From Marinobacter profundi (GTDB lineage Bacteria; Pseudomonadota; Gammaproteobacteria; Pseudomonadales; Oleiphilaceae): a stretch of 64,000 nt of DNA. Positions within the stretch are counted from its first letter, which is position 1; each line of letters starts with the position of its first letter. The stretch spans positions 1 through 64,000 of the forward strand of contig NZ_KZ319374.1 of assembly GCF_002744715.1 (NCBI RefSeq), read 5' to 3'. Of this stretch, positions 1 to 64,000 are shown in pieces. The notes beneath the pieces were generated by a model. The model made no database searches and was not told the origin of the DNA. It saw nothing but the letters and a program-made list of their open reading frames with translations. The position numbers and the translations under genes were made by a program.

Positions 1-474
1 ATAGACTCGTGGTCCATTTGAGCTTCCATGCTCGCCCTGGACTCCGGGCACACAATAGGTAATATCTGCCACCCAGAGCTGCTCGGGCGCGCCTGGCACG
101 ACCTGCTGAGGTCCTGCTTTCAGCAGGTTAGGATGGCAGCGAAAGTGGTGATGGCTGTGCGTGGTCTTATGATAAGCCCGCTTGCGGGGAACCAGTTGTC
201 GGTGGGCTCTCAGGAGATTAAATAGTCGGTCCCGGCCCATGCGCAAATGGGCCTTCGGTTTCAGTAGCGAGTGCAGCTTGCGGGTTCCCAGACGAGGCTG
301 GTGCAGGCGCTCTTCTCGTACAAAGTCCAACACCAGGCGATCGTGAGCCTGACGAACCGCATCAGCTTTGAAGTGCTGGTAATACGCCTGACGGGAGAAA
401 CCTAGATATCGGCAAGCCCGAGTAACGCTCAGGCCTTCGATCCGCTTTTGTGCGAGGACTTGCCGGACCGCTTT
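1..474 (-). CDS. IS3-family transposase OrfB, N-terminal part (partial, possibly broken)
   Basis: Open minus-strand frame in the -1 phase relative to OrfA, with no stop up to the window edge. It carries the N-terminal helix-turn-helix-like region typical of OrfB (CRYLGFSRQAYYQ). About 130 codons in it reaches LWVADITY, which contains the first Asp of the DDE integrase triad. The roughly 18 residues after ITY do not resemble the usual continuation, a hydrophobic strand ending in TDAYSRKIVG. The copy may therefore be truncated or rearranged right at the edge. OrfB is normally made only as an OrfAB fusion by -1 frameshifting, which fits the lack of a convincing start codon. Confidence 0.65.
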
Positions 475-830
475 TTTACAACGCGACAGCCATAGTCCTT
501 TTGCAGCACATCCACAACGGATTCAAAGAACTGAGCTTTCTGGCTGGCTTCATCTAGCTGCTGCTCCAACTCTTTGATGCGCTGCTCGGGTGTCAGTGGA
601 AGATCCGGTTTGGCCATCGCAGCCCCCTTGCGAACGAAAAGCAAGGCCATCGGGCTCCAGTCCTGTTGACCATGCTTACGTAACCACGTTAGCACCGTCG
701 AGCGCCCTTGGATACCGTATCGCTCCTGGGCTTGTTTGTAAGTCATTTCGCCCTTTTCAACCTGGCCCACCACCGCCAATTTAAAGGCCAGGGAATAATC
801 TCGCTGACTCCTCCGCCTCTTCGTATTCAT
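429..830 (-). CDS. IS3-family transposase OrfA
   Basis: A 133-residue protein that binds the IS ends. The N-terminal helix-turn-helix spans about residues 10-55 (SLAFKLAVVGQVEKGE and YGIQGRSTVLTWLRKHG). A leucine-zipper-like coiled coil follows (PEQRIKELEQQLDEASQKA) at about 85-110. The start is placed at ATG 830 because GGAGGG precedes it by 4-6 nt; an in-frame ATG 12 nt upstream (842) has no ribosome binding site. The last codons overlap the OrfB frame, and the A AAA AAG heptamer lies 14-16 codons before the stop, as in IS911-type elements. Overall a confident family call. Confidence 0.88.
   Translation of the reverse strand: MNTKRRRSQRDYSLAFKLAVVGQVEKGEMTYKQAQERYGIQGRSTVLTWLRKHGQQDWSPMALLFVRKGAAMAKPDLPLTPEQRIKELEQQLDEASQKAQFFESVVDVLQKDYGCRVVKKRSGKSSHKSGSKA
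471..477 (-). other. Programmed -1 frameshift heptamer A AAA AAG of the IS3 element
   Basis: In the OrfA frame the codons read GTA AAA AAG, so the heptamer A AAA AAG sits in the zero phase required for tandem -1 slippage. Slippage moves ribosomes into the OrfB frame (KAVRQVLAQ). This is the classic IS3/IS911 arrangement. No stimulatory stem-loop was worked out. Confidence 0.75.
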
Positions 831-892
831 AACACCCTCCATATTCTCAAGTGGGAAGGTGTAAACCTTATTCAGGACTGGTCAAGAACATG

Positions 893-921
893 AAAAAAGG
901 CAGCTTCGGCTGCTTTTTTTT
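893..921 (-). terminator. Intrinsic terminator downstream of dienelactone hydrolase gene
   Basis: Stem GCAGC/GCTGC with a TTCG tetraloop, flanked by six A on one side and eight T on the other, so it could work in both directions. It lies about 20 nt past the stop of the minus-strand hydrolase and next to the inferred IS end. Confidence 0.85.
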
Positions 922-939
922 GTGGGTTTTTGTCGCGGG

Positions 940-1743
940 TCAGTCCGCAAAGATTTCGCGGTAAAACGCCATGGTGCCGTTCCATGAGCGTTCGGCAGCT
1001 GCAGCGTCATAGCCAATGGGCATGCCGAACTCTTCAGCAACCTTGTCGGCGCCGGGGTTGGTGAAGGAATGCAGTACCCCCGGGAAGCTCACCAGGGTCA
1101 GGTCGACCGAGGCATCCTGCATTTCCCTGGCGAGGGCGGCAACCTGTTCGGAAGGCACCATTTTGTCGGCCCCGCCGGTGTAAACCTGCACCCGCGGGAT
1201 AACCTTGCCCGCCTCGGCTTTGATCGGGCTGCCGAGGGCACCGTGGAAGCTGACCACGCCATCGAGGTCGACCCCCAGTCGGGCCATATTCAGCACCACC
1301 GCTCCACCGAAGCAATAGCCCTGGGCGGCAATCTTGCTGGCGTCGACAGTTTCGTGTTGCTGCAGCAGCGTTTTGGCAGCCATAAAGCGGGCCCGGACCA
1401 CGTCCATATCACTGGACGCCGCCTGCATGAACTTTTGGGCATCATCGGGGTGGTCTGCCAGTGTTCCGCTGCCATACATGTCCAGGGCAAAGGCGGTATA
1501 GCCCTCGCCAGCCAGCCGTTCAGCCTGGTTGCGGGCAAACTCGTTGTGGCCCCACCACTCATGAACGACCAATACTCCCGGGCGCTTGCCGGTGAATTCA
1601 TCATCCCAGGCCAGGTAGCCGGTGAACGACGTACCATCGACCTGGTATTCCACGGTTTTGGTCTGTAATTCGGCGATGGCGGATGTGCTTGCAGCGGCCA
1701 GGGTAAGGGCCATGCAGCAGGTGGACAGGGTCAGTCTGGTCAT
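940..1743 (-). CDS. Exported dienelactone hydrolase family protein
   Basis: A 267-residue alpha/beta hydrolase. Residues 1-24 form a signal peptide with a plausible AIA|E cleavage site, so the protein should act in the periplasm, whereas classical dienelactone hydrolases are cytosolic. The catalytic triad can be placed: nucleophile Cys144 in GYCFGG, Asp193 in TGGADKMVP and His225 in GVLHSF. The family hydrolyses enol-lactones in chlorocatechol-type pathways, but many members have unknown carboxylesterase roles. No ring-cleavage gene is nearby, so the substrate is unknown. It is monocistronic, with its own terminator and a divergent neighbour (alanine dehydrogenase). Confidence 0.88.
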   Translation of the reverse strand: MTRLTLSTCCMALTLAAASTSAIAELQTKTVEYQVDGTSFTGYLAWDDEFTGKRPGVLVVHEWWGHNEFARNQAERLAGEGYTAFALDMYGSGTLADHPDDAQKFMQAASSDMDVVRARFMAAKTLLQQHETVDASKIAAQGYCFGGAVVLNMARLGVDLDGVVSFHGALGSPIKAEAGKVIPRVQVYTGGADKMVPSEQVAALAREMQDASVDLTLVSFPGVLHSFTNPGADKVAEEFGMPIGYDAAAAERSWNGTMAFYREIFAD

Positions 1744-1905
1744 AACGGTTGCGCTCCTTGTGGTTGAATCCTGCCGACCGGCGGCAGGGGGGAATCCTTG
1801 CGTTTACGAACCAAAAGCCTCACCCGATGGGTTTGGGTACCCGGGTGAAGTCACTCACTTTTACTACACTTTCAGAAGTTTCTCACATCAGAACAGGGGA
1901 TGCCT

Positions 1906-3021
1906 ATGAAGATCGGAACGCCGAAAGAGGTGAAGAATCATGAGTATCGGGTCGGGATGACCCCGGCGGCGGTTCATGAGCTGACCGGGCATGGCCACGA
2001 GGTATTTGTAGAGACCGGGGCGGGTGAGGCCATCGGCTTTACCGACTGCGACTATGCGGCGGCGGGCGCACAGTTGCTGGACTCCGCGCAGGCGGTGTTT
2101 GATGCAGCCAGCCTCATCGTCAAGGTCAAGGAACTGCAAGCTACGGAGAGGGCCTGGCTGACCCCTGACCATACCCTGTTTACCTACCTCCACCTGGCTC
2201 CGGACCAGGCCCAGACCGACGACCTGGTGAACTCCGGTGCAACCTGCATCGCCTATGAGACGGTTACCGACAGTCACGGCCGGTTGCCGCTGCTGGCGCC
2301 AATGTCAGAGGTTGCCGGCCGGATGGCGGTGCAGGCCGGGGCCTGGTGTCTCGAGAAGTCGATGGGTGGCCGGGGCGTGCTGCTCGGTGGCGTCCCCGGC
2401 GTTCCCGGTGGCCGGGTCACGGTCATCGGCGGGGGCGTGGTTGGCGAGAACGCCATTGCGATGGCGGTAGGGCTGGGGGCCCGGGTGACGGTGCTGGACC
2501 GCAGCGTCGATGCCCTGCGGCGGCTCGACCATCGTTACGGTAACCGGATCACGACCCTGTTCTCCACAGCGCACGGCTTGGACCAGGCGGTCACCGAGGC
2601 GGACCTGGTGGTGGGTGCGGTGCTGATCCCGGGCGCCGCAACCCCCAAACTGGTTACCCGCGACATGGTCAGGCGGATGCCGGCGGGCAGCGTCATTGTG
2701 GACGTCGCCATTGATCAGGGCGGCTGTGTCGAAACCTCCCGGCCCACCACCCATGCCGATCCGACATTTTTGGCGGAAGGCGTGGTACATTACTGCGTGG
2801 CCAATATGCCCGGCGCGGTGGCCAGGACCTCGACCCTGGCCCTGAGTAACGTGACCCTGCCCTACATTATCAGGCTGGCGGACCGGGGACCGGTGGAAGC
2901 CCTGCGGGAGGATCCGCACCTGCGCAACGGATTGAATGTCTACCAGGGCAAGGTAACGTATCGCGAAGTTGCCGAGGCGCGTGGATACCACTACGTGGCG
3001 CCCGAAACGTTGCTCGGGTGA
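1906..3021 (+). CDS. ald: Alanine dehydrogenase
   Basis: NAD-dependent interconversion of L-alanine and pyruvate plus ammonia. The start at 1906 gives 371 residues, the normal family length, and places the expected catalytic residues exactly at Lys75 (KVKELQ) and His96 (YLHLAPD). The ATG 6 nt upstream (1900) abuts the GGGG ribosome binding site directly and is less likely. A Rossmann NAD site, [11 protein letters not shown], lies near residue 170. The C-terminal region ([17 protein letters not shown]) is typical of the AlaDH/PNT family. Cytosolic; probably used in alanine catabolism or nitrogen assimilation. A GST-fold gene follows 33 nt downstream on the same strand. Confidence 0.95.
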
Positions 3022-3054
3022 CCTTTCGTTACTGAATCGGAGAAGTACACGAAC

Positions 3055-3627
3055 ATGAAGCTGATCGGCTCAACAACCTCACCCTACGTCCGCCGCATCC
3101 GTATCCTGCTGGATGAAGAGCCCTACGAGTTTGTCAATCTTGATATCTATGGCGAAGGCCGGGATGAGCTTCGACGGCACAATCCGGCGCTGAAGATCCC
3201 CATGCTGATTGATGAAGGCCGCGAGATCTTCGATTCGCGGATCATCGGGCGTTATATAAGTGCCCGGCAGGGCCGGGACCCCCTGACCTGGGACCAGGAG
3301 AATCAGTTAACGCTGATCGATGCGGCTAACGACTCCTGTGTCACCCTGCTGCTGTCCAAGCGCTCCGGGCTGGACATCGAGCAGGATGCCATGTTCTACA
3401 ACCTGCAGCGGGAGCGGATCATGACGACCCTGCGCACGCTGGCAGCGTTGGTAGATGATGGCCAGTTTGAACAATGGAACTATCCGGCGATCTGCCTCTA
3501 TTGTCTGGTGGACTGGCTGGATTTCCGGGACCTGGTGAGCTTCGAGGGCGTCGAAAGCCTGTTGAGTTTCCGCGACCATTTTCGTGACCAGCCATTCGTT
3601 GCCGCCACCGACCCCCGTAACGCCTGA
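3055..3627 (+). CDS. Glutathione S-transferase N-terminal domain protein
   Basis: A 190-residue protein with a thioredoxin-fold GST N-terminal domain in residues 1-75. The TTSPYVRRIR segment occupies the active-site loop position, with Ser9/Pro10/Tyr11, and KIPMLID supplies the cis-proline glutathione-binding strand. A helical C-terminal half follows but is shorter than in canonical GSTs (about 200-220 residues). It could be a stringent-starvation-protein-like or glutaredoxin-2-like relative; the sequence does not decide. It sits 33 nt after alanine dehydrogenase and may be co-transcribed. Substrate unknown. Confidence 0.8.
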   Translation: MKLIGSTTSPYVRRIRILLDEEPYEFVNLDIYGEGRDELRRHNPALKIPMLIDEGREIFDSRIIGRYISARQGRDPLTWDQENQLTLIDAANDSCVTLLLSKRSGLDIEQDAMFYNLQRERIMTTLRTLAALVDDGQFEQWNYPAICLYCLVDWLDFRDLVSFEGVESLLSFRDHFRDQPFVAATDPRNA

Positions 3628-3721
3628 CCTGCCTCGCTGATTACTTCTGGCCGGGATGCCCTGGGGAGTGTCCTGGAGGGTGCCCGGCCGGCTTCCTGCC
3701 GCTGTGCGGATTTCCGGATTA

Positions 3722-3735
3722 TTGACTATAGTCAA
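3722..3735. promoter_or_regulatory. Perfect palindrome TTGACTATAGTCAA upstream of the Yip1-like gene
   Basis: A 14-bp perfect dyad in the 184-bp gap before the membrane protein at 3812. Each arm contains TTGAC, so it could be an operator overlapping a -35 element. No matching -10 box could be assigned with confidence. Confidence 0.4.
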
Positions 3736-3811
3736 GGGTGACGTCTGTCTTGATCTGTCGCACAGAGCCAGACGTAGATTCAGATGACAACAATAGCAAG
3801 AGGGTTAGGTT

Positions 3812-4423
3812 ATGCTCCTGTCTCATGCGTTTGGTCTGTTTACCCATCCCGATGCCGAGTGGGCGTCCATCCGGAAGGAACACGAAACACCTCGTCGCGT
3901 CTATGTGGCCTACGTTCTCCTGCTGGCCGCGATCGGGCCTGTCTGTGCCTATATTGCCACGGCTCACCTCGGCTGGACTGTCGGTAACGAGCGTCTGATC
4001 AAGCTGACTGAAATCAGTGCCATGCAGCTCAGCGTCCTCACCTACCTGGCGATTCTGGTGGGTGTGTTTGCCCTCGGCTATGCCATCAACTGGATGGCCA
4101 AAACCTACGGTGCCCACGAAGAGCCGAATGCGGCCAATGGCATTGCGCTGGCGGCTTATTCTTGTACGCCGCTGTTCCTGGCCGGATTTGCCCTGCTGTA
4201 TCCGGTGCCCTGGTTCAACGCGCTGGTTTTCCTGGCCGCAGCCTGTTACGGCGCGTGGCTGATGTATGATGGTCTGCCGATCGTGATGGGGATACCGAAG
4301 GAGCGCGCCATCATGTACGGCGGAGCCCTGCTCACGGTCGCCCTGGTGATTCTGGTATCGACCCGGGTGGGCTCGGTCATCCTCTGGAACTCGGGTTTTG
4401 GCCCGGTGTTCATCTCCGGCTGA
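3812..4423 (+). CDS. Yip1 family inner membrane protein
   Basis: A 203-residue integral membrane protein with about five hydrophobic helices (near residues 30-53, 70-94, 110-134, 136-159 and 166-190). The N-terminus LTHPDAEWASIRKE resembles bacterial Yip1-domain proteins, in which a short cytosolic segment precedes the membrane bundle. A conserved proline in helix three (SCTPLFLAGF) also fits. Function in bacteria is unknown. It stands alone on the plus strand, converging on the phosphoketolase-family gene. Confidence 0.75.
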   Translation: MLLSHAFGLFTHPDAEWASIRKEHETPRRVYVAYVLLLAAIGPVCAYIATAHLGWTVGNERLIKLTEISAMQLSVLTYLAILVGVFALGYAINWMAKTYGAHEEPNAANGIALAAYSCTPLFLAGFALLYPVPWFNALVFLAAACYGAWLMYDGLPIVMGIPKERAIMYGGALLTVALVILVSTRVGSVILWNSGFGPVFISG

Positions 4424-4441
4424 CCGGCCTGCATACCCGCT

Positions 4442-6862
4442 TCAGGGCAGAGCCCGGGTGATGATTTCCGGGTTGCCCTGGCCCGCCAGGGCCGCCAGTT
4501 CCGGGCCGCTCAGCCAGTCCTCGGCCGGGCGGTCGCAGATATCGGCGCAGGCCGCAAGGGCGTGAGCCCATGAGCAGCCATTGGCGAACAGCATTCCGGC
4601 TTCATCGAGAGTGCCGCCGTGGTTTATGTAACCCAGGACCCGTGAGCGACCCGCTTCCGGGAACAGTGGCCACAGGTGCCCCCGCAGCACCTCGGGGCGC
4701 ATGTGGGTGAGCGCCACCCGGTGGCGCATGCGTGATGGCAGCAGGCGTTCCCGTTCGAACTCGGACAGGCAACGGTCCGCTTCCATCGAATCGCGGGGCT
4801 GGCGGAATTTGCCAGGCTCCTGCAGGTAAACCAGGCGAAACGGCGTGCCGGTGTCACGCAGCCGTTCGCAGGCGCGGATCAGCTCCGAGAGCTGATAGGC
4901 ACCATTGGCGATCAGCAACAAGGGTTCGCCCGGTGACGTGTCCTCGTCCATGATGAATGCGCCCTGCTGCGCCAGCAGGCGGGCTTCATCCGGCGTGAAG
5001 ACGCAGGGCCGTTGCCGCTTCGGCACCACCATACAGGCCAGCTCCCCCCGGGCCTGGTAAATTTCCGGTAGCACCGCCAGGGTGCTGTTGTAATCGGCCG
5101 GAAACAACACCCGGACACCATCGTTCATCTCCGCCAGCAGGCTTTCGCAGAATGTCGGGTCCTGATGGGACTGTTCGTTCTTGCCGTTTTCCCAGGTATG
5201 GGAGCTGGCCACCACCGGGAAGCCGAGCCACCGGGGCGGGCGTCCGGCCATTTTCTGGTGCCGGGCAAAAATCAGTTCCTGACGAATGGCGCCAAGCATC
5301 TTGACGCAGAAGGCTTCGTAACTGGCCACCAGGTTTAGCCCGGCCTTGTTGGCAAGGCAGGCGGACACCACCGCTTCTTCGTTGAGGGCGGTGATAATCT
5401 GGCCGTGGACCGACTCCTGGTCGTTCTCGGGATCGGTCACCCGGTGTTTCAGGGCTGCGAGGATTCCGCTGAGGCGGTTGCTGGCGAGTTCGTCCGGATT
5501 GCCGACGCGGGGGCGCAGTTGCGGATTGGCGAGGACCAGGGCCTGGAAGAAGTCGTCGATGGCGGCCATTGGTGAACGGGCGCCGGTTGCGGCGGCGATC
5601 TCCGGTATCACCGGGCTTTGCGGGGCGCGGACAGCCAGCGGATGATCCCGTTCCAGCGGTCGTTGCTGGGCGCCGTGGCGGCACAGCAGGGCGGTGGCGC
5701 CGGCCAGTTCGGCCGGGTCGACCCAGAGCTGGCGGACGTGGCTGTTGAACAGTTCCCGGGCGCGGCTATCGAGGCGTGGGTTGCCGGGCAACGGCAGGTT
5801 GTGGGCGGCATTGGTGCCGGCGCCGTAGAAGCCGAATCCCTTTTCGGTCTCGGCGATGCCATAAGGGATCCTGGCGGGATAGTTCAGGGCGCCAGTTGCC
5901 AGTTGCCGTCGCTGCTGCTGTAGCTGTTGTTGCATGTGATACAGGGCACAGACAAAGGCTGCCGGGTCGCGGCCATCGAAGCGAAGCGGTGCAAAGCCGC
6001 GGTGCTCCAGATGCTGGCCAAAGCGTTCAAGCCCGGCACGGGTGCCAAGTTCGGTGCGCTGCTCGATGCGCCGGCCATTGGCAATCATCACCGGGAGCAC
6101 GTCGCCGGTATCTTCGGCCCGCCACCAGCGTGGCACCCAGTCACTGCCGCGCTGCTCCTCGGCGGCACCGTCAGACAGGAAGGCCACCAGGGATTCGCCG
6201 GGCAGGGGCATGTGGGCGTATTGCAGCTCGGCAAAGCCGAGGTAGCCTCCCTCCAGGACGCCGCCGGCGGTGTGGGGGCCGACATGGGAGCCAAGGGGGG
6301 CTGCGACACCGCCATCCGGACGCTGCCGGTAGCTGTAGAAATCTGACGCCAGCCGCGACAGTCCATCCGGGGTGCTGTAGCGCGCCGCCTGCTCCGGATG
6401 CAGGTTGCCGGTGAGCACGTTCAACGCGTCGATCGCCGCAACACAATGTCCCTGGCCCATCAGCCAGCTGCGGGTTTCGCCGGTCAGGGCATTGAGCACC
6501 AGGTAGGCGCCGTAAGCCGGCACCATGTTGAGTGCCCCCCCGGTGTGGCCCTCCGGCTTGGTTTTGAAATCGTGTGCTGCCAGCTCCGCGCCTGACGGAT
6601 CCACCCGGTTGGCGTAGGTCATGTGAACCACAAGCCATAGGCCTGCGCTGGCCAGCCGGTCCAGTGCGGCGAGATGGGCAAACACGGTCGGAAGGTCCGG
6701 CTGGCACCCCCGGGACACCAGGTCACGGGCCATCGCCATGGCCTGGCGCCGGGTTTCGCGGCTATGCCGGAACACGCCGTAACCGTCACACCAGCGCCGG
6801 AACTCCGGGCAGGTACCGGCGTACTCTTCTAGGGTCGGGCTGTTGGCGGGCAAGGGTGTCAT
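4442..6862 (-). CDS. Divergent phosphoketolase-family (thiamine diphosphate) enzyme
   Basis: An 806-residue protein matching the length and order of phosphoketolases (xylulose-5-P/fructose-6-P to acetyl-phosphate). Aligned by eye: GHTGG (105-109) falls at the GPGHGG position. SHVGPHTAGGVLEGG matches the SHVAPETPGSIHEGG motif. SDGAAEE followed by ANGRRI matches the GDG...NG diphosphate/Mg site, with Gly changed to Ser. ASYEAF and SSHTWENGKNEQSHQDP match the second half. The segment that carries the catalytic Glu in canonical enzymes (CEGWLEGY) is replaced by an unrelated stretch starting NEEAVV. Substrate and activity are therefore uncertain. It is alone on the minus strand, with no pentose-phosphate gene beside it. 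Confidence 0.72.
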   Translation of the reverse strand: MTPLPANSPTLEEYAGTCPEFRRWCDGYGVFRHSRETRRQAMAMARDLVSRGCQPDLPTVFAHLAALDRLASAGLWLVVHMTYANRVDPSGAELAAHDFKTKPEGHTGGALNMVPAYGAYLVLNALTGETRSWLMGQGHCVAAIDALNVLTGNLHPEQAARYSTPDGLSRLASDFYSYRQRPDGGVAAPLGSHVGPHTAGGVLEGGYLGFAELQYAHMPLPGESLVAFLSDGAAEEQRGSDWVPRWWRAEDTGDVLPVMIANGRRIEQRTELGTRAGLERFGQHLEHRGFAPLRFDGRDPAAFVCALYHMQQQLQQQRRQLATGALNYPARIPYGIAETEKGFGFYGAGTNAAHNLPLPGNPRLDSRARELFNSHVRQLWVDPAELAGATALLCRHGAQQRPLERDHPLAVRAPQSPVIPEIAAATGARSPMAAIDDFFQALVLANPQLRPRVGNPDELASNRLSGILAALKHRVTDPENDQESVHGQIITALNEEAVVSACLANKAGLNLVASYEAFCVKMLGAIRQELIFARHQKMAGRPPRWLGFPVVASSHTWENGKNEQSHQDPTFCESLLAEMNDGVRVLFPADYNSTLAVLPEIYQARGELACMVVPKRQRPCVFTPDEARLLAQQGAFIMDEDTSPGEPLLLIANGAYQLSELIRACERLRDTGTPFRLVYLQEPGKFRQPRDSMEADRCLSEFERERLLPSRMRHRVALTHMRPEVLRGHLWPLFPEAGRSRVLGYINHGGTLDEAGMLFANGCSWAHALAACADICDRPAEDWLSGPELAALAGQGNPEIITRALP

Positions 6863-6965
6863 GGCAGCTGGCCTGGTTAATTTCCGATCTCTGGATTCTA
6901 GAAAATCGGACGCCGCTACCTCTTGATTCAGGTCACTCGCAATGATTTATGTTGCAGGCCCGTCA

Positions 6966-7607
6966 CTAGCGAGCCTGGGCGCAACCTGCTGTTTTGGGGG
7001 CCGCGGGGGGCACCGGCTTGCGGGCGGACCAGAGGGGGTAGGCGATGCCCGCGAGCCGGTTCATGACGAAGGCATGTGCCAGTAACAGCAACACCCCGGC
7101 CATCAGCACCGGTAACTGGGCCGGGTCGGGCATCAGGCCGAGCGAAACGATCAGTGCCGTGGCGCCTGCCGGCGGGTGGGCGACCCGCAGCAGCACCATC
7201 AGGCAGCCGGTCATGCCGAGGGACAGGGCCGCTGCGCCGACCCGGGCAAGGTCCATGCCCTGCTGGAAGGCCGAGGGCTGATTCTGCAAGCCGAAAAGGT
7301 AGAGACTGAGCAGGCCCATGATGGCTCCGACCAGATGGCCGCACAGCGTGTTGCGGGGAGACGCGGGTTCGGCCAGGGGCACGTAGAACAGAATAAAGGC
7401 CGTGGCACCCAGGGAAGGGAAAATGAAGGCTTCCTGGGTTACCAGGGCGACAAAGGACACCAGTGCAATGCTCAGCCCGCCGTTTACCAGGCTGAACCCT
7501 GCCAGTACCGTCTTGCGGCTGTAGCGGCTGGCAAGCTGCTCAAGGTGAAGGGTGCGCAGCAGGCCGGTGGCCAGTTGCCAGCGTAATCGCTCGTTCCTCA
7601 GTCCCAC
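6966..7607 (-). CDS. HPP family inner membrane protein
   Basis: Several transmembrane helices and both family signatures: FPSLGATAFILF, and HPPAGATALIV, which gives the family its HPP name. Some members have been linked to nitrite transport, but the role of most is unknown. The frame is open upstream to an ATG at 7703. GTG 7607 is preferred because a candidate promoter (CTTGAC-N16-TATGTC on the minus strand, about 7669-7696) and a triple GTGCAC repeat lie between 7626 and 7700, which would put them inside the longer version. GTG 7631 is a further alternative. Start confidence is low; family confidence is high. Confidence 0.78.
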   Translation of the reverse strand: MGLRNERLRWQLATGLLRTLHLEQLASRYSRKTVLAGFSLVNGGLSIALVSFVALVTQEAFIFPSLGATAFILFYVPLAEPASPRNTLCGHLVGAIMGLLSLYLFGLQNQPSAFQQGMDLARVGAAALSLGMTGCLMVLLRVAHPPAGATALIVSLGLMPDPAQLPVLMAGVLLLLAHAFVMNRLAGIAYPLWSARKPVPPAAPKTAGCAQAR

Positions 7608-7625
7608 AGGTCGTCCGGTCCGTTT

Positions 7626-7655
7626 GTGCACTGTATGGTGCACCGACAAGTGCAC
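7626..7655. repeat. Three GTGCAC hexamers spaced exactly 12 bp apart
   Basis: Palindromic GTGCAC occurs at 7626, 7638 and 7650, separated by 6-nt spacers. A degenerate fourth copy (GTGCGA) starts at 7663. They sit just upstream of the probable HPP start and just downstream of its candidate promoter, which suits an operator. Protein unknown. Confidence 0.5.
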
Positions 7656-7755
7656 TAAAAGGGTGCGACATACTAGGGGCTGATATTCGTCAAGGCAAAT
7701 CACTAATTCCGATTAGCCTTACCGATTCGGTAACACCTCCGCTGGCCAGCCGGTT

Positions 7756-10407
7756 TCAGTTGCCGGGAACCAGCGGTTGCTGCACCTTGCCCGGTGGCTG
7801 AATGCTTTCGGGCCGACTCCAGTAGTAGCCCTGGCCAAACAGGCCCGGAAACTGCTGGAGCCAGGTTGCGACGGCGTGGTCATCCACTCCCTCCACTACG
7901 ACGTCCAGGTCCAGCGCCTCACCGAGCTCAAGGGCCGCACGGAAAATACGCTGGCGTACCGGGTTGGCAATGATGTCTTCCAGAAAGCTGCGATCGATCT
8001 TCAGCTCGTCAAGGGCGAAGCTGGCCAGTGCACTGAGCGAGGAGTGGCCGGTGCCGAAATCATCGAGGGCGATGCGGAAGCCGGCCTTGTTCAGGCGGTG
8101 GATCATTCGCCGGGCCTGGTCGATGTCGGACATGACCGCGGTTTCGGTAATCTCCAGAATCATTTGCCGGGGCGGCACTGCGTGATGGGCCAGGATTGCG
8201 GTAATTTCCTGATCGAACCGCGGTTGTTTAAGATCCAGTGCCGAGATGTTTACCGCGATGGCGACGGTCTCGCCATGGCGGTCCCGCAGCGCGGCCCAGT
8301 CCTGACAGGCCTGGTTGACGACCCAGCGGGTGACGGCGTGAATGGTGCCGACCTGTTCTGCAAGCGGGATCCAGCTTGCCGGGGAAACCAGCCCGAACTC
8401 CGGATGATGCCAGCGCAACAGGGCTTCACAGGCCACCACCCGTTGCTCTCGAATGGCAACTTTGGGCTGGTAATGGACCCGGATTTCATTGTTGCCGAGG
8501 GCGGACTCCAGGTCCAGCATCAATACCTGCTGGCGATATTGCTCTTCCGCCACTGCCGGATCATAGACGGTAAGGGCCTGCTGGGTACTCAGGCTGGCAA
8601 AGCCCGCACTGGATATGATGTCCGCCGCGCTGCGGCCGTGATCCGGGGCTCGGGCGACGCCGATCGAAGGCTGCCAGCTGAAGGTATAGCGACCTTCCAC
8701 AAAATTTGCCCCCAGCCACTGGATGAGCTCTTGCCACTGCGTAGACAGCTCCGCCGGATTGTCCGCCAGGCCGTCGCTGGCGGTGCGCACCGCGAAACCA
8801 TGGGTGCCGGCATCGATACTGGCGAGGGCGTGGCCCTTGAACAGCACCAGCCGGTCGCCGAAGTACATCTTGAGGAAGCTGTTCAGTCGCCGCAGATAGA
8901 TGCGCAGCAGATCCTCGGCGGCGCGATAGCCCAGGGCCTGCTCGATTTCGTTGAAGCGCTGCAAGCGGACGATCGCCAGGGCATAGGGTTCGTCATTGTC
9001 GTGCCGGCCCTGCAGCGTTTCCTCCATGATGGCCCGGTTGGGGATGCCGGTCACCCGGTGGGTGGTCAGCAGGCGATCGTAGTCTTTTTCGATGCGGGAT
9101 CTCAGTTGTTGCTCATGGCGGGCGCGGATCGAGGCGCCAAGTCGCCGGCGCCGTTCCTCCAGTAACTGGCGGCCGACTCCGACGGTAAGGATTACCGAGC
9201 TGATGGCGGTGCCGAGGAAAAACGCCGAATCGGTGAGCCCGTTCACCGGCAGCAGTCCCACGGTACGCAGCGAGGCTGCCAGGCCGCCGAGAAAGATCGC
9301 CAGGATCGACAGCGCGTAATAGCGGGCATAGACATGGCTGCGCAGCTGGCGCGCTACCACCGCGAGGATAAATCCGCCGGCAACGATGGCCAGCACCAGC
9401 AGCGAGCCCTGGCCAAGGAAAGGCAGGTTGAACGGCGTGGTGAGCATCAGCAGCAGCGCCAGGACACTGAACAGCTGCAGCATCCGGGCGGGCGGTCGAG
9501 CGAGGTCGATGAAGTGCGGGGTGAACTGGCAGAGCGCAATCAGGGTCAGTGGCAGGCTGATATTGATCAGCGCATTGAGGACCGGCCATTGCGGCCACAA
9601 CAGCCACAGGCCAAAGCCTTCCATTACCAGCTGGCTGTGGATCACGCCCAGCAGCAGCACGCTGATCCAGGCGAGCCCTGGCCGCTTCAGCATACTGACG
9701 ATGATGAGGTTGAACACCAGGGCAAAGGCCAGGATCCCGGCGATGAATGACTTCCAGACCAGAGTGTAGGTCACGGTGCCGGGTACCGAGTGACCTTCGG
9801 CAATGGCAACGGGTAACAGCGTGGAGCCTGAGGTGCGTACTTCAAACAGAAACATACTGCTGGATCGCGGCGGCAGGGTGACCGGCCAGATCCAGTGTGG
9901 CAGGTCATAAAAGCGCTGGCTGAACGGATAGCGGTCACCCATGACCGCCAGACGGGTAACACTGCCATCCGCGGCAATCACGGCCGGGGCAATGTGATCG
10001 AGGAATGGCGCTGCCACCACGATCAGTTGCCGGCGCGGCGTGTCCGCAGGATTGTCCAGGGTGAAGCGGAAGGTTGCCGGGGCGTCGAGGAAACCGAGCC
10101 CGGAGCGATGTTCCGGGGTGGGTTGCCAGTCTGCGGTGGTCCAGGCGCGGGTGGCGATAACATCGTCAAGCGCCATGATCCGGAAGTCGGTCTGTCGCGG
10201 TATCAGGCCTGTGGTAGTGCTCGCCAGGGTGGTTTTGGGTTCGTTGATGGACGCGCCGGTCGTTGCCAGATACAGATTGATACCCAGCCCCCAGCTTACT
10301 GCCAGCAGTACCAGCAGCAGTGGTGACCAGATGCCCAGCCGGTGTTGCCAGCTGGAACGGGGGGCCGCCTCGGTCAGGGGGTCAAGGGGCGAGGAGATCG
10401 CGTCCAT
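7756..10407 (-). CDS. Membrane 7TMR-DISM sensor with degenerate GGDEF and intact EAL domain
   Basis: An 883-residue protein predicted to sense a periplasmic signal and hydrolyse cyclic-di-GMP. Order: membrane anchor (about 24-46), periplasmic DISMED2-like beta domain (about 60-215), seven-helix DISM membrane block (about 217-415), GGDEF fold (about 450-620), EAL (about 640-880). The GGDEF motif is absent, with AGTHGF at its place, so no cyclase activity is expected. The EAL domain keeps EALLRW (Glu near 661), NISALDL, EITETAV, ALDDFGTGHSS, LKIDRSF and VVEGVDD, the residues needed for metal-dependent phosphodiesterase activity. A second protein with the same layout is encoded at 22.1-24.8 kb. 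Monocistronic. Confidence 0.9.
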   Translation of the reverse strand: MDAISSPLDPLTEAAPRSSWQHRLGIWSPLLLVLLAVSWGLGINLYLATTGASINEPKTTLASTTTGLIPRQTDFRIMALDDVIATRAWTTADWQPTPEHRSGLGFLDAPATFRFTLDNPADTPRRQLIVVAAPFLDHIAPAVIAADGSVTRLAVMGDRYPFSQRFYDLPHWIWPVTLPPRSSSMFLFEVRTSGSTLLPVAIAEGHSVPGTVTYTLVWKSFIAGILAFALVFNLIIVSMLKRPGLAWISVLLLGVIHSQLVMEGFGLWLLWPQWPVLNALINISLPLTLIALCQFTPHFIDLARPPARMLQLFSVLALLLMLTTPFNLPFLGQGSLLVLAIVAGGFILAVVARQLRSHVYARYYALSILAIFLGGLAASLRTVGLLPVNGLTDSAFFLGTAISSVILTVGVGRQLLEERRRRLGASIRARHEQQLRSRIEKDYDRLLTTHRVTGIPNRAIMEETLQGRHDNDEPYALAIVRLQRFNEIEQALGYRAAEDLLRIYLRRLNSFLKMYFGDRLVLFKGHALASIDAGTHGFAVRTASDGLADNPAELSTQWQELIQWLGANFVEGRYTFSWQPSIGVARAPDHGRSAADIISSAGFASLSTQQALTVYDPAVAEEQYRQQVLMLDLESALGNNEIRVHYQPKVAIREQRVVACEALLRWHHPEFGLVSPASWIPLAEQVGTIHAVTRWVVNQACQDWAALRDRHGETVAIAVNISALDLKQPRFDQEITAILAHHAVPPRQMILEITETAVMSDIDQARRMIHRLNKAGFRIALDDFGTGHSSLSALASFALDELKIDRSFLEDIIANPVRQRIFRAALELGEALDLDVVVEGVDDHAVATWLQQFPGLFGQGYYWSRPESIQPPGKVQQPLVPGN

Positions 10408-10642
10408 TCTTCAGGAGCCTGGTTATGGGTTCTCGGATACAGCCGGACCGATGCGCCGTAAGGACCGTGTGGCAACGTTCGGGTTTAAGCATAACAACCT
10501 GAATCTGCGCGGGATTTTACCCGGTTTTAAGAAATTTTGCATTTTCCTGTAATGTTCCGGACAGGTTCGGGGCGATGCCATCGGGCCCCGGGCTGGTATG
10601 ATAGTGCGGTTTGATGGGGAACGGATTGACGGGGAACTGATT

Positions 10643-11584
10643 TTGCGAACTCGGGCAACAATACACAGGTGGCGCGGACCGGTGACGGTCCTGTTGATGT
10701 TGTTACTGGCGGGACTGGCGGCGGAGGCCGCTCCCCCGGAACCGGCCAACCTGCATCTGGCGTCGGTGAATGCGGCGGTTGCACTGGCCGGTAACGACGA
10801 ACTGCTCTACGACAAGAATGCCGACCGGGTCGTGCCGATAGCGTCGGTGACCAAGCTGATGACCGCGCTGGTGGTGTTGCGGTCGGGCCAGCCACTGGAC
10901 GAATGGCTGACGTTCCTGCCCCGCCACCGGGAAGCGCCCAATAATGCCTATACCCGGATCCGGCAGGGGTCCGAGCTGCGCCGGCGCGATATCATCCGGA
11001 TTGCCCTGATGTCGTCGGAAAACTTCGCCGCCTACACCCTGGCGCGCCATTTTCCCGGCGGCTATGACGGCTTTGTCGCCAGCATGAATGCAACCGCCCG
11101 TGAGCTGGGGATGACCTCGACCACCTTTGTCGATCCCACGGGGCTGAGCCCGCTGAACCGCGCCACAGCCGCAGATCTGGTCAGGCTGGTGAACGCCGCG
11201 CTGGAGTACCCGGAGATCGGTGAGTTTTCCACCACCGGCTACTTTACCGCCCGGTTCCGCAAGCCGCGCTATGACCTGGCCTACGGTAATACCAACGTGC
11301 TGGTGCACCGTGACAGCTGGGGCGTCGGGCTCAGCAAGACCGGCTATCTGTCGGAAGCCGGCCGTTGCCTGGTGATGGTCTCCGGTATGGCCGACCAGCA
11401 GGTGGTGACTGTCTTGCTGGATTCGTTCGGCACCCGTTCTCCGCTGGGTGATGCCGGCCGGGTCAAGCGCTGGCTCACCACCGGCAGCAGCGGCCAGGTC
11501 GCCGGGGCGGCGAAGGCGTACGAGCAGCGCAGGAATGCGGCCTATGCATCGAGTGCCGACGTGGAGCACGCAGCGGTCAACTGA
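10643..11584 (+). CDS. pbpG: D-alanyl-D-alanine endopeptidase (PBP7-like)
   Basis: A periplasmic serine peptidase of the S11 family, which cleaves cross-links in peptidoglycan or trims stem peptides. All three penicillin-binding motifs are visible: SVTK (active-site Ser), SSEN and KTG (SKTGYLSEAG). At about 313 residues it has the size of PBP7/8. A hydrophobic signal (VTVLLMLLLAGLAAEA) is followed by AAP. Start choice: TTG 10643 has GGGGA 7 nt upstream and leaves a short n-region. ATG 10598, in frame, would add 15 residues but lacks a good ribosome binding site. A short asparaginase-like gene follows 32 nt downstream. Confidence 0.87.
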   Translation: MRTRATIHRWRGPVTVLLMLLLAGLAAEAAPPEPANLHLASVNAAVALAGNDELLYDKNADRVVPIASVTKLMTALVVLRSGQPLDEWLTFLPRHREAPNNAYTRIRQGSELRRRDIIRIALMSSENFAAYTLARHFPGGYDGFVASMNATARELGMTSTTFVDPTGLSPLNRATAADLVRLVNAALEYPEIGEFSTTGYFTARFRKPRYDLAYGNTNVLVHRDSWGVGLSKTGYLSEAGRCLVMVSGMADQQVVTVLLDSFGTRSPLGDAGRVKRWLTTGSSGQVAGAAKAYEQRRNAAYASSADVEHAAVN

Positions 11585-11616
11585 TCGTTGCCGGGACAAG
11601 GGTGGAGACCAGAGAC

Positions 11617-12096
11617 ATGATCCAGATTTTTACCACCGGCGGTACCATCGACAAGGTGTACTTCGATGCCAACAGCGAGTTCGCGATTGGCGACAGCCTG
11701 CTTCCCGAGCTGCTGCACGAAGCCAACGTCACCAGCGCTTTCCGGATTGACGAACTGGTGCGCAAGGACAGTTTGGAGATGACCGACGAGGACCGGGCGG
11801 TCATCCGGGGAGCCGTTATGGCGTGTCCCGCCGAGCGTATCCTGATTACCCATGGTACCGATACCATGGCGGAGACGGCCCGGGCCCTGGCAGACGTTGG
11901 CGGCAAGACCATCGTGCTGTTCGGGGCAATGCAGCCGGCCCGGATGCGCCGCAGCGATGCGGTGTTCAACCTGGGGTTTGCCTGGGCCGCGCTGCAGTTG
12001 CTGGCACCGGGTGTCTACATCGCGATGAACGGGGAGGTGTTCAGTCCCGAACGGGTCCGCAAGAACCTTCGGGCCCAGCGTTTTGAAGCCGGTTAA
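11617..12096 (+). CDS. Single-domain asparaginase-like protein
   Basis: A 159-residue protein corresponding to the N-terminal half of type I/II L-asparaginases. It has the catalytic threonine motif FTTGGTID at residues 5-12 and the second motif THGTDTM near residue 75. The C-terminal domain found in 330-residue asparaginases is absent, yet the frame ends cleanly, so this is a known compact family rather than an obvious truncation. Whether it deaminates asparagine is unproven. ATG 11617 with GGAG 9 nt upstream is preferred to an in-frame GTG at 11602. Its last 4 nt overlap the convergent rsuA. Confidence 0.8.
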   Translation: MIQIFTTGGTIDKVYFDANSEFAIGDSLLPELLHEANVTSAFRIDELVRKDSLEMTDEDRAVIRGAVMACPAERILITHGTDTMAETARALADVGGKTIVLFGAMQPARMRRSDAVFNLGFAWAALQLLAPGVYIAMNGEVFSPERVRKNLRAQRFEAG

Positions 12097-12785
12097 CCCA
12101 CGCTGGCGATCTCGTCCGCGGTCAGTGCGCGGTAGTCCCCCTCGGCCAGCGCCGGATCCAGGATAATCCCGCCAATGCGGCTGCGATGCAGCCCCGTCAC
12201 ATGGTTGCCCACCGCCGCCAGCATCCGTTTGACCTGGTGGTAGCGGCCTTCGGTAATGGTCAGCTCGATGATCCGCTCGGCCAACTGGCGGACTTCCGCC
12301 GGTCGGGTCGGTTTCGGGTCATTCTTCAGCAGCACCCCCTCTGCCAGTTGTTCCAGCATCGCGGGACTCACCGGTTCGGCCAGCCAGGCCCGGTAGGTTT
12401 TCGGGCATTCGATGCGGGGTGAGGTGACCCGGTGGGACCATTGGCCGTCATCGGTCAACAGCAGCAGGCCGGTGGTGTCCCGATCGAGCCGGCCGACAAT
12501 ATGGAGGCCAGCACGCCATTGGGCCGGTAACAGGTCCAGGGCGGTGGCGTGTTCCCCGTCGCGGGTGGCGCTGACCACACCGGCAGGCTTGTTCAGCATC
12601 AGGTAGCGGGCGCCTGGCAGTACCAGCGGGGTGCCGTCCAGGGCGATTTTCCGGGTTTCGCAAACGCTGGTGTTGGCGCGGGTACAGGGGACATTGTCCA
12701 CCAGCACCCGACCGGCGCTGATGGCGCGTTTGGCTTCCTTGCGGGACAGGCCGCTGGTGCTGGCAACAAAGAAATCAAGGCGCAT
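12093..12785 (-). CDS. rsuA: 16S rRNA pseudouridine synthase RsuA
   Basis: A 230-residue RsuA/RluB-type synthase that modifies uridine in 16S rRNA (U516 in E. coli). The N-terminal S4 RNA-binding domain (residues 1-60; MRLDFFVASTSGLSRKEAKR) is followed by the catalytic domain with GRLDRDTTGLLLLTDDG, whose Asp is the nucleophile. The C-terminal TEGRYHQVKRMLAAVGNHV is typical. It starts 3 nt after the stop of the upstream YdjM-like gene, so the two are probably translated from one message. Cytosolic. Confidence 0.92.
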   Translation of the reverse strand: MRLDFFVASTSGLSRKEAKRAISAGRVLVDNVPCTRANTSVCETRKIALDGTPLVLPGARYLMLNKPAGVVSATRDGEHATALDLLPAQWRAGLHIVGRLDRDTTGLLLLTDDGQWSHRVTSPRIECPKTYRAWLAEPVSPAMLEQLAEGVLLKNDPKPTRPAEVRQLAERIIELTITEGRYHQVKRMLAAVGNHVTGLHRSRIGGIILDPALAEGDYRALTADEIASVG

Positions 12786-12788
12786 GGT

Positions 12789-13820
12789 TCAGGAACAGGG
12801 CTCGTTAACGGGGCGAACTTCGAGGGTGGCCAGGCACAGGATCGGCGCTTCACCGCTGGCGCGCTGCCAGAGCGCTGTCAGCAGTTGGCGGCCTACCGCC
12901 GGCCGCGGCAGCCGGTAACTGCTCGCCGGTTGCCAGCCGTTACCCTGATCCTCAGCCAATACGAAGGTGAACGGGTGGGCGCCGGGAAGGCCGAGCCGGA
13001 TGTCGGTGGCCAGCAGCCGGCCGTCCCGCTGTTCGAAGGCGAGGAACCCGCGGGTAAACCAGAGCAGGCGCTGTCCTTCCGGCAGCCCGGCGGCTGCAGC
13101 GGCCAGCGACGGGTTGCGGGGGAAGCGCTCGACACTGAGGGGAATGTCTCCGTCGAACAGACCGGTGACGATCTCCAGTCGCTGATCGCCGGCAAGCACC
13201 GTGGCGCGCCACAACAGGCTGGTGAAGGGCATGGGCTGGATCAGTGCCGGCGCGTTTTCCAGACCGCGGGCCGCCAGTTCCTGGTCGATTCGGTTGGTGA
13301 TGATCTGTTGGGCAACCAGCGTCCAGCCCAGATAGGCTGTCGACAGTACCAGACCGGCGATCAGTGGTCGCACCCTGCCGGGTTGCCAGAGGCTGTAAAA
13401 CAGCGGAACCAGCAGCGGAAGGGTATAGAGCGGGTCGATAATGAAAATGCTGTTGATGGCCACCGGGCGGCCCAGTGGCCAGAACAGCTGGGTGCCGTAG
13501 GTAGTCAGGCTGTCCAGTAACGGGTGGGTTACCAGCACCAGCCCGGTCAGCAGCAACCACTGTCGGTAGGGCAGCCGGGGTTGCCAGCGGTGCAACAGCC
13601 ACCCCAGGATCACGGCAAGCGGAACCAGCACCAGCAGGGAGTGGCTGAACCCCCGGTGCTGGGTGAAATTGGCCACCGCAGTGCCGTAATCGATCACCAC
13701 GTCCAGGTCGGGCAGGGTGCCAAGCACGGCACCGGCGATCAGGGCCTTGCGGCCCAGCACCTTGCCGGCTACGGCGCCTCCGAGTGCGGCGCCCAGCGCA
13801 GCCTGGGTAATGGAGTCCAT
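12789..13820 (-). CDS. YdjM-like metal-dependent hydrolase family membrane protein (DUF457-type)
   Basis: A 343-residue protein. The N-terminal half carries MDSITQAALGAALGGA, LPDLD and HRGFSHS, the conserved Asp/His motifs of the YdjM/YbcI family. It also has about four to five hydrophobic helices. The C-terminal third is soluble and predicted extracytoplasmic. The family is called putative metal-dependent hydrolase, and a YdjM relationship to LexA regulation is known in E. coli, but no substrate is established. It lies 1 nt downstream of the lytic transglycosylase stop and 3 nt before rsuA, forming a tight three-gene unit. Confidence 0.8.
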   Translation of the reverse strand: MDSITQAALGAALGGAVAGKVLGRKALIAGAVLGTLPDLDVVIDYGTAVANFTQHRGFSHSLLVLVPLAVILGWLLHRWQPRLPYRQWLLLTGLVLVTHPLLDSLTTYGTQLFWPLGRPVAINSIFIIDPLYTLPLLVPLFYSLWQPGRVRPLIAGLVLSTAYLGWTLVAQQIITNRIDQELAARGLENAPALIQPMPFTSLLWRATVLAGDQRLEIVTGLFDGDIPLSVERFPRNPSLAAAAAGLPEGQRLLWFTRGFLAFEQRDGRLLATDIRLGLPGAHPFTFVLAEDQGNGWQPASSYRLPRPAVGRQLLTALWQRASGEAPILCLATLEVRPVNEPCS

Positions 13821-13821
13821 G

Positions 13822-15078
13822 TCAGCTTCCGATGCCCAGCCTGGTCAGCAGTTCCTGGCCCGGATAACCATCGGCGGTCATCTGTTCGCTGGCCTGGAAT
13901 GCGCGGATTGCCGAGCGGGTTGCCGGACCCATGATGCCGTCGGGATTGCCGCTGACAAAGCCGCGATCATTCAGCGCCTGCTGGAGGGTCATGATCTGGT
14001 CGCGGGACAATGCGGGCACGTCGGTGGGCGGCGGATTGTGCAGGCCGCTGGCGCCGGCAATGCGGTCGGCCAGGTGGCCGACGGCAATGGCGTAGAACTC
14101 GGAGCGGTTCCAGCCCATGATGACGTTGAAGTTGTGGTAGGCCAGGAAGGCCGGGCCGCGATGCCCGGCCGGCACCACCAGTGCGGCCTTGATCGGCGCA
14201 CTGGCGACCGGATGGCCGAACACGTCGGTGATGCCCAGGGCCCGCCACTCCTCCAGCGGCAGGCGGCGGCCGTCAGCAAGGGCGTAGTTGAAGCCGTCGG
14301 GCAACACGACTTCCCGTCCCCAGCGATACTCCTCGTTCCAGCCCAGGTCCTTGAGGAAATTGCCGGCGGACATCAGGGCGTCGGGCAGGCTGTTCCACAG
14401 GTCTCGTCGGCCGTCGTTGTCGCCATCCACGGCGTGGCGCAGGAAAACGGTTGGCATGAACTGGACATGGCCCATGGCGCCAGCCCAGGAACCTTCCATC
14501 TGGTCGGGGCTGATCGAGCCCTCTTCGATGATGCGCAGTGCTGCCACCAGCTGCTGGGTAAAGAACTCGCTGCGCCGGGCATCACAGGCCAGGGTTGCCA
14601 GGGAGCTCGGCACTGACATCTTGCCAAAATAGGAACCGAAATTCGTTTCCAGGCCCCAGAAGGCCAGCAGATAGGCGGGCGGTACGCCGCTCTCCGCCGT
14701 TACCCGCTTGAGCAGGTCCCGGTGTTCCCGGAGCAGTTCCCGGCCCTTGCTGATACGGGCCTCGTTGACCCGCCGATTGAGGTAATCGGCAAACGTCGTG
14801 GTGAACTCCGGCTGTCGGCGATCCAGCTCGATGACCCGGTCCAGATGTTCCACCCCGGCCAGTACCGTGGTTGCGGTCTGCTCGGATACGCCATCACGGA
14901 TGGCACGGGTTTTCAGGCGCTCGATGCATTGCTGGAATTCGGCGCCGGCGTCAGCGGAGGTTTCGGCGAATGCCGGCGCTGCAGACAGCAGTGCGGCGAC
15001 GCCAAGTCCGGTAGCCAGGTTGCGACGCAGTGTGTTGTGGCGGCACGTCCGCCGCGGGGGGGAAATCGGCACGATCAC
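13822..15078 (-). CDS. Lytic murein transglycosylase (MltB family) with peptidoglycan-binding domain
   Basis: A 418-residue periplasmic enzyme that cleaves the MurNAc-GlcNAc bond to 1,6-anhydro products. An N-terminal signal (LATGLGVAALLSAAPAFA) precedes the MltB fold. The catalytic Glu is in LETNFGSYFGKMSV, and AGAMGHVQFMPTVFLRHA is characteristic. The C-terminal 70 residues form a peptidoglycan-binding repeat (GIMGPATRSAIRAFQ). No lipobox Cys is seen at the signal cleavage region, so it is probably soluble, like Pseudomonas MltB2/SltB paralogues. First gene of the run with the YdjM-like protein and rsuA. Confidence 0.9.
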   Translation of the reverse strand: MIVPISPPRRTCRHNTLRRNLATGLGVAALLSAAPAFAETSADAGAEFQQCIERLKTRAIRDGVSEQTATTVLAGVEHLDRVIELDRRQPEFTTTFADYLNRRVNEARISKGRELLREHRDLLKRVTAESGVPPAYLLAFWGLETNFGSYFGKMSVPSSLATLACDARRSEFFTQQLVAALRIIEEGSISPDQMEGSWAGAMGHVQFMPTVFLRHAVDGDNDGRRDLWNSLPDALMSAGNFLKDLGWNEEYRWGREVVLPDGFNYALADGRRLPLEEWRALGITDVFGHPVASAPIKAALVVPAGHRGPAFLAYHNFNVIMGWNRSEFYAIAVGHLADRIAGASGLHNPPPTDVPALSRDQIMTLQQALNDRGFVSGNPDGIMGPATRSAIRAFQASEQMTADGYPGQELLTRLGIGS

Positions 15079-15200
15079 CTCTCATCCGGAATATGTTACT
15101 GAACCGCCATGTTAGCCTGTTTCGGGGTGGGGAACACAGCCAATGCGGTGGCAATTGGTGACAATTCCTTAAGGTCCCGGCGTTTCGCCCGGAACCGGTA

Positions 15201-16505
15201 TTACAGGGGATTTTCTGCGAGCCGTTCCCGCGGGAAATGGCAGATGAATTCGCTGCCTTCGCCAATGTGGCTGCGGATCTCCAGCTTGCCGTCGTGGTTC
15301 AGCAGGACATGTTTGACGATGGCCAGGCCGAGCCCGGTGCCGCCGGTTTCCTGGTGGCGGCTGGGGTCGGCCCGGTAGAACCGTTCGGTGAGGCGGGGGA
15401 TGTGCACAGGGTCGATCCCGATGCCGGTATCGCGGACCGAAAGATGGGCACCGTCACGGTCGGTAGACCAGCTGACGGTAATGCGACCTCCGGCCGGGGT
15501 GTATTTCACGGCATTGAATATCAGGTTGGAGAAGGCGCTGCGTAACTGGCTTTCATCCCCTCGCAACAGGCGCTGGTCATTGATGGCGATCTCGAATTCA
15601 TGGTGTTTGTCGCCACTGAGAACTTGCGCATCGTGACAGATCTGGCCGATCAGATCGTTCACATCGGTGAGGGCGTCGTTGATGGTCTGCTCGCCGGTTT
15701 CGATTTTTGACAGCAGAATCAGGTCGGTAATCAGGGCTTCCATGCGGGAGGACTGCTGCGCCATGGTGATGATGGCCCGGCGCCACTTCGGTGGCAGGTC
15801 GTCGGCGTTGTCGACCATGGTTTCCAGATAGCCGCTGATCACGGTCAGTGGCGTTCGCATCTCGTGGGAAACGTTGCCGACAAAGTCCCGGCGCATCTGT
15901 TCCAGCTGGTGTAGTCGGGTGACATCCTTGGCGACAATCAGCCGGTCGTCATCCCCGAACAGGCTGATCTGGATCTGCAGGTGGATGTGTGGCTTGGCCG
16001 GCGAGGTCAGTTCAAGCGGGTCCCGGTAGTCCCGGCTGTCGAAATAGGCCTTGAACGCCGGCGTCCGGATCAGGTTGTGGATGTACTGTCCGCGGTCTGA
16101 CTGGCGGCGGAAGCCCAGCAGATGTTCGGCGGAGCCGTTCCACCATTCCAGGGCACCGCGGGAGTCGGTCATGATGACACCGTCACGCATGGCGTTGGTG
16201 GATTCCTGAACCCGGTTGATCTGGGCCCGGAGCCGGTCCTGGGTGCGCAGGTGGTTGTTGTGCAGGCGGTGCAGGGAGTCGAACAGGTCCCCCCACAAGC
16301 CGATACTCTGGGGCGCTTCGTCGGAGGCGCTGGGATTGGCCAGCCAGCGGTGCAACTTGCGGGCCTGGGCGAGGGTCCACCACAGGTAGCCCAGCAGGCC
16401 GGCCAGCAGCCCGAGCAGGGCCTGGCCGAAAATAAAGCCGACGGTGGTGGTGGCGATCAGGAACAGGACGATCAGGCGCAGGTACCGGGGCCAGTTATGT
16501 TGCAT
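15201..16505 (-). CDS. phoR: Phosphate regulon sensor histidine kinase PhoR
   Basis: A 434-residue inner membrane kinase that activates PhoB under phosphate limitation. Two N-terminal helices (about 10-45) are followed by a PAS domain (GALEWWNGSAEHLLGF), the H-box HEMRTPLTVISGYLE with the phosphoacceptor His, the N-box NLIFNAVKYT, DTGIGI and GGTGLGLAIVKH. Length and order match PhoR. It begins 32 nt after phoB and is surely co-transcribed with it from the Pho-box promoter at about 17.3 kb. The region 15079-15200 downstream contains no gene. Confidence 0.95.
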   Translation of the reverse strand: MQHNWPRYLRLIVLFLIATTTVGFIFGQALLGLLAGLLGYLWWTLAQARKLHRWLANPSASDEAPQSIGLWGDLFDSLHRLHNNHLRTQDRLRAQINRVQESTNAMRDGVIMTDSRGALEWWNGSAEHLLGFRRQSDRGQYIHNLIRTPAFKAYFDSRDYRDPLELTSPAKPHIHLQIQISLFGDDDRLIVAKDVTRLHQLEQMRRDFVGNVSHEMRTPLTVISGYLETMVDNADDLPPKWRRAIITMAQQSSRMEALITDLILLSKIETGEQTINDALTDVNDLIGQICHDAQVLSGDKHHEFEIAINDQRLLRGDESQLRSAFSNLIFNAVKYTPAGGRITVSWSTDRDGAHLSVRDTGIGIDPVHIPRLTERFYRADPSRHQETGGTGLGLAIVKHVLLNHDGKLEIRSHIGEGSEFICHFPRERLAENPL

Positions 16506-16537
16506 GGATTTCCCGTCGGTTGGTTTGCGGGTCCGGG

Positions 16538-17230
16538 TCAGGCGGTACGGGTAGAGAACCGGTAGCCGGTACCACGAACGGTCTGGATCAGGTGGTCGTA
16601 TTTGTCACCCAGGGCCTTGCGCAGCCGCCGGATGTGAACATCGACGGTGCGTTCTTCCACATAGACATTGCCGCCCCACACTTGGTCCAGGAGCTGGGAG
16701 CGAGTATAAACCCTTTCCTGGTGTGTCATGAAGAACTGCAGCAGGCGGTATTCCGTTGGCCCCATGGTAAGGGCTCCGTCGTTGGTGGTCACCCGGTGGC
16801 CAATGGGATCCAGGGTTAGCCCCTCGACCTCGATGGGAGTTTCCACGCCGGCGGGGGTGGTGCGACGCAGCACGGCCTTGAGGCGGGCGACCAGCTCCCG
16901 GGGCGAAAACGGCTTGGTTATGTAATCGTCGGCACCAACTTCAAGGCCCTGGATCTTGTTGTCTTCCTCCGCCTTCGCGGTGAGCATGATGATGGGGATC
17001 TCGGCGGTGGTTTCTTCTTTTTTCAGCCGCCGGGCAAGTTCGACGCCGCTGGTGCCGGGCAGCATCCAGTCCAGCAGGATCAGGTCGGGCTGTTTGTCGA
17101 CGATCAGGGCGTGGGCCTGGCGGGCATCCGCTGCCTCAAGGTAGTCGTAATCCGCCATTTCCAGTGCCACGGCAATCATTTCGCGGATGCTGGCTTCGTC
17201 GTCTACGATCAGGACGGTTTTTCCGGACAT
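16538..17230 (-). CDS. phoB: Phosphate regulon response regulator PhoB
   Basis: A 230-residue OmpR-family activator. The receiver domain has Asp10/Asp11, phosphoacceptor Asp54 ([11 protein letters not shown]) and Lys in [10 protein letters not shown]. The C-terminal winged helix ([14 protein letters not shown] equivalent, then [29 protein letters not shown] region) recognises Pho boxes. It is followed by phoR. A Pho-box-like promoter lies just upstream, which suggests autoregulation as in other gammaproteobacteria. Confidence 0.97.
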
Positions 17231-17270
17231 GTGTTTTAACCTGTATCAGACCTTGTTTTGTTGCTGCCTC

Positions 17271-17304
17271 ATTACAACGTCGTCGTGTTACAAGTATATG
17301 ACAG
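17271..17304 (-). promoter_or_regulatory. Pho box and -10 element of the phoBR promoter
   Basis: On the minus strand CTGTCAT-ATAC-TTGTAAC (17304-17287) matches the tandem 7-4-7 layout of PhoB-binding sites. TGTAAT (17276-17271) begins 10 nt after it and serves as the -10. This is the class I geometry, in which the Pho box replaces the -35 box. Confidence 0.75.
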
Positions 17305-17362
17305 GTTCGGCTTTGCCGGCGGTAAAGTCCGCACCGGGAGCGCGTTCGGCCGGGCTGCCGCC

Positions 17363-18250
17363 TCAGCGAACCAGCATGTCGAGGGCCAGTCCGATGAACA
17401 CGGCCAGTCCGGCCCAGTTGTTATTGAGAAATGCCTTGAAGCAGGGGGCCCGCTGCTGGTCGCGGGCCAGGTATTGCTGGTAGAGGAACAGGCCGGCCAT
17501 GGCGGCCAGGCCCAGGTAATAGAGCACGCCAAGGCCGGCCTGGTGACCGACAAGGGCGAGGATCAGCACGGTCAGCCCCTGGAGGACGCCGATGATGGCC
17601 CGGTCGGCATCGCCGAACAGGATTGCCGTGGATTTGATGCCGACCTTCAGGTCGTCATCCCGGTCAACCATCGCATAGAAGGTGTCGTAGGCGACCGTCC
17701 AGAGCACGTTGGCGGTGAACAGCAGCCAGGTCATCTGACTCAGTTCGCCGGCTTCTGCTGCCCAGGCCATGGGGATGGCCCAGGAGAAGGCGGCGCCGAG
17801 GAACAGTTGCGGGAGGTGGGTGTGGCGTTTCATGAAGGGATAAATGAAAGCCAGCAGGGCGCCTCCGAAGGACAGGTAGAGTGTCAGCGGGTTGGTGAAC
17901 AAAACCACCATCAGAAAGGACAGCAGGCACAGGGCGCCAAACAGCGCGACGGCTTCCCAGGCCTTGATACGGCCGGCAGTGAGCGGGCGGTCCATGGTGC
18001 GCTTGACGTGGCGGTCCCAGCCGCGGTCCGCGAAGTCATTGATGGCGCAGCCGGCGGCCCGCATGAAGAAAACGCCGAGGGTAAAGATCACGATGTTGGC
18101 AACGGTGGGGCTGCCATCGCCGGCCAGCCAGAGTGCCCAGTAAGTGGGCCACAGCAACAGCAAACTGCCAATGGGCCGGTCGATTCGCAGCAGCCTGGCA
18201 TAGTCGGCGAGGCGACTCTGGACGTGTTCGGGCATGGCGTGGAGCAGCAT
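17363..18250 (-). CDS. ubiA: 4-hydroxybenzoate octaprenyltransferase UbiA
   Basis: A 295-residue integral membrane prenyltransferase of ubiquinone synthesis that attaches the polyprenyl chain to 4-hydroxybenzoate. Both Asp-rich motifs are present: [11 protein letters not shown] and the [13 protein letters not shown] segment; about eight helices. The open frame extends far upstream, but only a start at 18250 ([10 protein letters not shown]) or 18235 gives the normal length; 18250 has a weak GGATGG. It lies 68 nt after ubiC, which makes its substrate, and upstream of phoB. Confidence 0.93.
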
Positions 18251-18318
18251 AGCGGTACCATCCGGTTGGGGTGTGTTGCAGCGGGATGCGGAGATTATAG
18301 CCAGCCCCGGGGGGCGGG

Positions 18319-18912
18319 TTAAAGGCCGTGCGGGCGATAGAGGGAAGGGAGAAGATACTCGCCGACCAGCAAGGCACGGTTTCCCCAGTGGAACAGCGAA
18401 CGCCGGGCGATTTCGGGCTGTCCGCTGACCTGCGGGCGGCACAGACCGGTTTCCAGCGGGCCCCGCTGCCAGTGAGGGCTGCTGAACAGGTAGGCGCCGA
18501 GGGGTTTGCTGCCGAGGTGGCGAAGCCGGCCGCCGGCACCCTCGAGGCAGGCCATGGGAATAATGGTGCGGGCCAGTACCCAGGGCGCACCATCGCCACA
18601 CAGGCGGACCTCGCGGATCCAGGCACGCTGGCGCAGGGGAATGGCCAGGTGGCGGGCTTCTTCCAGGGTTGGAGTGGCGAAGCCTTCCCGTTGCACTTCC
18701 ACATGGAAGGACCGGGCACAGGCTTTTTTCAGCGCCGCGGTAAAGGAGCCCTCTACCTGCAGCCAGTAGCGAGCCGGGCCGTGCACCTCCGGATTTCTGA
18801 GCCCGGCAGCGGCGAGGGAGCAGTACCAGTCGGTCGGCGGAATGGCCAGCGGGCGGGCGTCCGGCGTGGCCGGTACCCGGTTGCCGCCGATGTCAGAGTC
18901 CCTTGACGGCAT
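18319..18912 (-). CDS. ubiC: Chorismate lyase UbiC
   Basis: About 197 residues. Converts chorismate to 4-hydroxybenzoate and pyruvate, the first step of ubiquinone synthesis. Recognisable features are [15 protein letters not shown]-like strand content ([18 protein letters not shown]), the glycine-rich [10 protein letters not shown] and the C-terminal [22 protein letters not shown]. The best start, ATG 18912, lies inside the end of hpt, overlapping it by 20 nt in another frame, so translation is likely coupled to hpt. It is followed by ubiA, the next enzyme of the pathway. Confidence 0.9.
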
Positions 18913-19450
18913 AGATGCCCGGTGCGTTGCGCCAGTACCCTTTATAATCCATGCCAAAGCCAAACAGGAAGCGGTCTTCCACTTCCAGGCCGGTAAAGTC
19001 GGCCTTCAGGCCGGGCCGGGCTTTGCGGTCGTGTATCTTGTCCACCAGCACCGCCGTGAGCACGGTCTCGGCGCCCTGGGCGCGGCAATAGTCCGCGATT
19101 GCCTCCAGGGTGGTACCTTCATCGAGGATATCGTCAACGATCAGGACGGTGCGGCCCTGCATGTTCGCTTCCGGACGCAGTTTCCACTCGAGCAGCCCGC
19201 CGGTGGTTTCCTGGCGGTAGCGGGTGGCGTGCAGGTACTCGGCCTGAACCGGGAACTTCAGCCGTGGCAGCAGTTGACCGGTCAGGATCAGGCCGCCGTT
19301 CATCACGCAGAACAGTAACGGGTTGCGGTCCTTCAGTTGATCGGTAATGGCTGCGGCAAGGGCGTCGATGGCGGCGTGGACCTGGGTTTCCGGTACCAGG
19401 CAGTCGGCTTCGGCCAGCACCTGGTTCATCTCGGCGACGGTATCGGTCAT
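18893..19450 (-). CDS. hpt: Hypoxanthine-guanine phosphoribosyltransferase
   Basis: A 185-residue purine salvage enzyme that transfers phosphoribose from PRPP to hypoxanthine/guanine. The PRPP-binding loop VLIVDDILDEGTTL and the N-terminal FCVMNGGLILTGQLL are diagnostic of this type I PRTase. The C-terminus ([23 protein letters not shown]) is typical of the Pseudomonas-type enzyme. It is the first gene of the minus-strand hpt-ubiC-ubiA run and overlaps ubiC. Divergent from rubA across a 266-bp gap that holds the rubA promoter candidate. Confidence 0.92.
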   Translation of the reverse strand: MTDTVAEMNQVLAEADCLVPETQVHAAIDALAAAITDQLKDRNPLLFCVMNGGLILTGQLLPRLKFPVQAEYLHATRYRQETTGGLLEWKLRPEANMQGRTVLIVDDILDEGTTLEAIADYCRAQGAETVLTAVLVDKIHDRKARPGLKADFTGLEVEDRFLFGFGMDYKGYWRNAPGIYAVKGL

Positions 19451-19584
19451 AACGGTCGGATCCTGTCGTAAAACCGCCGATTATACCGGACCGGGACGGT
19501 GGAAGGGAGGTTTGTCCGCAGTGCATGCCATGGGTAATTGTTGCTATTGGCAGCAGAGGCCTTGTCTTGCTGTCGTCGCTGGCA

Positions 19585-19613
19585 TTGGTGCCGGGCGAGT
19601 CGATGGGTATGAT
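19585..19613 (+). promoter_or_regulatory. Sigma70-type promoter candidate for rubA
   Basis: TTGGTG (19585-19590), 17-bp spacer, TATGAT (19608-19613). It lies 104 nt upstream of the rubA ATG. A small inverted repeat ATTGT-TCG-ACAAT (19669-19681) lies between it and the gene. Confidence 0.5.
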
Positions 19614-19716
19614 GGCCCGAGAGACTGGCGTGGCGTGCAGTTAATGGCGCAAAGAACTTGCATGTACGATTGTTCGACAATTATTATTGCGCCCGGATAA
19701 AACCAGGAGACAGGAT

Positions 19717-19884
19717 ATGAAGAAGTGGCAGTGTGTGGTCTGTGGCTGGATCTATGACGAAGCCGAAGGCTGGCCGGAGGACGGCATTGAGCCGGGTACC
19801 CGCTGGGAGGACGTGCCGGATGACTGGGTCTGCCCCGATTGCGGTGTCGGCAAAGAAGACTTTGAAATGATCGAGATCAGCTGA
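19717..19884 (+). CDS. rubA: Rubredoxin
   Basis: A 55-residue one-iron electron carrier. The iron ligands are Cys6, Cys9, Cys39 and Cys42 (CVVCGW and CPDCG). The acidic loop ([13 protein letters not shown]) and the [13 protein letters not shown] end match the AlkG2/RubA2 class that supplies electrons to alkane hydroxylases. ATG 19717 is preceded by AGGAG 7 nt upstream; an in-frame TTG 30 nt earlier is not needed. The rubredoxin reductase gene follows 40 nt downstream. No alkane monooxygenase gene is in the window. Confidence 0.96.
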
Positions 19885-19924
19885 TCCGGCCGCTGTGCCC
19901 AGCAACCCTCAAGGAGAGCAGTGA

Positions 19925-21079
19925 ATGAGTATTGATGCCCCGATTGTGATTGTCGGCACCGGGCTGTCCGGCTATTCCCTGGCCCGGGAAATCCGTAAGC
20001 AGGATAAGGATGTGGCCATTGTCATGGTCACAGCCGACGATGGTTTCAGCTATTCCAAGCCGATGCTCTCCACCGGTTTCACCAAGGGCAAGGAGGCCGA
20101 CGAGTTGGCCCAGGCCACGTCGGCGGCGATGGTGGAGCAGCTCAACATTGAACTGCGCACCCATACGACGGTGACCGGCATTGATACCGCGGGCCATGTG
20201 CTGCACCTCGGGGACGAGCGCCTGGCCTACGGCAAACTGGTGCTGGCCTGGGGCGCGGATGTGATTCGCCTGCCACTGGCCGGGGACGGTCAGGAGCATG
20301 TGTTCTCGATCAATGACCTGATGGATTACCGGGCATTCCGCAAGGCGCTGGCGGGTAAACGGCGGGTCGCCATTATGGGTGCCGGGCTGATCGGCTGTGA
20401 ATTTGCCAATGATCTGCATAACGGCGGTTTTGAGGTGGATGTGATTGCACCTTCTGACACCGTAATGCCGGGGCTGATGCCGGCGGTGGCAGCGGATGCC
20501 GTGCGTGATGCGCTGGCTGAGCTGGGGGTACGGTTCCACCTTGAAACCGTCGTGGAGCGGATTGCCCGGGACGGGGACGGGGTGCGCCTGACCCTGGCCA
20601 ACGGTGAGTCGCTGGCCGCCGATCTGGTGATCTCGGCGATCGGTCTGCGGCCACGGACCGGACTGGCGGAAGCGGCCGGTATTGCCACCGCACGCGGCAT
20701 CGTGGTGAACCGCGCCCTTGAGACCTCTGCCGCCGATGTTTATGCCCTCGGTGACTGCGCCGAGGTGGATGGCCATGTGCTGTTGTATGTGTTGCCACTG
20801 ATGGCCTGTGCGCGGGCCCTGGCGAAGTCACTGACCGGCGAGCGGACCGAAGTCAGTTACGGCACTATGCCGGTTATGGTCAAGACCCCATGCTGCCCGG
20901 TGGCCGTCTGTCCACCGCCTGTCGCTGCCAGCGGTGAATGGGACGCGGAGCGGACGGGCAACAGTGTCCGCGCCCTGTTCCGGGATGGCTCCGGTCAGGT
21001 GCTGGGTTTTGCGGTGACCGGGGATTTTGCGGTAGAGAAACAGGCGCTGGCCAGGGAGGTACCGCCCCTTCACGGCTGA
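19925..21079 (+). CDS. rubB: Rubredoxin-NAD(+) reductase
   Basis: A 384-residue FAD protein that passes electrons from NADH to rubredoxin. The N-terminal FAD Rossmann motif VIVGTGLSGYSLAREIRK (about 8-25), the central NADH site RRVAIMGAGLIGCEFA (about 143-158) and VYALGDCAEVDG (about 272-283) are all present, in the order of pyridine nucleotide-disulfide oxidoreductases. It lacks the redox-active Cys pair, as expected for this subfamily. GGAG (AAGGAGAGCAGTG) precedes the ATG. It forms a two-gene operon with rubA, ended by a terminator at 21087-21148. Confidence 0.94.
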   Translation: MSIDAPIVIVGTGLSGYSLAREIRKQDKDVAIVMVTADDGFSYSKPMLSTGFTKGKEADELAQATSAAMVEQLNIELRTHTTVTGIDTAGHVLHLGDERLAYGKLVLAWGADVIRLPLAGDGQEHVFSINDLMDYRAFRKALAGKRRVAIMGAGLIGCEFANDLHNGGFEVDVIAPSDTVMPGLMPAVAADAVRDALAELGVRFHLETVVERIARDGDGVRLTLANGESLAADLVISAIGLRPRTGLAEAAGIATARGIVVNRALETSAADVYALGDCAEVDGHVLLYVLPLMACARALAKSLTGERTEVSYGTMPVMVKTPCCPVAVCPPPVAASGEWDAERTGNSVRALFRDGSGQVLGFAVTGDFAVEKQALAREVPPLHG

Positions 21080-21086
21080 GGGCGGG

Positions 21087-21148
21087 AGCCGGCAGGCTGT
21101 CCTCCGACCGTCCGCGAGGTTGACCGGAGGTGGTTTGCCGGCTTTTTT
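21087..21148 (+). terminator. Terminator after rubAB
   Basis: Outer stem AGCCGGCA/TGCCGGCT (21087-21094 with 21136-21143), ending in six T. An inner stem CCTCCG/CGGAGG (21101-21106 with 21125-21130) folds the loop. Confidence 0.65.
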
Positions 21149-21214
21149 CGTTGCGTAAAACCACCGGTTGCGGTAGAAAACCCCTTCGTCAGCTAACCAT
21201 TTACAGGAGCAGGC

Positions 21215-22072
21215 ATGGTTGAAGTGACCAGAAAACTGGTTGAACTGCTGGATCTGGCACCGATCGGCGATGATCATTTCCAGGGCCAGAGTGAGGATCT
21301 CGGGTTTCCCAACGTCTTTGGCGGCCAGGTTCTTGGTCAGGCCATGATGGCGGCCAGCCGGACGGTGGAGGGACGACTGCCTCACTCCATGCATGCCTAT
21401 TTCCTGCGCCCGGGAAATCACCGCCTGCCCATTGACTACGAGGTGCAGCGGGTCCGCGATGGTGGCAGCTTTACGGTGCGGAGGGTGATTGCCAGGCAGC
21501 AGGGTAAGGAAATCCTGTTTGGCTCGGTGTCCTTCCAGGTGGCCGAAGACGGTTTCGAGCACCAGCTCGACATGCCCGCGGCGCCGGATCCCGACAGCCT
21601 GAAATCCGAGCAGGACTGGGCGGAACTGCTGGTGCCCCATGTTCCGGAAGAGTTGCGGGAAACCCTGACCCGGAACCGGCCTATCGAGATCCGGCCGGTC
21701 AACCCGGTCAACCCGCTCAAGCCCGAGAAGCTGCCGCCCCGCAAACAGAGCTGGCTTCGTGCCCAGGGCACACTGACGGACGATCCGGTGCTGCACCGCT
21801 GCCTGCTGACCTACGCGTCAGACTTCAGTTTCCTGGCAACCGCACTGAACCCGCACGGGGTGACATTCATGAACCGCAAGCTGCAGGCCGCCAGCCTGGA
21901 TCATGCCATCTGGTTTCACCGCGACTTCCGCATGGATGACTGGTTGCTGTACGACAAGGACAGCCCCAGTGGTTCCGGCGGCCGGGGTTTCAATCGTGGC
22001 AACTTCTTTACCCGCGACGGCGTCCTGGTGGCGTCCACCGCGCAGGAAGCACTGATCCGCCTGCGCTCCTGA
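21215..22072 (+). CDS. tesB: Acyl-CoA thioesterase II
   Basis: A 285-residue double hot-dog thioesterase that hydrolyses medium- and long-chain acyl-CoA to free acid and CoA. FGGQVLGQAMMAASRTV (about 32-48) and the second-domain LDHAIWFHRDFRMDDWLLY (about 228-246) are the conserved TesB blocks, including the Asp of the catalytic Asp-Thr-Gln set. The length equals E. coli TesB. AGGAG precedes ATG 21215. It is likely transcribed alone after the rubAB terminator and converges with the minus-strand EAL gene. It may act in fatty acid overflow during growth on lipids. Confidence 0.94.
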   Translation: MVEVTRKLVELLDLAPIGDDHFQGQSEDLGFPNVFGGQVLGQAMMAASRTVEGRLPHSMHAYFLRPGNHRLPIDYEVQRVRDGGSFTVRRVIARQQGKEILFGSVSFQVAEDGFEHQLDMPAAPDPDSLKSEQDWAELLVPHVPEELRETLTRNRPIEIRPVNPVNPLKPEKLPPRKQSWLRAQGTLTDDPVLHRCLLTYASDFSFLATALNPHGVTFMNRKLQAASLDHAIWFHRDFRMDDWLLYDKDSPSGSGGRGFNRGNFFTRDGVLVASTAQEALIRLRS

Positions 22073-22103
22073 CTGTTGCCGGCCACCCGGGGTGGCTGCT
22101 AGC

Positions 22104-24752
22104 TCAGCCCGACAGGCAGGGCGCCAGGCCGCTGCCGGCGTCCAGCCACTTGCGAATCTCGTCCAGCGGCAGCGGGCGAGTCAGCACGAAGCCCTGCACC
22201 ATGTCGCAGCCCATGCCATCCAGCAGTTCCAGCGTTGTCCTGTCCTCGACGCCTTCCGCCACCACCGCATAACCCAGGCTATGGCACATATCGATGGTGG
22301 TGCGCACAATCACCCGATCCTCTGCTTCCCGTGCCAGGTCGGTGACCAGGGAACGGTCAATCTTGATTTCCCGGGCCGGTAACTGCTTGATGTAGGACAG
22401 TGACGAGTAGCCCGAACCAAAGTCATCGATGGCCAGCGGAATGCCGGCGGCGTTGAGGGATTTCAGCGCCCGCAGGGAGTTGACCGGATCCTGCATCATC
22501 GAAGTTTCAGTGACCTCGAGGGTGATCTGGCCCCGGTGCTCGGGATGATCGGTCATCAGCTGCTGGACGAACTGCGGAAACTCCGGCTCGCGCAGATTGT
22601 TGGGCGAGATGTTCACCGACAAACCGACCGTGTGGCCGGCGGCGAGCAATTCGGAGCGGGCGGTCATGGCTTGCGCCAGGACCCATCGGGTCAGCGGTTT
22701 GATGAGCCCGGTCTGCTCGGCCATGTTGATCAGTTCATCAACCGGAATGCTGCCTTTGCGACCCGGCCAGCGAATCAGCACTTCCAGGCCGGTCACTGTG
22801 CGGGTCCGCAGGGCCAGCTTGGGCTGGAAATACAGCTCAAGCTGACGTTGCTGCAGGGCCTGGCGGAATTCCGATACCAGGGTCAGTCGTTCCGCACTGT
22901 AGGAATCCCGCGCGGGTTTGTAATAGGCCATGCCACGATCGCGGGCCTCCTCGGATTCGCGGGCAATGTAGGCGCGACGAATCAGCGAGCTGGTGTCGCG
23001 GGCATGGTCCGGGAAGATGGCGACGCCAATCTGCGGGTCCAGCGGTAGCTGCATGCCGAGGTAGCCGATGGGCTCCTTGAGTTGGTCCAGGCCCTGCAGC
23101 ACCAGGCGCGGGGCGTTGCCGATCTGGTCGCTGTCAATCACGAACCCGAAGGTTGCCGCTTCCAGCGAGGCCAGGTGGAAGGCGCGGTCCTCGCAATTTT
23201 CTACCGGGTGAATGCCGGGCAGGTCCCGGACAATCTGGTTGAAGCGCCGGGCTGCCAGTTCCAGCAGGCGATCGGTGTTGCGATGACCAAGGGTCTTGGT
23301 AATGGCTTCCAGGTTGTTGAGATGAATGACCGCCACGGCGTGCCGGGTATCGGGCTCGCGCTGGATCAGGTCATTGACCAGCATTTCGAAACTGGTGCGG
23401 TTGGGCAAGCCGGTCTGCGGATGATGCAGGGCCTGCTCCATCATGCGCAGTTCGGCCTTGCTGCGGGCCGCCATGGCCCGGATTTCCGCTTCCTTGGCGA
23501 GAATCTTCTGCTGGCGTTCCTGGAACAGCCGCGCCGCCAGGGCAAGGGTCAGCAGAATGGCTTCGAGGGCGGAGCCGAGCTCCATGCCATAAAAGGTAAT
23601 GAAGTGGTTGGGGAGTAGGCCGTACTTATGGGCGCCGGTAATTGCGCTGCCCAGGGTCAGCAGGCCCCAGGCAATGGTGTAGTAGCTGGCCTGGGGATTG
23701 CCCCGAACCCACTGGACCGGTCCGATGATGGTCAGCAGCAGGCAGCTGGGGATGGCCAGTGCGACCGTCAGGCGGATGGCAATGTTGTAGTCGAGGATAA
23801 AGGTGGTCAGTGCAACCAGCAGGTTGGCGGCGATGGTGAGTTGTAGCAGGCGGTCCAGCGATGGACTGCTGCGGCGCAGCCGCAGGAAGGCGCGGGAGAA
23901 CAACAGGGTGAAGGTGGTGGCTAGCGGAATCGTCAGCAGCATGGCCTGGTTGTGCAGCCAGGGCAGGTCGGGCCACAGCAACTGGTAGGTGGTGCCATTG
24001 AGGTTGGCGATCAGTAACAGGTAACCGGTGGTGCTGAGTACATACAGAAGGTAGGTGGTTTCCCGCAGGGCCAGGTAGACAAACAGGTTGAAGAAAATAA
24101 CGGTAATCAGGATGCCGTAGTAAACCGCATGGAGCTGGTCTTCCACCGAGGTTTTCTCAAAGAAGTCGGCGGACTGCCAGACCCGCAACGGGATCTGCAT
24201 CGCACCTTCGGTAGTCACTTCAAGCAGGATCTGATAGTGGTGGTCGCCGCTGGCATTGAACGGGAACAGAAAATTGCGGTGTTTGACCGGGCGCTGGTCG
24301 AACGGCAGGCGATCGCCGGTGCTGACCTGGTTCACCAGTTCGCCATCCCGCAGCAGATAATAGTTGATGTGGTCGAGCTGGGAGTAACGGATCTCGAGCA
24401 GGCGATTGCCCGGTGCCGGCATGACCTCAAAGCGCAGCCACACGGTGTCGCGGATATAGCCAAAATTGGGGCTTTCCGCCGGTAACGGTTGCCAGTTAGC
24501 CGTGGTCACAACGTCAGCCAGGGTGGCGCCGGACGCCGGCGCAAGCCTGAGGTAGTCCACGGCGGGTTCGATCCATCGGGATTGCCGCAGCTCGGCCTGA
24601 GCTCCGGCGGCCACCATGACCAAGGCACCCGCGAGGGCAAGTAACAGTACAATCTGGCGCACGTGGATCCGGTTTGTTGTGGTTATTGGTCGTGTTCGGA
24701 ACGCGGTAGTTGCAGTATGCCCCCGGCCGGGGTGCTGCTCAAGCAGCAACAT
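22104..24752 (-). CDS. Second membrane 7TMR-DISM protein with degenerate GGDEF and EAL domain
   Basis: An 882-residue paralogue in layout of the protein at 7.8-10.4 kb. Signal/anchor (about 33-52), periplasmic DISMED2 domain (about 60-200, with FRFEVMPAPGNR-type strands), seven-helix membrane block (about 205-405), coiled linker, GGDEF fold lacking the motif (LEAATFGF at its place), EAL domain (about 635-870). The EAL motif itself reads EVLIRW, with Ala changed to Val. NISPNNL, EVTETSM, AIDDFGSGYSSLSY, KIDRSL and VAEGVED are intact, so phosphodiesterase activity is plausible. It is 6 nt downstream of the flavodoxin gene stop and probably co-transcribed. The start could be further downstream than 24752. 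Confidence 0.88.
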   Translation of the reverse strand: MLLLEQHPGRGHTATTAFRTRPITTTNRIHVRQIVLLLALAGALVMVAAGAQAELRQSRWIEPAVDYLRLAPASGATLADVVTTANWQPLPAESPNFGYIRDTVWLRFEVMPAPGNRLLEIRYSQLDHINYYLLRDGELVNQVSTGDRLPFDQRPVKHRNFLFPFNASGDHHYQILLEVTTEGAMQIPLRVWQSADFFEKTSVEDQLHAVYYGILITVIFFNLFVYLALRETTYLLYVLSTTGYLLLIANLNGTTYQLLWPDLPWLHNQAMLLTIPLATTFTLLFSRAFLRLRRSSPSLDRLLQLTIAANLLVALTTFILDYNIAIRLTVALAIPSCLLLTIIGPVQWVRGNPQASYYTIAWGLLTLGSAITGAHKYGLLPNHFITFYGMELGSALEAILLTLALAARLFQERQQKILAKEAEIRAMAARSKAELRMMEQALHHPQTGLPNRTSFEMLVNDLIQREPDTRHAVAVIHLNNLEAITKTLGHRNTDRLLELAARRFNQIVRDLPGIHPVENCEDRAFHLASLEAATFGFVIDSDQIGNAPRLVLQGLDQLKEPIGYLGMQLPLDPQIGVAIFPDHARDTSSLIRRAYIARESEEARDRGMAYYKPARDSYSAERLTLVSEFRQALQQRQLELYFQPKLALRTRTVTGLEVLIRWPGRKGSIPVDELINMAEQTGLIKPLTRWVLAQAMTARSELLAAGHTVGLSVNISPNNLREPEFPQFVQQLMTDHPEHRGQITLEVTETSMMQDPVNSLRALKSLNAAGIPLAIDDFGSGYSSLSYIKQLPAREIKIDRSLVTDLAREAEDRVIVRTTIDMCHSLGYAVVAEGVEDRTTLELLDGMGCDMVQGFVLTRPLPLDEIRKWLDAGSGLAPCLSG

Positions 24753-24758
24753 CCCGCT

Positions 24759-25208
24759 TCAGGCAACATGTTTGAGCCAATTCCGGACCCATGGCAGGGC
24801 TTCCGCCTCCGGCTCGGTCGTTTCCATGGCATCAATACGCAGCGTATCGCCCACTTTGCGTGCTCCGGTCTCGAGCAGCGCTTCTTCCATCAGGTCACCG
24901 GCACCGCAGTAAGTGTCACCGTAGGAGCTGTCGCCGAGTACGATGACCCCGAAGGGGCGCCCGGGTTGCTGGGGCAGCTGGTCGCGGAGTTCAAGGTAGA
25001 ACGGCAGCAGGTTCGGGGGAACTTCGCCCTGGCCGGTGGTGGAGGTGCAGACCAGGACCGGGTCGTCGTTACCGGTCAGCCCGGCCAGGGTGGGTTGCTC
25101 ATGCACGGTAATGTGGTGACCCTCGGCGGCGAGAGCCTCCCGGATTGTCCGGGCGGTGAGCAGCGCACCGCCGTATACGGTACCTACCAGAATCTGAACG
25201 GATGCCAT
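24759..25208 (-). CDS. Flavodoxin (MioC-like)
   Basis: A 149-residue FMN protein. The phosphate-binding loop is GTVYGGALLTA (about 9-19), the 50s loop is CTSTTGQGEVPPNL and the 90s loop is LGDSSYGDTYCGAG. This is the short-chain flavodoxin/MioC arrangement; MioC participates in electron supply to biotin synthase in E. coli. Located directly upstream of the EAL gene on the minus strand. The specific electron partner is unknown. Confidence 0.85.
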   Translation of the reverse strand: MASVQILVGTVYGGALLTARTIREALAAEGHHITVHEQPTLAGLTGNDDPVLVCTSTTGQGEVPPNLLPFYLELRDQLPQQPGRPFGVIVLGDSSYGDTYCGAGDLMEEALLETGARKVGDTLRIDAMETTEPEAEALPWVRNWLKHVA

Positions 25209-25301
25209 GGCGTGTCCTGTCAGGAGTTGTAAAAGCCGCCATGGTAGCGACGCCGCTGGTACCGCTCAAGTTTTCCCTCCGTCCGCCGCCCTGATGCGTT
25301 G

Positions 25302-26411
25302 TCAGTTGCCCGGAGCATCGGGAGCATCACCACCGGTTGTGCGGCTGCGCACCCGGGGTGCCAGCCGGTTGCGGCCGGATTCCTTCGCGTTGTAGAGGTT
25401 AATATCGGCCAGCCGGAGCAGCTGGTTGACCGAGTCCGCCTGGGTGACGGAGCACACCCCCACACTGATGGTAACGGGGAGGCGGTGACCATCAAAGCAG
25501 AACTCGGTGTGCTCGATGTCTGCCCGCAGTCGTTCGGCCAGCGTCAGTGCCTGCAGCAGCGAGGTGTCGGGCAGCAGCAGCAGGAATTCCTCGCCACCCC
25601 ATCGCGCGGCGACGTCGGTTTGCCGGATCAGGGAGCGGACGCGCCGGGCAAACTGCACCAGGACCGCATCCCCGGCATCGTGGCCGTAATCGTCATTGAT
25701 ACGCTTGAACAGGTCGAGATCCACCAGGGCGACCGAAAAATGGTGCCCGGAGCGCTGATAGCGGGAGTATTCCGCGCCCAGGCGCTGCTGCATGTCGCGC
25801 CGGTTGGACAGTCCGGTCAGTTCATCGGTGCGCGCTGCCTGGTCGTGACTGACCGCCAGTGCCATCAGTTCATTGCGGGCTTTCAGGCGGCTGGCTTCCA
25901 GTACAAAGCAGAAAATGGATTCAAAAGTGATCGTGGCGAAAAAGCGGATCTTGAAATCGCCGCTATACTCACCTGAAACAAACGGCAACGCGGGAAAGCT
26001 GAACACGATGACCGCAAACAGCAGGCACAGCAGCAGCAAGGCGGTGCCGGTTTTCAGGTCGGTGAGGTAGAACAGCAGGGGTGGAAATACATAGAACCAC
26101 AGGGGCCCGGTGTTGCTTTCGCCGCCGGAGGCAATGAGGTAGGCAAAGAGCAGTCCTACCACCAGCAGCATGCCCAGGCGCTGCAAGACGTGATCGCGGC
26201 GCCAGGCGTAAAGGGCGAGATTGACCGACACCAGTCCGGCAAACAGCCAGAGCGCGTAAGCGTGGGTCTGATGATCGGCGTACCAGGCTTTGGCGCCGAT
26301 GCCGAGCAGAAACGCCAGCGCCATCAGCGACACCCCGGTCATCAGGCGGGCGACCGTGGCCTCTTCGCCGTTGCGGGCAGCAAGGAATTGGGTTCCGGTT
26401 ACTTCGGTCAT
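25302..26411 (-). CDS. Membrane diguanylate cyclase
   Basis: A 369-residue protein with about six N-terminal helices (residues 25-195) and a C-terminal GGDEF domain (about 205-355). The active-site motif is GGEEF (about 271-275) in ARWGGEEFLLLLPDTS. The allosteric I-site RxxD (RQTD) is five residues upstream, so a functional, product-inhibited cyclase is expected. It is the only protein in the window with an intact cyclase motif and lies next to an EAL phosphodiesterase. Divergent from the phosphate transporter gene. Confidence 0.92.
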   Translation of the reverse strand: MTEVTGTQFLAARNGEEATVARLMTGVSLMALAFLLGIGAKAWYADHQTHAYALWLFAGLVSVNLALYAWRRDHVLQRLGMLLVVGLLFAYLIASGGESNTGPLWFYVFPPLLFYLTDLKTGTALLLLCLLFAVIVFSFPALPFVSGEYSGDFKIRFFATITFESIFCFVLEASRLKARNELMALAVSHDQAARTDELTGLSNRRDMQQRLGAEYSRYQRSGHHFSVALVDLDLFKRINDDYGHDAGDAVLVQFARRVRSLIRQTDVAARWGGEEFLLLLPDTSLLQALTLAERLRADIEHTEFCFDGHRLPVTISVGVCSVTQADSVNQLLRLADINLYNAKESGRNRLAPRVRSRTTGGDAPDAPGN

Positions 26412-26600
26412 GGTGTCTCGACTGAATGTTTTTATAATTATTGGCGTCTTTGCGGCGATTATGAGTCAACATCCGCGAGTTTTATAGCGACTTTTCGCAC
26501 ATTTGACGATTGTTGGCGCAGATGAAGCCGCGGTTTCAATTTGATGACAAAAAAATTATAGTGGCGCCCTTGATTCACCATGAGTGAGATTTGATCTGTC

Positions 26601-28163
26601 ATGGCCAAAAACCAAGGTTTTCTGGACTCTCTGCTGACCAGCCCCTCCACGGAACGTTACCGTATTGGTATCAGTCTGCTGTTCCTGCTCGGGATCTGGT
26701 TGTTCGTGGCTCAGCAGGCCGCAGGCCTCTCCGGCGGCATGTTGCTGGCGGCGGCTGCCGTTATCGGTGGCTATATGGCCATCAACATCGGCGCCAACGA
26801 CGTCGCCAACAATGTCGGGCCGGCGGTGGGTTCCGGTGCGCTGTCCCTGGGTGGGGCGGTGCTGATCGCGGCCGTTTTCGAAGCCGGTGGCGCACTGATC
26901 GCCGGTGGCGATGTGGTGTCGACCATCAAGGGCGGCATCATCGATGCCGGCGACCTGTCCGACACCGCAACCTTTGTCTGGCTGATGACGGCGGCGTTGC
27001 TGGCTGGCGCGTTGTGGCTCAACCTGGCGACCTGGATGGGGGCTCCGGTTTCCACCACCCATTCGATTGTGGGTGGCGTGCTCGGGGCGGGGATCGCAGC
27101 GGGCGGCTGGGGCATTGCCGACTGGGGGGTGATGGCCAAGATCGTCGCCAGCTGGGTGATTTCGCCGGTGATGGGCGGTGTACTGGCGGCCATTTTCCTG
27201 TTTGCCATCAAGAAGACCGTGCTGTACCGGGACAATGTGGTGCCTGCGGCGCGGATTTTCGTGCCCTGGCTGGTGGCCATCATGGCCTGGGCCTTCGGTA
27301 CCTACCTGATGGTCAAGGGCGTCAAGAAGGTCGTCAAGGTGGACTTTACCGAAGCGCTGCTGATCGGGCTGGCGCTGGCGGCGATGGTGTTCTTCGCCAT
27401 GCGGAGCCTGGTCGGACGTCGCGCAGCCACCATGGAGAACAGCTCCGCCGGTGTTAACTCGCTGTTTACCTGGCCGCTGATCTTTGCCGCCGCGCTGCTG
27501 AGTTTTGCCCATGGCGCCAACGACGTTGCCAACGCCATCGGCCCGCTGGCAGCAATTAACGATGCCCTGAGCGCCGGTGCGGTGGTGACCGCTGCCAAGA
27601 TTCCGTTGTGGGTCATGCTGGTGGGCGCCCTCGGACTGGCAGTCGGTTTGATGTTGTTCGGTCCACGACTGATCAAGACTGTGGGCAGCGAGATCACCGA
27701 GCTCGACAAGACCCGGGCCTTCTGTATTGCCCTGTCGGCGGCACTGACGGTGATTATTGCGTCTCAGCTTGGCCTGCCGGTCAGTTCCACCCACATTGCG
27801 ATTGGTGGCGTATTCGGCGTCGGCTTCCTGCGCGAATACCTGAAGTCCAACTACGCGACCCAGCTGCACAACATCATTGAGAAACATGATGAGGAAGAGC
27901 GGAAGCGTCTGCAGCCGTTTCTCGATGATTTCCGCAATGCTTCAGTGGAGGAAATGGAGAGCCTGCTGAAGAAGGCCAAGAAGAACAAGAACAATGTTCC
28001 GCTGTCCAAGTCCGAGCGCAAGCGGCTGAAAAAGATCTATCGGGAAGAAATGGTCAAGCGGTCACACCTGACACGGATCGTGGCGGCCTGGATTATCACG
28101 GTGCCTGCGTCGGCGATCATGGCTGCGATTCTGTTCTTCACGCTGCGCGGGTTGCTGCTCTGA
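26601..28163 (+). CDS. pit: PiT-family inorganic phosphate transporter
   Basis: A 520-residue inner membrane H+- or metal-phosphate symporter. The two diagnostic repeats are NIGANDVANNVGPAVGSGAL (about 63-82) and HGANDVANAIGPLAAI (about 303-318). Each half has several helices and the APVSTTHSI/LPVSSTHIAI motif. A long charged cytosolic insert (EKHDEEERKRLQPF onward, about 428-495) precedes the last helix; longer than in E. coli PitA, it is seen in many marine PiT proteins. No Pho box was recognised upstream, in keeping with constitutive Pit systems. Confidence 0.93.
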   Translation: MAKNQGFLDSLLTSPSTERYRIGISLLFLLGIWLFVAQQAAGLSGGMLLAAAAVIGGYMAINIGANDVANNVGPAVGSGALSLGGAVLIAAVFEAGGALIAGGDVVSTIKGGIIDAGDLSDTATFVWLMTAALLAGALWLNLATWMGAPVSTTHSIVGGVLGAGIAAGGWGIADWGVMAKIVASWVISPVMGGVLAAIFLFAIKKTVLYRDNVVPAARIFVPWLVAIMAWAFGTYLMVKGVKKVVKVDFTEALLIGLALAAMVFFAMRSLVGRRAATMENSSAGVNSLFTWPLIFAAALLSFAHGANDVANAIGPLAAINDALSAGAVVTAAKIPLWVMLVGALGLAVGLMLFGPRLIKTVGSEITELDKTRAFCIALSAALTVIIASQLGLPVSSTHIAIGGVFGVGFLREYLKSNYATQLHNIIEKHDEEERKRLQPFLDDFRNASVEEMESLLKKAKKNKNNVPLSKSERKRLKKIYREEMVKRSHLTRIVAAWIITVPASAIMAAILFFTLRGLLL

Positions 28164-28271
28164 CCGGCTGTTCCGGCAGGACTGGCCGTCAGCCGGAGGC
28201 TTGCTCCATACTATAGCTATTGAAACCGGGGCCAGGTGGCCCCGGGTTGCCAACTGATCCGGGGAGTAACG

Positions 28272-28538
28272 ATGAGCACAGCAGCAGAAAGCCGCCAGGC
28301 CAAGGTAATTGACGAACTCAGGGTGTTTATCAAGAAGGTGTTGAGTGACCCGACAATTGCGGTCAAATCTGTGGAGATTGCCCGCAAGTTTCGGGATCAG
28401 CCGGGCTCGGACGAACTGATTGCACGGGAAATCAGTGCCAATACCACCATCCGGATTCCGGAAAACTGGAGTGACGCAGATCGCATGTTCCTCGACATTC
28501 TGCACGAGGTGCTGGACGACGAGGCCGCATTGTACTGA
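28272..28538 (+). CDS. Small conserved-type protein of unknown function
   Basis: An 88-residue soluble protein with an acidic C-terminus. ATG 28272 with GGGGAG 6 nt upstream is clearly preferred to earlier in-frame starts. Residues 10-60 look helical (IDELRVFIKKVLSDP, KSVEIARKFRDQPG). The end NWSDADRMFLDILHEVLDDE is helical and acidic. I do not recognise the family. It follows the PiT gene by 108 nt, separated by a GC-rich hairpin (28227-28243), and ends at a shared terminator. Confidence 0.6.
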   Translation: MSTAAESRQAKVIDELRVFIKKVLSDPTIAVKSVEIARKFRDQPGSDELIAREISANTTIRIPENWSDADRMFLDILHEVLDDEAALY

Positions 28539-28561
28539 CCGGTTAACGAAATAATGCAGGC

Positions 28562-28596
28562 AACGGCGGGGCTGGTTTAACCACCCCGCCGTTTTT
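28562..28596. terminator. Bidirectional intrinsic terminator between small protein and panP
   Basis: Stem CGGCGGGG/CCCCGCCG (28564-28571 with 28584-28591) followed by five T on the plus strand. The two flanking genes converge on it. Confidence 0.75.
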
Positions 28597-28599
28597 GGT

Positions 28600-30276
28600 T
28601 CAGGCGCGTTTGTTGGTCAGCGCCTGGCCGGCAAGGATGCTGTTGGCGGTCTGGGTCAGGATGGCCATTTCATCGGCTGCCTCAGGGTCCGCGGCGAGCA
28701 GGCGTTGCTCCTCCAGGATATCCGCCAGGATTTCCTGGGTGGTCAGCGGGTTGGCCAGTACCACCCGGAACACGATGCAGGGGAAGTGGTTGTAACGCGC
28801 CGGTTCGAGCCGCGTCCGTGAGACAAACGCCTTGCCCCGCTCCCGTTGGGTTTTCTGAATGAACTTGGTGATCCGGTTCAGGCAGGTATTGAGCTTCTCG
28901 GCCTGTGCCGGGTCGGCCATGGCAAAGGCGCGCTGGACTTCCTCGGGGCAGTAACGATAGGTGAGGATGTTCAGCTCCGGCCGGGTGACCAATTCGAAGT
29001 CCGGCTGGCTGTCGATCAGCGCCGCAAAGGTGCGGGCTTTATCGATACCCTGGTCGATCAGGATTTCATAGCCTTCCCGCGCCAGGATCTTGAGCCCGGA
29101 CTGGATCAGCATCGCCATTCCGGGCCGTGAGCCTTCCAGGGTGGTGCTGCCCAGGTCCCGCGATCCCTTGCGGATAATGTACTGGGCGTGGTGTTCCACG
29201 GCGCTGGCCAGGCTCGGGTCGCGGAACACCACCAGGCCGACGCCCATCGGGACGTAAAGCTGTTTGTGGGCGTCAAAGGTGACCGAATCCGCCTTCTCGA
29301 TACCCTTCATCAGGTGGCGATGCTGGCGGGAAAACAGGGTGGGGCCGCCCCAGGCCGCATCCACGTGATAATGGGCGCCAAACTCCCGGGCAATGTCAGC
29401 CATGGCCTCGAGCGGATCGACATTGCCGGTTTCGGTGGTGCCGGCGATGCCGCAGATGGCCATCACCTTGATTTTCTGTTTCTGCAGTTCCAGGCACTTG
29501 TCCCGCAGGGCATCAACCTGAATACGGTTGTCGTCGTCGGTATCCACGGCTACCAGGGCGTCGCGCCCCAGCCCCAGGACATCCGCCGCCTTGCGCAGGG
29601 AATAGTGGCCGCGGCGGGAGACCAGGATGGCGGCACCTTCGTAGCCATAGTAGCGCAGGGCGCGGAACAGGCCTTCCTGGTGAATGCCGCGGAAGCTGCC
29701 TTCTGCCGGGAAGGCGCGGTTGCGGGCAACCCAGAGGGCGGTCAGGTTGGCAATGGTGCCACCGGAACACATGGCCCCCAGGGCGTGACGGGGATCATGC
29801 ATCCACTTGCGATAGAACGCGCCGTCCTGCTGGTACACCAGGCGATGAATCATGCCCAGTACCTGACGCTCCATGGGCGTAAAGGCCTTGGAGGTTTCCG
29901 TTTTTACCAGGTTCTGGTTAAGCGCAATCATGATCTTCGACAGCGGCAGCATGAAATAGGGCAGCGCTGACGTCATGTGGCCGATGAAACTGGGAGACGC
30001 GGTATGGACGGAGTTGGCCACCAGGTTGTCGAGCAGGAACTGGGCCTGCTCGGAGACAAAGATCGGCTTCTCGGGAATGGCGTAGTCGGAGAAGTACTTC
30101 TCCACATCGCTAAGGTCCCGCTCCACTGCCACGATGTGTTCCTGGAGGAACCCGGCAAGGTTGCGGGAAATGTCCTGGTCAATCCGGCTGAGGGTCGACT
30201 CCGGTGCCTCGGGTACGGTGAATACCCGATACATGGCCTCGACCGAGGCCTGAGCATATTTTTTTTTACCGGTCAT
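28600..30276 (-). CDS. panP: PLP-dependent aspartate 1-decarboxylase PanP (glutamate decarboxylase-like)
   Basis: A 558-residue group II PLP decarboxylase. The cofactor Lys is in TFDAHKQLYVPMG, and SGGTIANLTALWVARNR and HVDAAWGGPTLFS are the phosphate- and ring-binding motifs. Length and sequence style match PanP, which replaces PanD in making beta-alanine for pantothenate in Vibrio, Marinobacter and relatives. Glutamate decarboxylase is the alternative. ATG 30276 is chosen over the GTG at 30285. The N-terminus has GKKKY encoded by nine consecutive A residues, a possible slippage site. The 30286-30505 gap upstream contains no gene. Confidence 0.85.
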   Translation of the reverse strand: MTGKKKYAQASVEAMYRVFTVPEAPESTLSRIDQDISRNLAGFLQEHIVAVERDLSDVEKYFSDYAIPEKPIFVSEQAQFLLDNLVANSVHTASPSFIGHMTSALPYFMLPLSKIMIALNQNLVKTETSKAFTPMERQVLGMIHRLVYQQDGAFYRKWMHDPRHALGAMCSGGTIANLTALWVARNRAFPAEGSFRGIHQEGLFRALRYYGYEGAAILVSRRGHYSLRKAADVLGLGRDALVAVDTDDDNRIQVDALRDKCLELQKQKIKVMAICGIAGTTETGNVDPLEAMADIAREFGAHYHVDAAWGGPTLFSRQHRHLMKGIEKADSVTFDAHKQLYVPMGVGLVVFRDPSLASAVEHHAQYIIRKGSRDLGSTTLEGSRPGMAMLIQSGLKILAREGYEILIDQGIDKARTFAALIDSQPDFELVTRPELNILTYRYCPEEVQRAFAMADPAQAEKLNTCLNRITKFIQKTQRERGKAFVSRTRLEPARYNHFPCIVFRVVLANPLTTQEILADILEEQRLLAADPEAADEMAILTQTANSILAGQALTNKRA

Positions 30277-30505
30277 AGGCGCCACACTGATTCAGTGGTA
30301 TCCCGGCGGGCCGTACCCGGCTGCCCGACGGACAATGTTACTTGCGGTGATTCCTTACCGACTGAGGGGTGAGTCTGGCACATTACCGGGAAATTGGTAC
30401 GGCCCAGCCCCTGAGGTTTCCTTGAGGTCGCGTAGTATACGGTGTCACAGGAATGTGTACCACAGCGAAACTGAGTTTCAGCATGGTGGCAGATTCGCCT
30501 TTGGC

Positions 30506-30844
30506 TCACAGCAGTTCCCGCTGAACCTCCAGAATGGCCGCATCGATCTTTTCCTCAATGGCCTTTTCAATCAGATCCAGACGCTGGCTAATCAGCTGTG
30601 AGGAGGTGCCGAGCACGGCGATGGTCCAGGTTGCACAATCCAGTGCCTCCAGGTCGGCGGTTTCGGCCACCGCCACATCGGGTTCTTTGCCCCAAAGCAC
30701 CCGCAGGGGCGCAAATACTTTCCGTTTGGCCTTGAGGTCGTCACAACCATACAGCTGGAAGTGCAGGGTGAGCACGCCGATATGGGGGGTGATTGCGGGA
30801 TGTTGACGGGGCTCTGCCAGTAACCGCCGCAGGGTATCAGACAT
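30506..30844 (-). CDS. DUF503 family protein
   Basis: A 112-residue protein with HIGVLTLHFQLYGCDDLKAKRKVFAPLRV, the recognisable start of the DUF503/YlxP fold, a small ferredoxin-like alpha/beta protein. The central VAVAETADLEALDCATWTIAVLG and the helical C-terminus (SQRLDLIEKAIEEKI) complete the fold. Members of this family sit near ribosome maturation genes in Firmicutes, but the function is unknown. Here it stands between panP and the acyl-CoA dehydrogenase gene, all on the minus strand. A strong GC hairpin (CTGCCGCC/GGCGGCAG, about 30867-30890) lies just upstream. Confidence 0.8.
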   Translation of the reverse strand: MSDTLRRLLAEPRQHPAITPHIGVLTLHFQLYGCDDLKAKRKVFAPLRVLWGKEPDVAVAETADLEALDCATWTIAVLGTSSQLISQRLDLIEKAIEEKIDAAILEVQRELL

Positions 30845-30907
30845 ACTTTCGGGCTCGTTTCAGGAGGCTGCCGCCTGCGGGAGGCGGCAGCAAGGGTCGA
30901 TTGAACC

Positions 30908-32614
30908 TCAGTCTACTACAGGTGTGGCGCGCTGGATAATGGCCTTCGGGTTGATGCCCCGGGGCAGGTTGCCGTAGTTCTGGCCCCCGTTGTGTTGCAG
31001 GCGTGAAGCACAGTAGGCATCGGCGACTTCCGCCGGCGCATTGCGCAGCAACAGGGCCCCCTGCATCAGGACTGCCAGGCGATCGACCAGGTTACGGGCA
31101 CGGTACTGCAGCTCGCCGGTATCGGCGAAGTCGTTTTGCAGCTGGGCCAGGAAGCGGTCAAAGTGCGGGTTAGCGCCGCGGGCTTCGCTGGCTTCCCGGA
31201 AGAAGGCGTCCAGCGCTTCCGGTTCCCGCTGCAGAACCCGCAGGGTATCGAGGCACTGCACGTTGCCGCTGCCTTCCCAGATGGCATTGACCGGCGACTC
31301 GCGGAACAGTCGCGGCAGGATGCAATCTTCCATCACGCCGCTGCCACCGATGCACTCCATGGCTTCGTACGCGTGATTCGGGGTACGTTTGCAGATCCAG
31401 TACTTGCCGACCGGGGTAGCCAGCCGGGCCAGTAGCCGTTCGTGTTCCAGATGCTGGTTGTCGAGGGCGCGGGCTACCCGCATGGTGTAGGCCAGCGCCG
31501 CTTCGCTTTCCAGCGCCAGGTCGGCCAGCACGTTTTGCATCAGCGGCTGGGTACTGAGCCGCTGGCCAAAGGCACTGCGGTGGCGGCAGTGATGCAGGGC
31601 CTGGGCAGCCGCCTGGCGCATACCCGCTGCGCTGCCGATCATGCAGTCAAAACGGGTCATCGCGACCATTTCAATAATAGTCGGCACCCCACGGCCTTCC
31701 TCTCCAACCATCCACGCCAGGGCACCTCGCAGTTCGACTTCGCTGGAGGCGTTGGCGACGTTCCCCATCTTGTTTTTCAGGCGCTGCACCTGCCAGGGGT
31801 TCTTGCTGCCATCCGGGCACCAGCGCGGCATCAGGAAGCAGGACAGTCCGCTCTCGGTCTGGGCGAGAACCAGGAAGGCGTCACACATCGGAGCTGAGAC
31901 GAACCACTTGTGGCCGACCAGTTCGTAAGCCTGGCCGGGCCCCGGCTGACCAACCGGCCAGGCGCGGGTCGAGTTGGCGCGGACATCGCTGCCACCCTGT
32001 TTCTCGGTCATTGCCATGCCGATGGTGACCGACCCCTTGTCTGCGTCGGGAAGGTTACGGGCATCGTAGCTGTTGGCCAGAATCCGGCCCTCCCAGGCCG
32101 CTGCGAGTTCCGGTTGCTTGCGGATGGACGGGATGGCGGCGAAGGTCATGGTGACCGGGCAGCAGTGGGCGGCCTCGACCTGGGAGTGCATATAGTATTT
32201 TGCTGCCCGCTCGACGTGTGCCCCGGCCCGGGGTGCGGTCCAGGGGCTGCTGTGCAGGCCCTGTTCGAAGGCCCGCGTCATCAGTTGGTGGTAAGCGGGG
32301 TGGAAGTTGACCTGGTCGATGCGGTGGCCGAAGCGGTCATGGCTGTGAAACACCGGCTTGTTTTCATTGGCAAGAAAGCCGAGTTCGATGGATTCGGCGG
32401 TGCCGCACAGGGCGCCGAAACGGTCCAGCCCCGCCTCGGCCCAGTCGGCGCCTTCGCGCCGGACGGCCTCCTGCAGGGCGCGGTCTTGCAGGTACAGGTT
32501 GTAGTTTTCGAGGGCCGGTGGCTGGTTCACCACTTCGTGGGTTACCGCAAGGTAGCGGTCAGAGGCCTCGGTAGAGCGGGCTTCAGTATCCGGTGAGGGC
32601 TGACGGGCATTCAT
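30908..32614 (-). CDS. AidB-like acyl-CoA dehydrogenase
   Basis: A 568-residue flavoprotein of the AidB branch of acyl-CoA dehydrogenases, longer than ordinary members (about 380-400). It has KQGGSDVRANSTRA, the FAD-binding GHKWFVSAPMCDAFLVLAQ region, and the AidB signature EGSGNVQCLDTLRVLQRE near the C-terminus. E. coli AidB protects DNA against alkylation; other members are believed to oxidise acyl-CoAs. ATG 32614 with AGGAG 6 nt upstream is chosen over 32650. It begins 2 nt after the stop of the TetR gene, so the pair forms an operon and the regulator probably controls it. Confidence 0.88.
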   Translation of the reverse strand: MNARQPSPDTEARSTEASDRYLAVTHEVVNQPPALENYNLYLQDRALQEAVRREGADWAEAGLDRFGALCGTAESIELGFLANENKPVFHSHDRFGHRIDQVNFHPAYHQLMTRAFEQGLHSSPWTAPRAGAHVERAAKYYMHSQVEAAHCCPVTMTFAAIPSIRKQPELAAAWEGRILANSYDARNLPDADKGSVTIGMAMTEKQGGSDVRANSTRAWPVGQPGPGQAYELVGHKWFVSAPMCDAFLVLAQTESGLSCFLMPRWCPDGSKNPWQVQRLKNKMGNVANASSEVELRGALAWMVGEEGRGVPTIIEMVAMTRFDCMIGSAAGMRQAAAQALHHCRHRSAFGQRLSTQPLMQNVLADLALESEAALAYTMRVARALDNQHLEHERLLARLATPVGKYWICKRTPNHAYEAMECIGGSGVMEDCILPRLFRESPVNAIWEGSGNVQCLDTLRVLQREPEALDAFFREASEARGANPHFDRFLAQLQNDFADTGELQYRARNLVDRLAVLMQGALLLRNAPAEVADAYCASRLQHNGGQNYGNLPRGINPKAIIQRATPVVD

Positions 32615-32616
32615 GG

Positions 32617-33261
32617 TTATCTCCTGATGCCGGTCAACCCCTGCATGCAAAAATGGATGATGGTGTCGACCAGCGATTTGTCAGTGACTGCTTGCGGATT
32701 CCCGTTGCCGTTCCGCGTCATCTCCAGATGGCCGGGGGACAACGGTCCCACCAGGCTTTCTGCTATGGCGCCGACCAGGCAGGTACTGCTGAGCCGGGCA
32801 TCCTGGGCCGGGATCGAGTTGTCCGCGATTCCTTCCTTTATGGCTTTTTCAAACAGGTCGGCATAGGCCCTGCGATATTGCAGGCGCTCCGTTTCCACCC
32901 GCGGATCGACCGGCTCTGCGATCAACGCCCAGGCCATCACAGGTCCCCGCAGGGCGCGGTCGGCAAACCGCCGCAGGGCTGCTTCGAGGCGAGCAGCGGC
33001 CGGACCCGCGCCGGCAAGTGCCTCGGCGACCTTATCGACCTCGCGCTGGGTGGCTAGCCGGAAAATTTCCGCAAACAACTCCTCCTTCGAGTCGAAATAG
33101 CGATAAATGGTTCCGGTGGCTATGCCGGCACGGCTGGCTACCGCGGTGATCTGGGCGCTGCGGAAACCGCCTTCGGCAACGCACGCATAGGCGCATTCCA
33201 GGATGCGGTTGCGGGCCTCCTGCTTCCGCTGGCGCACTTTTTCGGTTTCCCGATAGGCCAT
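32617..33261 (-). CDS. TetR family transcriptional regulator
   Basis: A 214-residue repressor. The N-terminal helix-turn-helix (about 20-60) reads ITAVASRAGIATGTIYRYFDSKEELFAE, a textbook TetR DNA-binding domain. The C-terminal ligand domain has aromatic/hydrophobic helices. It is co-transcribed with the AidB-like dehydrogenase, so an acyl-CoA or fatty acid inducer is a reasonable guess. A dyad TGAAT-N4-ATTCA lies 20 nt upstream of the ATG and is the likely operator. Confidence 0.92.
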   Translation of the reverse strand: MAYRETEKVRQRKQEARNRILECAYACVAEGGFRSAQITAVASRAGIATGTIYRYFDSKEELFAEIFRLATQREVDKVAEALAGAGPAAARLEAALRRFADRALRGPVMAWALIAEPVDPRVETERLQYRRAYADLFEKAIKEGIADNSIPAQDARLSSTCLVGAIAESLVGPLSPGHLEMTRNGNGNPQAVTDKSLVDTIIHFCMQGLTGIRR

Positions 33262-33278
33262 GCTGACTCCTTGTAAAT

Positions 33279-33298
33279 AAGTGAATCATTATTCATTT
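33279..33298. promoter_or_regulatory. Candidate operator for the TetR/AidB operon
   Basis: Imperfect 20-bp dyad centred on TGAATCATTATTCA (33282-33295), with AA/TT extending the arms. It lies 18-37 nt upstream of the tetR start, where a TetR-type repressor would block transcription. Confidence 0.6.
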
Positions 33299-33368
33299 CT
33301 TGTGTCAACGTAGTAGTGTATCAGCTGATGGTGCGTAACTCATTGTCCTGAAACACACTTAAAGCTTG

Positions 33369-33388
33369 TTACAAAAAATTACAAAAAA
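33369..33388. repeat. Tandem 10-bp repeat TTACAAAAAA (two copies)
   Basis: Two perfect adjacent copies in the 273-bp gap between tetR and the SutA-like gene. A-tracts repeated at one helical turn bend DNA and can act as UP elements. The rest of the gap holds no recognisable gene. Confidence 0.6.
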
Positions 33389-33535
33389 CAGGTTGCCGGG
33401 AAATGGCGTTGAAAACAAAAGCCGATTATAAAGACGCCAAGGTGACGCTATCGCCGCTGTTCACCGAGACAGAGCCAGCATCCTGCGCGGTTGTCCGGGC
33501 TCGTAAGTATAGTGTTCGCTGATGGAGAAAGGCCC

Positions 33536-33757
33536 ATGAGTGAATTCGATGAAAGCAACCTCGAGCAGTCTGGTAACTGGACTGCGGACAACGAGGATAA
33601 TCATTCCATTGCCAGCCGCGCCCGGGTACGCGCCCAGCTGTCGGCTGACATCGAGGCGTTTCTGAATCAGGGTGGCAGAATCCAGGAAGTGGATACCACG
33701 CTGCGTTCGGATGCGCCCCGCAAGGTGGAAGTCGGTTTCAATAACCGCTCCCTCTGA
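33536..33757 (+). CDS. SutA-like small RNA polymerase-associated protein
   Basis: A 73-residue acidic protein. The C-terminal half, EAFLNQGGRIQEVD followed by DAPRKVEV and a basic/polar tail, resembles the conserved tail of Pseudomonas SutA (EEFLARGGKVQEIE, then a DPPKKP motif and SRPI end). SutA binds RNA polymerase and supports transcription during slow growth. The acidic disordered N-terminus also fits, though it is much shorter here. ATG 33536 has GGAG 8 nt upstream; the open frame extends 45 nt further without need. Homology is judged from memory by motif only. A hairpin follows the stop. Confidence 0.5.
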   Translation: MSEFDESNLEQSGNWTADNEDNHSIASRARVRAQLSADIEAFLNQGGRIQEVDTTLRSDAPRKVEVGFNNRSL

Positions 33758-33778
33758 TTTGCCGGGTAAGATTCCGGT

Positions 33779-33799
33779 GGCGGTGGTCTTACCACCGCC
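33779..33799 (+). terminator. Hairpin after the SutA-like gene, possible terminator
   Basis: Perfect stem GGCGGTGGT/ACCACCGCC with a CTT loop. The following tract (GCTTTCGGTTTT) is only moderately T-rich, so termination may be partial. Confidence 0.5.
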
Positions 33800-33950
33800 G
33801 CTTTCGGTTTTCTTGACGGCTGTCCCGCCATTTGCCGTTCTCCTGTTCTATGCTTGACGAGGTCGTGACCGACCGGTTCGCGTCAGTCATGTCCTGTTAC
33901 CGAGTTTGCGTCCGTCATAACATCAAGCCATAACAACAAGAAGCCACATC

Positions 33951-34985
33951 ATGAACCGGAACATTCGTCTGGCCCTGGTGCCACTGCTATTGCTGGCGGT
34001 GTTGTCTGCTGCCATGACCTGGTATCTCGCGTCGACCGCCGGCGGGCCGCCCGCGCCATCGCTGCCGTCAGGTCCCGTCACTGAGACCCTGTCGCGCAAC
34101 GATCTCCCACTGCCCACTGCAGACAAACCGTCGCAACTGGTGCCTGCGGTGGCTGGACTCGTCGTGCCAGCAGAGCTGCCGGCCTCGCTGGATGGTACCT
34201 CGGTACCGCAAGGCTGGGCCCGGGTAGACAGCGCCGGCAATCTGATCCCTACCGCGCAGCTGCGTACCCTGTTCGAGTACTACCTGTCGGCGCTGGGGGA
34301 GGAAACTCTGCCGCAACTGGTGGCCCGAATCCGGCAAGCGCTGGCGGTTCTGGTGGAGCCGGCGCGCCAGCAGGCCATGGAGGTGCTCGCCGGTTACCTG
34401 GATTACAAGCTCGCAGTCAGTGACCTGGAGGCAAGCTACCAGGGGCAGGGGGCAACCGGTGCTGCCGAACTGGCGCGCCGGATGGGAGAAGTGCAGGCGC
34501 TGCGCCGCAGTTTCCTCGACGACCGCACCGCGACCGCGTTTTTTGCCGCCGATGAAGCGGTTGATGAGTTTCAGGTTGCCCGCCTGAGGATCCGGGAAGA
34601 CAGCAATCTGACGGCGGACGAACAGGCCGCAGCAATTGCCCGCGCGGAGCAGGCGTTACCGGCGCCGTTGCGGGAGGCTCGCCAGGCCACCCGGCGTTTT
34701 GCCGACTACGAACGGGTCAAGGCGACCCTGGCCGACGACCCGGAAGCGCTGCGGCGTTATCGGGAGACGGAGTTCGGCGAGGCCGCCGCGAGACGGCTGG
34801 AGCAGGCGGAAGCGGAGCGGGAGGACTGGGGCCGGCGCTGGCAGGCCTACAGCGATGAACGTTCCAGGCTCCAGGCCAGCGGCCTGGCGGCGCCGGAGCT
34901 GGCAGCGGGTATCGAACGCCTGCGGGCGTCGTATTTTCACGGAGCGGAACTGGCGCGGGCTGAAGCCCTCGACTCCATCCGGTGA
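33951..34985 (+). CDS. lifO: Lipase chaperone (lipase-specific foldase)
   Basis: A 344-residue inner-membrane-anchored periplasmic foldase. One N-terminal helix (about 6-28) is followed by a Pro/Ala-rich linker. The minidomain holds SLDGT and LRTLFEYYLSALGEE, the Lif signature; the consensus RxxFDYxLSxxGE is slightly altered here. A long helical arm with many charged residues reaches the C-terminus. Lif proteins fold one cognate secreted lipase, normally encoded directly upstream. No lipase gene is adjacent or elsewhere in the window, so this is an orphan chaperone. hemB follows 157 nt downstream. Confidence 0.87.
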   Translation: MNRNIRLALVPLLLLAVLSAAMTWYLASTAGGPPAPSLPSGPVTETLSRNDLPLPTADKPSQLVPAVAGLVVPAELPASLDGTSVPQGWARVDSAGNLIPTAQLRTLFEYYLSALGEETLPQLVARIRQALAVLVEPARQQAMEVLAGYLDYKLAVSDLEASYQGQGATGAAELARRMGEVQALRRSFLDDRTATAFFAADEAVDEFQVARLRIREDSNLTADEQAAAIARAEQALPAPLREARQATRRFADYERVKATLADDPEALRRYRETEFGEAAARRLEQAEAEREDWGRRWQAYSDERSRLQASGLAAPELAAGIERLRASYFHGAELARAEALDSIR

Positions 34986-36152
<1,167 letters not shown>

Positions 36153-36160
36153 CAAACCGG

Positions 36161-36184
36161 GCGGCCACCGGATCCGGTGGCCGC
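36161..36184 (+). repeat. Perfect 24-bp palindrome between hemB and ppk
   Basis: The entire segment is self-complementary (GCGGCCACCGGA and its reverse complement), so in RNA it forms a very stable hairpin 9 nt after the hemB stop. There is no T-run, so it is more likely an RNA stabiliser or partial attenuator than an intrinsic terminator. Confidence 0.6.
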
Positions 36185-36209
36185 TGAACCTTGCAAGGAA
36201 ACACCAGTA

Positions 36210-38339
36210 ATGAGTACGGATTCTGTCAACGCCCTGACGCCGGTGCCCACGCTGCCGGGCCAGGATGAACCGCTGCCGGTGATCGCCATCGACCCGGCCG
36301 CCAGTGAGAACTATTTCAACCGCGAGCTGAGCCACCTGCAGTTCAACTACCGGGTGCTCAAGCAGGCGCTGGACTCCAATCATCCCCTCATTAACCGGCT
36401 GATTTTCTGCTGCATCTTCAGCAGCAATATGGACGAGTTCTTCGAGATCCGCGTAGCCGGCCTGCGCCAGCAGATGAAGTACGGCCGCGAGAGCGTTGGC
36501 CCCGACGGCATGCTGCCGGAGCAGCTGCTGTCGGAGATCAGCCGGGTTGCCCATGAGCACATCCACGAACAGTACGACATCCTCAACAATGTGCTGATTC
36601 CGGAAATGGAAAAAGAGGGCATCAACTTCGTCCGCCGCAAGGAATGGACGCCGGCCCAGGCCGAGTGGGTGCAGCGCTACTTCGAAGACGAGATCCTGCC
36701 GGTGGTCAATCCCATCGGTCTCGACCCCTCGCATCCGTTCCCGCGACTGGTCAACAAGAGCCTCAACTTCATTGTTGAACTTGACGGCAAGGATGCCTTC
36801 GGCCGCGAGACCGGGATGGCAATCGTGCCGGCACCGCGTTCACTGCCGCGTCTGGTGCGGTTGCCGGATGAGGTCTGCGACGGCGGTGAGAACCTGATAT
36901 TTCTGTCCTCGATGATTCATGCGCACGCCGACGAACTGTTTCCCGGCATGGAAGTCAAAGGCTGCTACCAGTTCCGCCTGACCCGTAATGCGGACCTGGA
37001 ACTGGAAGATGATCTCGAAGATCTGGCATCGGCGTTGCGGGGCGAGTTGCTGAGTCGCCGTTTTGGTGATGGTGTCCGTCTGGAGGTGGCCGATAATTGC
37101 CCGGAGGAGCTGGTGCAGTTCCTGTTGCGGGAATTCGGTCTCACCGAACGGGACCTGTACCAGGTGCATGGCCCGGTAAACCTGACCCGGCTGATGGCCG
37201 TGAGCGGGCTGGTGAATCGTCCTGACCTGACATATCCGGGATTCTCGCCCGCAGTGCCCAAGCAGATCCGCAACAAGGAAATCATCTTCGACGCAATCCG
37301 CCAGCAGCCCGTGTTGCTGCTGCATCCGTTCGAGAGTTTTACCCCAGTCATCGATTTTCTCCGCCAGGCGGCCAAGGATCCCCAGGTACTGGCTATCCGC
37401 CAGACCCTGTATCGAACCGGAGCCGACTCGGAGATTGTCGAGGCTCTGATGGATGCGGCCCGGCGGGGCAAGGAAGTCACCGCGGTGATCGAGCTGCGGG
37501 CGCGCTTTGATGAGGCGGAAAACCTGGAGCTGGCCAGCCGTTTGCAGGAGTCCGGGGTCATCGTGGTGTATGGTGTGGTCGGTTACAAGACCCACGCCAA
37601 GATGATCCTGATCGTCCGGCGCGAGGAGGGCAAGCTCAAGCGCTATGTCCACCTTGGCACCGGTAACTACCATGCTGGCAACGCTCGCCTGTACACCGAC
37701 TACAGCCTGTTGTCCTGCGACGATGCCCTGGGGGATGACGTCAACAAGCTGTTCCAGCAGCTGACCGGGATGGGCAAGGCGCTCAAGATCAAGAAGCTGT
37801 TCCACGCCCCGTTCACCCTGCATCGCCGCCTGATCGAGCTGGTGGATCGCGAGGCGGGCTACGGAACCGGGGGGCGGATCATTTTCAAGATCAACGCACT
37901 GACCGATCCGGATCTGATGCAGGCACTCTATCGCGCCTCCCAGGCCGGGGTCGAGGTGGACCTGATCATCCGTGGCATTTGTTGTCTCAAGCCCGGAGTT
38001 CCGGGGCTGTCCGAGAACATCCGGGTACGTTCGATTGTCGGGCGCTTTCTCGAGCATACGCGGGTCTACCATTTTGGTAACCATGGCCGGCCGGAAACCT
38101 ACTGCTCGAGCGCCGACGGGATGGTCCGTAACCTGGTCAACCGGGTCGAGGTGGCATTCCCGGTGGATGACCGGGAACTCGCGGCGAGGCTGCAGGACGA
38201 CCTGGACGCCTACCTGGCGGACAATTGCCAGAGCTGGATGTTGCAGCCCGACGGCAGTTACATCCAGAATCATCCCGGCGAGGGTGAGGAGCGTGTGGCG
38301 GCACAGACGGTGTTGCTGGAACGGCTTACCGGAAAATAA
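36210..38339 (+). CDS. ppk1: Polyphosphate kinase 1
   Basis: A 709-residue enzyme making polyphosphate from ATP. FNRELSHLQFNYRVL opens the N-domain, and NMDEFFEIRVAGLRQQ follows. In the catalytic C-domains the autophosphorylated His lies in KTHAKMILIVRREEG or the adjoining YVHLGTGNY...LYTDYSLL block. The second conserved His is in LEHTRVYHFGNHG. ATG 36210 is chosen over GTG 36177 (AAGGA 10 nt upstream). Polyphosphate ties to the PhoBR and PiT genes elsewhere in the window. A short hairpin (GGGCCGG/CCGGCCC, 38344-38362) separates it from the next gene. Confidence 0.96.
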   Translation: MSTDSVNALTPVPTLPGQDEPLPVIAIDPAASENYFNRELSHLQFNYRVLKQALDSNHPLINRLIFCCIFSSNMDEFFEIRVAGLRQQMKYGRESVGPDGMLPEQLLSEISRVAHEHIHEQYDILNNVLIPEMEKEGINFVRRKEWTPAQAEWVQRYFEDEILPVVNPIGLDPSHPFPRLVNKSLNFIVELDGKDAFGRETGMAIVPAPRSLPRLVRLPDEVCDGGENLIFLSSMIHAHADELFPGMEVKGCYQFRLTRNADLELEDDLEDLASALRGELLSRRFGDGVRLEVADNCPEELVQFLLREFGLTERDLYQVHGPVNLTRLMAVSGLVNRPDLTYPGFSPAVPKQIRNKEIIFDAIRQQPVLLLHPFESFTPVIDFLRQAAKDPQVLAIRQTLYRTGADSEIVEALMDAARRGKEVTAVIELRARFDEAENLELASRLQESGVIVVYGVVGYKTHAKMILIVRREEGKLKRYVHLGTGNYHAGNARLYTDYSLLSCDDALGDDVNKLFQQLTGMGKALKIKKLFHAPFTLHRRLIELVDREAGYGTGGRIIFKINALTDPDLMQALYRASQAGVEVDLIIRGICCLKPGVPGLSENIRVRSIVGRFLEHTRVYHFGNHGRPETYCSSADGMVRNLVNRVEVAFPVDDRELAARLQDDLDAYLADNCQSWMLQPDGSYIQNHPGEGEERVAAQTVLLERLTGK

Positions 38340-38384
38340 CGACAGGGCCGGAGACACCGGCCCGGATCAGGCGGAGCGTGGACT

Positions 38385-39671
38385 TTGAAAAAACGATGGA
38401 TAGTTGCCGGTATTGTGGTGCTGGCAGGCGGGGTGGCGGCGCCCTGGGCTGTGGGAGTTGTTACCGAGCAGCAATGGCAGGAGGCCGCCCGGGAGGTCAA
38501 CGCCTCCCAGCCGTTCTTTCAGGTGGAAACCGCCGGCTACCGGCGCGGACTGTTCAGTGCTGACCTCAACGGCACACTGCTCTACCACCACCCGGAAACC
38601 GGCGAGCCGCTGCGGCTGAGCTACCACGGCACCGCCTCACATGGGGTAACCGGAAGCCTGCTCGAATTCACGGCGGCGGAACTGCCCGCCGGGCTAGCGC
38701 CACTGTTCCCCGATGAGCAGCCCCGCCTGACCCTGGAAACCCGGCTCTGGGGCACCGCAGTTGCCGAGCTTACGGTGCCGGCGATCAGCCTGCTGGATGA
38801 CGCGACCGGTGAATCGATCAAGGTGGCGGAAACCGTCGGCACGGCAACGATCCGTGACGGCGGCAATGCGGCCGAGATTTCCCTGCTGTGGCCCGGTGCC
38901 GCATTGCAGGATGGCGCGAGCCGGATCAGTGTCGAGAACGTCCGTTTTCAGCAGTCCATGACGCGCCTGCAGGGCGATGTCTGGACCGGCACCGGGGATC
39001 TCACGCTGGCGCGCCTGGCCGTGACCGCCGGCGAGCAGCCGCCGGTCGGCCTGGATAGCCTGGCGGTGCACAGTGAAACCCGTGCCGGAGACGGCGGCAC
39101 CACCATTACCACCGAGGGCAGTATCAGCCTGCAAAGCCTGACCGCTGACGGTGAGTCCAGCGGGCCGCATCGTGTCGACATGGTGCTGGAAGATTTTGAT
39201 GTGGCGGGCTGGAACAGTTTTATCGGTGCAATGACCGATTTGCAGGCGGTGGCGCTGGATCCTGCGGCTGACCCGCAGCAACTGTTCGAGCAGCAGATGG
39301 CGGCCATGGGGCAGATGACCGAGGCACTGCGCACGCTCGCCGCCAACGGCATGGTATTCGGTTTTCCGAGCATCAGTCTGACCACCCCGGAGGGAGAAGT
39401 GTCGGGAGAGCTGCTGATCCGTCACCCTGCACTGAGCGATGACGAAAAAGCGGAGATGCTGATGGTCATGCAACGACTGACCGGTGATTTCCGGGTCAGT
39501 GTGCCGGTGGCGCTGAGCGAGCGTTATCCTCAGCTCAAGGGCCAGTTGTTACCACTGATCGAGCAAGGCATGGTGGTGCAGGAGGGCGACCGGCTGGTCC
39601 TGCGCGCGCGCTTGCAGGATCTGACGGTGGACGTGAACGGCACCCTGATTCCGTTGCCGCCGGTGATCTGA
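38385..39671 (+). CDS. YdgA family protein (DUF945)
   Basis: A 428-residue protein with one N-terminal membrane helix or uncleaved signal (WIVAGIVVLAGGVAAPWAVGVV), then a large extracytoplasmic beta-rich region. QPFFQVETAGYRRGLFSADLNGTL is the typical opening of YdgA/DUF945. The C-terminal ELLIRHPALSDDEKAEMLMVMQ region also fits the family. Start codon TTG 38385 with GGAG about 9 nt upstream. E. coli YdgA is an inner-membrane-anchored protein of unknown exact role. It converges with the ferredoxin gene. Confidence 0.82.
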   Translation: MKKRWIVAGIVVLAGGVAAPWAVGVVTEQQWQEAAREVNASQPFFQVETAGYRRGLFSADLNGTLLYHHPETGEPLRLSYHGTASHGVTGSLLEFTAAELPAGLAPLFPDEQPRLTLETRLWGTAVAELTVPAISLLDDATGESIKVAETVGTATIRDGGNAAEISLLWPGAALQDGASRISVENVRFQQSMTRLQGDVWTGTGDLTLARLAVTAGEQPPVGLDSLAVHSETRAGDGGTTITTEGSISLQSLTADGESSGPHRVDMVLEDFDVAGWNSFIGAMTDLQAVALDPAADPQQLFEQQMAAMGQMTEALRTLAANGMVFGFPSISLTTPEGEVSGELLIRHPALSDDEKAEMLMVMQRLTGDFRVSVPVALSERYPQLKGQLLPLIEQGMVVQEGDRLVLRARLQDLTVDVNGTLIPLPPVI

Positions 39672-39680
39672 TCCCGGAGA

Positions 39681-39716
39681 ACCGGCTGCCCGGAGCAATG
39701 CCGGCGGGCAGCCGGT
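39681..39716. terminator. GC-rich hairpin between converging ydgA-like and ferredoxin genes
   Basis: Perfect 12-bp stem ACCGGCTGCCCG/CGGGCAGCCGGT with a 12-nt loop, placed in the only 50 bp between the two stops. No T-run follows on either strand, so its strength as a terminator is uncertain. Confidence 0.45.
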
Positions 39717-39721
39717 ATTGC

Positions 39722-39976
<255 letters not shown>

Positions 39977-40039
39977 TTACCTCAGGTACTTCGATAAACA
40001 ACGCTATTCTACCGGATCCGTGCTGCGCTGTGTGCAATC

Positions 40040-42194
<2,155 letters not shown>

Positions 42195-42222
42195 AACAGG
42201 CTCCGTAGATCAGCGGACAGCG

Positions 42223-42852
42223 TCAGCTGGCATTCTGGAATTGTGGCAGGGCTTGGGTTGCCCAGGCGGGCGGGCCGGGATATCCGGACAGATGCCATTG
42301 TGCCGGATGGCCATAGAACGCCACGTTGCTGAGTTTGGTAAGGGCGATGTAGCCGTTGTTGAGCAGCCCGATGCGGCTGCTGCGCCAGCGATCCAGAAAT
42401 GCGCCGGCCTGCGCCGGACTGACACTGGCCCAGTCCGGCCACACCCGGGCCACGGTAACCCGGGTCAGCCCGAAATTGAGCAGGTCAAACAGCCGGCGCA
42501 GTTCCTTCTGGTTGGCCGGACCGAACTGGAGGATACCGGCGTCGATGCGCTCAATGGTGCCGAGGATGGCCTGCTGGCGATCTGCGGCCTGTTGTGGCAG
42601 GCCCGGCCCGATAATGGCGGGTAGCAAGGCCCCGAACAGCAGGATGTCGTCGTGGGTCAGGAAGCCAAACCGGTAGTCACTGCTGATACCGGTTGCCGCT
42701 TCGTAACGGCCGGCGGGTTTGCCGGCACAACCGGACAGGTTTGCGGTTATGCCGACGGTACCGAGGAACAGCGTGCCGCCGACCCCGGTACGCAAAAAGC
42801 TGCGGCGGTCCATGGTGGACAGTCGGTCCGACCGGGCAGGAAGTTCAGCCAT
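42223..42852 (-). CDS. Twin-arginine signal lipoprotein-like subunit of the GMC dehydrogenase cluster
   Basis: A 209-residue protein. The Tat motif DRRSFLRTG (about residues 15-23) is followed by a hydrophobic stretch and a lipobox-like LSGC, so it is probably exported folded and lipid-anchored. The rest is helical and resembles small subunits of membrane gluconate/GMC dehydrogenases (a gluconate 2-dehydrogenase subunit 3-like arrangement). It may escort or anchor the GMC protein, which has no signal of its own. ATG 42852 keeps a normal n-region; ATG 42813 (MDRRSF) is an alternative. Confidence 0.75.
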   Translation of the reverse strand: MAELPARSDRLSTMDRRSFLRTGVGGTLFLGTVGITANLSGCAGKPAGRYEAATGISSDYRFGFLTHDDILLFGALLPAIIGPGLPQQAADRQQAILGTIERIDAGILQFGPANQKELRRLFDLLNFGLTRVTVARVWPDWASVSPAQAGAFLDRWRSSRIGLLNNGYIALTKLSNVAFYGHPAQWHLSGYPGPPAWATQALPQFQNAS

Positions 42853-42927
42853 GGGAGTTCTCTTTATTGTTGGAATTCAGGGTTGGCAGGGGACGCGGCG
42901 GTGAGCTGGCCGCGCCCCCTGCCGGGG

Positions 42928-44373
42928 TCAGCGAATGAACATCCGGTAGACCATCTTGTGCATGGCGGTGCCGTGGGGCGCGTAGACGTACTTGCCACTG
43001 TTGAAGCGCTGCTTGGTAAAGATGGCACGGTGATGGGAGAAGGTATGGAAGCCTTCGCGGCCATGGTAGTGGCCCATGCCGGAGTCCCCGATACCGCCAA
43101 AGGGCAGGTCGTCCTGGGCGACGTGCATCAGCGCGTCGTTAATGCACATGCCGCCCGACAGGGTGTTGTCCACGACGTGCTGCTGCATGGCCTTGTCGTA
43201 GCCGAAAAAGTACAGGGCCAGTGGGCGCGGGCGGTCATTGATGTAGTGGATGGCCTCGTCCAGGCTGCTGTAACTGACAATGGGCAGTATCGGTCCGAAG
43301 ATTTCGTCCTGCATGAGCTTCATGTCTTCGGTGGCCTTGAGCACCAGGGTCAGCGGAATCTTGCGGGTGCCGTCCTTCAGGTTCTCCCTGGCCGGATTGA
43401 TTTCGATCAGCTCGGCGCCCTTGGCCCGGGCATCGTCCAGATAACCCTGCAGGCGCTGGTACTGGCGTTCGTTGATGATGGCGGTGTAGTCGTCGTTGTC
43501 CCGCAGGCTGGGGTACATCGACGAGAACTGGGTGCGGAACTCGTCCACGAAGCCCTGAACCCGATCGGCCGGGCACAGTACATAGTCCGGGGCAACACAG
43601 GTCTGGCCGGCATTGAACGCCTTGCCGAAGGCCAGCCGTTGGGCGGCATCGGCCAGCGGAACGTCCGACGACACGATGGCCGGTGACTTGCCACCGAGCT
43701 CCAGGGTGACCGGGGTCAGATTCTCCGCTGCTGCCCGCATGACCAGCTTGCCCACCGAGGTGGAGCCGGTGAACAGCAGATGGTTGAATGCGAGCCCGGA
43801 AAAGTCGGCGGCGACCTCTGCCTCACCGGTAATCACCGACACCAGGTCCTCCGGGAAACTGCCTTCGATCATTTCCTTGAACAGCGCGGAGGTATGGGGC
43901 GTGTACTCAGACATCTTGATCATCGTGCGGTTACCGGCGGCCATTGAGGCAACCAGCGGGCCGATGGCCAGGTAAAGCGGATAGTTCCAGGGCACAATTA
44001 CCCCCACCACGCCCTTCGGCTGATAGTAGACCTTGTTGCTGGCCGGGCGGAACAGCACGGAGACATGCCGTTTCGAGGGCTTCATCCACTCGTCGAGGTG
44101 TTTCAGGGCGTAGTTGATGCCCTGCACCGATGGCATGACCTCGGCAATGCGCGATTCGTCCCTGGAGCGGCAGCTGAAATCCCGGTCCATGGCCTCCACC
44201 AGCCGCTCCTGATAGTTGAGCAGTGCCCGCTTGAGGCGCTTGAGGTTTTCCTGGCGCTCGGTCAGCGAGGGCATCGGGTTGTTGCGAAAGGCCCGGTTCT
44301 GGTCCTTGAACACCCGGTGGGTATGCTGAATCTGTTTCTTGCTGTCGGTGAGCTGGACAACGGTGGCACCCAT
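42928..44373 (-). CDS. Aldehyde dehydrogenase (coniferyl aldehyde dehydrogenase-like)
   Basis: A 481-residue NAD(P)-dependent dehydrogenase of the class 3-like short branch. VTLELGGKSPAIV contains the general base Glu; FNAGQTCVAPDYVL holds the catalytic Cys; NYPLYLAIGPLVASMAAGNR forms part of the coenzyme site. Closest in style to coniferyl aldehyde and fatty aldehyde dehydrogenases (CalB, YwdH-like). As first gene of the minus-strand trio with the Tat protein and GMC dehydrogenase it completes an alcohol to aldehyde to acid route. A good AGAGGAAATCACC site precedes the ATG. Divergent from a TetR gene over a palindromic control region. Confidence 0.92.
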   Translation of the reverse strand: MGATVVQLTDSKKQIQHTHRVFKDQNRAFRNNPMPSLTERQENLKRLKRALLNYQERLVEAMDRDFSCRSRDESRIAEVMPSVQGINYALKHLDEWMKPSKRHVSVLFRPASNKVYYQPKGVVGVIVPWNYPLYLAIGPLVASMAAGNRTMIKMSEYTPHTSALFKEMIEGSFPEDLVSVITGEAEVAADFSGLAFNHLLFTGSTSVGKLVMRAAAENLTPVTLELGGKSPAIVSSDVPLADAAQRLAFGKAFNAGQTCVAPDYVLCPADRVQGFVDEFRTQFSSMYPSLRDNDDYTAIINERQYQRLQGYLDDARAKGAELIEINPARENLKDGTRKIPLTLVLKATEDMKLMQDEIFGPILPIVSYSSLDEAIHYINDRPRPLALYFFGYDKAMQQHVVDNTLSGGMCINDALMHVAQDDLPFGGIGDSGMGHYHGREGFHTFSHHRAIFTKQRFNSGKYVYAPHGTAMHKMVYRMFIR

Positions 44374-44423
44374 GGTGATTTCCTCTGGCTAAAAACTGTG
44401 CAGTTTGCGCTTGGAGGTATTAT

Positions 44424-44439
44424 TAGAGTATATACTCTA
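44424..44439. promoter_or_regulatory. Perfect 16-bp palindrome TAGAGTATATACTCTA in the divergent ALDH-TetR control region
   Basis: Lies midway between the two divergent starts (aldehyde dehydrogenase 44373, tetR 44533). Both strands contain TATACT, a good -10 box, within the dyad, so a repressor bound here could shut off both promoters. A TetR-type operator is the natural reading. Confidence 0.65.
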
Positions 44440-44532
44440 GGGAGTCAAGCGAACCCGGCTGGCAGATCGGGCCACCTGTCATTCAGCCGCGGCCAGCGTA
44501 TTTCCGGAGCAATTACAAACGACAGCGAGCCT

Positions 44533-45198
44533 ATGAAAACCAGAGACAAGATCCTGTTGTCGAGCCTTGAGCTGTTCAATGAGCGGGGCGAGCGCAACGT
44601 CACCACCAACCATATTGCGGCCCACCTGGCGATTTCGCCGGGCAACCTCTATTACCACTTCCGCAACAAGTCCGACATCATCTACGAGATTTTCCTGGAG
44701 TATGAAAAGCTGGTGGATTACTACCTGCAGATACCGGACGACCGGCAGCTGACGGTCGAGGATATGACGTTCTACCTGGAGTCGGTGTTTGACGGGTTGT
44801 GGAGCTACCGGTTCTTTCACCGGGACCTGGAGTTTCTGCTCGACAGCGACGAGCGCCTGCGCAGGGACTATCGCGACTTCACCAATCGCTGCCTGGCGGC
44901 CATCGACCGGATCTTCGAAGGGCTTGCGGCCGGCGGTGTGATCCAGCCGCAGCCGGCGGAGTTGCGAGGGGCGATGTCACTGAATGTGTGGCTGGTGATC
45001 ACCAACTGGATGGCGTTCCTGAAAACTGCCCATGCCACCGAGCTGTCCACCAGCCTCACCCTGGCGGAGCTGAAGCAGGGCATCTACCAGGTGCTGACCC
45101 TCGAGTTGCCTTACCTGACACCGCAGTATCGTGACGCGGTTATGGCCATTCGTGAGCGCTACCGGCCCGAACTGCCGTCTGTGGATGAGCGCAGTTGA
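44533..45198 (+). CDS. TetR family transcriptional regulator of the alcohol/aldehyde oxidation cluster
   Basis: A 221-residue protein. The helix-turn-helix is NHIAAHLAISPGNLYYHFRNKSDIIYE (residues about 28-54), a canonical TetR motif. The C-terminal domain has WSYRFFHRDLEFLLDS, typical of regulators related to fatty acid/alkane metabolism. ATG 44533 gives the correct N-terminus (MKTRDKILLSSLELF); the frame is open upstream through the control region. Divergent orientation with the ALDH-Tat-GMC operon and the palindrome between them suggest that it represses both. The ligand is unknown. Confidence 0.92.
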   Translation: MKTRDKILLSSLELFNERGERNVTTNHIAAHLAISPGNLYYHFRNKSDIIYEIFLEYEKLVDYYLQIPDDRQLTVEDMTFYLESVFDGLWSYRFFHRDLEFLLDSDERLRRDYRDFTNRCLAAIDRIFEGLAAGGVIQPQPAELRGAMSLNVWLVITNWMAFLKTAHATELSTSLTLAELKQGIYQVLTLELPYLTPQYRDAVMAIRERYRPELPSVDERS

Positions 45199-45226
45199 GG
45201 ATTGTTTAAAAAATAATCAGGGTTGC

Positions 45227-45254
45227 GGAACTTTTTCTATCCGTCCCAGTCTTA
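45227..45254 (+). promoter_or_regulatory. SigmaE/AlgU-type promoter of the candidate sRNA
   Basis: GGAACTT (45227-45233), 16-bp spacer, TCTTA (45250-45254). This is close to the extracytoplasmic sigmaE/sigma22 consensus GAACTT-N16-TCTGA. It starts 29 nt after the tetR stop. Confidence 0.6.
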
Positions 45255-45260
45255 ATATCG

Positions 45261-45372
45261 ACGTTTGAGGATTCGGACATTCTCTGCGTCATCCTGAGTG
45301 AGTTCTCAGGTTTTAGCACGTCGCAAACCCTGACGTTTCACCGGTCTGTCTTATGGCAGACCGGTTTTTTTT
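45261..45372 (+). ncRNA. Candidate small RNA at the Spot42/ErsA position beside engB
   Basis: The 176-bp gap before engB holds no coding frame but has a promoter and a strong Rho-independent terminator about 112 nt apart. An internal stem CCTGAG/CTCAGG (45293-45298 with 45305-45310) and a single-stranded stretch lead into the terminator. In enterics this engB-flanking slot encodes Spot 42, and in P. aeruginosa it encodes ErsA, which is transcribed by sigma22. The sigmaE-like promoter here agrees. Identity is inferred from position and promoter; no sequence alignment was possible. Confidence 0.55.
45340..45372 (+). terminator. Rho-independent terminator of the candidate sRNA
   Basis: 9-bp perfect stem ACCGGTCTG/CAGACCGGT (45340-45348 with 45357-45365), then a run of eight T. 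It lies 2 nt beyond the engB stop on the opposite strand and points along the plus strand. Confidence 0.9.
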
Positions 45373-45374
45373 GC

Positions 45375-46022
45375 TTAAAGGGTCGCCTCTGCGGCATCTT
45401 CCGGCGCTTCCAGCCATGCCGTCAATGCTGCGCGGCATTCATCCACCCCCTGCTTGCTGGTCGCGGAAAACATGATCAGGTGATGCACGCAGCTGAACTC
45501 TTTCAGGCGGCGACCAATATCCTGCATTGCAGTCTTCGCCTGGCCGAACTTGAGCTTGTCGGATTTGGTAGCAAGGATCATCAGCGGCAGGTTGTTGTGC
45601 TGGCACCACTCCACCATCATCCGGTCAAAGTCGGTCAGCGGGTGACGGATGTCCATCACCAGCACCAGGCCCCGCAGGCAGCGCCGGTCGTTGAGGTAGT
45701 GCCCGAGATGCTGTTGCCAGTCGTCCTTCATGTCGCGGGACACCTTGGCATAGCCATAGCCCGGCAGGTCGACCAGGCGGCAGTTCTCCCGGTTGAGGGA
45801 AAAGAAGTTGATCAGTCGGGTACGCCCCGGCGTCTTGCTGGTGCGAGCCAGCTTGCCATTGGCGGTAATGGTGTTGATGGCACTGGACTTGCCGGCGTTG
45901 GAGCGACCGGCAAAGGCGACTTCGGCGCCGTAATCCGGCGGGCACTCGTCCAGGCGTGAGGCGCTCACCATGAAGCGGGCGCTGTTAAAAGACAGGTTTT
46001 TTTGAGCCAGATCAGCCGACAC
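45375..46022 (-). CDS. engB: Ribosome biogenesis GTP-binding protein EngB/YsxC
   Basis: A 215-residue essential GTPase for 50S subunit assembly. G motifs: GRSNAGKSS (P-loop, about 41-49), TPGRT, DLPGYGYAKVS (switch II) and TKSDK. The start is GTG 46022 (MSADLAQKNLSF); no ATG fits the family N-terminus better. Its neighbours (sRNA slot on one side, cytochrome c4 and dsbA on the other) match Pseudomonas gene order. Divergent from cytochrome c4. Confidence 0.96.
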   Translation of the reverse strand: MSADLAQKNLSFNSARFMVSASRLDECPPDYGAEVAFAGRSNAGKSSAINTITANGKLARTSKTPGRTRLINFFSLNRENCRLVDLPGYGYAKVSRDMKDDWQQHLGHYLNDRRCLRGLVLVMDIRHPLTDFDRMMVEWCQHNNLPLMILATKSDKLKFGQAKTAMQDIGRRLKEFSCVHHLIMFSATSKQGVDECRAALTAWLEAPEDAAEATL

Positions 46023-46044
46023 GGATGAAGGGTTTCCTATTGGA

Positions 46045-46072
46045 TTTCAGTTATCAGGGATTAATGTATAAT
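46045..46072 (+). promoter_or_regulatory. Sigma70-type promoter candidate for cytochrome c4
   Basis: A perfect -10 TATAAT (46067-46072) with a weak -35 TTTCAG (46045-46050), 16-bp spacer. It is 125 nt upstream of the cytochrome start. Confidence 0.5.
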
Positions 46073-46196
46073 GCTACACCAATTCCGGGCAGCGCGCTGA
46101 ACGTTGCTGCTCACAGCCCCGGTTTGTGCCCCATTCGGCCAGTGCCTGCCGGCTGCATAACGAATAATGTCTTTGGATGAGAGAAGCGGAGCGAGC

Positions 46197-46805
46197 ATGA
46201 AAAAACTGATCGCAGGAGTTGTTCTCGGTGTGAGCCTCACGGCTTTGGCGCACGGGGCAGGAGATCCTGAAGCAGGCGAAAAGAATGCGGCCGTTTGTGC
46301 CGGCTGTCATGGCCAGGGTGGTACCAAGCCGGTAATGGCGGTGTACCCGAAGCTGGCTGACATGGGAGAGGTTTACCTTTACCGTCAACTGGTGGACATC
46401 AAGGCGGGCGACCGTGCCATTCCGGAAATGACCGGCCTGCTGGACAACATGTCCGACCAGGACCTGCGTGACCTGGCGGCGTATTTTGATAACCAGGAAG
46501 TGGGCGTCAACCAGGCCAACCCGGATCTGGTTGAGCGTGGTCAGGCCCTGTACCGTGGTGGCAACATGGCTTCCGGTGTGCCTGCCTGTGCCGGTTGTCA
46601 CAACCCCCAGGGCAAGGGTAACGAGCCAGGCGGCTATCCGCGTCTGAGTGGCCAGAATGCCGAGTACGTGGCCAAGCAGTTGCAGGCCTATCGTGATGGC
46701 AGTCGTGCCGGTGGTGCCAACGCCCAGATCATGATGGATGTTGCGGCCAAGCTGACGGACGCCGAGATCGAAGCGGTCGCCAGTTACGTTTCCGGCCTGC
46801 ACTGA
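46197..46805 (+). CDS. Cytochrome c4 (dihaem)
   Basis: A 202-residue periplasmic dihaem cytochrome that donates electrons to cbb3- or other terminal oxidases. The signal peptide covers about residues 1-21. The two haem sites are both CAGCH, one per domain, each followed by a distal Met region (PVMAVYPKLADMG and YPRLSGQN...IMMDVAAKL). Length and duplicated architecture match c4. ATG 46197 with GGAG 6 nt upstream. A terminator follows. Confidence 0.95.
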   Translation: MKKLIAGVVLGVSLTALAHGAGDPEAGEKNAAVCAGCHGQGGTKPVMAVYPKLADMGEVYLYRQLVDIKAGDRAIPEMTGLLDNMSDQDLRDLAAYFDNQEVGVNQANPDLVERGQALYRGGNMASGVPACAGCHNPQGKGNEPGGYPRLSGQNAEYVAKQLQAYRDGSRAGGANAQIMMDVAAKLTDAEIEAVASYVSGLH

Positions 46806-46832
46806 TCCGTTCCGCGCGGACCGGATAGTTTG

Positions 46833-46859
46833 AAAAAACCCCGCCTGGCGGGGTTTTTT
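46833..46859. terminator. Intrinsic terminator after cytochrome c4
   Basis: Stem CCCCGC/GCGGGG with a CTG loop, six A before and six T after; potentially bidirectional. Confidence 0.92.
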
Positions 46860-46944
46860 GTTACGCGGCCGTAACCGGTACCCGCTGGCGCCCGGTCTGC
46901 CGCTTGCGCCATAATCGAAAGCGGCTGTTTTTGTTTGGGAAAGC

Positions 46945-46971
46945 GAACTTTACGCGCCATCGGGGGTCATA
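46945..46971 (+). promoter_or_regulatory. SigmaE/AlgU-type promoter of dsbA
   Basis: GAACTT (46945-46950), 16-bp spacer, TCATA (46967-46971), 62 nt upstream of the dsbA ATG. Same geometry as at the sRNA candidate. In P. aeruginosa DsbA is reported to rise with AlgU/T activity, which agrees. Confidence 0.6.
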
Positions 46972-47032
46972 CCGGACCGGTGATGGAGAGCCGTTGCTGA
47001 AGACCAAAGAACCCCGCAAACGGAGAGCAAGA

Positions 47033-47665
47033 ATGACGAGAATTCTGACAACTGCTGTATTTGCCCTGGCGGCATTGTGGCTTCCGCTCCAGTCCATGGC
47101 GGCGACCTGGGTGGAGGGTGAGCATTACGAGACCCTCAGTGACCCGGTCCGCACCGGCAGCGGTGACAAGATCGAGGTTGCCGAGGTGTTCTGGTACGGC
47201 TGCCCCCATTGCTACACCTTCAAGCCCCTGGTAGAAGCCTGGGAAAAGGATGTGGCGGACGATGTTGATTTTGTCCTGCTGCCGGCAGCCCTGGGGCGCG
47301 GCTGGGAGCCCCATGCCCGTGCCTTTTATACCCTCGAAGCCATGGGTAAGCTGGACCTGGTGCATGACGCACTGTTCGATGCCCTGGCCGGTGAGCGCCG
47401 CAACCTCAATACGCCGGAAGCGCTGGCAGAATTTGTCGCCGCCTATGGTGTGGATGGCGACAAGTTTGTCGAGCTGTACAAGAATTTTGGCGTGAATGCC
47501 CGTTTCCAGCAGGCGCAGTCGAAAATTCGCGGTGCGCGTATCACCGGAGTTCCGACTATGCTGGTAAATGGTAAATACAAGGTCAGTGCTACCACGGCCG
47601 GAGGTCATGAAGAGATGCTCCAGGTGGTCGATTATCTGATCGAGCAGGAGCGCGCAGCAAGATAA
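47033..47665 (+). CDS. dsbA: Thiol:disulfide interchange protein DsbA
   Basis: A 210-residue periplasmic oxidase that introduces disulfide bonds into exported proteins. Signal peptide about 1-23 (ending QSMAA). The thioredoxin-fold active site is CPHC in WYGCPHCYTFKP, and the cis-Pro loop is TGVPTMLVNGKY. ATG 47033 has GGAG 7 nt upstream. It is preceded by a sigmaE-like promoter and followed 58 nt later by an endonuclease-fold gene, the same order as in Pseudomonas. Its folding role could support the lipase/LifO export branch. Confidence 0.96.
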   Translation: MTRILTTAVFALAALWLPLQSMAATWVEGEHYETLSDPVRTGSGDKIEVAEVFWYGCPHCYTFKPLVEAWEKDVADDVDFVLLPAALGRGWEPHARAFYTLEAMGKLDLVHDALFDALAGERRNLNTPEALAEFVAAYGVDGDKFVELYKNFGVNARFQQAQSKIRGARITGVPTMLVNGKYKVSATTAGGHEEMLQVVDYLIEQERAAR

Positions 47666-47723
47666 CTCTGGATGCGGGTGTGCCAAGGCTTGCCCGCGGT
47701 GTCCCACCGGCGGACCCCCGATC

Positions 47724-48584
47724 ATGTATAAACGACTACGCAACCAGCTAACCGGAATACTCAGTCCGCAGGCAGGCCGCCGGGGGGCCTGCTCAGGGGT
47801 CGATCACGTGCCCGAGTTCGAGCCGCATCGTCACATCCGGTTGCTGACCTTCAATATCCAGGTGGGCATCAATACCACCTCCTACCGGCATTACGTCACC
47901 AAGAGCTGGCAGCACGTACTGCCGTATCGTCATCGCATTGCGAACCTCGACCGTATTGCCGGCCTGCTGCGCAACTATGATGTGGTGGCGCTGCAGGAGT
48001 GTGATGGTGGCAGCCTGCGTAGCGGCTACATCAACCAGGTCCAGTACCTAGCTGAGGCTGCCGGGATTCCCTACTGGTACCAGCAGCTGAATCGCAATCT
48101 GGGGCAGTTTGCCCAGCACAGTAACGGGCTGCTCAGTCGATACCGCCCGCTGGACGTCACCGAGCACCGACTGCCGGCGCTGATTCCCGGCCGAGGCGCC
48201 ATTGTGGCCCGTTACGGTTCGGAGGCTGATCCACTGGTGCTGGTGTTGATGCATCTGTCCCTGAGCAAGGCGGCGCAACAGCGCCAGCTGGGCTTTATCC
48301 GTGAGTTGATCGCGGAATACCGGCACGTGGTGCTGATGGGGGATATGAACAATCATGCTGAGGAGCTGCTGACCCGCACGCCACTGCGGGACAGTGGCCT
48401 GGTGCCTCTCCCCGAGACCGGGCACAGTTTTCCGAGCTGGCGTCCGGAGCGCGACCTGGATCATATTCTGGTCAGTCCTACCCTGGAGATCCGCAAGTCG
48501 GAGGTCGTCAGTTATCCGATGTCGGATCACCTGCCGATTGCCATGGACATCGCATTGCCGGAAGGTTACCTCGAAACATTCTGA
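47724..48584 (+). CDS. Endonuclease/exonuclease/phosphatase family protein
   Basis: A 286-residue protein with the EEP (DNase I-like) fold. Visible catalytic positions: TFNIQVG near residue 40, LQECDGGS (metal-binding Glu), MGDMNNHAEE (Asp/Asn), DLDHILVS and the terminal SDHLPIAMDI His. No signal peptide is obvious; about 35 N-terminal residues are variable. Pseudomonas has an equivalent gene next to dsbA. It could act on nucleic acid or on phospholipid/phosphoester headgroups; undetermined. Confidence 0.85.
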   Translation: MYKRLRNQLTGILSPQAGRRGACSGVDHVPEFEPHRHIRLLTFNIQVGINTTSYRHYVTKSWQHVLPYRHRIANLDRIAGLLRNYDVVALQECDGGSLRSGYINQVQYLAEAAGIPYWYQQLNRNLGQFAQHSNGLLSRYRPLDVTEHRLPALIPGRGAIVARYGSEADPLVLVLMHLSLSKAAQQRQLGFIRELIAEYRHVVLMGDMNNHAEELLTRTPLRDSGLVPLPETGHSFPSWRPERDLDHILVSPTLEIRKSEVVSYPMSDHLPIAMDIALPEGYLETF

Positions 48585-48640
48585 GTGACCGCGAGCGTTC
48601 TGGTTGCCCGGGGCGGCCGGGACATGCGGATTGCAGCCAC

Positions 48641-48669
48641 AAAAAAACCCGGCAGTGCCGGGTTTTTTT
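48641..48669. terminator. Bidirectional terminator between the EEP gene and rpmG
   Basis: Stem CCCGGC/GCCGGG with an AGT loop, seven A on the left and seven T on the right. It serves both converging transcripts. Confidence 0.92.
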
Positions 48670-48688
48670 GTGGCTGCCAGATCAAGAA

Positions 48689-48844
48689 TTACTTGATCTT
48701 GGCTTCCTTGTAAGCAACGTGCTTGCGAACAACCGGATCGTACTTTTTCAGTTCGATTTTTTCCGGGGTGTTACGCTTGTTCTTCTTGGTCGTGTAGAAG
48801 TGACCTGTGCCTGCTGATGAAACCAGCTTGATCTTCTCGCGCAT
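48689..48844 (-). CDS. rpmG: 50S ribosomal protein L33
   Basis: A 51-residue basic protein translated from ATG 48844, beginning [19 protein letters not shown] and ending YKEAKIK. It has the [18 protein letters not shown] core of L33. It lacks the zinc-binding Cys pairs, so it is the C-minus form. AAGGAG precedes the start. Follows rpmB by 11 nt, the standard rpmB-rpmG operon, and ends at a strong terminator. Confidence 0.96.
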
Positions 48845-48855
48845 GATGCGGCTCC

Positions 48856-49092
48856 TTATACTTTCTCGCCGCGGGCGCGAACTTCGGCCAGCACAGCGTC
48901 AATGCCTTTTTTGTCGATGATGCGCATGCCCTTGGTGGATACGCGCAGCTTCACGAAACGCTTCTCTGATTCAACCCAGAAGCGGTGGTTCTGCAGGTTA
49001 GGCAGAAAACGGCGACGGGTGTGGTTCATCGCGTGGGATACGTTGTTACCGGTTACCGGTCGCTTACCGGTGACCTGACAAACTCTGGACAT
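48856..49092 (-). CDS. rpmB: 50S ribosomal protein L28
   Basis: A 78-residue protein with [29 protein letters not shown]-type N-terminus (residues 1-29) and [27 protein letters not shown], both diagnostic of L28. A GGAGGCAATT ribosome binding site precedes the ATG on the minus strand. First gene of rpmB-rpmG, with a promoter candidate at 49217-49245. Confidence 0.97.
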
Positions 49093-49216
49093 AATTGCCT
49101 CCGACCTGAGCGTTGGTCCTGAAAATACAGATTCTGTTCATTTAGTTGCGTCTCTGGTCGCTGATTGCGCTGTCAACTTACACGCTGCTCGCCAGACGCC
49201 GCCAGAAAGGGACGCT

Positions 49217-49245
49217 TTTATACCAGAACTGACCCCCCAACGCAA
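49217..49245 (-). promoter_or_regulatory. Sigma70 promoter candidate for rpmB-rpmG
   Basis: On the minus strand TTGCGT (49245-49240), 17-bp spacer, TATAAA (49222-49217). It implies a leader of about 118 nt before rpmB, long enough for a regulatory RNA structure, though none was identified. Confidence 0.6.
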
Positions 49246-49272
49246 AAAATTGTTGGGAATTTGGCCAGTTTT

Positions 49273-49947
49273 TTACATCAGCCCCCGTTCAGCCAGGGAT
49301 ATTACCTCGCCATGACCGACAACCATATGGTCAAGAACCCTGATATCCACCAGGGACAGGGCTTCTTTCAGCCGGCGCGTGAGGGAAATATCTGCCTGGC
49401 TGGGCTCTGCCACCCCCGACGGATGGTTGTGGGCAAAGATCACGGCGGCAGCATTATACTCCAAAGCTTGCCGGACTACCTCCCTGGGATACACCGCAGC
49501 ACCGTCGATAGTCCCGCGAAACAGTTCCAGGTAGCGAATCACCCGGTGCCGGTTGTCGAGAAACAGGCCGGCGAAGACTTCGTGGGGGTAGGTTCCCAGC
49601 CTGCTGCACAGGTAGCGGCGGGTATCCTCCGGGGAGCGCAACGGATCGCCCTGTTTCAGGGGTTCGTCCATCACCCGCCGCGCCATTTCCATGGCGGCCT
49701 GTACCTGGGCGTATTTGGCGGTGCCCAGCCCCCTGACGTCGCAGAAACTGCGGCGGGAGGCAGTCATCAGGCCGCGCAGGCTGCCGAAACTGTCGATCAG
49801 GTGACGGGAAAGTTCAAGAACCGGCATGCCGGAGGTTCCGGTGCGCAGGAAGATGGCCAGTAATTCGGCATCGGACAGGCTGGCGGCGCCATGGCTGAGC
49901 AGGCGCTCGCGGGGCCGTTCGTCAACCGGCCAGGAGGAAAGCTGCAT
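49273..49947 (-). CDS. radC: RadC family JAB-domain protein
   Basis: A 224-residue protein. An N-terminal helix-hairpin-helix region ([19 protein letters not shown] and [20 protein letters not shown]) precedes a JAMM/MPN+ metalloprotease-like domain with the zinc motif [14 protein letters not shown]. Once linked to DNA repair, its real function is unsettled. ATG 49947 gives the family length and has AGGAGG upstream (CCAGGAGGAAAGCTGC complement read accordingly is weak, so start confidence is moderate). Divergent from coaBC, as in E. coli and Pseudomonas. Confidence 0.92.
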
Positions 49948-50117
49948 GAGGTGCGTCCTTTCGTTCAGTGGTTTTTCCGGGGCCCGGAGCGGGCCGGCAC
50001 GATCCTGTGCCGGCGGAAAGTCTACCATGGCGCGAGGCTGCCGACAGCGCTGCTCCGTGCTATCTTATGCAGCCTGCATATAAGCATTTATTTTTGGGTG
50101 ATATTAACGGAGCGCGT

Positions 50118-51356
50118 ATGGCACAGAAACGCATCCTGCTTGGGGTTACCGGCGGTATTGCGGCCTATAAGAGTGCGGAACTGGTCCGCCTGCTGAAAAA
50201 GTCCGGCCATGCCGTTCGCGTGGTGCTGACCCGTGGCGCCGAAGCCTTTGTGACGCCGCTCACGTTTCAGGCACTCAGCGGAGAACCGGTCCGGACCTCG
50301 CTGCTGGATCCGGAGGCGGAGTCCGGCATGGGTCACATCGAGCTGGCGAAGTGGGCCGACCAGGTGGTGATCGCACCCGCCTCCGCCGACTTTATCGCCC
50401 GTCTGGCCAATGGCCTGGCGGATGACCTGCTGACGACCCTGTGCTGCGCCACAGAAGCACCGATAGCGGTGGCTCCGGCGATGAATCAGGCAATGTGGCG
50501 GAATACCCGGACCCAGCGCAACGTCCGCCTGCTGGCGGAGGATCCCCAGGTTACCCTGTGGGGGCCGGATCAGGGGGAGCAGGCCTGCGGCGACACCGGT
50601 CCCGGGCGGATGCTGGAGCCGCAAGTGCTGGCGGATCTGGTGAATGGCGGCGGCGACGGTGTGCTGACGGGCAAGCGGGTGGTGATTACCGCGGGGCCGA
50701 CCCGTGAGCCCATTGACCCGGTGCGATACATCACCAATCACAGTTCCGGCAAGATGGGCTATGCCCTGGCGGCCGCAGCCCGGGCGGCGGGGGCCAGGGT
50801 GGTCCTGATCAGCGGGCCGGTCAGTCTTGCGGCACCGGCTGGCGTGGAAGTGCGGCCGGTCACCACGGCGGAAGACATGCTGGCTGCCGCGGGCCGCGCG
50901 GTGGATGAGGGCTGTGACATTTTTATTGCCGCGGCAGCGGTGGCGGATTACCGCCCCGGTGCGGTGGCTGAACAGAAGATCAAGAAATCCGCCGACGATA
51001 TGACACTGGCGCTGGTGCGCAACCCGGATACCCTGGCCACCGTGGCCGCCCGCGAGGATGCGCCGTATTGCGTCGGCTTTGCCGCGGAAACCACCGAGGT
51101 TGCCCGCTACGCCACGGACAAGATGGTGCGCAAGAAACTTGCCATGATCATTGCCAACGATGTGTCGCAGCCAGGTATCGGCTTCAACAGTGACAACAAT
51201 GCGGTCACCGTATTCTGGCCCGGAGGGCAGCGATCACTCGGTCCCGCCGCCAAGCAGGTGCTGGCGGCGGACCTGGTGCAGCTCATTGCCGAGCGTTCCA
51301 GTCAGGGCCGGGACGGTGCAGCGCCGGCCACCCAATCAAACAAGGACCAACCATGA
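50118..51356 (+). CDS. coaBC: Bifunctional phosphopantothenoylcysteine decarboxylase/phosphopantothenate-cysteine ligase
   Basis: A 412-residue fusion (Dfp) carrying out two CoA synthesis steps. The N-terminal CoaC flavoprotein domain (1-185) has [14 protein letters not shown], the His in [10 protein letters not shown] and [10 protein letters not shown]. The CoaB domain (about 190-400) has [34 protein letters not shown] and the KIKK motif. ATG 50118 with GGAG 7 nt upstream; the longer frame upstream is not homologous. It overlaps dut by 4 nt (ATGA), so the two are translationally coupled. Confidence 0.97.
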
Positions 51357-51814
51357 CCCGACCGACTTTCCAGGTTCGCATTCTTGACGCGCGGATCGGT
51401 GACAGTATTCCGTTTCCCGAGTATGCCACCGCCGGGTCGGCCGGGCTCGACCTGCGGGCTTGCCTCGATGAGCCGCTGACCCTGCATCCGGGCGAGACCC
51501 GGTTGCTGAAAACCGGCCTCTCCATTCACATCGCGGATGCGTCGCTGGCAGCGATGATCCTGCCCCGTAGCGGACTGGGTCACAAGCACGGTATTGTGCT
51601 GGGTAACCTGGTTGGGCTGATCGACTCGGACTACCAGGGCGAGCTGATGGTGTCGTGCTGGAACCGCGGTGATACACCGTTCACGATCGAGATCGGTGAG
51701 CGTATTGCCCAGCTGGTGCTGGTTCCGGTGGTGCAGGCCGCATTCGAGGTGGTGGATTCCTTTGATACCAGTGATCGTGGTGAAGGCGGATTCGGGTCCA
51801 CCGGAACCCATTGA
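51353..51814 (+). CDS. dut: Deoxyuridine 5'-triphosphate nucleotidohydrolase
   Basis: A 153-residue trimeric dUTPase that removes dUTP and supplies dUMP. All five motifs are visible: [46 protein letters not shown] and the C-terminal arm GEGGFGSTG. It overlaps coaBC by 4 nt and precedes algC by 100 bp, the order seen in Pseudomonas (coaBC-dut-algC-argB). Confidence 0.97.
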
Positions 51815-51914
51815 GACTGCGACTTTGGCCCCATGCGCAGACGGGCCGGTGGGCGTCTATACTTTTCCCGAAGATTCATTGCCTTGACGGGCGAACAGCA
51901 GTGCAGGAAGGACT

Positions 51915-54569
51915 ATGAAGCTGGGTAGAAAGAAGGCCGGGGGTGACGCAGCGCCCGACCAGCCGGACAAGCAACTGACGCAAAACAACAATCGCCCTGC
52001 ACCGGCCGGCTCCAGACACAGGGGGCTTTCTGCCGTGGCGCTGGTTCAGGCTGCGGTCGTGGGAGTTGCGGGCGTTGTGGCAACGGTTTTGTTGTGGTTC
52101 TTCGCAGTGGTGCCCGCCACGGAACAGCAGGCCGCGGAACGCGCCGCGCTTGAGCTCGACCACGCCGTACGCCGGGTCAGTCAGCAGCTGGACCTGATGC
52201 AGCAGGTGGTATCCGGCGTGGCGACCCAGCCCCATGTACGGGAGCTGCTGACCACGGTTGCCGCCGACCTTGAGCCGGAACCGCAACTGGCGGGGTTCCT
52301 GCCGGGCGTGCGGGAGGCGCACCTGTTCCCGGTCGGCGCAATTCCGCGCAGTGTCGAGGAAGCCTCGACGGCCGGATTTGCCAGCCTGGACCTTGCCCGG
52401 CAGGCCGAATCCGGCGGCCCCCTGCGTCCTGATGCCTTCCCCCGCAACGGCCAGTGGCTGATCCAGTTTGCTGCGCCGCTGGCGGGCGACGGCCAGGGCC
52501 CGGTTGCCGGTACCCTGTTGGTGCTGTTCGAGGCTGCCGCCCTCATGCCGGTGCTGCAGCCGGTGGACAGTCGCCTCGGTGGTCGGCTGGAGTTGGTGCA
52601 GACCGTATCAGGAAACGCCAGTGTGGTGGCCAGTCGTGGCAGCGCAAATGGCAGTGCGATGGAGCGCAGGTTGCCAATGGCGGGTTGGTCCCTGCGTTAC
52701 ACCCCGGCGTTCGAGCTGTCTGCGGCGATCAGCCCGGGCCTCGCGCTGGTGCTGGCGCTGGTGCCAGCCATCGTGGCCGCGGCGCTGGTCTGGATGCTGC
52801 TCGGTAGCGCCCGGCGAGGCCTGCGAACGGACCTGGCGGAGCTGATCCAGTGGTCGCACAAGACCTTCAGCGGCGAGCGCACCAGGCTGCCGGACTTGCG
52901 TTGGGATATGTTTGCCACGCTGGGGGAAGTCCTCCAGCGGTTGTCCCAGTTGGTGGATAAACGTCTGGCCCGGGGTGCCGGCCCGGCCCGTGCCGTTGCT
53001 CCCGGCGACAGTGGCGAGCCGGCGCCCGCGGACGAGGTGGCAGCTCCGGCCGAGGAGCCGATGTTCCAGGATCGGGACATGCTCGACATGGACATGCTGG
53101 ATGGTGACGAGGATGTCCTGGGTTTCGGCGGCGAGGCCACTGCGGAGCGTTCGCCGGCGGCGGCCTCGGCCTGGGACCTGCCGCCGGCCGCAGCGCCGGA
53201 AGTGCCGCAGGAGATCTTCCGGGCTTATGACATCCGCGGAATCGTTGGCGAGAGCCTGACTGCGGAAGTGGTGCAGCTGATTGGCCGCGCCCTGGGCAGC
53301 GAGGCGGTGGACCGCGGACTCGATACCCTGTGTGTCGGCTATGACGGTCGTCATTCCAGCCCGGAGCTCGCCAACGCGCTGGCACGGGGCATTATGAGCA
53401 CCGGTTGCGACGTTATTCGGGTGGGAGCGGTGCCCACGCCGGTCCTTTACTTTGCCACCCATCAGCTGGAAACCGGTTCCGGCGTGATGGTGACCGGCAG
53501 CCATAATCCGGCCAACTACAACGGCCTGAAGATGATGCTGGGCGGAGAGACTCTTTCCGGTGACGCCATCCAGCAGCTGTACCAGCGCATCCAGGCCGGA
53601 AACTTTGTCGCCGGCCAGGGTAGCAGTTCGGACCGGGACGTCCGTCGCGACTACCTTGACCGGATTGTCGGGGATATTGCCGTTGCTGCTCCGCTGAAGG
53701 TGGTGCTGGATGCCGGCAATGGTATTGCCGGCGAGCTGGCGCCGATCCTGGTGGAGGAATTGGGTTGCGACGTAATCCCGCTGTACTGTGAGGTGGACGG
53801 TGATTTCCCCAACCATCACCCGGACCCGGGCAAGCCGGAAAACCTGGCCGATCTTATCGCGCGGGTGCGTGCGGAGAATGCCGATATCGGTCTGGCCTTT
53901 GATGGCGACGGAGACCGGCTCGGGGTGGTGACCCGCAGTGGCAAGATCATCTGGCCGGACCGGCTGATGATGCTGTTTGCCCGTGACGTGGTATCCAGGA
54001 ATCCGGGAGCTGATGTGCTCTACGACGTCAAGTGCAGCCGGCGCCTCGCCGCCGTGATCAACGAGGCGGGTGGCCGTCCGATTATGTGGAAAACCGGTCA
54101 CTCCCTGATGAAGGCCAAAATGAAGGAAACCGGTGCCTTGCTGGCGGGGGAGATGAGTGGCCATATTTTCTTTGCCGAGCGCTGGTACGGTTTTGACGAC
54201 GGTCTCTACTCGGCGGCGCGGCTGCTGGAAATCCTCGGTGTGGAAGAGCGCAGCAGTGATGAGGTGTTCGAGGATTTTCCGGAAGATATCAGCACGCCGG
54301 AGCTCAACGTTGCCGTCACCGAAGCCAGCAAGTTCGATATTGTCGAGCGGCTGAGCCGGGACGGCAGCTTCGGTGAAGGCAGCCTCAGTACCATTGATGG
54401 CGTGCGGGTGGATTACCCGGACGGCTGGGGGCTGTGTCGCGCCTCGAACACCACGCCGGTGCTGGTACTGCGCTTTGAAGCGGAAACCGAGCAGGCACTG
54501 GAGCGGATCAAAGGCGTGTTCCGGGAGCAGTTGCACCGGATTGCGCCTGATGTAATCGCAGATTTCTGA
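51915..54569 (+). CDS. algC: Phosphomannomutase/phosphoglucomutase AlgC with N-terminal membrane extension
   Basis: An 884-residue protein in two parts. The C-terminal about 455 residues (from EIFRAYDIRGIVGE, about 430 onward) are a complete alpha-D-phosphohexomutase: phosphoserine loop TGSHNPANYNG (about 526-536), metal loop AFDGDGDRLG (about 661-670), sugar loop GEMSGHIFF and phosphate loop near RASNTTPVLVLRF. The first about 430 residues hold two transmembrane helices (about 39-61 and 270-296) flanking a periplasmic sensor-like region, then a low-complexity acidic linker. Pseudomonas algC also has long annotated forms. GGA-rich site (CAGGAAGGACT) precedes ATG 51915. Makes Man-1-P/Glc-1-P for exopolysaccharide and LPS. 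Confidence 0.93.
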   Translation: MKLGRKKAGGDAAPDQPDKQLTQNNNRPAPAGSRHRGLSAVALVQAAVVGVAGVVATVLLWFFAVVPATEQQAAERAALELDHAVRRVSQQLDLMQQVVSGVATQPHVRELLTTVAADLEPEPQLAGFLPGVREAHLFPVGAIPRSVEEASTAGFASLDLARQAESGGPLRPDAFPRNGQWLIQFAAPLAGDGQGPVAGTLLVLFEAAALMPVLQPVDSRLGGRLELVQTVSGNASVVASRGSANGSAMERRLPMAGWSLRYTPAFELSAAISPGLALVLALVPAIVAAALVWMLLGSARRGLRTDLAELIQWSHKTFSGERTRLPDLRWDMFATLGEVLQRLSQLVDKRLARGAGPARAVAPGDSGEPAPADEVAAPAEEPMFQDRDMLDMDMLDGDEDVLGFGGEATAERSPAAASAWDLPPAAAPEVPQEIFRAYDIRGIVGESLTAEVVQLIGRALGSEAVDRGLDTLCVGYDGRHSSPELANALARGIMSTGCDVIRVGAVPTPVLYFATHQLETGSGVMVTGSHNPANYNGLKMMLGGETLSGDAIQQLYQRIQAGNFVAGQGSSSDRDVRRDYLDRIVGDIAVAAPLKVVLDAGNGIAGELAPILVEELGCDVIPLYCEVDGDFPNHHPDPGKPENLADLIARVRAENADIGLAFDGDGDRLGVVTRSGKIIWPDRLMMLFARDVVSRNPGADVLYDVKCSRRLAAVINEAGGRPIMWKTGHSLMKAKMKETGALLAGEMSGHIFFAERWYGFDDGLYSAARLLEILGVEERSSDEVFEDFPEDISTPELNVAVTEASKFDIVERLSRDGSFGEGSLSTIDGVRVDYPDGWGLCRASNTTPVLVLRFEAETEQALERIKGVFREQLHRIAPDVIADF

Positions 54570-54629
54570 GGCGTTGGGCCGGGCTGACCGGCGGGCGCTG
54601 TCTTTGTAACACTGGCTAATAGGGTTTAA

Positions 54630-55529
<900 letters not shown>

Positions 55530-55577
55530 TCACGGTTCCGGGCAGGTGTCGGCGACGGCATAGGTGGGGGAGATGCG

Positions 55578-56831
55578 ATGAAAAGGCTGCTGACGGTGCT
55601 GATCGTCCTCGCCGTAATGGCCTGGGGCGGTTACAGCGGTGCCGTATGGTGGCTGGCAGACCAGCGCCTGGCCGAGGCCAGGATCGCGTTGTCACCGCAC
55701 GGCGTGCTGGCGCGCGGCCAGATCGGTTCCGGAGTGAGCGGGGAGTTGAGCCTGGCGGATGCCAGCTACCAGGATTTTCGCCTGACCCAGCCGGTTACCC
55801 TCGGTAAGCTGGTGCTGGATGCGGGCGGTCCGCAGCACTTGCTGGCGCTGTTGACCGATCCCCGTGAGCTGCCGTTGCGCTGGTCGCTGACGGCGGTTGG
55901 TATCCGGCTGCCGCTGGAGGCCACCATGTTCCGTAACTGGGTCACTGCCGGCGAGGTCAGCCAGGCCAGTCTGTTTGCGCCGGTCTGTGGTCCTGACCAT
56001 CGCCAGCAACTGGGCAGTGGTGACCTGGTGCGGCTCGGAATCGACGAGCTGACCGGAGAAGCCCTGCTACGCCAGGAGGATCAGCGCCTGTACTTTGAGG
56101 TCAGTACCGCCGGCACCGGGAGTATCGAGGTGGACTGGCCAGGGGCACGGTTGTCACTGGCCGAACCCGCTGCGGTGCCGGCCAGTTCGGCGACGCCGCT
56201 GACCCTGACTGTGCGGGACGGCGGCCTGATGCGACGAATTGCCGCCTACTGTGCCCGTGAATCCGGCCTCGATGCCAGTGCCTGGACCAGTATCGTGATG
56301 GAGCGCTTCCGGGATGGTCTGAATGCCCGCGGCTACGATGCCAGCGGTCAGTTACTGGCGCTGTACCGGCAATGGCTCACTGAGGGTGGCGAACTGACCC
56401 TGCAGTTGCAGCCTGCACAGCCGGTCTACGGAATTCCGGTGCAGAAGATCGAGCGCCAGGGCCAGCCCGACCCGCAGGGCCTGGTGGTGAGCTACAACGG
56501 TGCGGTGGTCCCCGACGTTTACCTGATGGCGACCGAGCCGGAATTACCCGCCGTCCCCCGGCAGGCCCTGGAGCCGGTCGTTCCGGACGGCCCTGGTGCC
56601 GCGCTGGCTGGCTGGCGGGATACCCCGGTGGAAACCGCGGCCGAGTGGCGCGGTCAGACCGTCAGGGTAACCCTCGCCAGCGGGCGTGTGGTGGAAGGGC
56701 GCCTGTTGGGGGTGGAAGAGAGTAGACTGGAAGTGGCCCGAATGCTGGATGGTGGCGAAGTGGTCTATCCGATGGCGGTCCGGGCCGTCACCCGCTTCGA
56801 GGTCTGGCGCCGCGGTCGCGCCAGGCAATGA
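55578..56831 (+). CDS. Membrane-anchored protein of unknown function in the arg cluster
   Basis: A 417-residue protein with one N-terminal helix (about 4-27: LLTVLIVLAVMAWGGYSGAVWWL) and an extracytoplasmic remainder. Residues 30-330 are a beta-rich region with repeated LxLxxP strands, somewhat like YdgA/AsmA-type proteins. The last about 55 residues (RGQTVRVTLASGRVVEG onward) have the strand pattern and Gly positions of an Sm/LSm-like barrel. I recognise no named family. It lies between argB and argE; its stop overlaps an in-frame ATG of argE (ATGA), implying co-expression. Conservation in related genomes would be informative. Confidence 0.65.
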   Translation: MKRLLTVLIVLAVMAWGGYSGAVWWLADQRLAEARIALSPHGVLARGQIGSGVSGELSLADASYQDFRLTQPVTLGKLVLDAGGPQHLLALLTDPRELPLRWSLTAVGIRLPLEATMFRNWVTAGEVSQASLFAPVCGPDHRQQLGSGDLVRLGIDELTGEALLRQEDQRLYFEVSTAGTGSIEVDWPGARLSLAEPAAVPASSATPLTLTVRDGGLMRRIAAYCARESGLDASAWTSIVMERFRDGLNARGYDASGQLLALYRQWLTEGGELTLQLQPAQPVYGIPVQKIERQGQPDPQGLVVSYNGAVVPDVYLMATEPELPAVPRQALEPVVPDGPGAALAGWRDTPVETAAEWRGQTVRVTLASGRVVEGRLLGVEESRLEVARMLDGGEVVYPMAVRAVTRFEVWRRGRARQ

Positions 56832-56857
56832 CACGGACAACGCCTTCAGGAGCCTGT

Positions 56858-58030
56858 ATGGCTGATACAAAGGTGCCCGCCGGAGCACAGGTTCCCGGCA
56901 TACGCGACATGCTGGCACGGCTGGTTGCCCTGCCCTCCATCAGCAGTGCCTCGCCCGAGTGGGATCACAGTAACGAGGCGGTGGTGCGCACCCTGGCGGA
57001 ATGGCTGCAGCCCCTGGGCTTTCGCACCGAAGTGCTCGCGGTGCCGGGCATGCCGGGCAAGTTTAACCTGATTGCGACCCTGGGTGCCGGCCCGGGGGGG
57101 CTGGTGTTGTCCGGCCACACCGATACCGTGCCCTTCGATGACAAGCGCTGGCAAAGTGATCCGTTTACCCTCACCGAGCGGGATGACCGCTGGTACGGCC
57201 TCGGGACCTGCGACATGAAGGGCTTTTTCCCGCTGGCGATCGAGGCCGCGCGGGCGTTTGCCGGCCAGCCGCTCAGGCAGCCGTTGATTATCCTGGCCAC
57301 CGCGGATGAGGAAAGCTCGATGAACGGCGCCCGGGCCCTGGTGGAAGCCGGCCGGCCGAAGGCCCGCTATGCGGTCATCGGTGAGCCAACGGACCTGCGG
57401 CCGGTGCGAATGCACAAGGGCATCATGATGGAGCGGCTGGTGTTTGAGGGGCAATCCGGCCACTCCTCCGACCCGGCGCTGGGGCGCAATGCCCTGGAGG
57501 GCATGCACGAGGCGATGGGCGAGTTACTGGCGTTGCGGGCGGGCTGGCAGGAAAAGTATCGCAATCCGAATTTCCGGGTTCAGGTCCCGACCCTGAACCT
57601 CGGCTGTATCCACGGGGGCGACAACCCGAACCGGATCTGCGCCCGCTGCGAACTGCACTTTGATCTGCGGCCCCTGCCCGGTATGCGCATGGACGAGTTG
57701 CGGCAGGCGATTCTCAACCGGATGCAGCCGCTCGCCGAGTCGCGGCAGCTGAAGCTGACGTTCGAACCGCTGTTTGAGGGGGTGCCGCCGTTCGAAACGC
57801 CGGCCGACGCCCAGCTGGTGCGGGCCTGCGAAACCCTGACCGGACATAGTGCACAGGCGGTCGCATTTGCCACCGAGGCGCCCTGGTTACAGCAGTTGGG
57901 CATGGAGACACTGGTGCTGGGACCGGGGTCGATTGACCAGGCCCACCAGCCCGACGAGTTCCTGGCGTTGTCACAACTGGAGCCGGCAGTGCGGATCCTG
58001 CAGGGCCTGATCCGGCAGTTCTGTTTGTAA
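56858..58030 (+). CDS. argE: Acetylornithine deacetylase
   Basis: A 390-residue zinc hydrolase of the M20 family releasing ornithine from N-acetylornithine. LSGHTDTVPFD supplies the first metal His/Asp and TADEESSMNGARAL the catalytic Glu pair. IGEPTDLRPVRMHKGIM and the dimerisation-domain motif GHSSDPALGRNALEGM are typical of ArgE, as is a late His (DQAHQPDEF). ATG 56858 has AGGAG 5 nt upstream; an earlier ATG at 56828 overlaps the previous stop. With argA downstream it gives the linear (acetylornithinase) arginine route. Confidence 0.95.
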   Translation: MADTKVPAGAQVPGIRDMLARLVALPSISSASPEWDHSNEAVVRTLAEWLQPLGFRTEVLAVPGMPGKFNLIATLGAGPGGLVLSGHTDTVPFDDKRWQSDPFTLTERDDRWYGLGTCDMKGFFPLAIEAARAFAGQPLRQPLIILATADEESSMNGARALVEAGRPKARYAVIGEPTDLRPVRMHKGIMMERLVFEGQSGHSSDPALGRNALEGMHEAMGELLALRAGWQEKYRNPNFRVQVPTLNLGCIHGGDNPNRICARCELHFDLRPLPGMRMDELRQAILNRMQPLAESRQLKLTFEPLFEGVPPFETPADAQLVRACETLTGHSAQAVAFATEAPWLQQLGMETLVLGPGSIDQAHQPDEFLALSQLEPAVRILQGLIRQFCL

Positions 58031-58070
58031 GGTGTCCCCGGGGCTGGCCCGGGGCGGTTAGGAGAAAACA

Positions 58071-59381
58071 TTGAAATCCAACGACTGGGTGCACAGCTTC
58101 CGTCACTCGTCTCCGTACATCAATGCCCACCGTGGCCGCACGGTGGTGCTGACGATCGGTGGCGATGCCATTGCCGGCGACAACCTGATCAACATCATCC
58201 ACGACATCACCCTGCTCAGCAGTCTCGGTGTGCGGCTGGTTGTGGCATTCGGGGCTCGCCCCCAGATTCAGGCCCGACTGGACAGTGCAGGGCAGTCCTC
58301 CTCGTTTCACCGCGGTTTACGGGTTACCCGTGAGCACCAGTTACCGCTGGTGCTGGAGGCGATTGGCGGGCTGCGTTCCTACCTCGAAAGCCAGCTGTCC
58401 ATGGGGCTGGTGAACTCACCCATGCACAACGCTCGCATCCGCGTCAGCAGCGGGAATTATGTGGCTGCCCGGCCGGTGGGCGTGCTTGACGGGGTGGATT
58501 TCGGTTATACCGGGCGGGTGCGGCGGGTGGATGTCACCGGCATTGAGAAGTTGCTTGAGCTCGGCCATATCGTCCTGCTACCCCCGCTGGGTTATTCGCC
58601 GACCGGAGATGCCTTCAACCTGTCCTATGAAGATGTGGGCAGCCAGGTGGCGGCAGCGCTGCAGGCGGAAAAACTGATTATCTTTACCGGTCACCAGGGT
58701 GTGCTGGACGAACAGGACGGGCTGATTCGCGAGCTTACCGTGCGCCAGGCATCGGAACGGCTGGCGGCCAATCAGGTCAGCGGGCACGATGCGGACTTGT
58801 TGCGGGCAGCGTGTGATGCCTGTGTCAAAGGCGTACGGCGGGCCCACATCATCAGTTACAACACCGACGGCGCCTTGCTGGAGGAACTGTTCACCCGGGA
58901 TGGTTCCGGTACGCTGGTCAGTGGCGACCACTACGAGCAGATTCGCCAGGCCCGGGTCGAGGATATCGGCGGGATCGTTGAACTGATCCAGCCACTGGAA
59001 GAACAGGGCATTCTGGTGCGCCGGTCACGGGAGCTGCTGGAAACCGAGATCGACCGCTTTGTGGTGGCGGAGCGGGATGGCACCATCGTGGGCTGTGCCG
59101 CGCTCTATCACTACCCGCAAGAACAGGCAGGTGAGTTGTCGTGCTTTGCTGTCAATCCGTCCTACCGCCGGGCGGGCCGCGGTGATGACATCCTGGCGAT
59201 GGTCGAGAAACTCGCCCGGGGCCAGGGCATCGAACGGCTGTTCGTACTCACCACCCAGACCGAGCACTGGTTCCGTGAGCGGGGTTTCCAGCTTGCGCCG
59301 GTGGAGTCGCTGCCGGGGCCCAAGCTGGCATCCTACAACACCCAGCGCAACTCAAAGGTGTTCGTCAAAGCGTTGACCTAG
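58071..59381 (+). CDS. argA: N-acetylglutamate synthase
   Basis: A 436-residue enzyme catalysing the first step of arginine synthesis. The N-terminal amino acid kinase-like domain (about 1-285; SFRHSSPYINAHRGRTVV) binds the feedback inhibitor arginine. The C-terminal GNAT acetyltransferase domain (about 290-436) has CFAVNPSYRRAGRGDDIL, the CoA loop, and TEHWFRERGFQL. Start codon TTG 58071 with AGGAG 6 nt upstream (E. coli argA also uses a non-ATG start). It overlaps the convergent aminopeptidase gene by 30 nt. Confidence 0.96.
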   Translation: MKSNDWVHSFRHSSPYINAHRGRTVVLTIGGDAIAGDNLINIIHDITLLSSLGVRLVVAFGARPQIQARLDSAGQSSSFHRGLRVTREHQLPLVLEAIGGLRSYLESQLSMGLVNSPMHNARIRVSSGNYVAARPVGVLDGVDFGYTGRVRRVDVTGIEKLLELGHIVLLPPLGYSPTGDAFNLSYEDVGSQVAAALQAEKLIIFTGHQGVLDEQDGLIRELTVRQASERLAANQVSGHDADLLRAACDACVKGVRRAHIISYNTDGALLEELFTRDGSGTLVSGDHYEQIRQARVEDIGGIVELIQPLEEQGILVRRSRELLETEIDRFVVAERDGTIVGCAALYHYPQEQAGELSCFAVNPSYRRAGRGDDILAMVEKLARGQGIERLFVLTTQTEHWFRERGFQLAPVESLPGPKLASYNTQRNSKVFVKALT

Positions 59382-60419
59382 GTCCCTGAGCCGGGCAGTG
59401 CGTGTGGCCTCCGGAAGGCGGCCCAGTTCCGCCACCGCCCGGTAAAAACCGGCAAAGTCGCCACCGTGGTCACGCAGCAGCTGGCGGAACCCCGGTACGA
59501 ACTGGTTGTACTGGCGGAACAGCGCAATGTTGGCGTTGTTCAGCGCTGCCGGCGCGCTGCCGAAGGGGCCCGGTTGCTGCCAGTTCTCTGCCAGTTCGAG
59601 ATAGTCCGCTCTGAGCTCATCAAAGATCGCCGCCTTGCGGGTGCGCAGCTCCGTTGGCGCGAGTTCGTCCTGGTGGCGGTATAGCTGGTGGAGGTCCGCG
59701 GCGGTGGCTTCCACCAGGGCGAGGGTCTGGTTGCGTTGTTCGAGCCGCGCCAGCGCCTGTTCAAAACTTCCCGGATCATCCCGTTGTGTCAGCCACCGGC
59801 GCAGGCCCTCCAGTTCCACGGCGGTGGCAAAGCTCTCGTTGAACGCCGTGTCCTGTTCGATATAAACCACCCGATGGGCCAGTTCGTGGAACATCAGGGA
59901 AACCATGCGGTCATCTTCAAGGCGGGTAAATCCGGTGTGCAGCGGATCGTCAAACCAACCCAGGGTGGAGTAAGCGGTGACACCACCGATAAAGGTATCG
60001 TAGCCCTGGTCCGCAAACCGCTGGCGCTCCTCGCGGGCTGCGTCGGGATCAAAGTAGCCGCGATAGGCCTGGCAGCCGACAATGGGGTAACACCAGCGGT
60101 GCGGCTCCAGGGAAAACTCCGGGACCGCCACCAGGTTGACCACCACATAGCGCCGCTCGAACCCACTATAGTCGAGGAAGGTATCGCCCACCGGCAGCGC
60201 CAGGGTGGTTGCCGCGAAGGTGCGGGCGGTCATCGCCAGCTGCAGCTTGGCCCGCAGGTCGGGGGCGGTGGCAGGGTCGGCCAGCACGGCGGCGACCGGC
60301 CGGGCTGCCATCATCAGTGATAACTGTCCGCCCGCCGCCTGACTGTAGTAGCTTACCGTGGCGCAGCCGGACGGCAGGATCAGTAGTAAAAGGAGGCAGA
60401 TCTGGCTAAGCTGTTTCAT
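59352..60419 (-). CDS. Lipoprotein aminopeptidase (M-type zinc, DUF2265/Aminopep family)
   Basis: A 355-residue exported protein. The signal ends in a lipobox LPSGC (Cys19), so it is a lipoprotein. The zinc motif HELAH (about residue 180) with downstream FNESFATAVELEGLRRWL (third ligand Glu) shows a gluzincin-like peptidase. AYSTLGWFDDPLHTGF is the conserved block of the predicted aminopeptidase family in proteobacteria. Physiological substrate unknown. The C-terminal end overlaps argA on the other strand. Confidence 0.87.
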   Translation of the reverse strand: MKQLSQICLLLLLILPSGCATVSYYSQAAGGQLSLMMAARPVAAVLADPATAPDLRAKLQLAMTARTFAATTLALPVGDTFLDYSGFERRYVVVNLVAVPEFSLEPHRWCYPIVGCQAYRGYFDPDAAREERQRFADQGYDTFIGGVTAYSTLGWFDDPLHTGFTRLEDDRMVSLMFHELAHRVVYIEQDTAFNESFATAVELEGLRRWLTQRDDPGSFEQALARLEQRNQTLALVEATAADLHQLYRHQDELAPTELRTRKAAIFDELRADYLELAENWQQPGPFGSAPAALNNANIALFRQYNQFVPGFRQLLRDHGGDFAGFYRAVAELGRLPEATRTARLRDLGQRFDEHL

Positions 60420-60585
60420 GTCAGGTTTTTAACGTTTTTTTATTTGGCTGAGTGCTAAACCGCTATACTACAGCCAAGTTTTCTACAGTGGCAGGCCGCG
60501 TCTGCAGCCGTTTCAGAGTTACCGGCTGATTGGCGGAACCCCATACGCCTGCCGGTTCTCAGCTTTGCCAGATATCAGGAAGTTC

Positions 60586-63500
60586 ATGGATCCAAGGGAA
60601 CGTCGCGCGAGCCCCCGCAAACCGATCAAGCTGGCGGCCCAACTAGTCCTCGGGCCGGACCAGGTGTGGCCTTGCCAGATCGCCGATTTCTGCGCCGAAG
60701 GCGTGTTTGTGCGCTACTCGGGTGAAACCGAAAAAAAGCTGCAGCGGGCGCTGGCATCCGGCAACACCGATGAGCTGGGGTTGCGCTTCCGCAGTCCTGA
60801 CGGTAGCCGGCGCTACGAGTTGGCAGTGAGAATTTCCCGCAGGATCGAGGGGGCCATCGGCGTCTCGTTCATCCGCTCCAATCCCGAAGCGGTCGATGCC
60901 ATGCTGGCCCAGTGCGGCGGAGACCGGCATCAGGAACGGGCAGCCCTGAAGGCGCCGTCCGAGCAGGTCCAGTATGTCCTGCGCCAGTGTGCCCGAACCA
61001 TGACCCTGCATCTCGAACCGCTGATGGATTCCTGCTTCGCCCGCATGGCGGGTGCCTTGCGGGATGCCGCAGCGGGGGCCCTCAGTGACCAGCAGGCCAA
61101 TGATTACATGGATGCTGTCGGTCAGCTGCAGGCCCGTCTGCGGATGATCTGGCACCAGATGGCAGAGAACCTGGAGTCACCACTGAAGCCGGCGCCCAAA
61201 GGGATGCCGGGGGCCGAGCTGGCGGTGGTCGACAAGGGCGAATTCGAGGACTGGCTCACCGTGCGGGTCATGGTCACCAAGGCTGACACCCAGTACCGCG
61301 GCGACCTGCTGTTGCTCAAGTTGCGTCTCGACAAGCTCGGAGTCTCCAACGCCACCGGTCATCATAATCCGCTGGGCCCGGCCCTGGTCTGTGAGGCCTT
61401 CCATGCCGGGCTGAGTCACCTCAAGGCCAGCCGGGGCGTGGAGAAGGTCTGTCTCAAAACCTTCGAGCAGACAGTTCTGCAGCACCTCGGCCCGCTGTAT
61501 GAAGAGCTGAACAATATCCTGATTCGTCATGGTGTGATGCCGGACCTCGATCTGTCCCGCTACCTCAGTGACCAGAGCACGGTGACGCCGCTGGCGGCCC
61601 GACAACCGGTGCCGGCGGACCGGACCCCTTCCCGGGATAACCCGGCGGCCCCATCGGCGCCGCCAGCCGCAGGCGGACCGGTATCACCGGCCGGCCCGCG
61701 CCGGACTGCCGAGCTCGCCTCTGCCGGTTTCCGAGGTCACGCCATGGCCGCCCAGACGGCGTTTGCAACGGTCCGCAACCTGCTCAGCACTCTCACCGCC
61801 AGCCGGCTGGAGCGGGGTGATCTCGAGCCCCTGGCATTCCCCGCCGGTGCGCGGCCGCTTTCGGCCGGCGATCTCCAGCGCCAGCTGCAGCAGCTCCAGC
61901 TGGAAGCCGGTGCCCTTGCCGAGGACGATCTCAGCCTCAAGGAGCGAGTCGTCGGCCGGGTCCGGGCTGCCGAGCAAGCCCTCGATCGTGAGCAGCAGGA
62001 TGCCCTGGATGTGGTCGACCGTTTCTTCCTCAGCGTGGTGGAAAGTCCACGACTGAACGAGCATGCCCGAACGTTGTTGCGCCGGCTGGAAGTGCCGGTG
62101 CTCAAGGTAGTGATGCGGGACCGGGCATTTTTCGATGACAACGACAGCCCGGTGCGGGGAGTGATGAACCGGCTCGCCCAACTGGGCGTCAAGGGCGGGC
62201 GTATCAATCCGGTAGTCCAGCGCCGGGTTGACGAACTGGTCCAGCGCATAACCACCGACTTTGAGCAGGACACCGGGGTGTTTGCCAGCACGGTGAGCGA
62301 GCTGGATGCGCTGATTGATCGCCAGAACCTGGTCTATCGCCGTAATGTCGAGCGGGTGACTGGTGCCGCCGAGGGTGCCCAGAAAGTGGCAGAATCCAAG
62401 CGTGCGGTGGCCGCGGTGCTTGACGAGCGGCTGGGTGGCCGACAGGTACCGCGGGCCCTGCTGAGCCTGCTCAATGGAGGCTGGCGGGACCTGTTGTCCC
62501 TGACCTGGATCCGTCAGGGCCCGCAAGGGCCGTTGTGGCAGGATTACCTGTCAGTACTTGACTCGCTGCAGGCCTTTGCGGAGGACCCGGCCAGCGATAT
62601 CAACCTGCCTGAACTGCTGCGGATTATCCAGGATGGCCTGGCGTCGATTTCCAGTAACCATATGCCGTCGTCCCAGATTCGTGAGGAGCTCAAGCAGTTC
62701 CTGGTGCGTAAGCCCGGCAGTGCCGTGGAGATGGTCGACTTTCCCCGCCAGGCCGGAAGTGATGCGGAGGCAGACAGCGCCGCGGAACGGGCGGGCAGCA
62801 GTCTGCGCCGCTGGATCAACCGCGCCCGCCAGCTGCGGACCGGCGACTGGCTGCGCGACCAGGAAAAGCCGGCGGACCCGCAGTACATCCGCCTGGTGTG
62901 GATTGCCCGTGGCTTCAGCCGCTTCGTCTTCGTCAATCACCAGGGAATGCGGGTGGTTGAGCTTGAACTGGACGCCTTGGCCGAACAGATGAAGAAGGGC
63001 CTGATCGTAGCCGATGACCAGTATGAGCGACCGCTGGTTGACGAGAGCATTGACCGGATGGTGCGCAAGGTTTATGACCAGCTGTCCTGGGCGTCGACCC
63101 ACGATGAACTGACCGGCTTGCTTGGCCGCCGGGAGTTCGAGCGCATGCTGGAACAGCAGTTGACCCGTCGGGAAGATGAACGGTCGCTGGTGCGACTGGA
63201 CCTGCGCCAGTTCCGTTTGCTGAATGATACCGCCGGTTACCAGGCCGGCGACGAGGCATTGCGGCAGGTGGCGGATATTCTCCGCGAGCTGGTTGGTGAC
63301 GGTATGCCGGTGGCCCGCCTGGTGGGCAACGAATTCGGTTTCCTGCTACCGGCGGAGCAGGCCGAAACCGCCAGCCAGGCCATTATCCACGCCATCGAAG
63401 CGCTGGAGCTGGTGTTCAATAACCGGACCTATCGGTTGTCGGCCAGTGCCGGCTTTGCGCCGCCGCTGCCGGCGTTGACCACCGGCGAGCGCTGGCTGAT

Positions 63501-64000
63501 GGCCGCGGATGATGCCCTGAAGGCGGCCAAGAAACAGGGTCACGGCCGGATTGCCCGCTATGCCTTGGGGGCCGGAGAGCTCGCCCGCCAGGAGCAGATT
63601 GCCGCCAAGGTGGCAGCGCTGGGGAATCTGGACGAAGAGCGGATGTTGCTGCGTTGCCAGAAGATCATCCCGCTGCACGCCGGCACGGCCATGTCGGCCC
63701 AGTACGAAGTGCTGATCAGCATGTACGATGATGCGGGTGCCCTGATCACCGGGAGTGACTTTGTCCGGATGGCGGAACGCTATGACCGGATGCAGGCGGT
63801 GGATCGCTGGGTGGTCGGGCGTATGCTCGACTGGCTGCGGGATCGCGCACCGGCTCCGGAGCACCTTGGCGGGGTCTGTATCAACCTGTCCGGTTACTCG
63901 CTCAATGACCAGTCCCTGCTGGAGTTTATCTATGAGAAGCTGAGCCAGAAGCAGGCGCCGATTGAACGGCTGTGGTTCGAAATCACCGAGGCTGCGGCGA
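60586..64000 (+). CDS. PilZ-DUF1631-GGDEF-EAL cyclic-di-GMP protein, partial (runs off right edge)
   Basis: At least 1138 codons, open to the window end. Start ATG 60586 with AGGA 5 nt upstream. Order: N-terminal PilZ-like domain (1 to about 105) with ERRASPRKPIKL and DFCAEGVFVRY, which approximate the RxxxR and D/NxSxxG binding motifs; then a long helical DUF1631 region (about 120-800); a GGDEF fold opening HDELTGLLGRREFE near 835, whose signature reads VGNEFGF (about 914), so cyclase activity is unlikely; then an EAL domain beginning near 1020, with YEVLI, CINLSGYSL and FEITEA visible. Only the first part of EAL is inside the window. Likely a c-di-GMP receptor/phosphodiesterase. No membrane helix seen. 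Confidence 0.88.
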   Translation, partial: MDPRERRASPRKPIKLAAQLVLGPDQVWPCQIADFCAEGVFVRYSGETEKKLQRALASGNTDELGLRFRSPDGSRRYELAVRISRRIEGAIGVSFIRSNPEAVDAMLAQCGGDRHQERAALKAPSEQVQYVLRQCARTMTLHLEPLMDSCFARMAGALRDAAAGALSDQQANDYMDAVGQLQARLRMIWHQMAENLESPLKPAPKGMPGAELAVVDKGEFEDWLTVRVMVTKADTQYRGDLLLLKLRLDKLGVSNATGHHNPLGPALVCEAFHAGLSHLKASRGVEKVCLKTFEQTVLQHLGPLYEELNNILIRHGVMPDLDLSRYLSDQSTVTPLAARQPVPADRTPSRDNPAAPSAPPAAGGPVSPAGPRRTAELASAGFRGHAMAAQTAFATVRNLLSTLTASRLERGDLEPLAFPAGARPLSAGDLQRQLQQLQLEAGALAEDDLSLKERVVGRVRAAEQALDREQQDALDVVDRFFLSVVESPRLNEHARTLLRRLEVPVLKVVMRDRAFFDDNDSPVRGVMNRLAQLGVKGGRINPVVQRRVDELVQRITTDFEQDTGVFASTVSELDALIDRQNLVYRRNVERVTGAAEGAQKVAESKRAVAAVLDERLGGRQVPRALLSLLNGGWRDLLSLTWIRQGPQGPLWQDYLSVLDSLQAFAEDPASDINLPELLRIIQDGLASISSNHMPSSQIREELKQFLVRKPGSAVEMVDFPRQAGSDAEADSAAERAGSSLRRWINRARQLRTGDWLRDQEKPADPQYIRLVWIARGFSRFVFVNHQGMRVVELELDALAEQMKKGLIVADDQYERPLVDESIDRMVRKVYDQLSWASTHDELTGLLGRREFERMLEQQLTRREDERSLVRLDLRQFRLLNDTAGYQAGDEALRQVADILRELVGDGMPVARLVGNEFGFLLPAEQAETASQAIIHAIEALELVFNNRTYRLSASAGFAPPLPALTTGERWLMAADDALKAAKKQGHGRIARYALGAGELARQEQIAAKVAALGNLDEERMLLRCQKIIPLHAGTAMSAQYEVLISMYDDAGALITGSDFVRMAERYDRMQAVDRWVVGRMLDWLRDRAPAPEHLGGVCINLSGYSLNDQSLLEFIYEKLSQKQAPIERLWFEITEAAA

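Follow-up and report, generated by a model that had tools for sequence, protein, structure and literature searches.

In enteric bacteria, MicA and RybB are σE-dependent small RNAs that repress omp genes, and Spot 42, the product of spf, is encoded beside engB (yihA) and transcribed from a CRP-controlled promoter. σE-controlled RNAs of the Hfq type that are antisense to the start regions of porin mRNAs have been described (PMC1804206). In P. aeruginosa, the small RNA ErsA is located between polA and engB (PMC8575079). ErsA is described as an AlgU-dependent RNA that represses algC and the porin gene oprD with Hfq, acting on oprD at its translation start region (PMC7264166, PMC8395346); its first description is reported to have been that of a Spot 42 orthologue in function (PMC8395346).

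The locus considered here lies in Marinobacter profundi, within a stretch of 64,000 nucleotides that was analysed as a whole and that we refer to as the window. A gap at positions 45199-45374 separates a tetR-family gene from engB (Table 1). We consider it highly probable that this gap encodes a trans-acting Marinobacter small RNA, driven by RpoE/AlgU and of the Hfq type, that represses translation of a porin of the Porin_4 family. Computation shows the RNA gene with its conserved structure, the promoter as a sequence and a specific, co-varying complementarity to the porin leader, and it finds both RpoE and Hfq in the genome.

At the level of sequence, the features of σE-type porin-repressing RNAs are all found, namely the promoter, the terminator, Hfq in the genome and conserved base-pairing at the ribosome-binding site of an omp mRNA. 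The Marinobacter RNA would share with MicA and RybB σE control, the Hfq type and antisense pairing with a porin start region, and it differs from them in having no Rfam match and in its locus. With Spot 42 it has the engB neighbour in common, but an Rfam match is absent and the promoter is of the σE type. Among the matches listed in the open-access literature on Marinobacter small RNAs, judged mostly by title, there was no report of this RNA, and no open-access paper linking Marinobacter with ErsA was found; Marinobacter is likewise absent from the main text of a paper that lists Pseudomon-1 (PMC2864571). A common marine genus gains a concrete candidate for an envelope-stress small RNA, together with a testable target.

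Table 1. Features of the locus, with positions in the window.
Feature	Position	Strand	Remarks
tetR-family regulator	44533-45198	+	same strand as the RNA and upstream of it; PF00440 and PF13972
σE/AlgU-type promoter	45227-45254	+	GGAACTT (-35, 45227-45233), 16-nt spacer, TCTTA (-10, 45250-45254); read directly
Small RNA gene, ~112 nt	~45261-45372	+	5' end (45260-45262) inferred by way of the -10 box, 3' end by way of the terminator
Stem-loop 1	45260-45290	+	changes on both sides in 9/10 consensus pairs
Antisense region for porin ribosome-binding site	45285-45317	+	TGCGTCATCCTGAGTGAGTTCTCAGGTTTTAGC; second genomic BLASTN site, query 87-119
Stem-loop 2	45293-45310	+	CCTGAG - TGAGTT - CTCAGG; inside the porin-pairing region; 98.6% of cells paired
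Stem-loop 3	45318-45336	+	ACGTCG - CAAACCC - TGACGT; near invariant; 99.3% of cells paired
Intrinsic terminator with T8	45340-45372	+	arms ACCGGTCTG (45340-45348) and CAGACCGGT (45357-45365)
engB, ribosome-associated GTPase	45375-46022	-	convergent with the RNA; MMR_HSR1; GTPase_YsxC 239 bits, above cut-off

Conservation and predicted fold of the RNA

A preliminary description of this DNA had placed a candidate small RNA gene in the gap and had proposed that the gap be aligned across related genomes. In a BLASTN search of the 38 genomes of the relatives set, the gap matched all 25 genomes of the same genus, our own included (E <=1.7e-7), and outside the genus it gave weak matches at most, the best being a 20-base stretch with an E value of 0.006. 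A covariance model built from 25 sequences matches the window at 45258-45372 with 120.8 bits, the window being among the sequences from which the model was built. The same model finds the RNA in 113 of 120 Marinobacter genomes, 25 of which supplied the model, and in 65/65 named Marinobacter loci, which were chosen by a 19-base RNA core and overlap the genomes behind the model. Two of the seven genomes without a match under the stricter filters (G146 and G194) still carry the porin-side pattern described below. This conservation within the genus, together with the covariation of the predicted fold, supports the proposed small RNA gene.

The 19-base core, searched against a collection of species genomes, was found on 66 contigs, 65 of them from Marinobacter and one from an Opitutaceae bin (L072); since the covariance model does not match L072, we take that occurrence as chance and do not count it as a homologue. 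Applied to 90 engB flanks from other genera, the model gave four weak matches (best E 0.068), three of which directly adjoin engB in the expected direction, the fourth (L120) lying about 350 bases away. Their scores come largely from the terminator, and we do not claim them as homologues.

The 112-nt RNA is predicted to fold into four stem-loops with an energy of -42.0 kcal/mol, compared with -26.4 +/- 3.3 for 200 shuffled sequences (z -4.7). In the genus alignment (25 sequences, 24 distinct), 16 of the 32 consensus pairs show changes on both sides, as against 7.0 +/- 1.3 in shuffled alignments, the covariation score is 0.255 (shuffled, 0.140 +/- 0.009), and 96.1% of cells are paired, compared with 90.1 +/- 0.5 after shuffling and 31.9-41.6 when the structure is slid along the alignment. 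None of 500 shuffles reaches the real alignment on any of five covariation measures. The loop sequence CGGAC of stem-loop 1 is invariant in 25/25 sequences. Stem-loop 2 has no pair that changes on both sides, and it is therefore backed by folding and not by covariation. Some lineages carry an extra hairpin (for example GCCCC...GGGGC) between stem-loops 2 and 3, right after the porin-pairing stretch; it occurs in the RNA loci of G005, G013, G142, G143, G161, G190, G196 and G203.

Stem-loop 3 lies outside the stretch that pairs with the porin leader, and four of its six pairs never vary. Porin pairing would not require conservation as strong as that of this stem-loop with its loop CAAACCC, and Hfq RNAs often have many targets. 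It is thus a tentative though tenable reading, to which we give less weight than to its opposite, that the RNA regulates several mRNAs, of which the porin's is one, and that stem-loop 3 serves the others. Against it, the 21-mer at 45315-45335 has no second site that recurs at the same gene among 38 genomes with up to three mismatches, a search that short seeds would escape. Regulation of several mRNAs is in any case compatible with repression of the porin. In G015 (L344) the conserved 3' portion of the RNA has a further genomic site, which was rejected as a target, as it lies in the sense direction inside what reads as a lipoprotein-like ORF.

Promoter, terminator and neighbouring genes

The preliminary description had reported GGAACTT-N16-TCTTA in the non-coding gap, followed about 112 nt later by a perfect 9-bp terminator stem and eight T residues. 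Both elements are present as described, the first T of the run (45365-45372) being part of the stem; the terminator scan scores 11 pairs and a loop of 4. Neither the promoter string nor the terminator, taken alone, is beyond chance: GGAACTT-N15-17-TC occurs once in the window (0.78 expected by chance), and one terminator was found in 44400-46200 where 1.5 were expected. The case for an RNA gene is consequently built on conservation, and not on either string alone.

Such conservation is seen for both elements. The pattern GAAC[TC][TC]-N15-18-TC is retained in 24 of the 25 aligned genus gaps and in 54 of 56 additional Marinobacter gaps, the hexamers staying constant against a divergent spacer and a divergent upstream region, so that the earlier assignment to the σE/AlgU type is borne out for the promoter as a sequence. 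The RNA locus of one genome (G015) has no recognisable promoter. In the genus alignment, both partners have changed in six of the ten terminator pairs. The genome encodes RpoE (280 bits against a curated cut-off of 236) and Hfq (102.7 bits against 27). Upstream of rpoE lies a GAACT...TCTA pair, as expected for an autoregulated σE gene, and we take the two ORFs that follow rpoE to be rseA/mucA and rseB/mucB from their expected order.

The RNA is tied to the tetR-family gene more strictly than to engB, since the former lies within 400 nt upstream on the same strand in 25/25 relatives-set loci and 64/65 named loci, and the latter within 300 nt downstream on the opposite strand in 20/25 and 49/65; the 25 relatives-set genomes overlap the 65 named loci, and the two sets of counts are for that reason not additive. 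Among the named loci, engB is 4.6-4.7 kb farther from the RNA in eight and was not found near the RNA in another eight, two of which have less than 100 nt on that side. The block of 4.6-4.7 kb between the RNA and engB (L063, at 948-5431, and L045, L067, L068, L074, L087, L096 and L099) holds in L063, as named by eye, a TRAP-type transporter, a gluconokinase-like gene and a LacI-type regulator. No tRNA was found in five of the loci with this block.

The steadier association with tetR would be expected if the RNA were mainly the 3' UTR and terminator of the tetR transcript, produced by read-through and processing and having no promoter of its own. On their common strand, 28 nt separate the end of tetR from the -35 box, and the terminator scan found no terminator in this interval. 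We nevertheless judge this origin very unlikely, as the -35/-10 pair is kept in 78/81 gaps, unlike the divergent stretch from tetR to the promoter. An RNA processed from a tetR transcript could, moreover, still repress the porin.

Relation to ErsA and to other engB flanks

The preliminary description had called the RNA ErsA-like, on account of its place next to engB and its promoter, and had pointed to algC as a possible target. The likeness holds for the position, the type of promoter and the likely regulatory logic, and it fails for the sequence. RF01719 (Pseudomon-1/ErsA), the covariance model by which the description had proposed to check the assignment, has no match to the window at the gathering threshold or at E <=10, and yet it scores 134 bits at a locus adjoining engB in L225, which comes from another genome of the order. 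Spot 42 (RF00021) likewise gave no match at gathering or at E <=10. A permissive scan of Rfam returned sub-threshold matches alone, most of which include the terminator, the best being anti-hemB at 19.2 bits for a gathering threshold of 49.5, and we do not assign the RNA to any Rfam family on such matches. The position corresponds to that of ErsA on the engB side; the other neighbour is tetR and not polA.

An algC gene does lie nearby in the window, as had been stated, starting at 51915, about 6.5 kb from the RNA. Leaders of 56 window ORFs, picked simply as the longest ORFs and with spurious ones among them, served for comparison. Because a longer antisense ORF displaces algC in this set, the algC leader was scored apart; it pairs with the core of the RNA at -23.9 kcal/mol against a set mean of -24.6, and relative to the separate folds it gains -5.9 net, where the set averages -4.8. 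By this test, which is one of energy only, algC is an average leader, and the proposal that it is the target finds no support. The algC-type protein (51915-54569) has about 430 residues ahead of its phosphoglucomutase/phosphomannomutase domains, which begin at residue 433; this N-terminal extension is possibly membrane-anchored.

A true ErsA orthologue with algC as its main target would be expected at this place and in this direction beside engB, with an AlgU-type promoter, and algC is in the window. Cytochrome c and dsbA-like genes also follow beyond engB, an order that presumably matches the one in P. aeruginosa. Such orthology is nonetheless highly improbable, given that RF01719 recognises a locus beside engB in L225 and not the Marinobacter RNA and that the algC leader energies are average. 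The Marinobacter RNA resembles ErsA in lying beside engB, in its AlgU/σ22-type promoter and in its predicted porin target, and differs from it in the tetR neighbour, in the lack of an RF01719 match, in the pairing region and in the porin concerned (Porin_4 here, oprD for ErsA), algC being unsupported here. Because the sequence, the neighbour on the other side and the algC pairing disagree, we file it outside the ErsA family, as a putative new σE-type porin-repressing RNA at the ErsA position. An RNA with the place and the probable logic of ErsA need not have its sequence.

The promoter pattern recurs at engB elsewhere in the order. Within the last 250 nt and in the direction of the RNA, [GT]GAACTT-N15-17-TC is present in 17 of 90 engB 3' flanks from other genera, compared with 2/90 on the opposite strand, 1/90 in reversed sequence and a mean of 0.37 (maximum 3) in 200 mononucleotide shuffles. 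When 16 engB-flank loci (15 matched by promoter, and L112) were searched against Rfam, L225 alone gave a match, to ErsA. Several flanks, among them L109, L123, L125, L171, L173, L178 and L182, show a σE-type promoter followed by hairpins with C-rich, CCCC-containing loops, and most of these also have a terminator beside engB; such loci are likely to encode undescribed small RNAs.

The recurrence of these promoters suggests a slot for σE-dependent small RNAs beside engB, in which the RNA bodies differ too far to be aligned. The broader proposal, which we regard as evenly balanced, is that the 3' flank of engB is an ancient σE slot of the Pseudomonadales, in which the promoter and an envelope role persist and the RNA body and seed are replaced by lineage, with ErsA in Pseudomonas, a porin-specific RNA in Marinobacter and undescribed RNAs elsewhere; on this proposal the Marinobacter RNA and its porin leader evolve jointly, as an antisense pair with almost no other partners. 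Through the order-wide promoter signal, undescribed σE RNAs can be sought by position and not by sequence.

Complementarity and co-change with a porin leader

In 13 of the 25 genus genomes, BLASTN with the gap found a second site for query positions 87-119 (E 0.001-0.69), and in 13/13 cases this site is the leader of a porin gene, in antisense orientation. The gene product is a Gram-negative porin of 322 amino acids (PF13609, Porin_4, 4.6e-37), and in our own genome the leader sits on another contig, outside the window and hence out of view of the preliminary description. The predicted pairing spans -37 to -3 relative to the porin ATG and covers the Shine-Dalgarno sequence AAGGAAG; 33 RNA bases face a leader stretch of 35 bases, a complementarity longer than in MicA and RybB. 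Shorter overlapping BLASTN matches occur elsewhere too, for example in G008 (query 107-133) and G033 (query 92-121), the latter, by eye, a coding stretch on the sense strand.

The complementarity is specific. In our 4.03-Mb genome the 13-mer CTCAGGTTTTAGC is confined to two sites, of which the first is in the RNA and the second lies antisense to the porin leader. Of its 35 sites across the 25 genus genomes, 17 belong to the RNA and another 17 to porin leaders, one genome having two porins, and a single site lies elsewhere; the reversed control has none in these genomes. In 13 genomes of other genera there are four sites against one for the control. The porin-side pattern of 35 bases, with up to three mismatches, is present in 53 of 120 genus genomes (reversed control, 0/120). 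The porin itself was found in 113 of the 120 (E 1e-15) and in 0/8 genomes of other families at E 1e-20.

Predicted energies point the same way. The RNA and the porin leader of our genome form a duplex of -58.7 kcal/mol, compared with a mean of -35.2 for 100 shuffled RNAs (z -5.5). Of 21 genomes for which RNA and leader were both available, 16 have z values of -3 or below, and those of the other five range from -0.7 to -2.4. A 40-base core of the RNA binds the porin leader at -47.2 kcal/mol, the best of 1162 windows of 110 bases from the 64-kb stretch reaching -40.7 and the best of the 56 window ORF leaders -33.0; once the separate folds are accounted for, the porin leader has a net gain of -23.4, and the best of the ORF leaders one of -13.0. 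For the full-length duplex without unfolding cost, the porin (-58.7) and the best window ORF leader (-55.8) are close, and the separation is for this reason drawn from the core and the net gain.

Changes in the RNA and in the leader were compared in 81 genomes, which are not a random sample, since they comprise the relatives set of 25, 20 known carriers of the leader pattern and 36 others (33 of them without the pattern). At 13 positions around CAGG/CCTG, 950 of 1053 cells are paired, five genomes anchored on a wrong CAGG/CGGG (G018, G141, G152, G163 and G182) being kept in the count. Dealing the leaders to other genomes gave 897 +/- 6.8 paired cells, with a maximum of 921 in 2000 trials, a permutation that overstates significance because the genomes are related. 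Changes on both sides that keep the pair convert G-C to A-U in six genomes, with ten others in the G-U state, A-U to C-G in three and C-G to U-A in three. In G012 a one-base deletion is matched, one U being gone from the RNA and one A from the leader; in G189 the leader lost an A without a matching loss in the RNA. The contiguous pairing run is shorter than 10 bp in 20/81 genomes, four of which are among the mis-anchored. On an engB tree of 47 genomes (of the 54 locus-matched among the 81, the remaining seven having no engB match), one co-varying site gave only two independent pairs, a number too small to reach significance. Changes that match between RNA and mRNA offer a natural record of the co-evolution of a small RNA with its target.

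That the sequence common to the RNA gene and the porin gene is instead a DNA element such as a regulator site, as the palindrome GAGTTAACTC in the porin leader might indicate, is extremely unlikely, for the palindrome is absent from the RNA copy, antisense orientation and Shine-Dalgarno coverage occur in 13/13 second-site genomes, and changes on both sides with G-U states fit RNA pairing.

From the sequence features above we infer that the RNA is transcribed in dependence on σE, binds Hfq and represses the porin. Envelope stress would free RpoE/AlgU, which would transcribe the RNA from about 45261 to its end at 45372. With Hfq, the middle of the RNA (45285-45317) would pair with the porin mRNA from -37 to -3, hiding AAGGAAG and stopping ribosome entry, and less porin would be produced during envelope stress. 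By analogy, this logic is most likely that of MicA and RybB, and that of ErsA on oprD.

Some genomes carry a tandem second copy of the porin gene. That of G019 (L341) keeps GCTAAAACCTGAG and is changed on the Shine-Dalgarno side, that of G023 (L342) keeps GTTAAAACCTGAG with the rest changed, and in G224 (L343) the complement is lost, which suggests that tandem porin paralogues may partly escape the RNA. In one further genome, the porin gene at G009:C3:45587-45832 looks broken, with stops within a 71-residue match, yet the leader retains the complement to the RNA.
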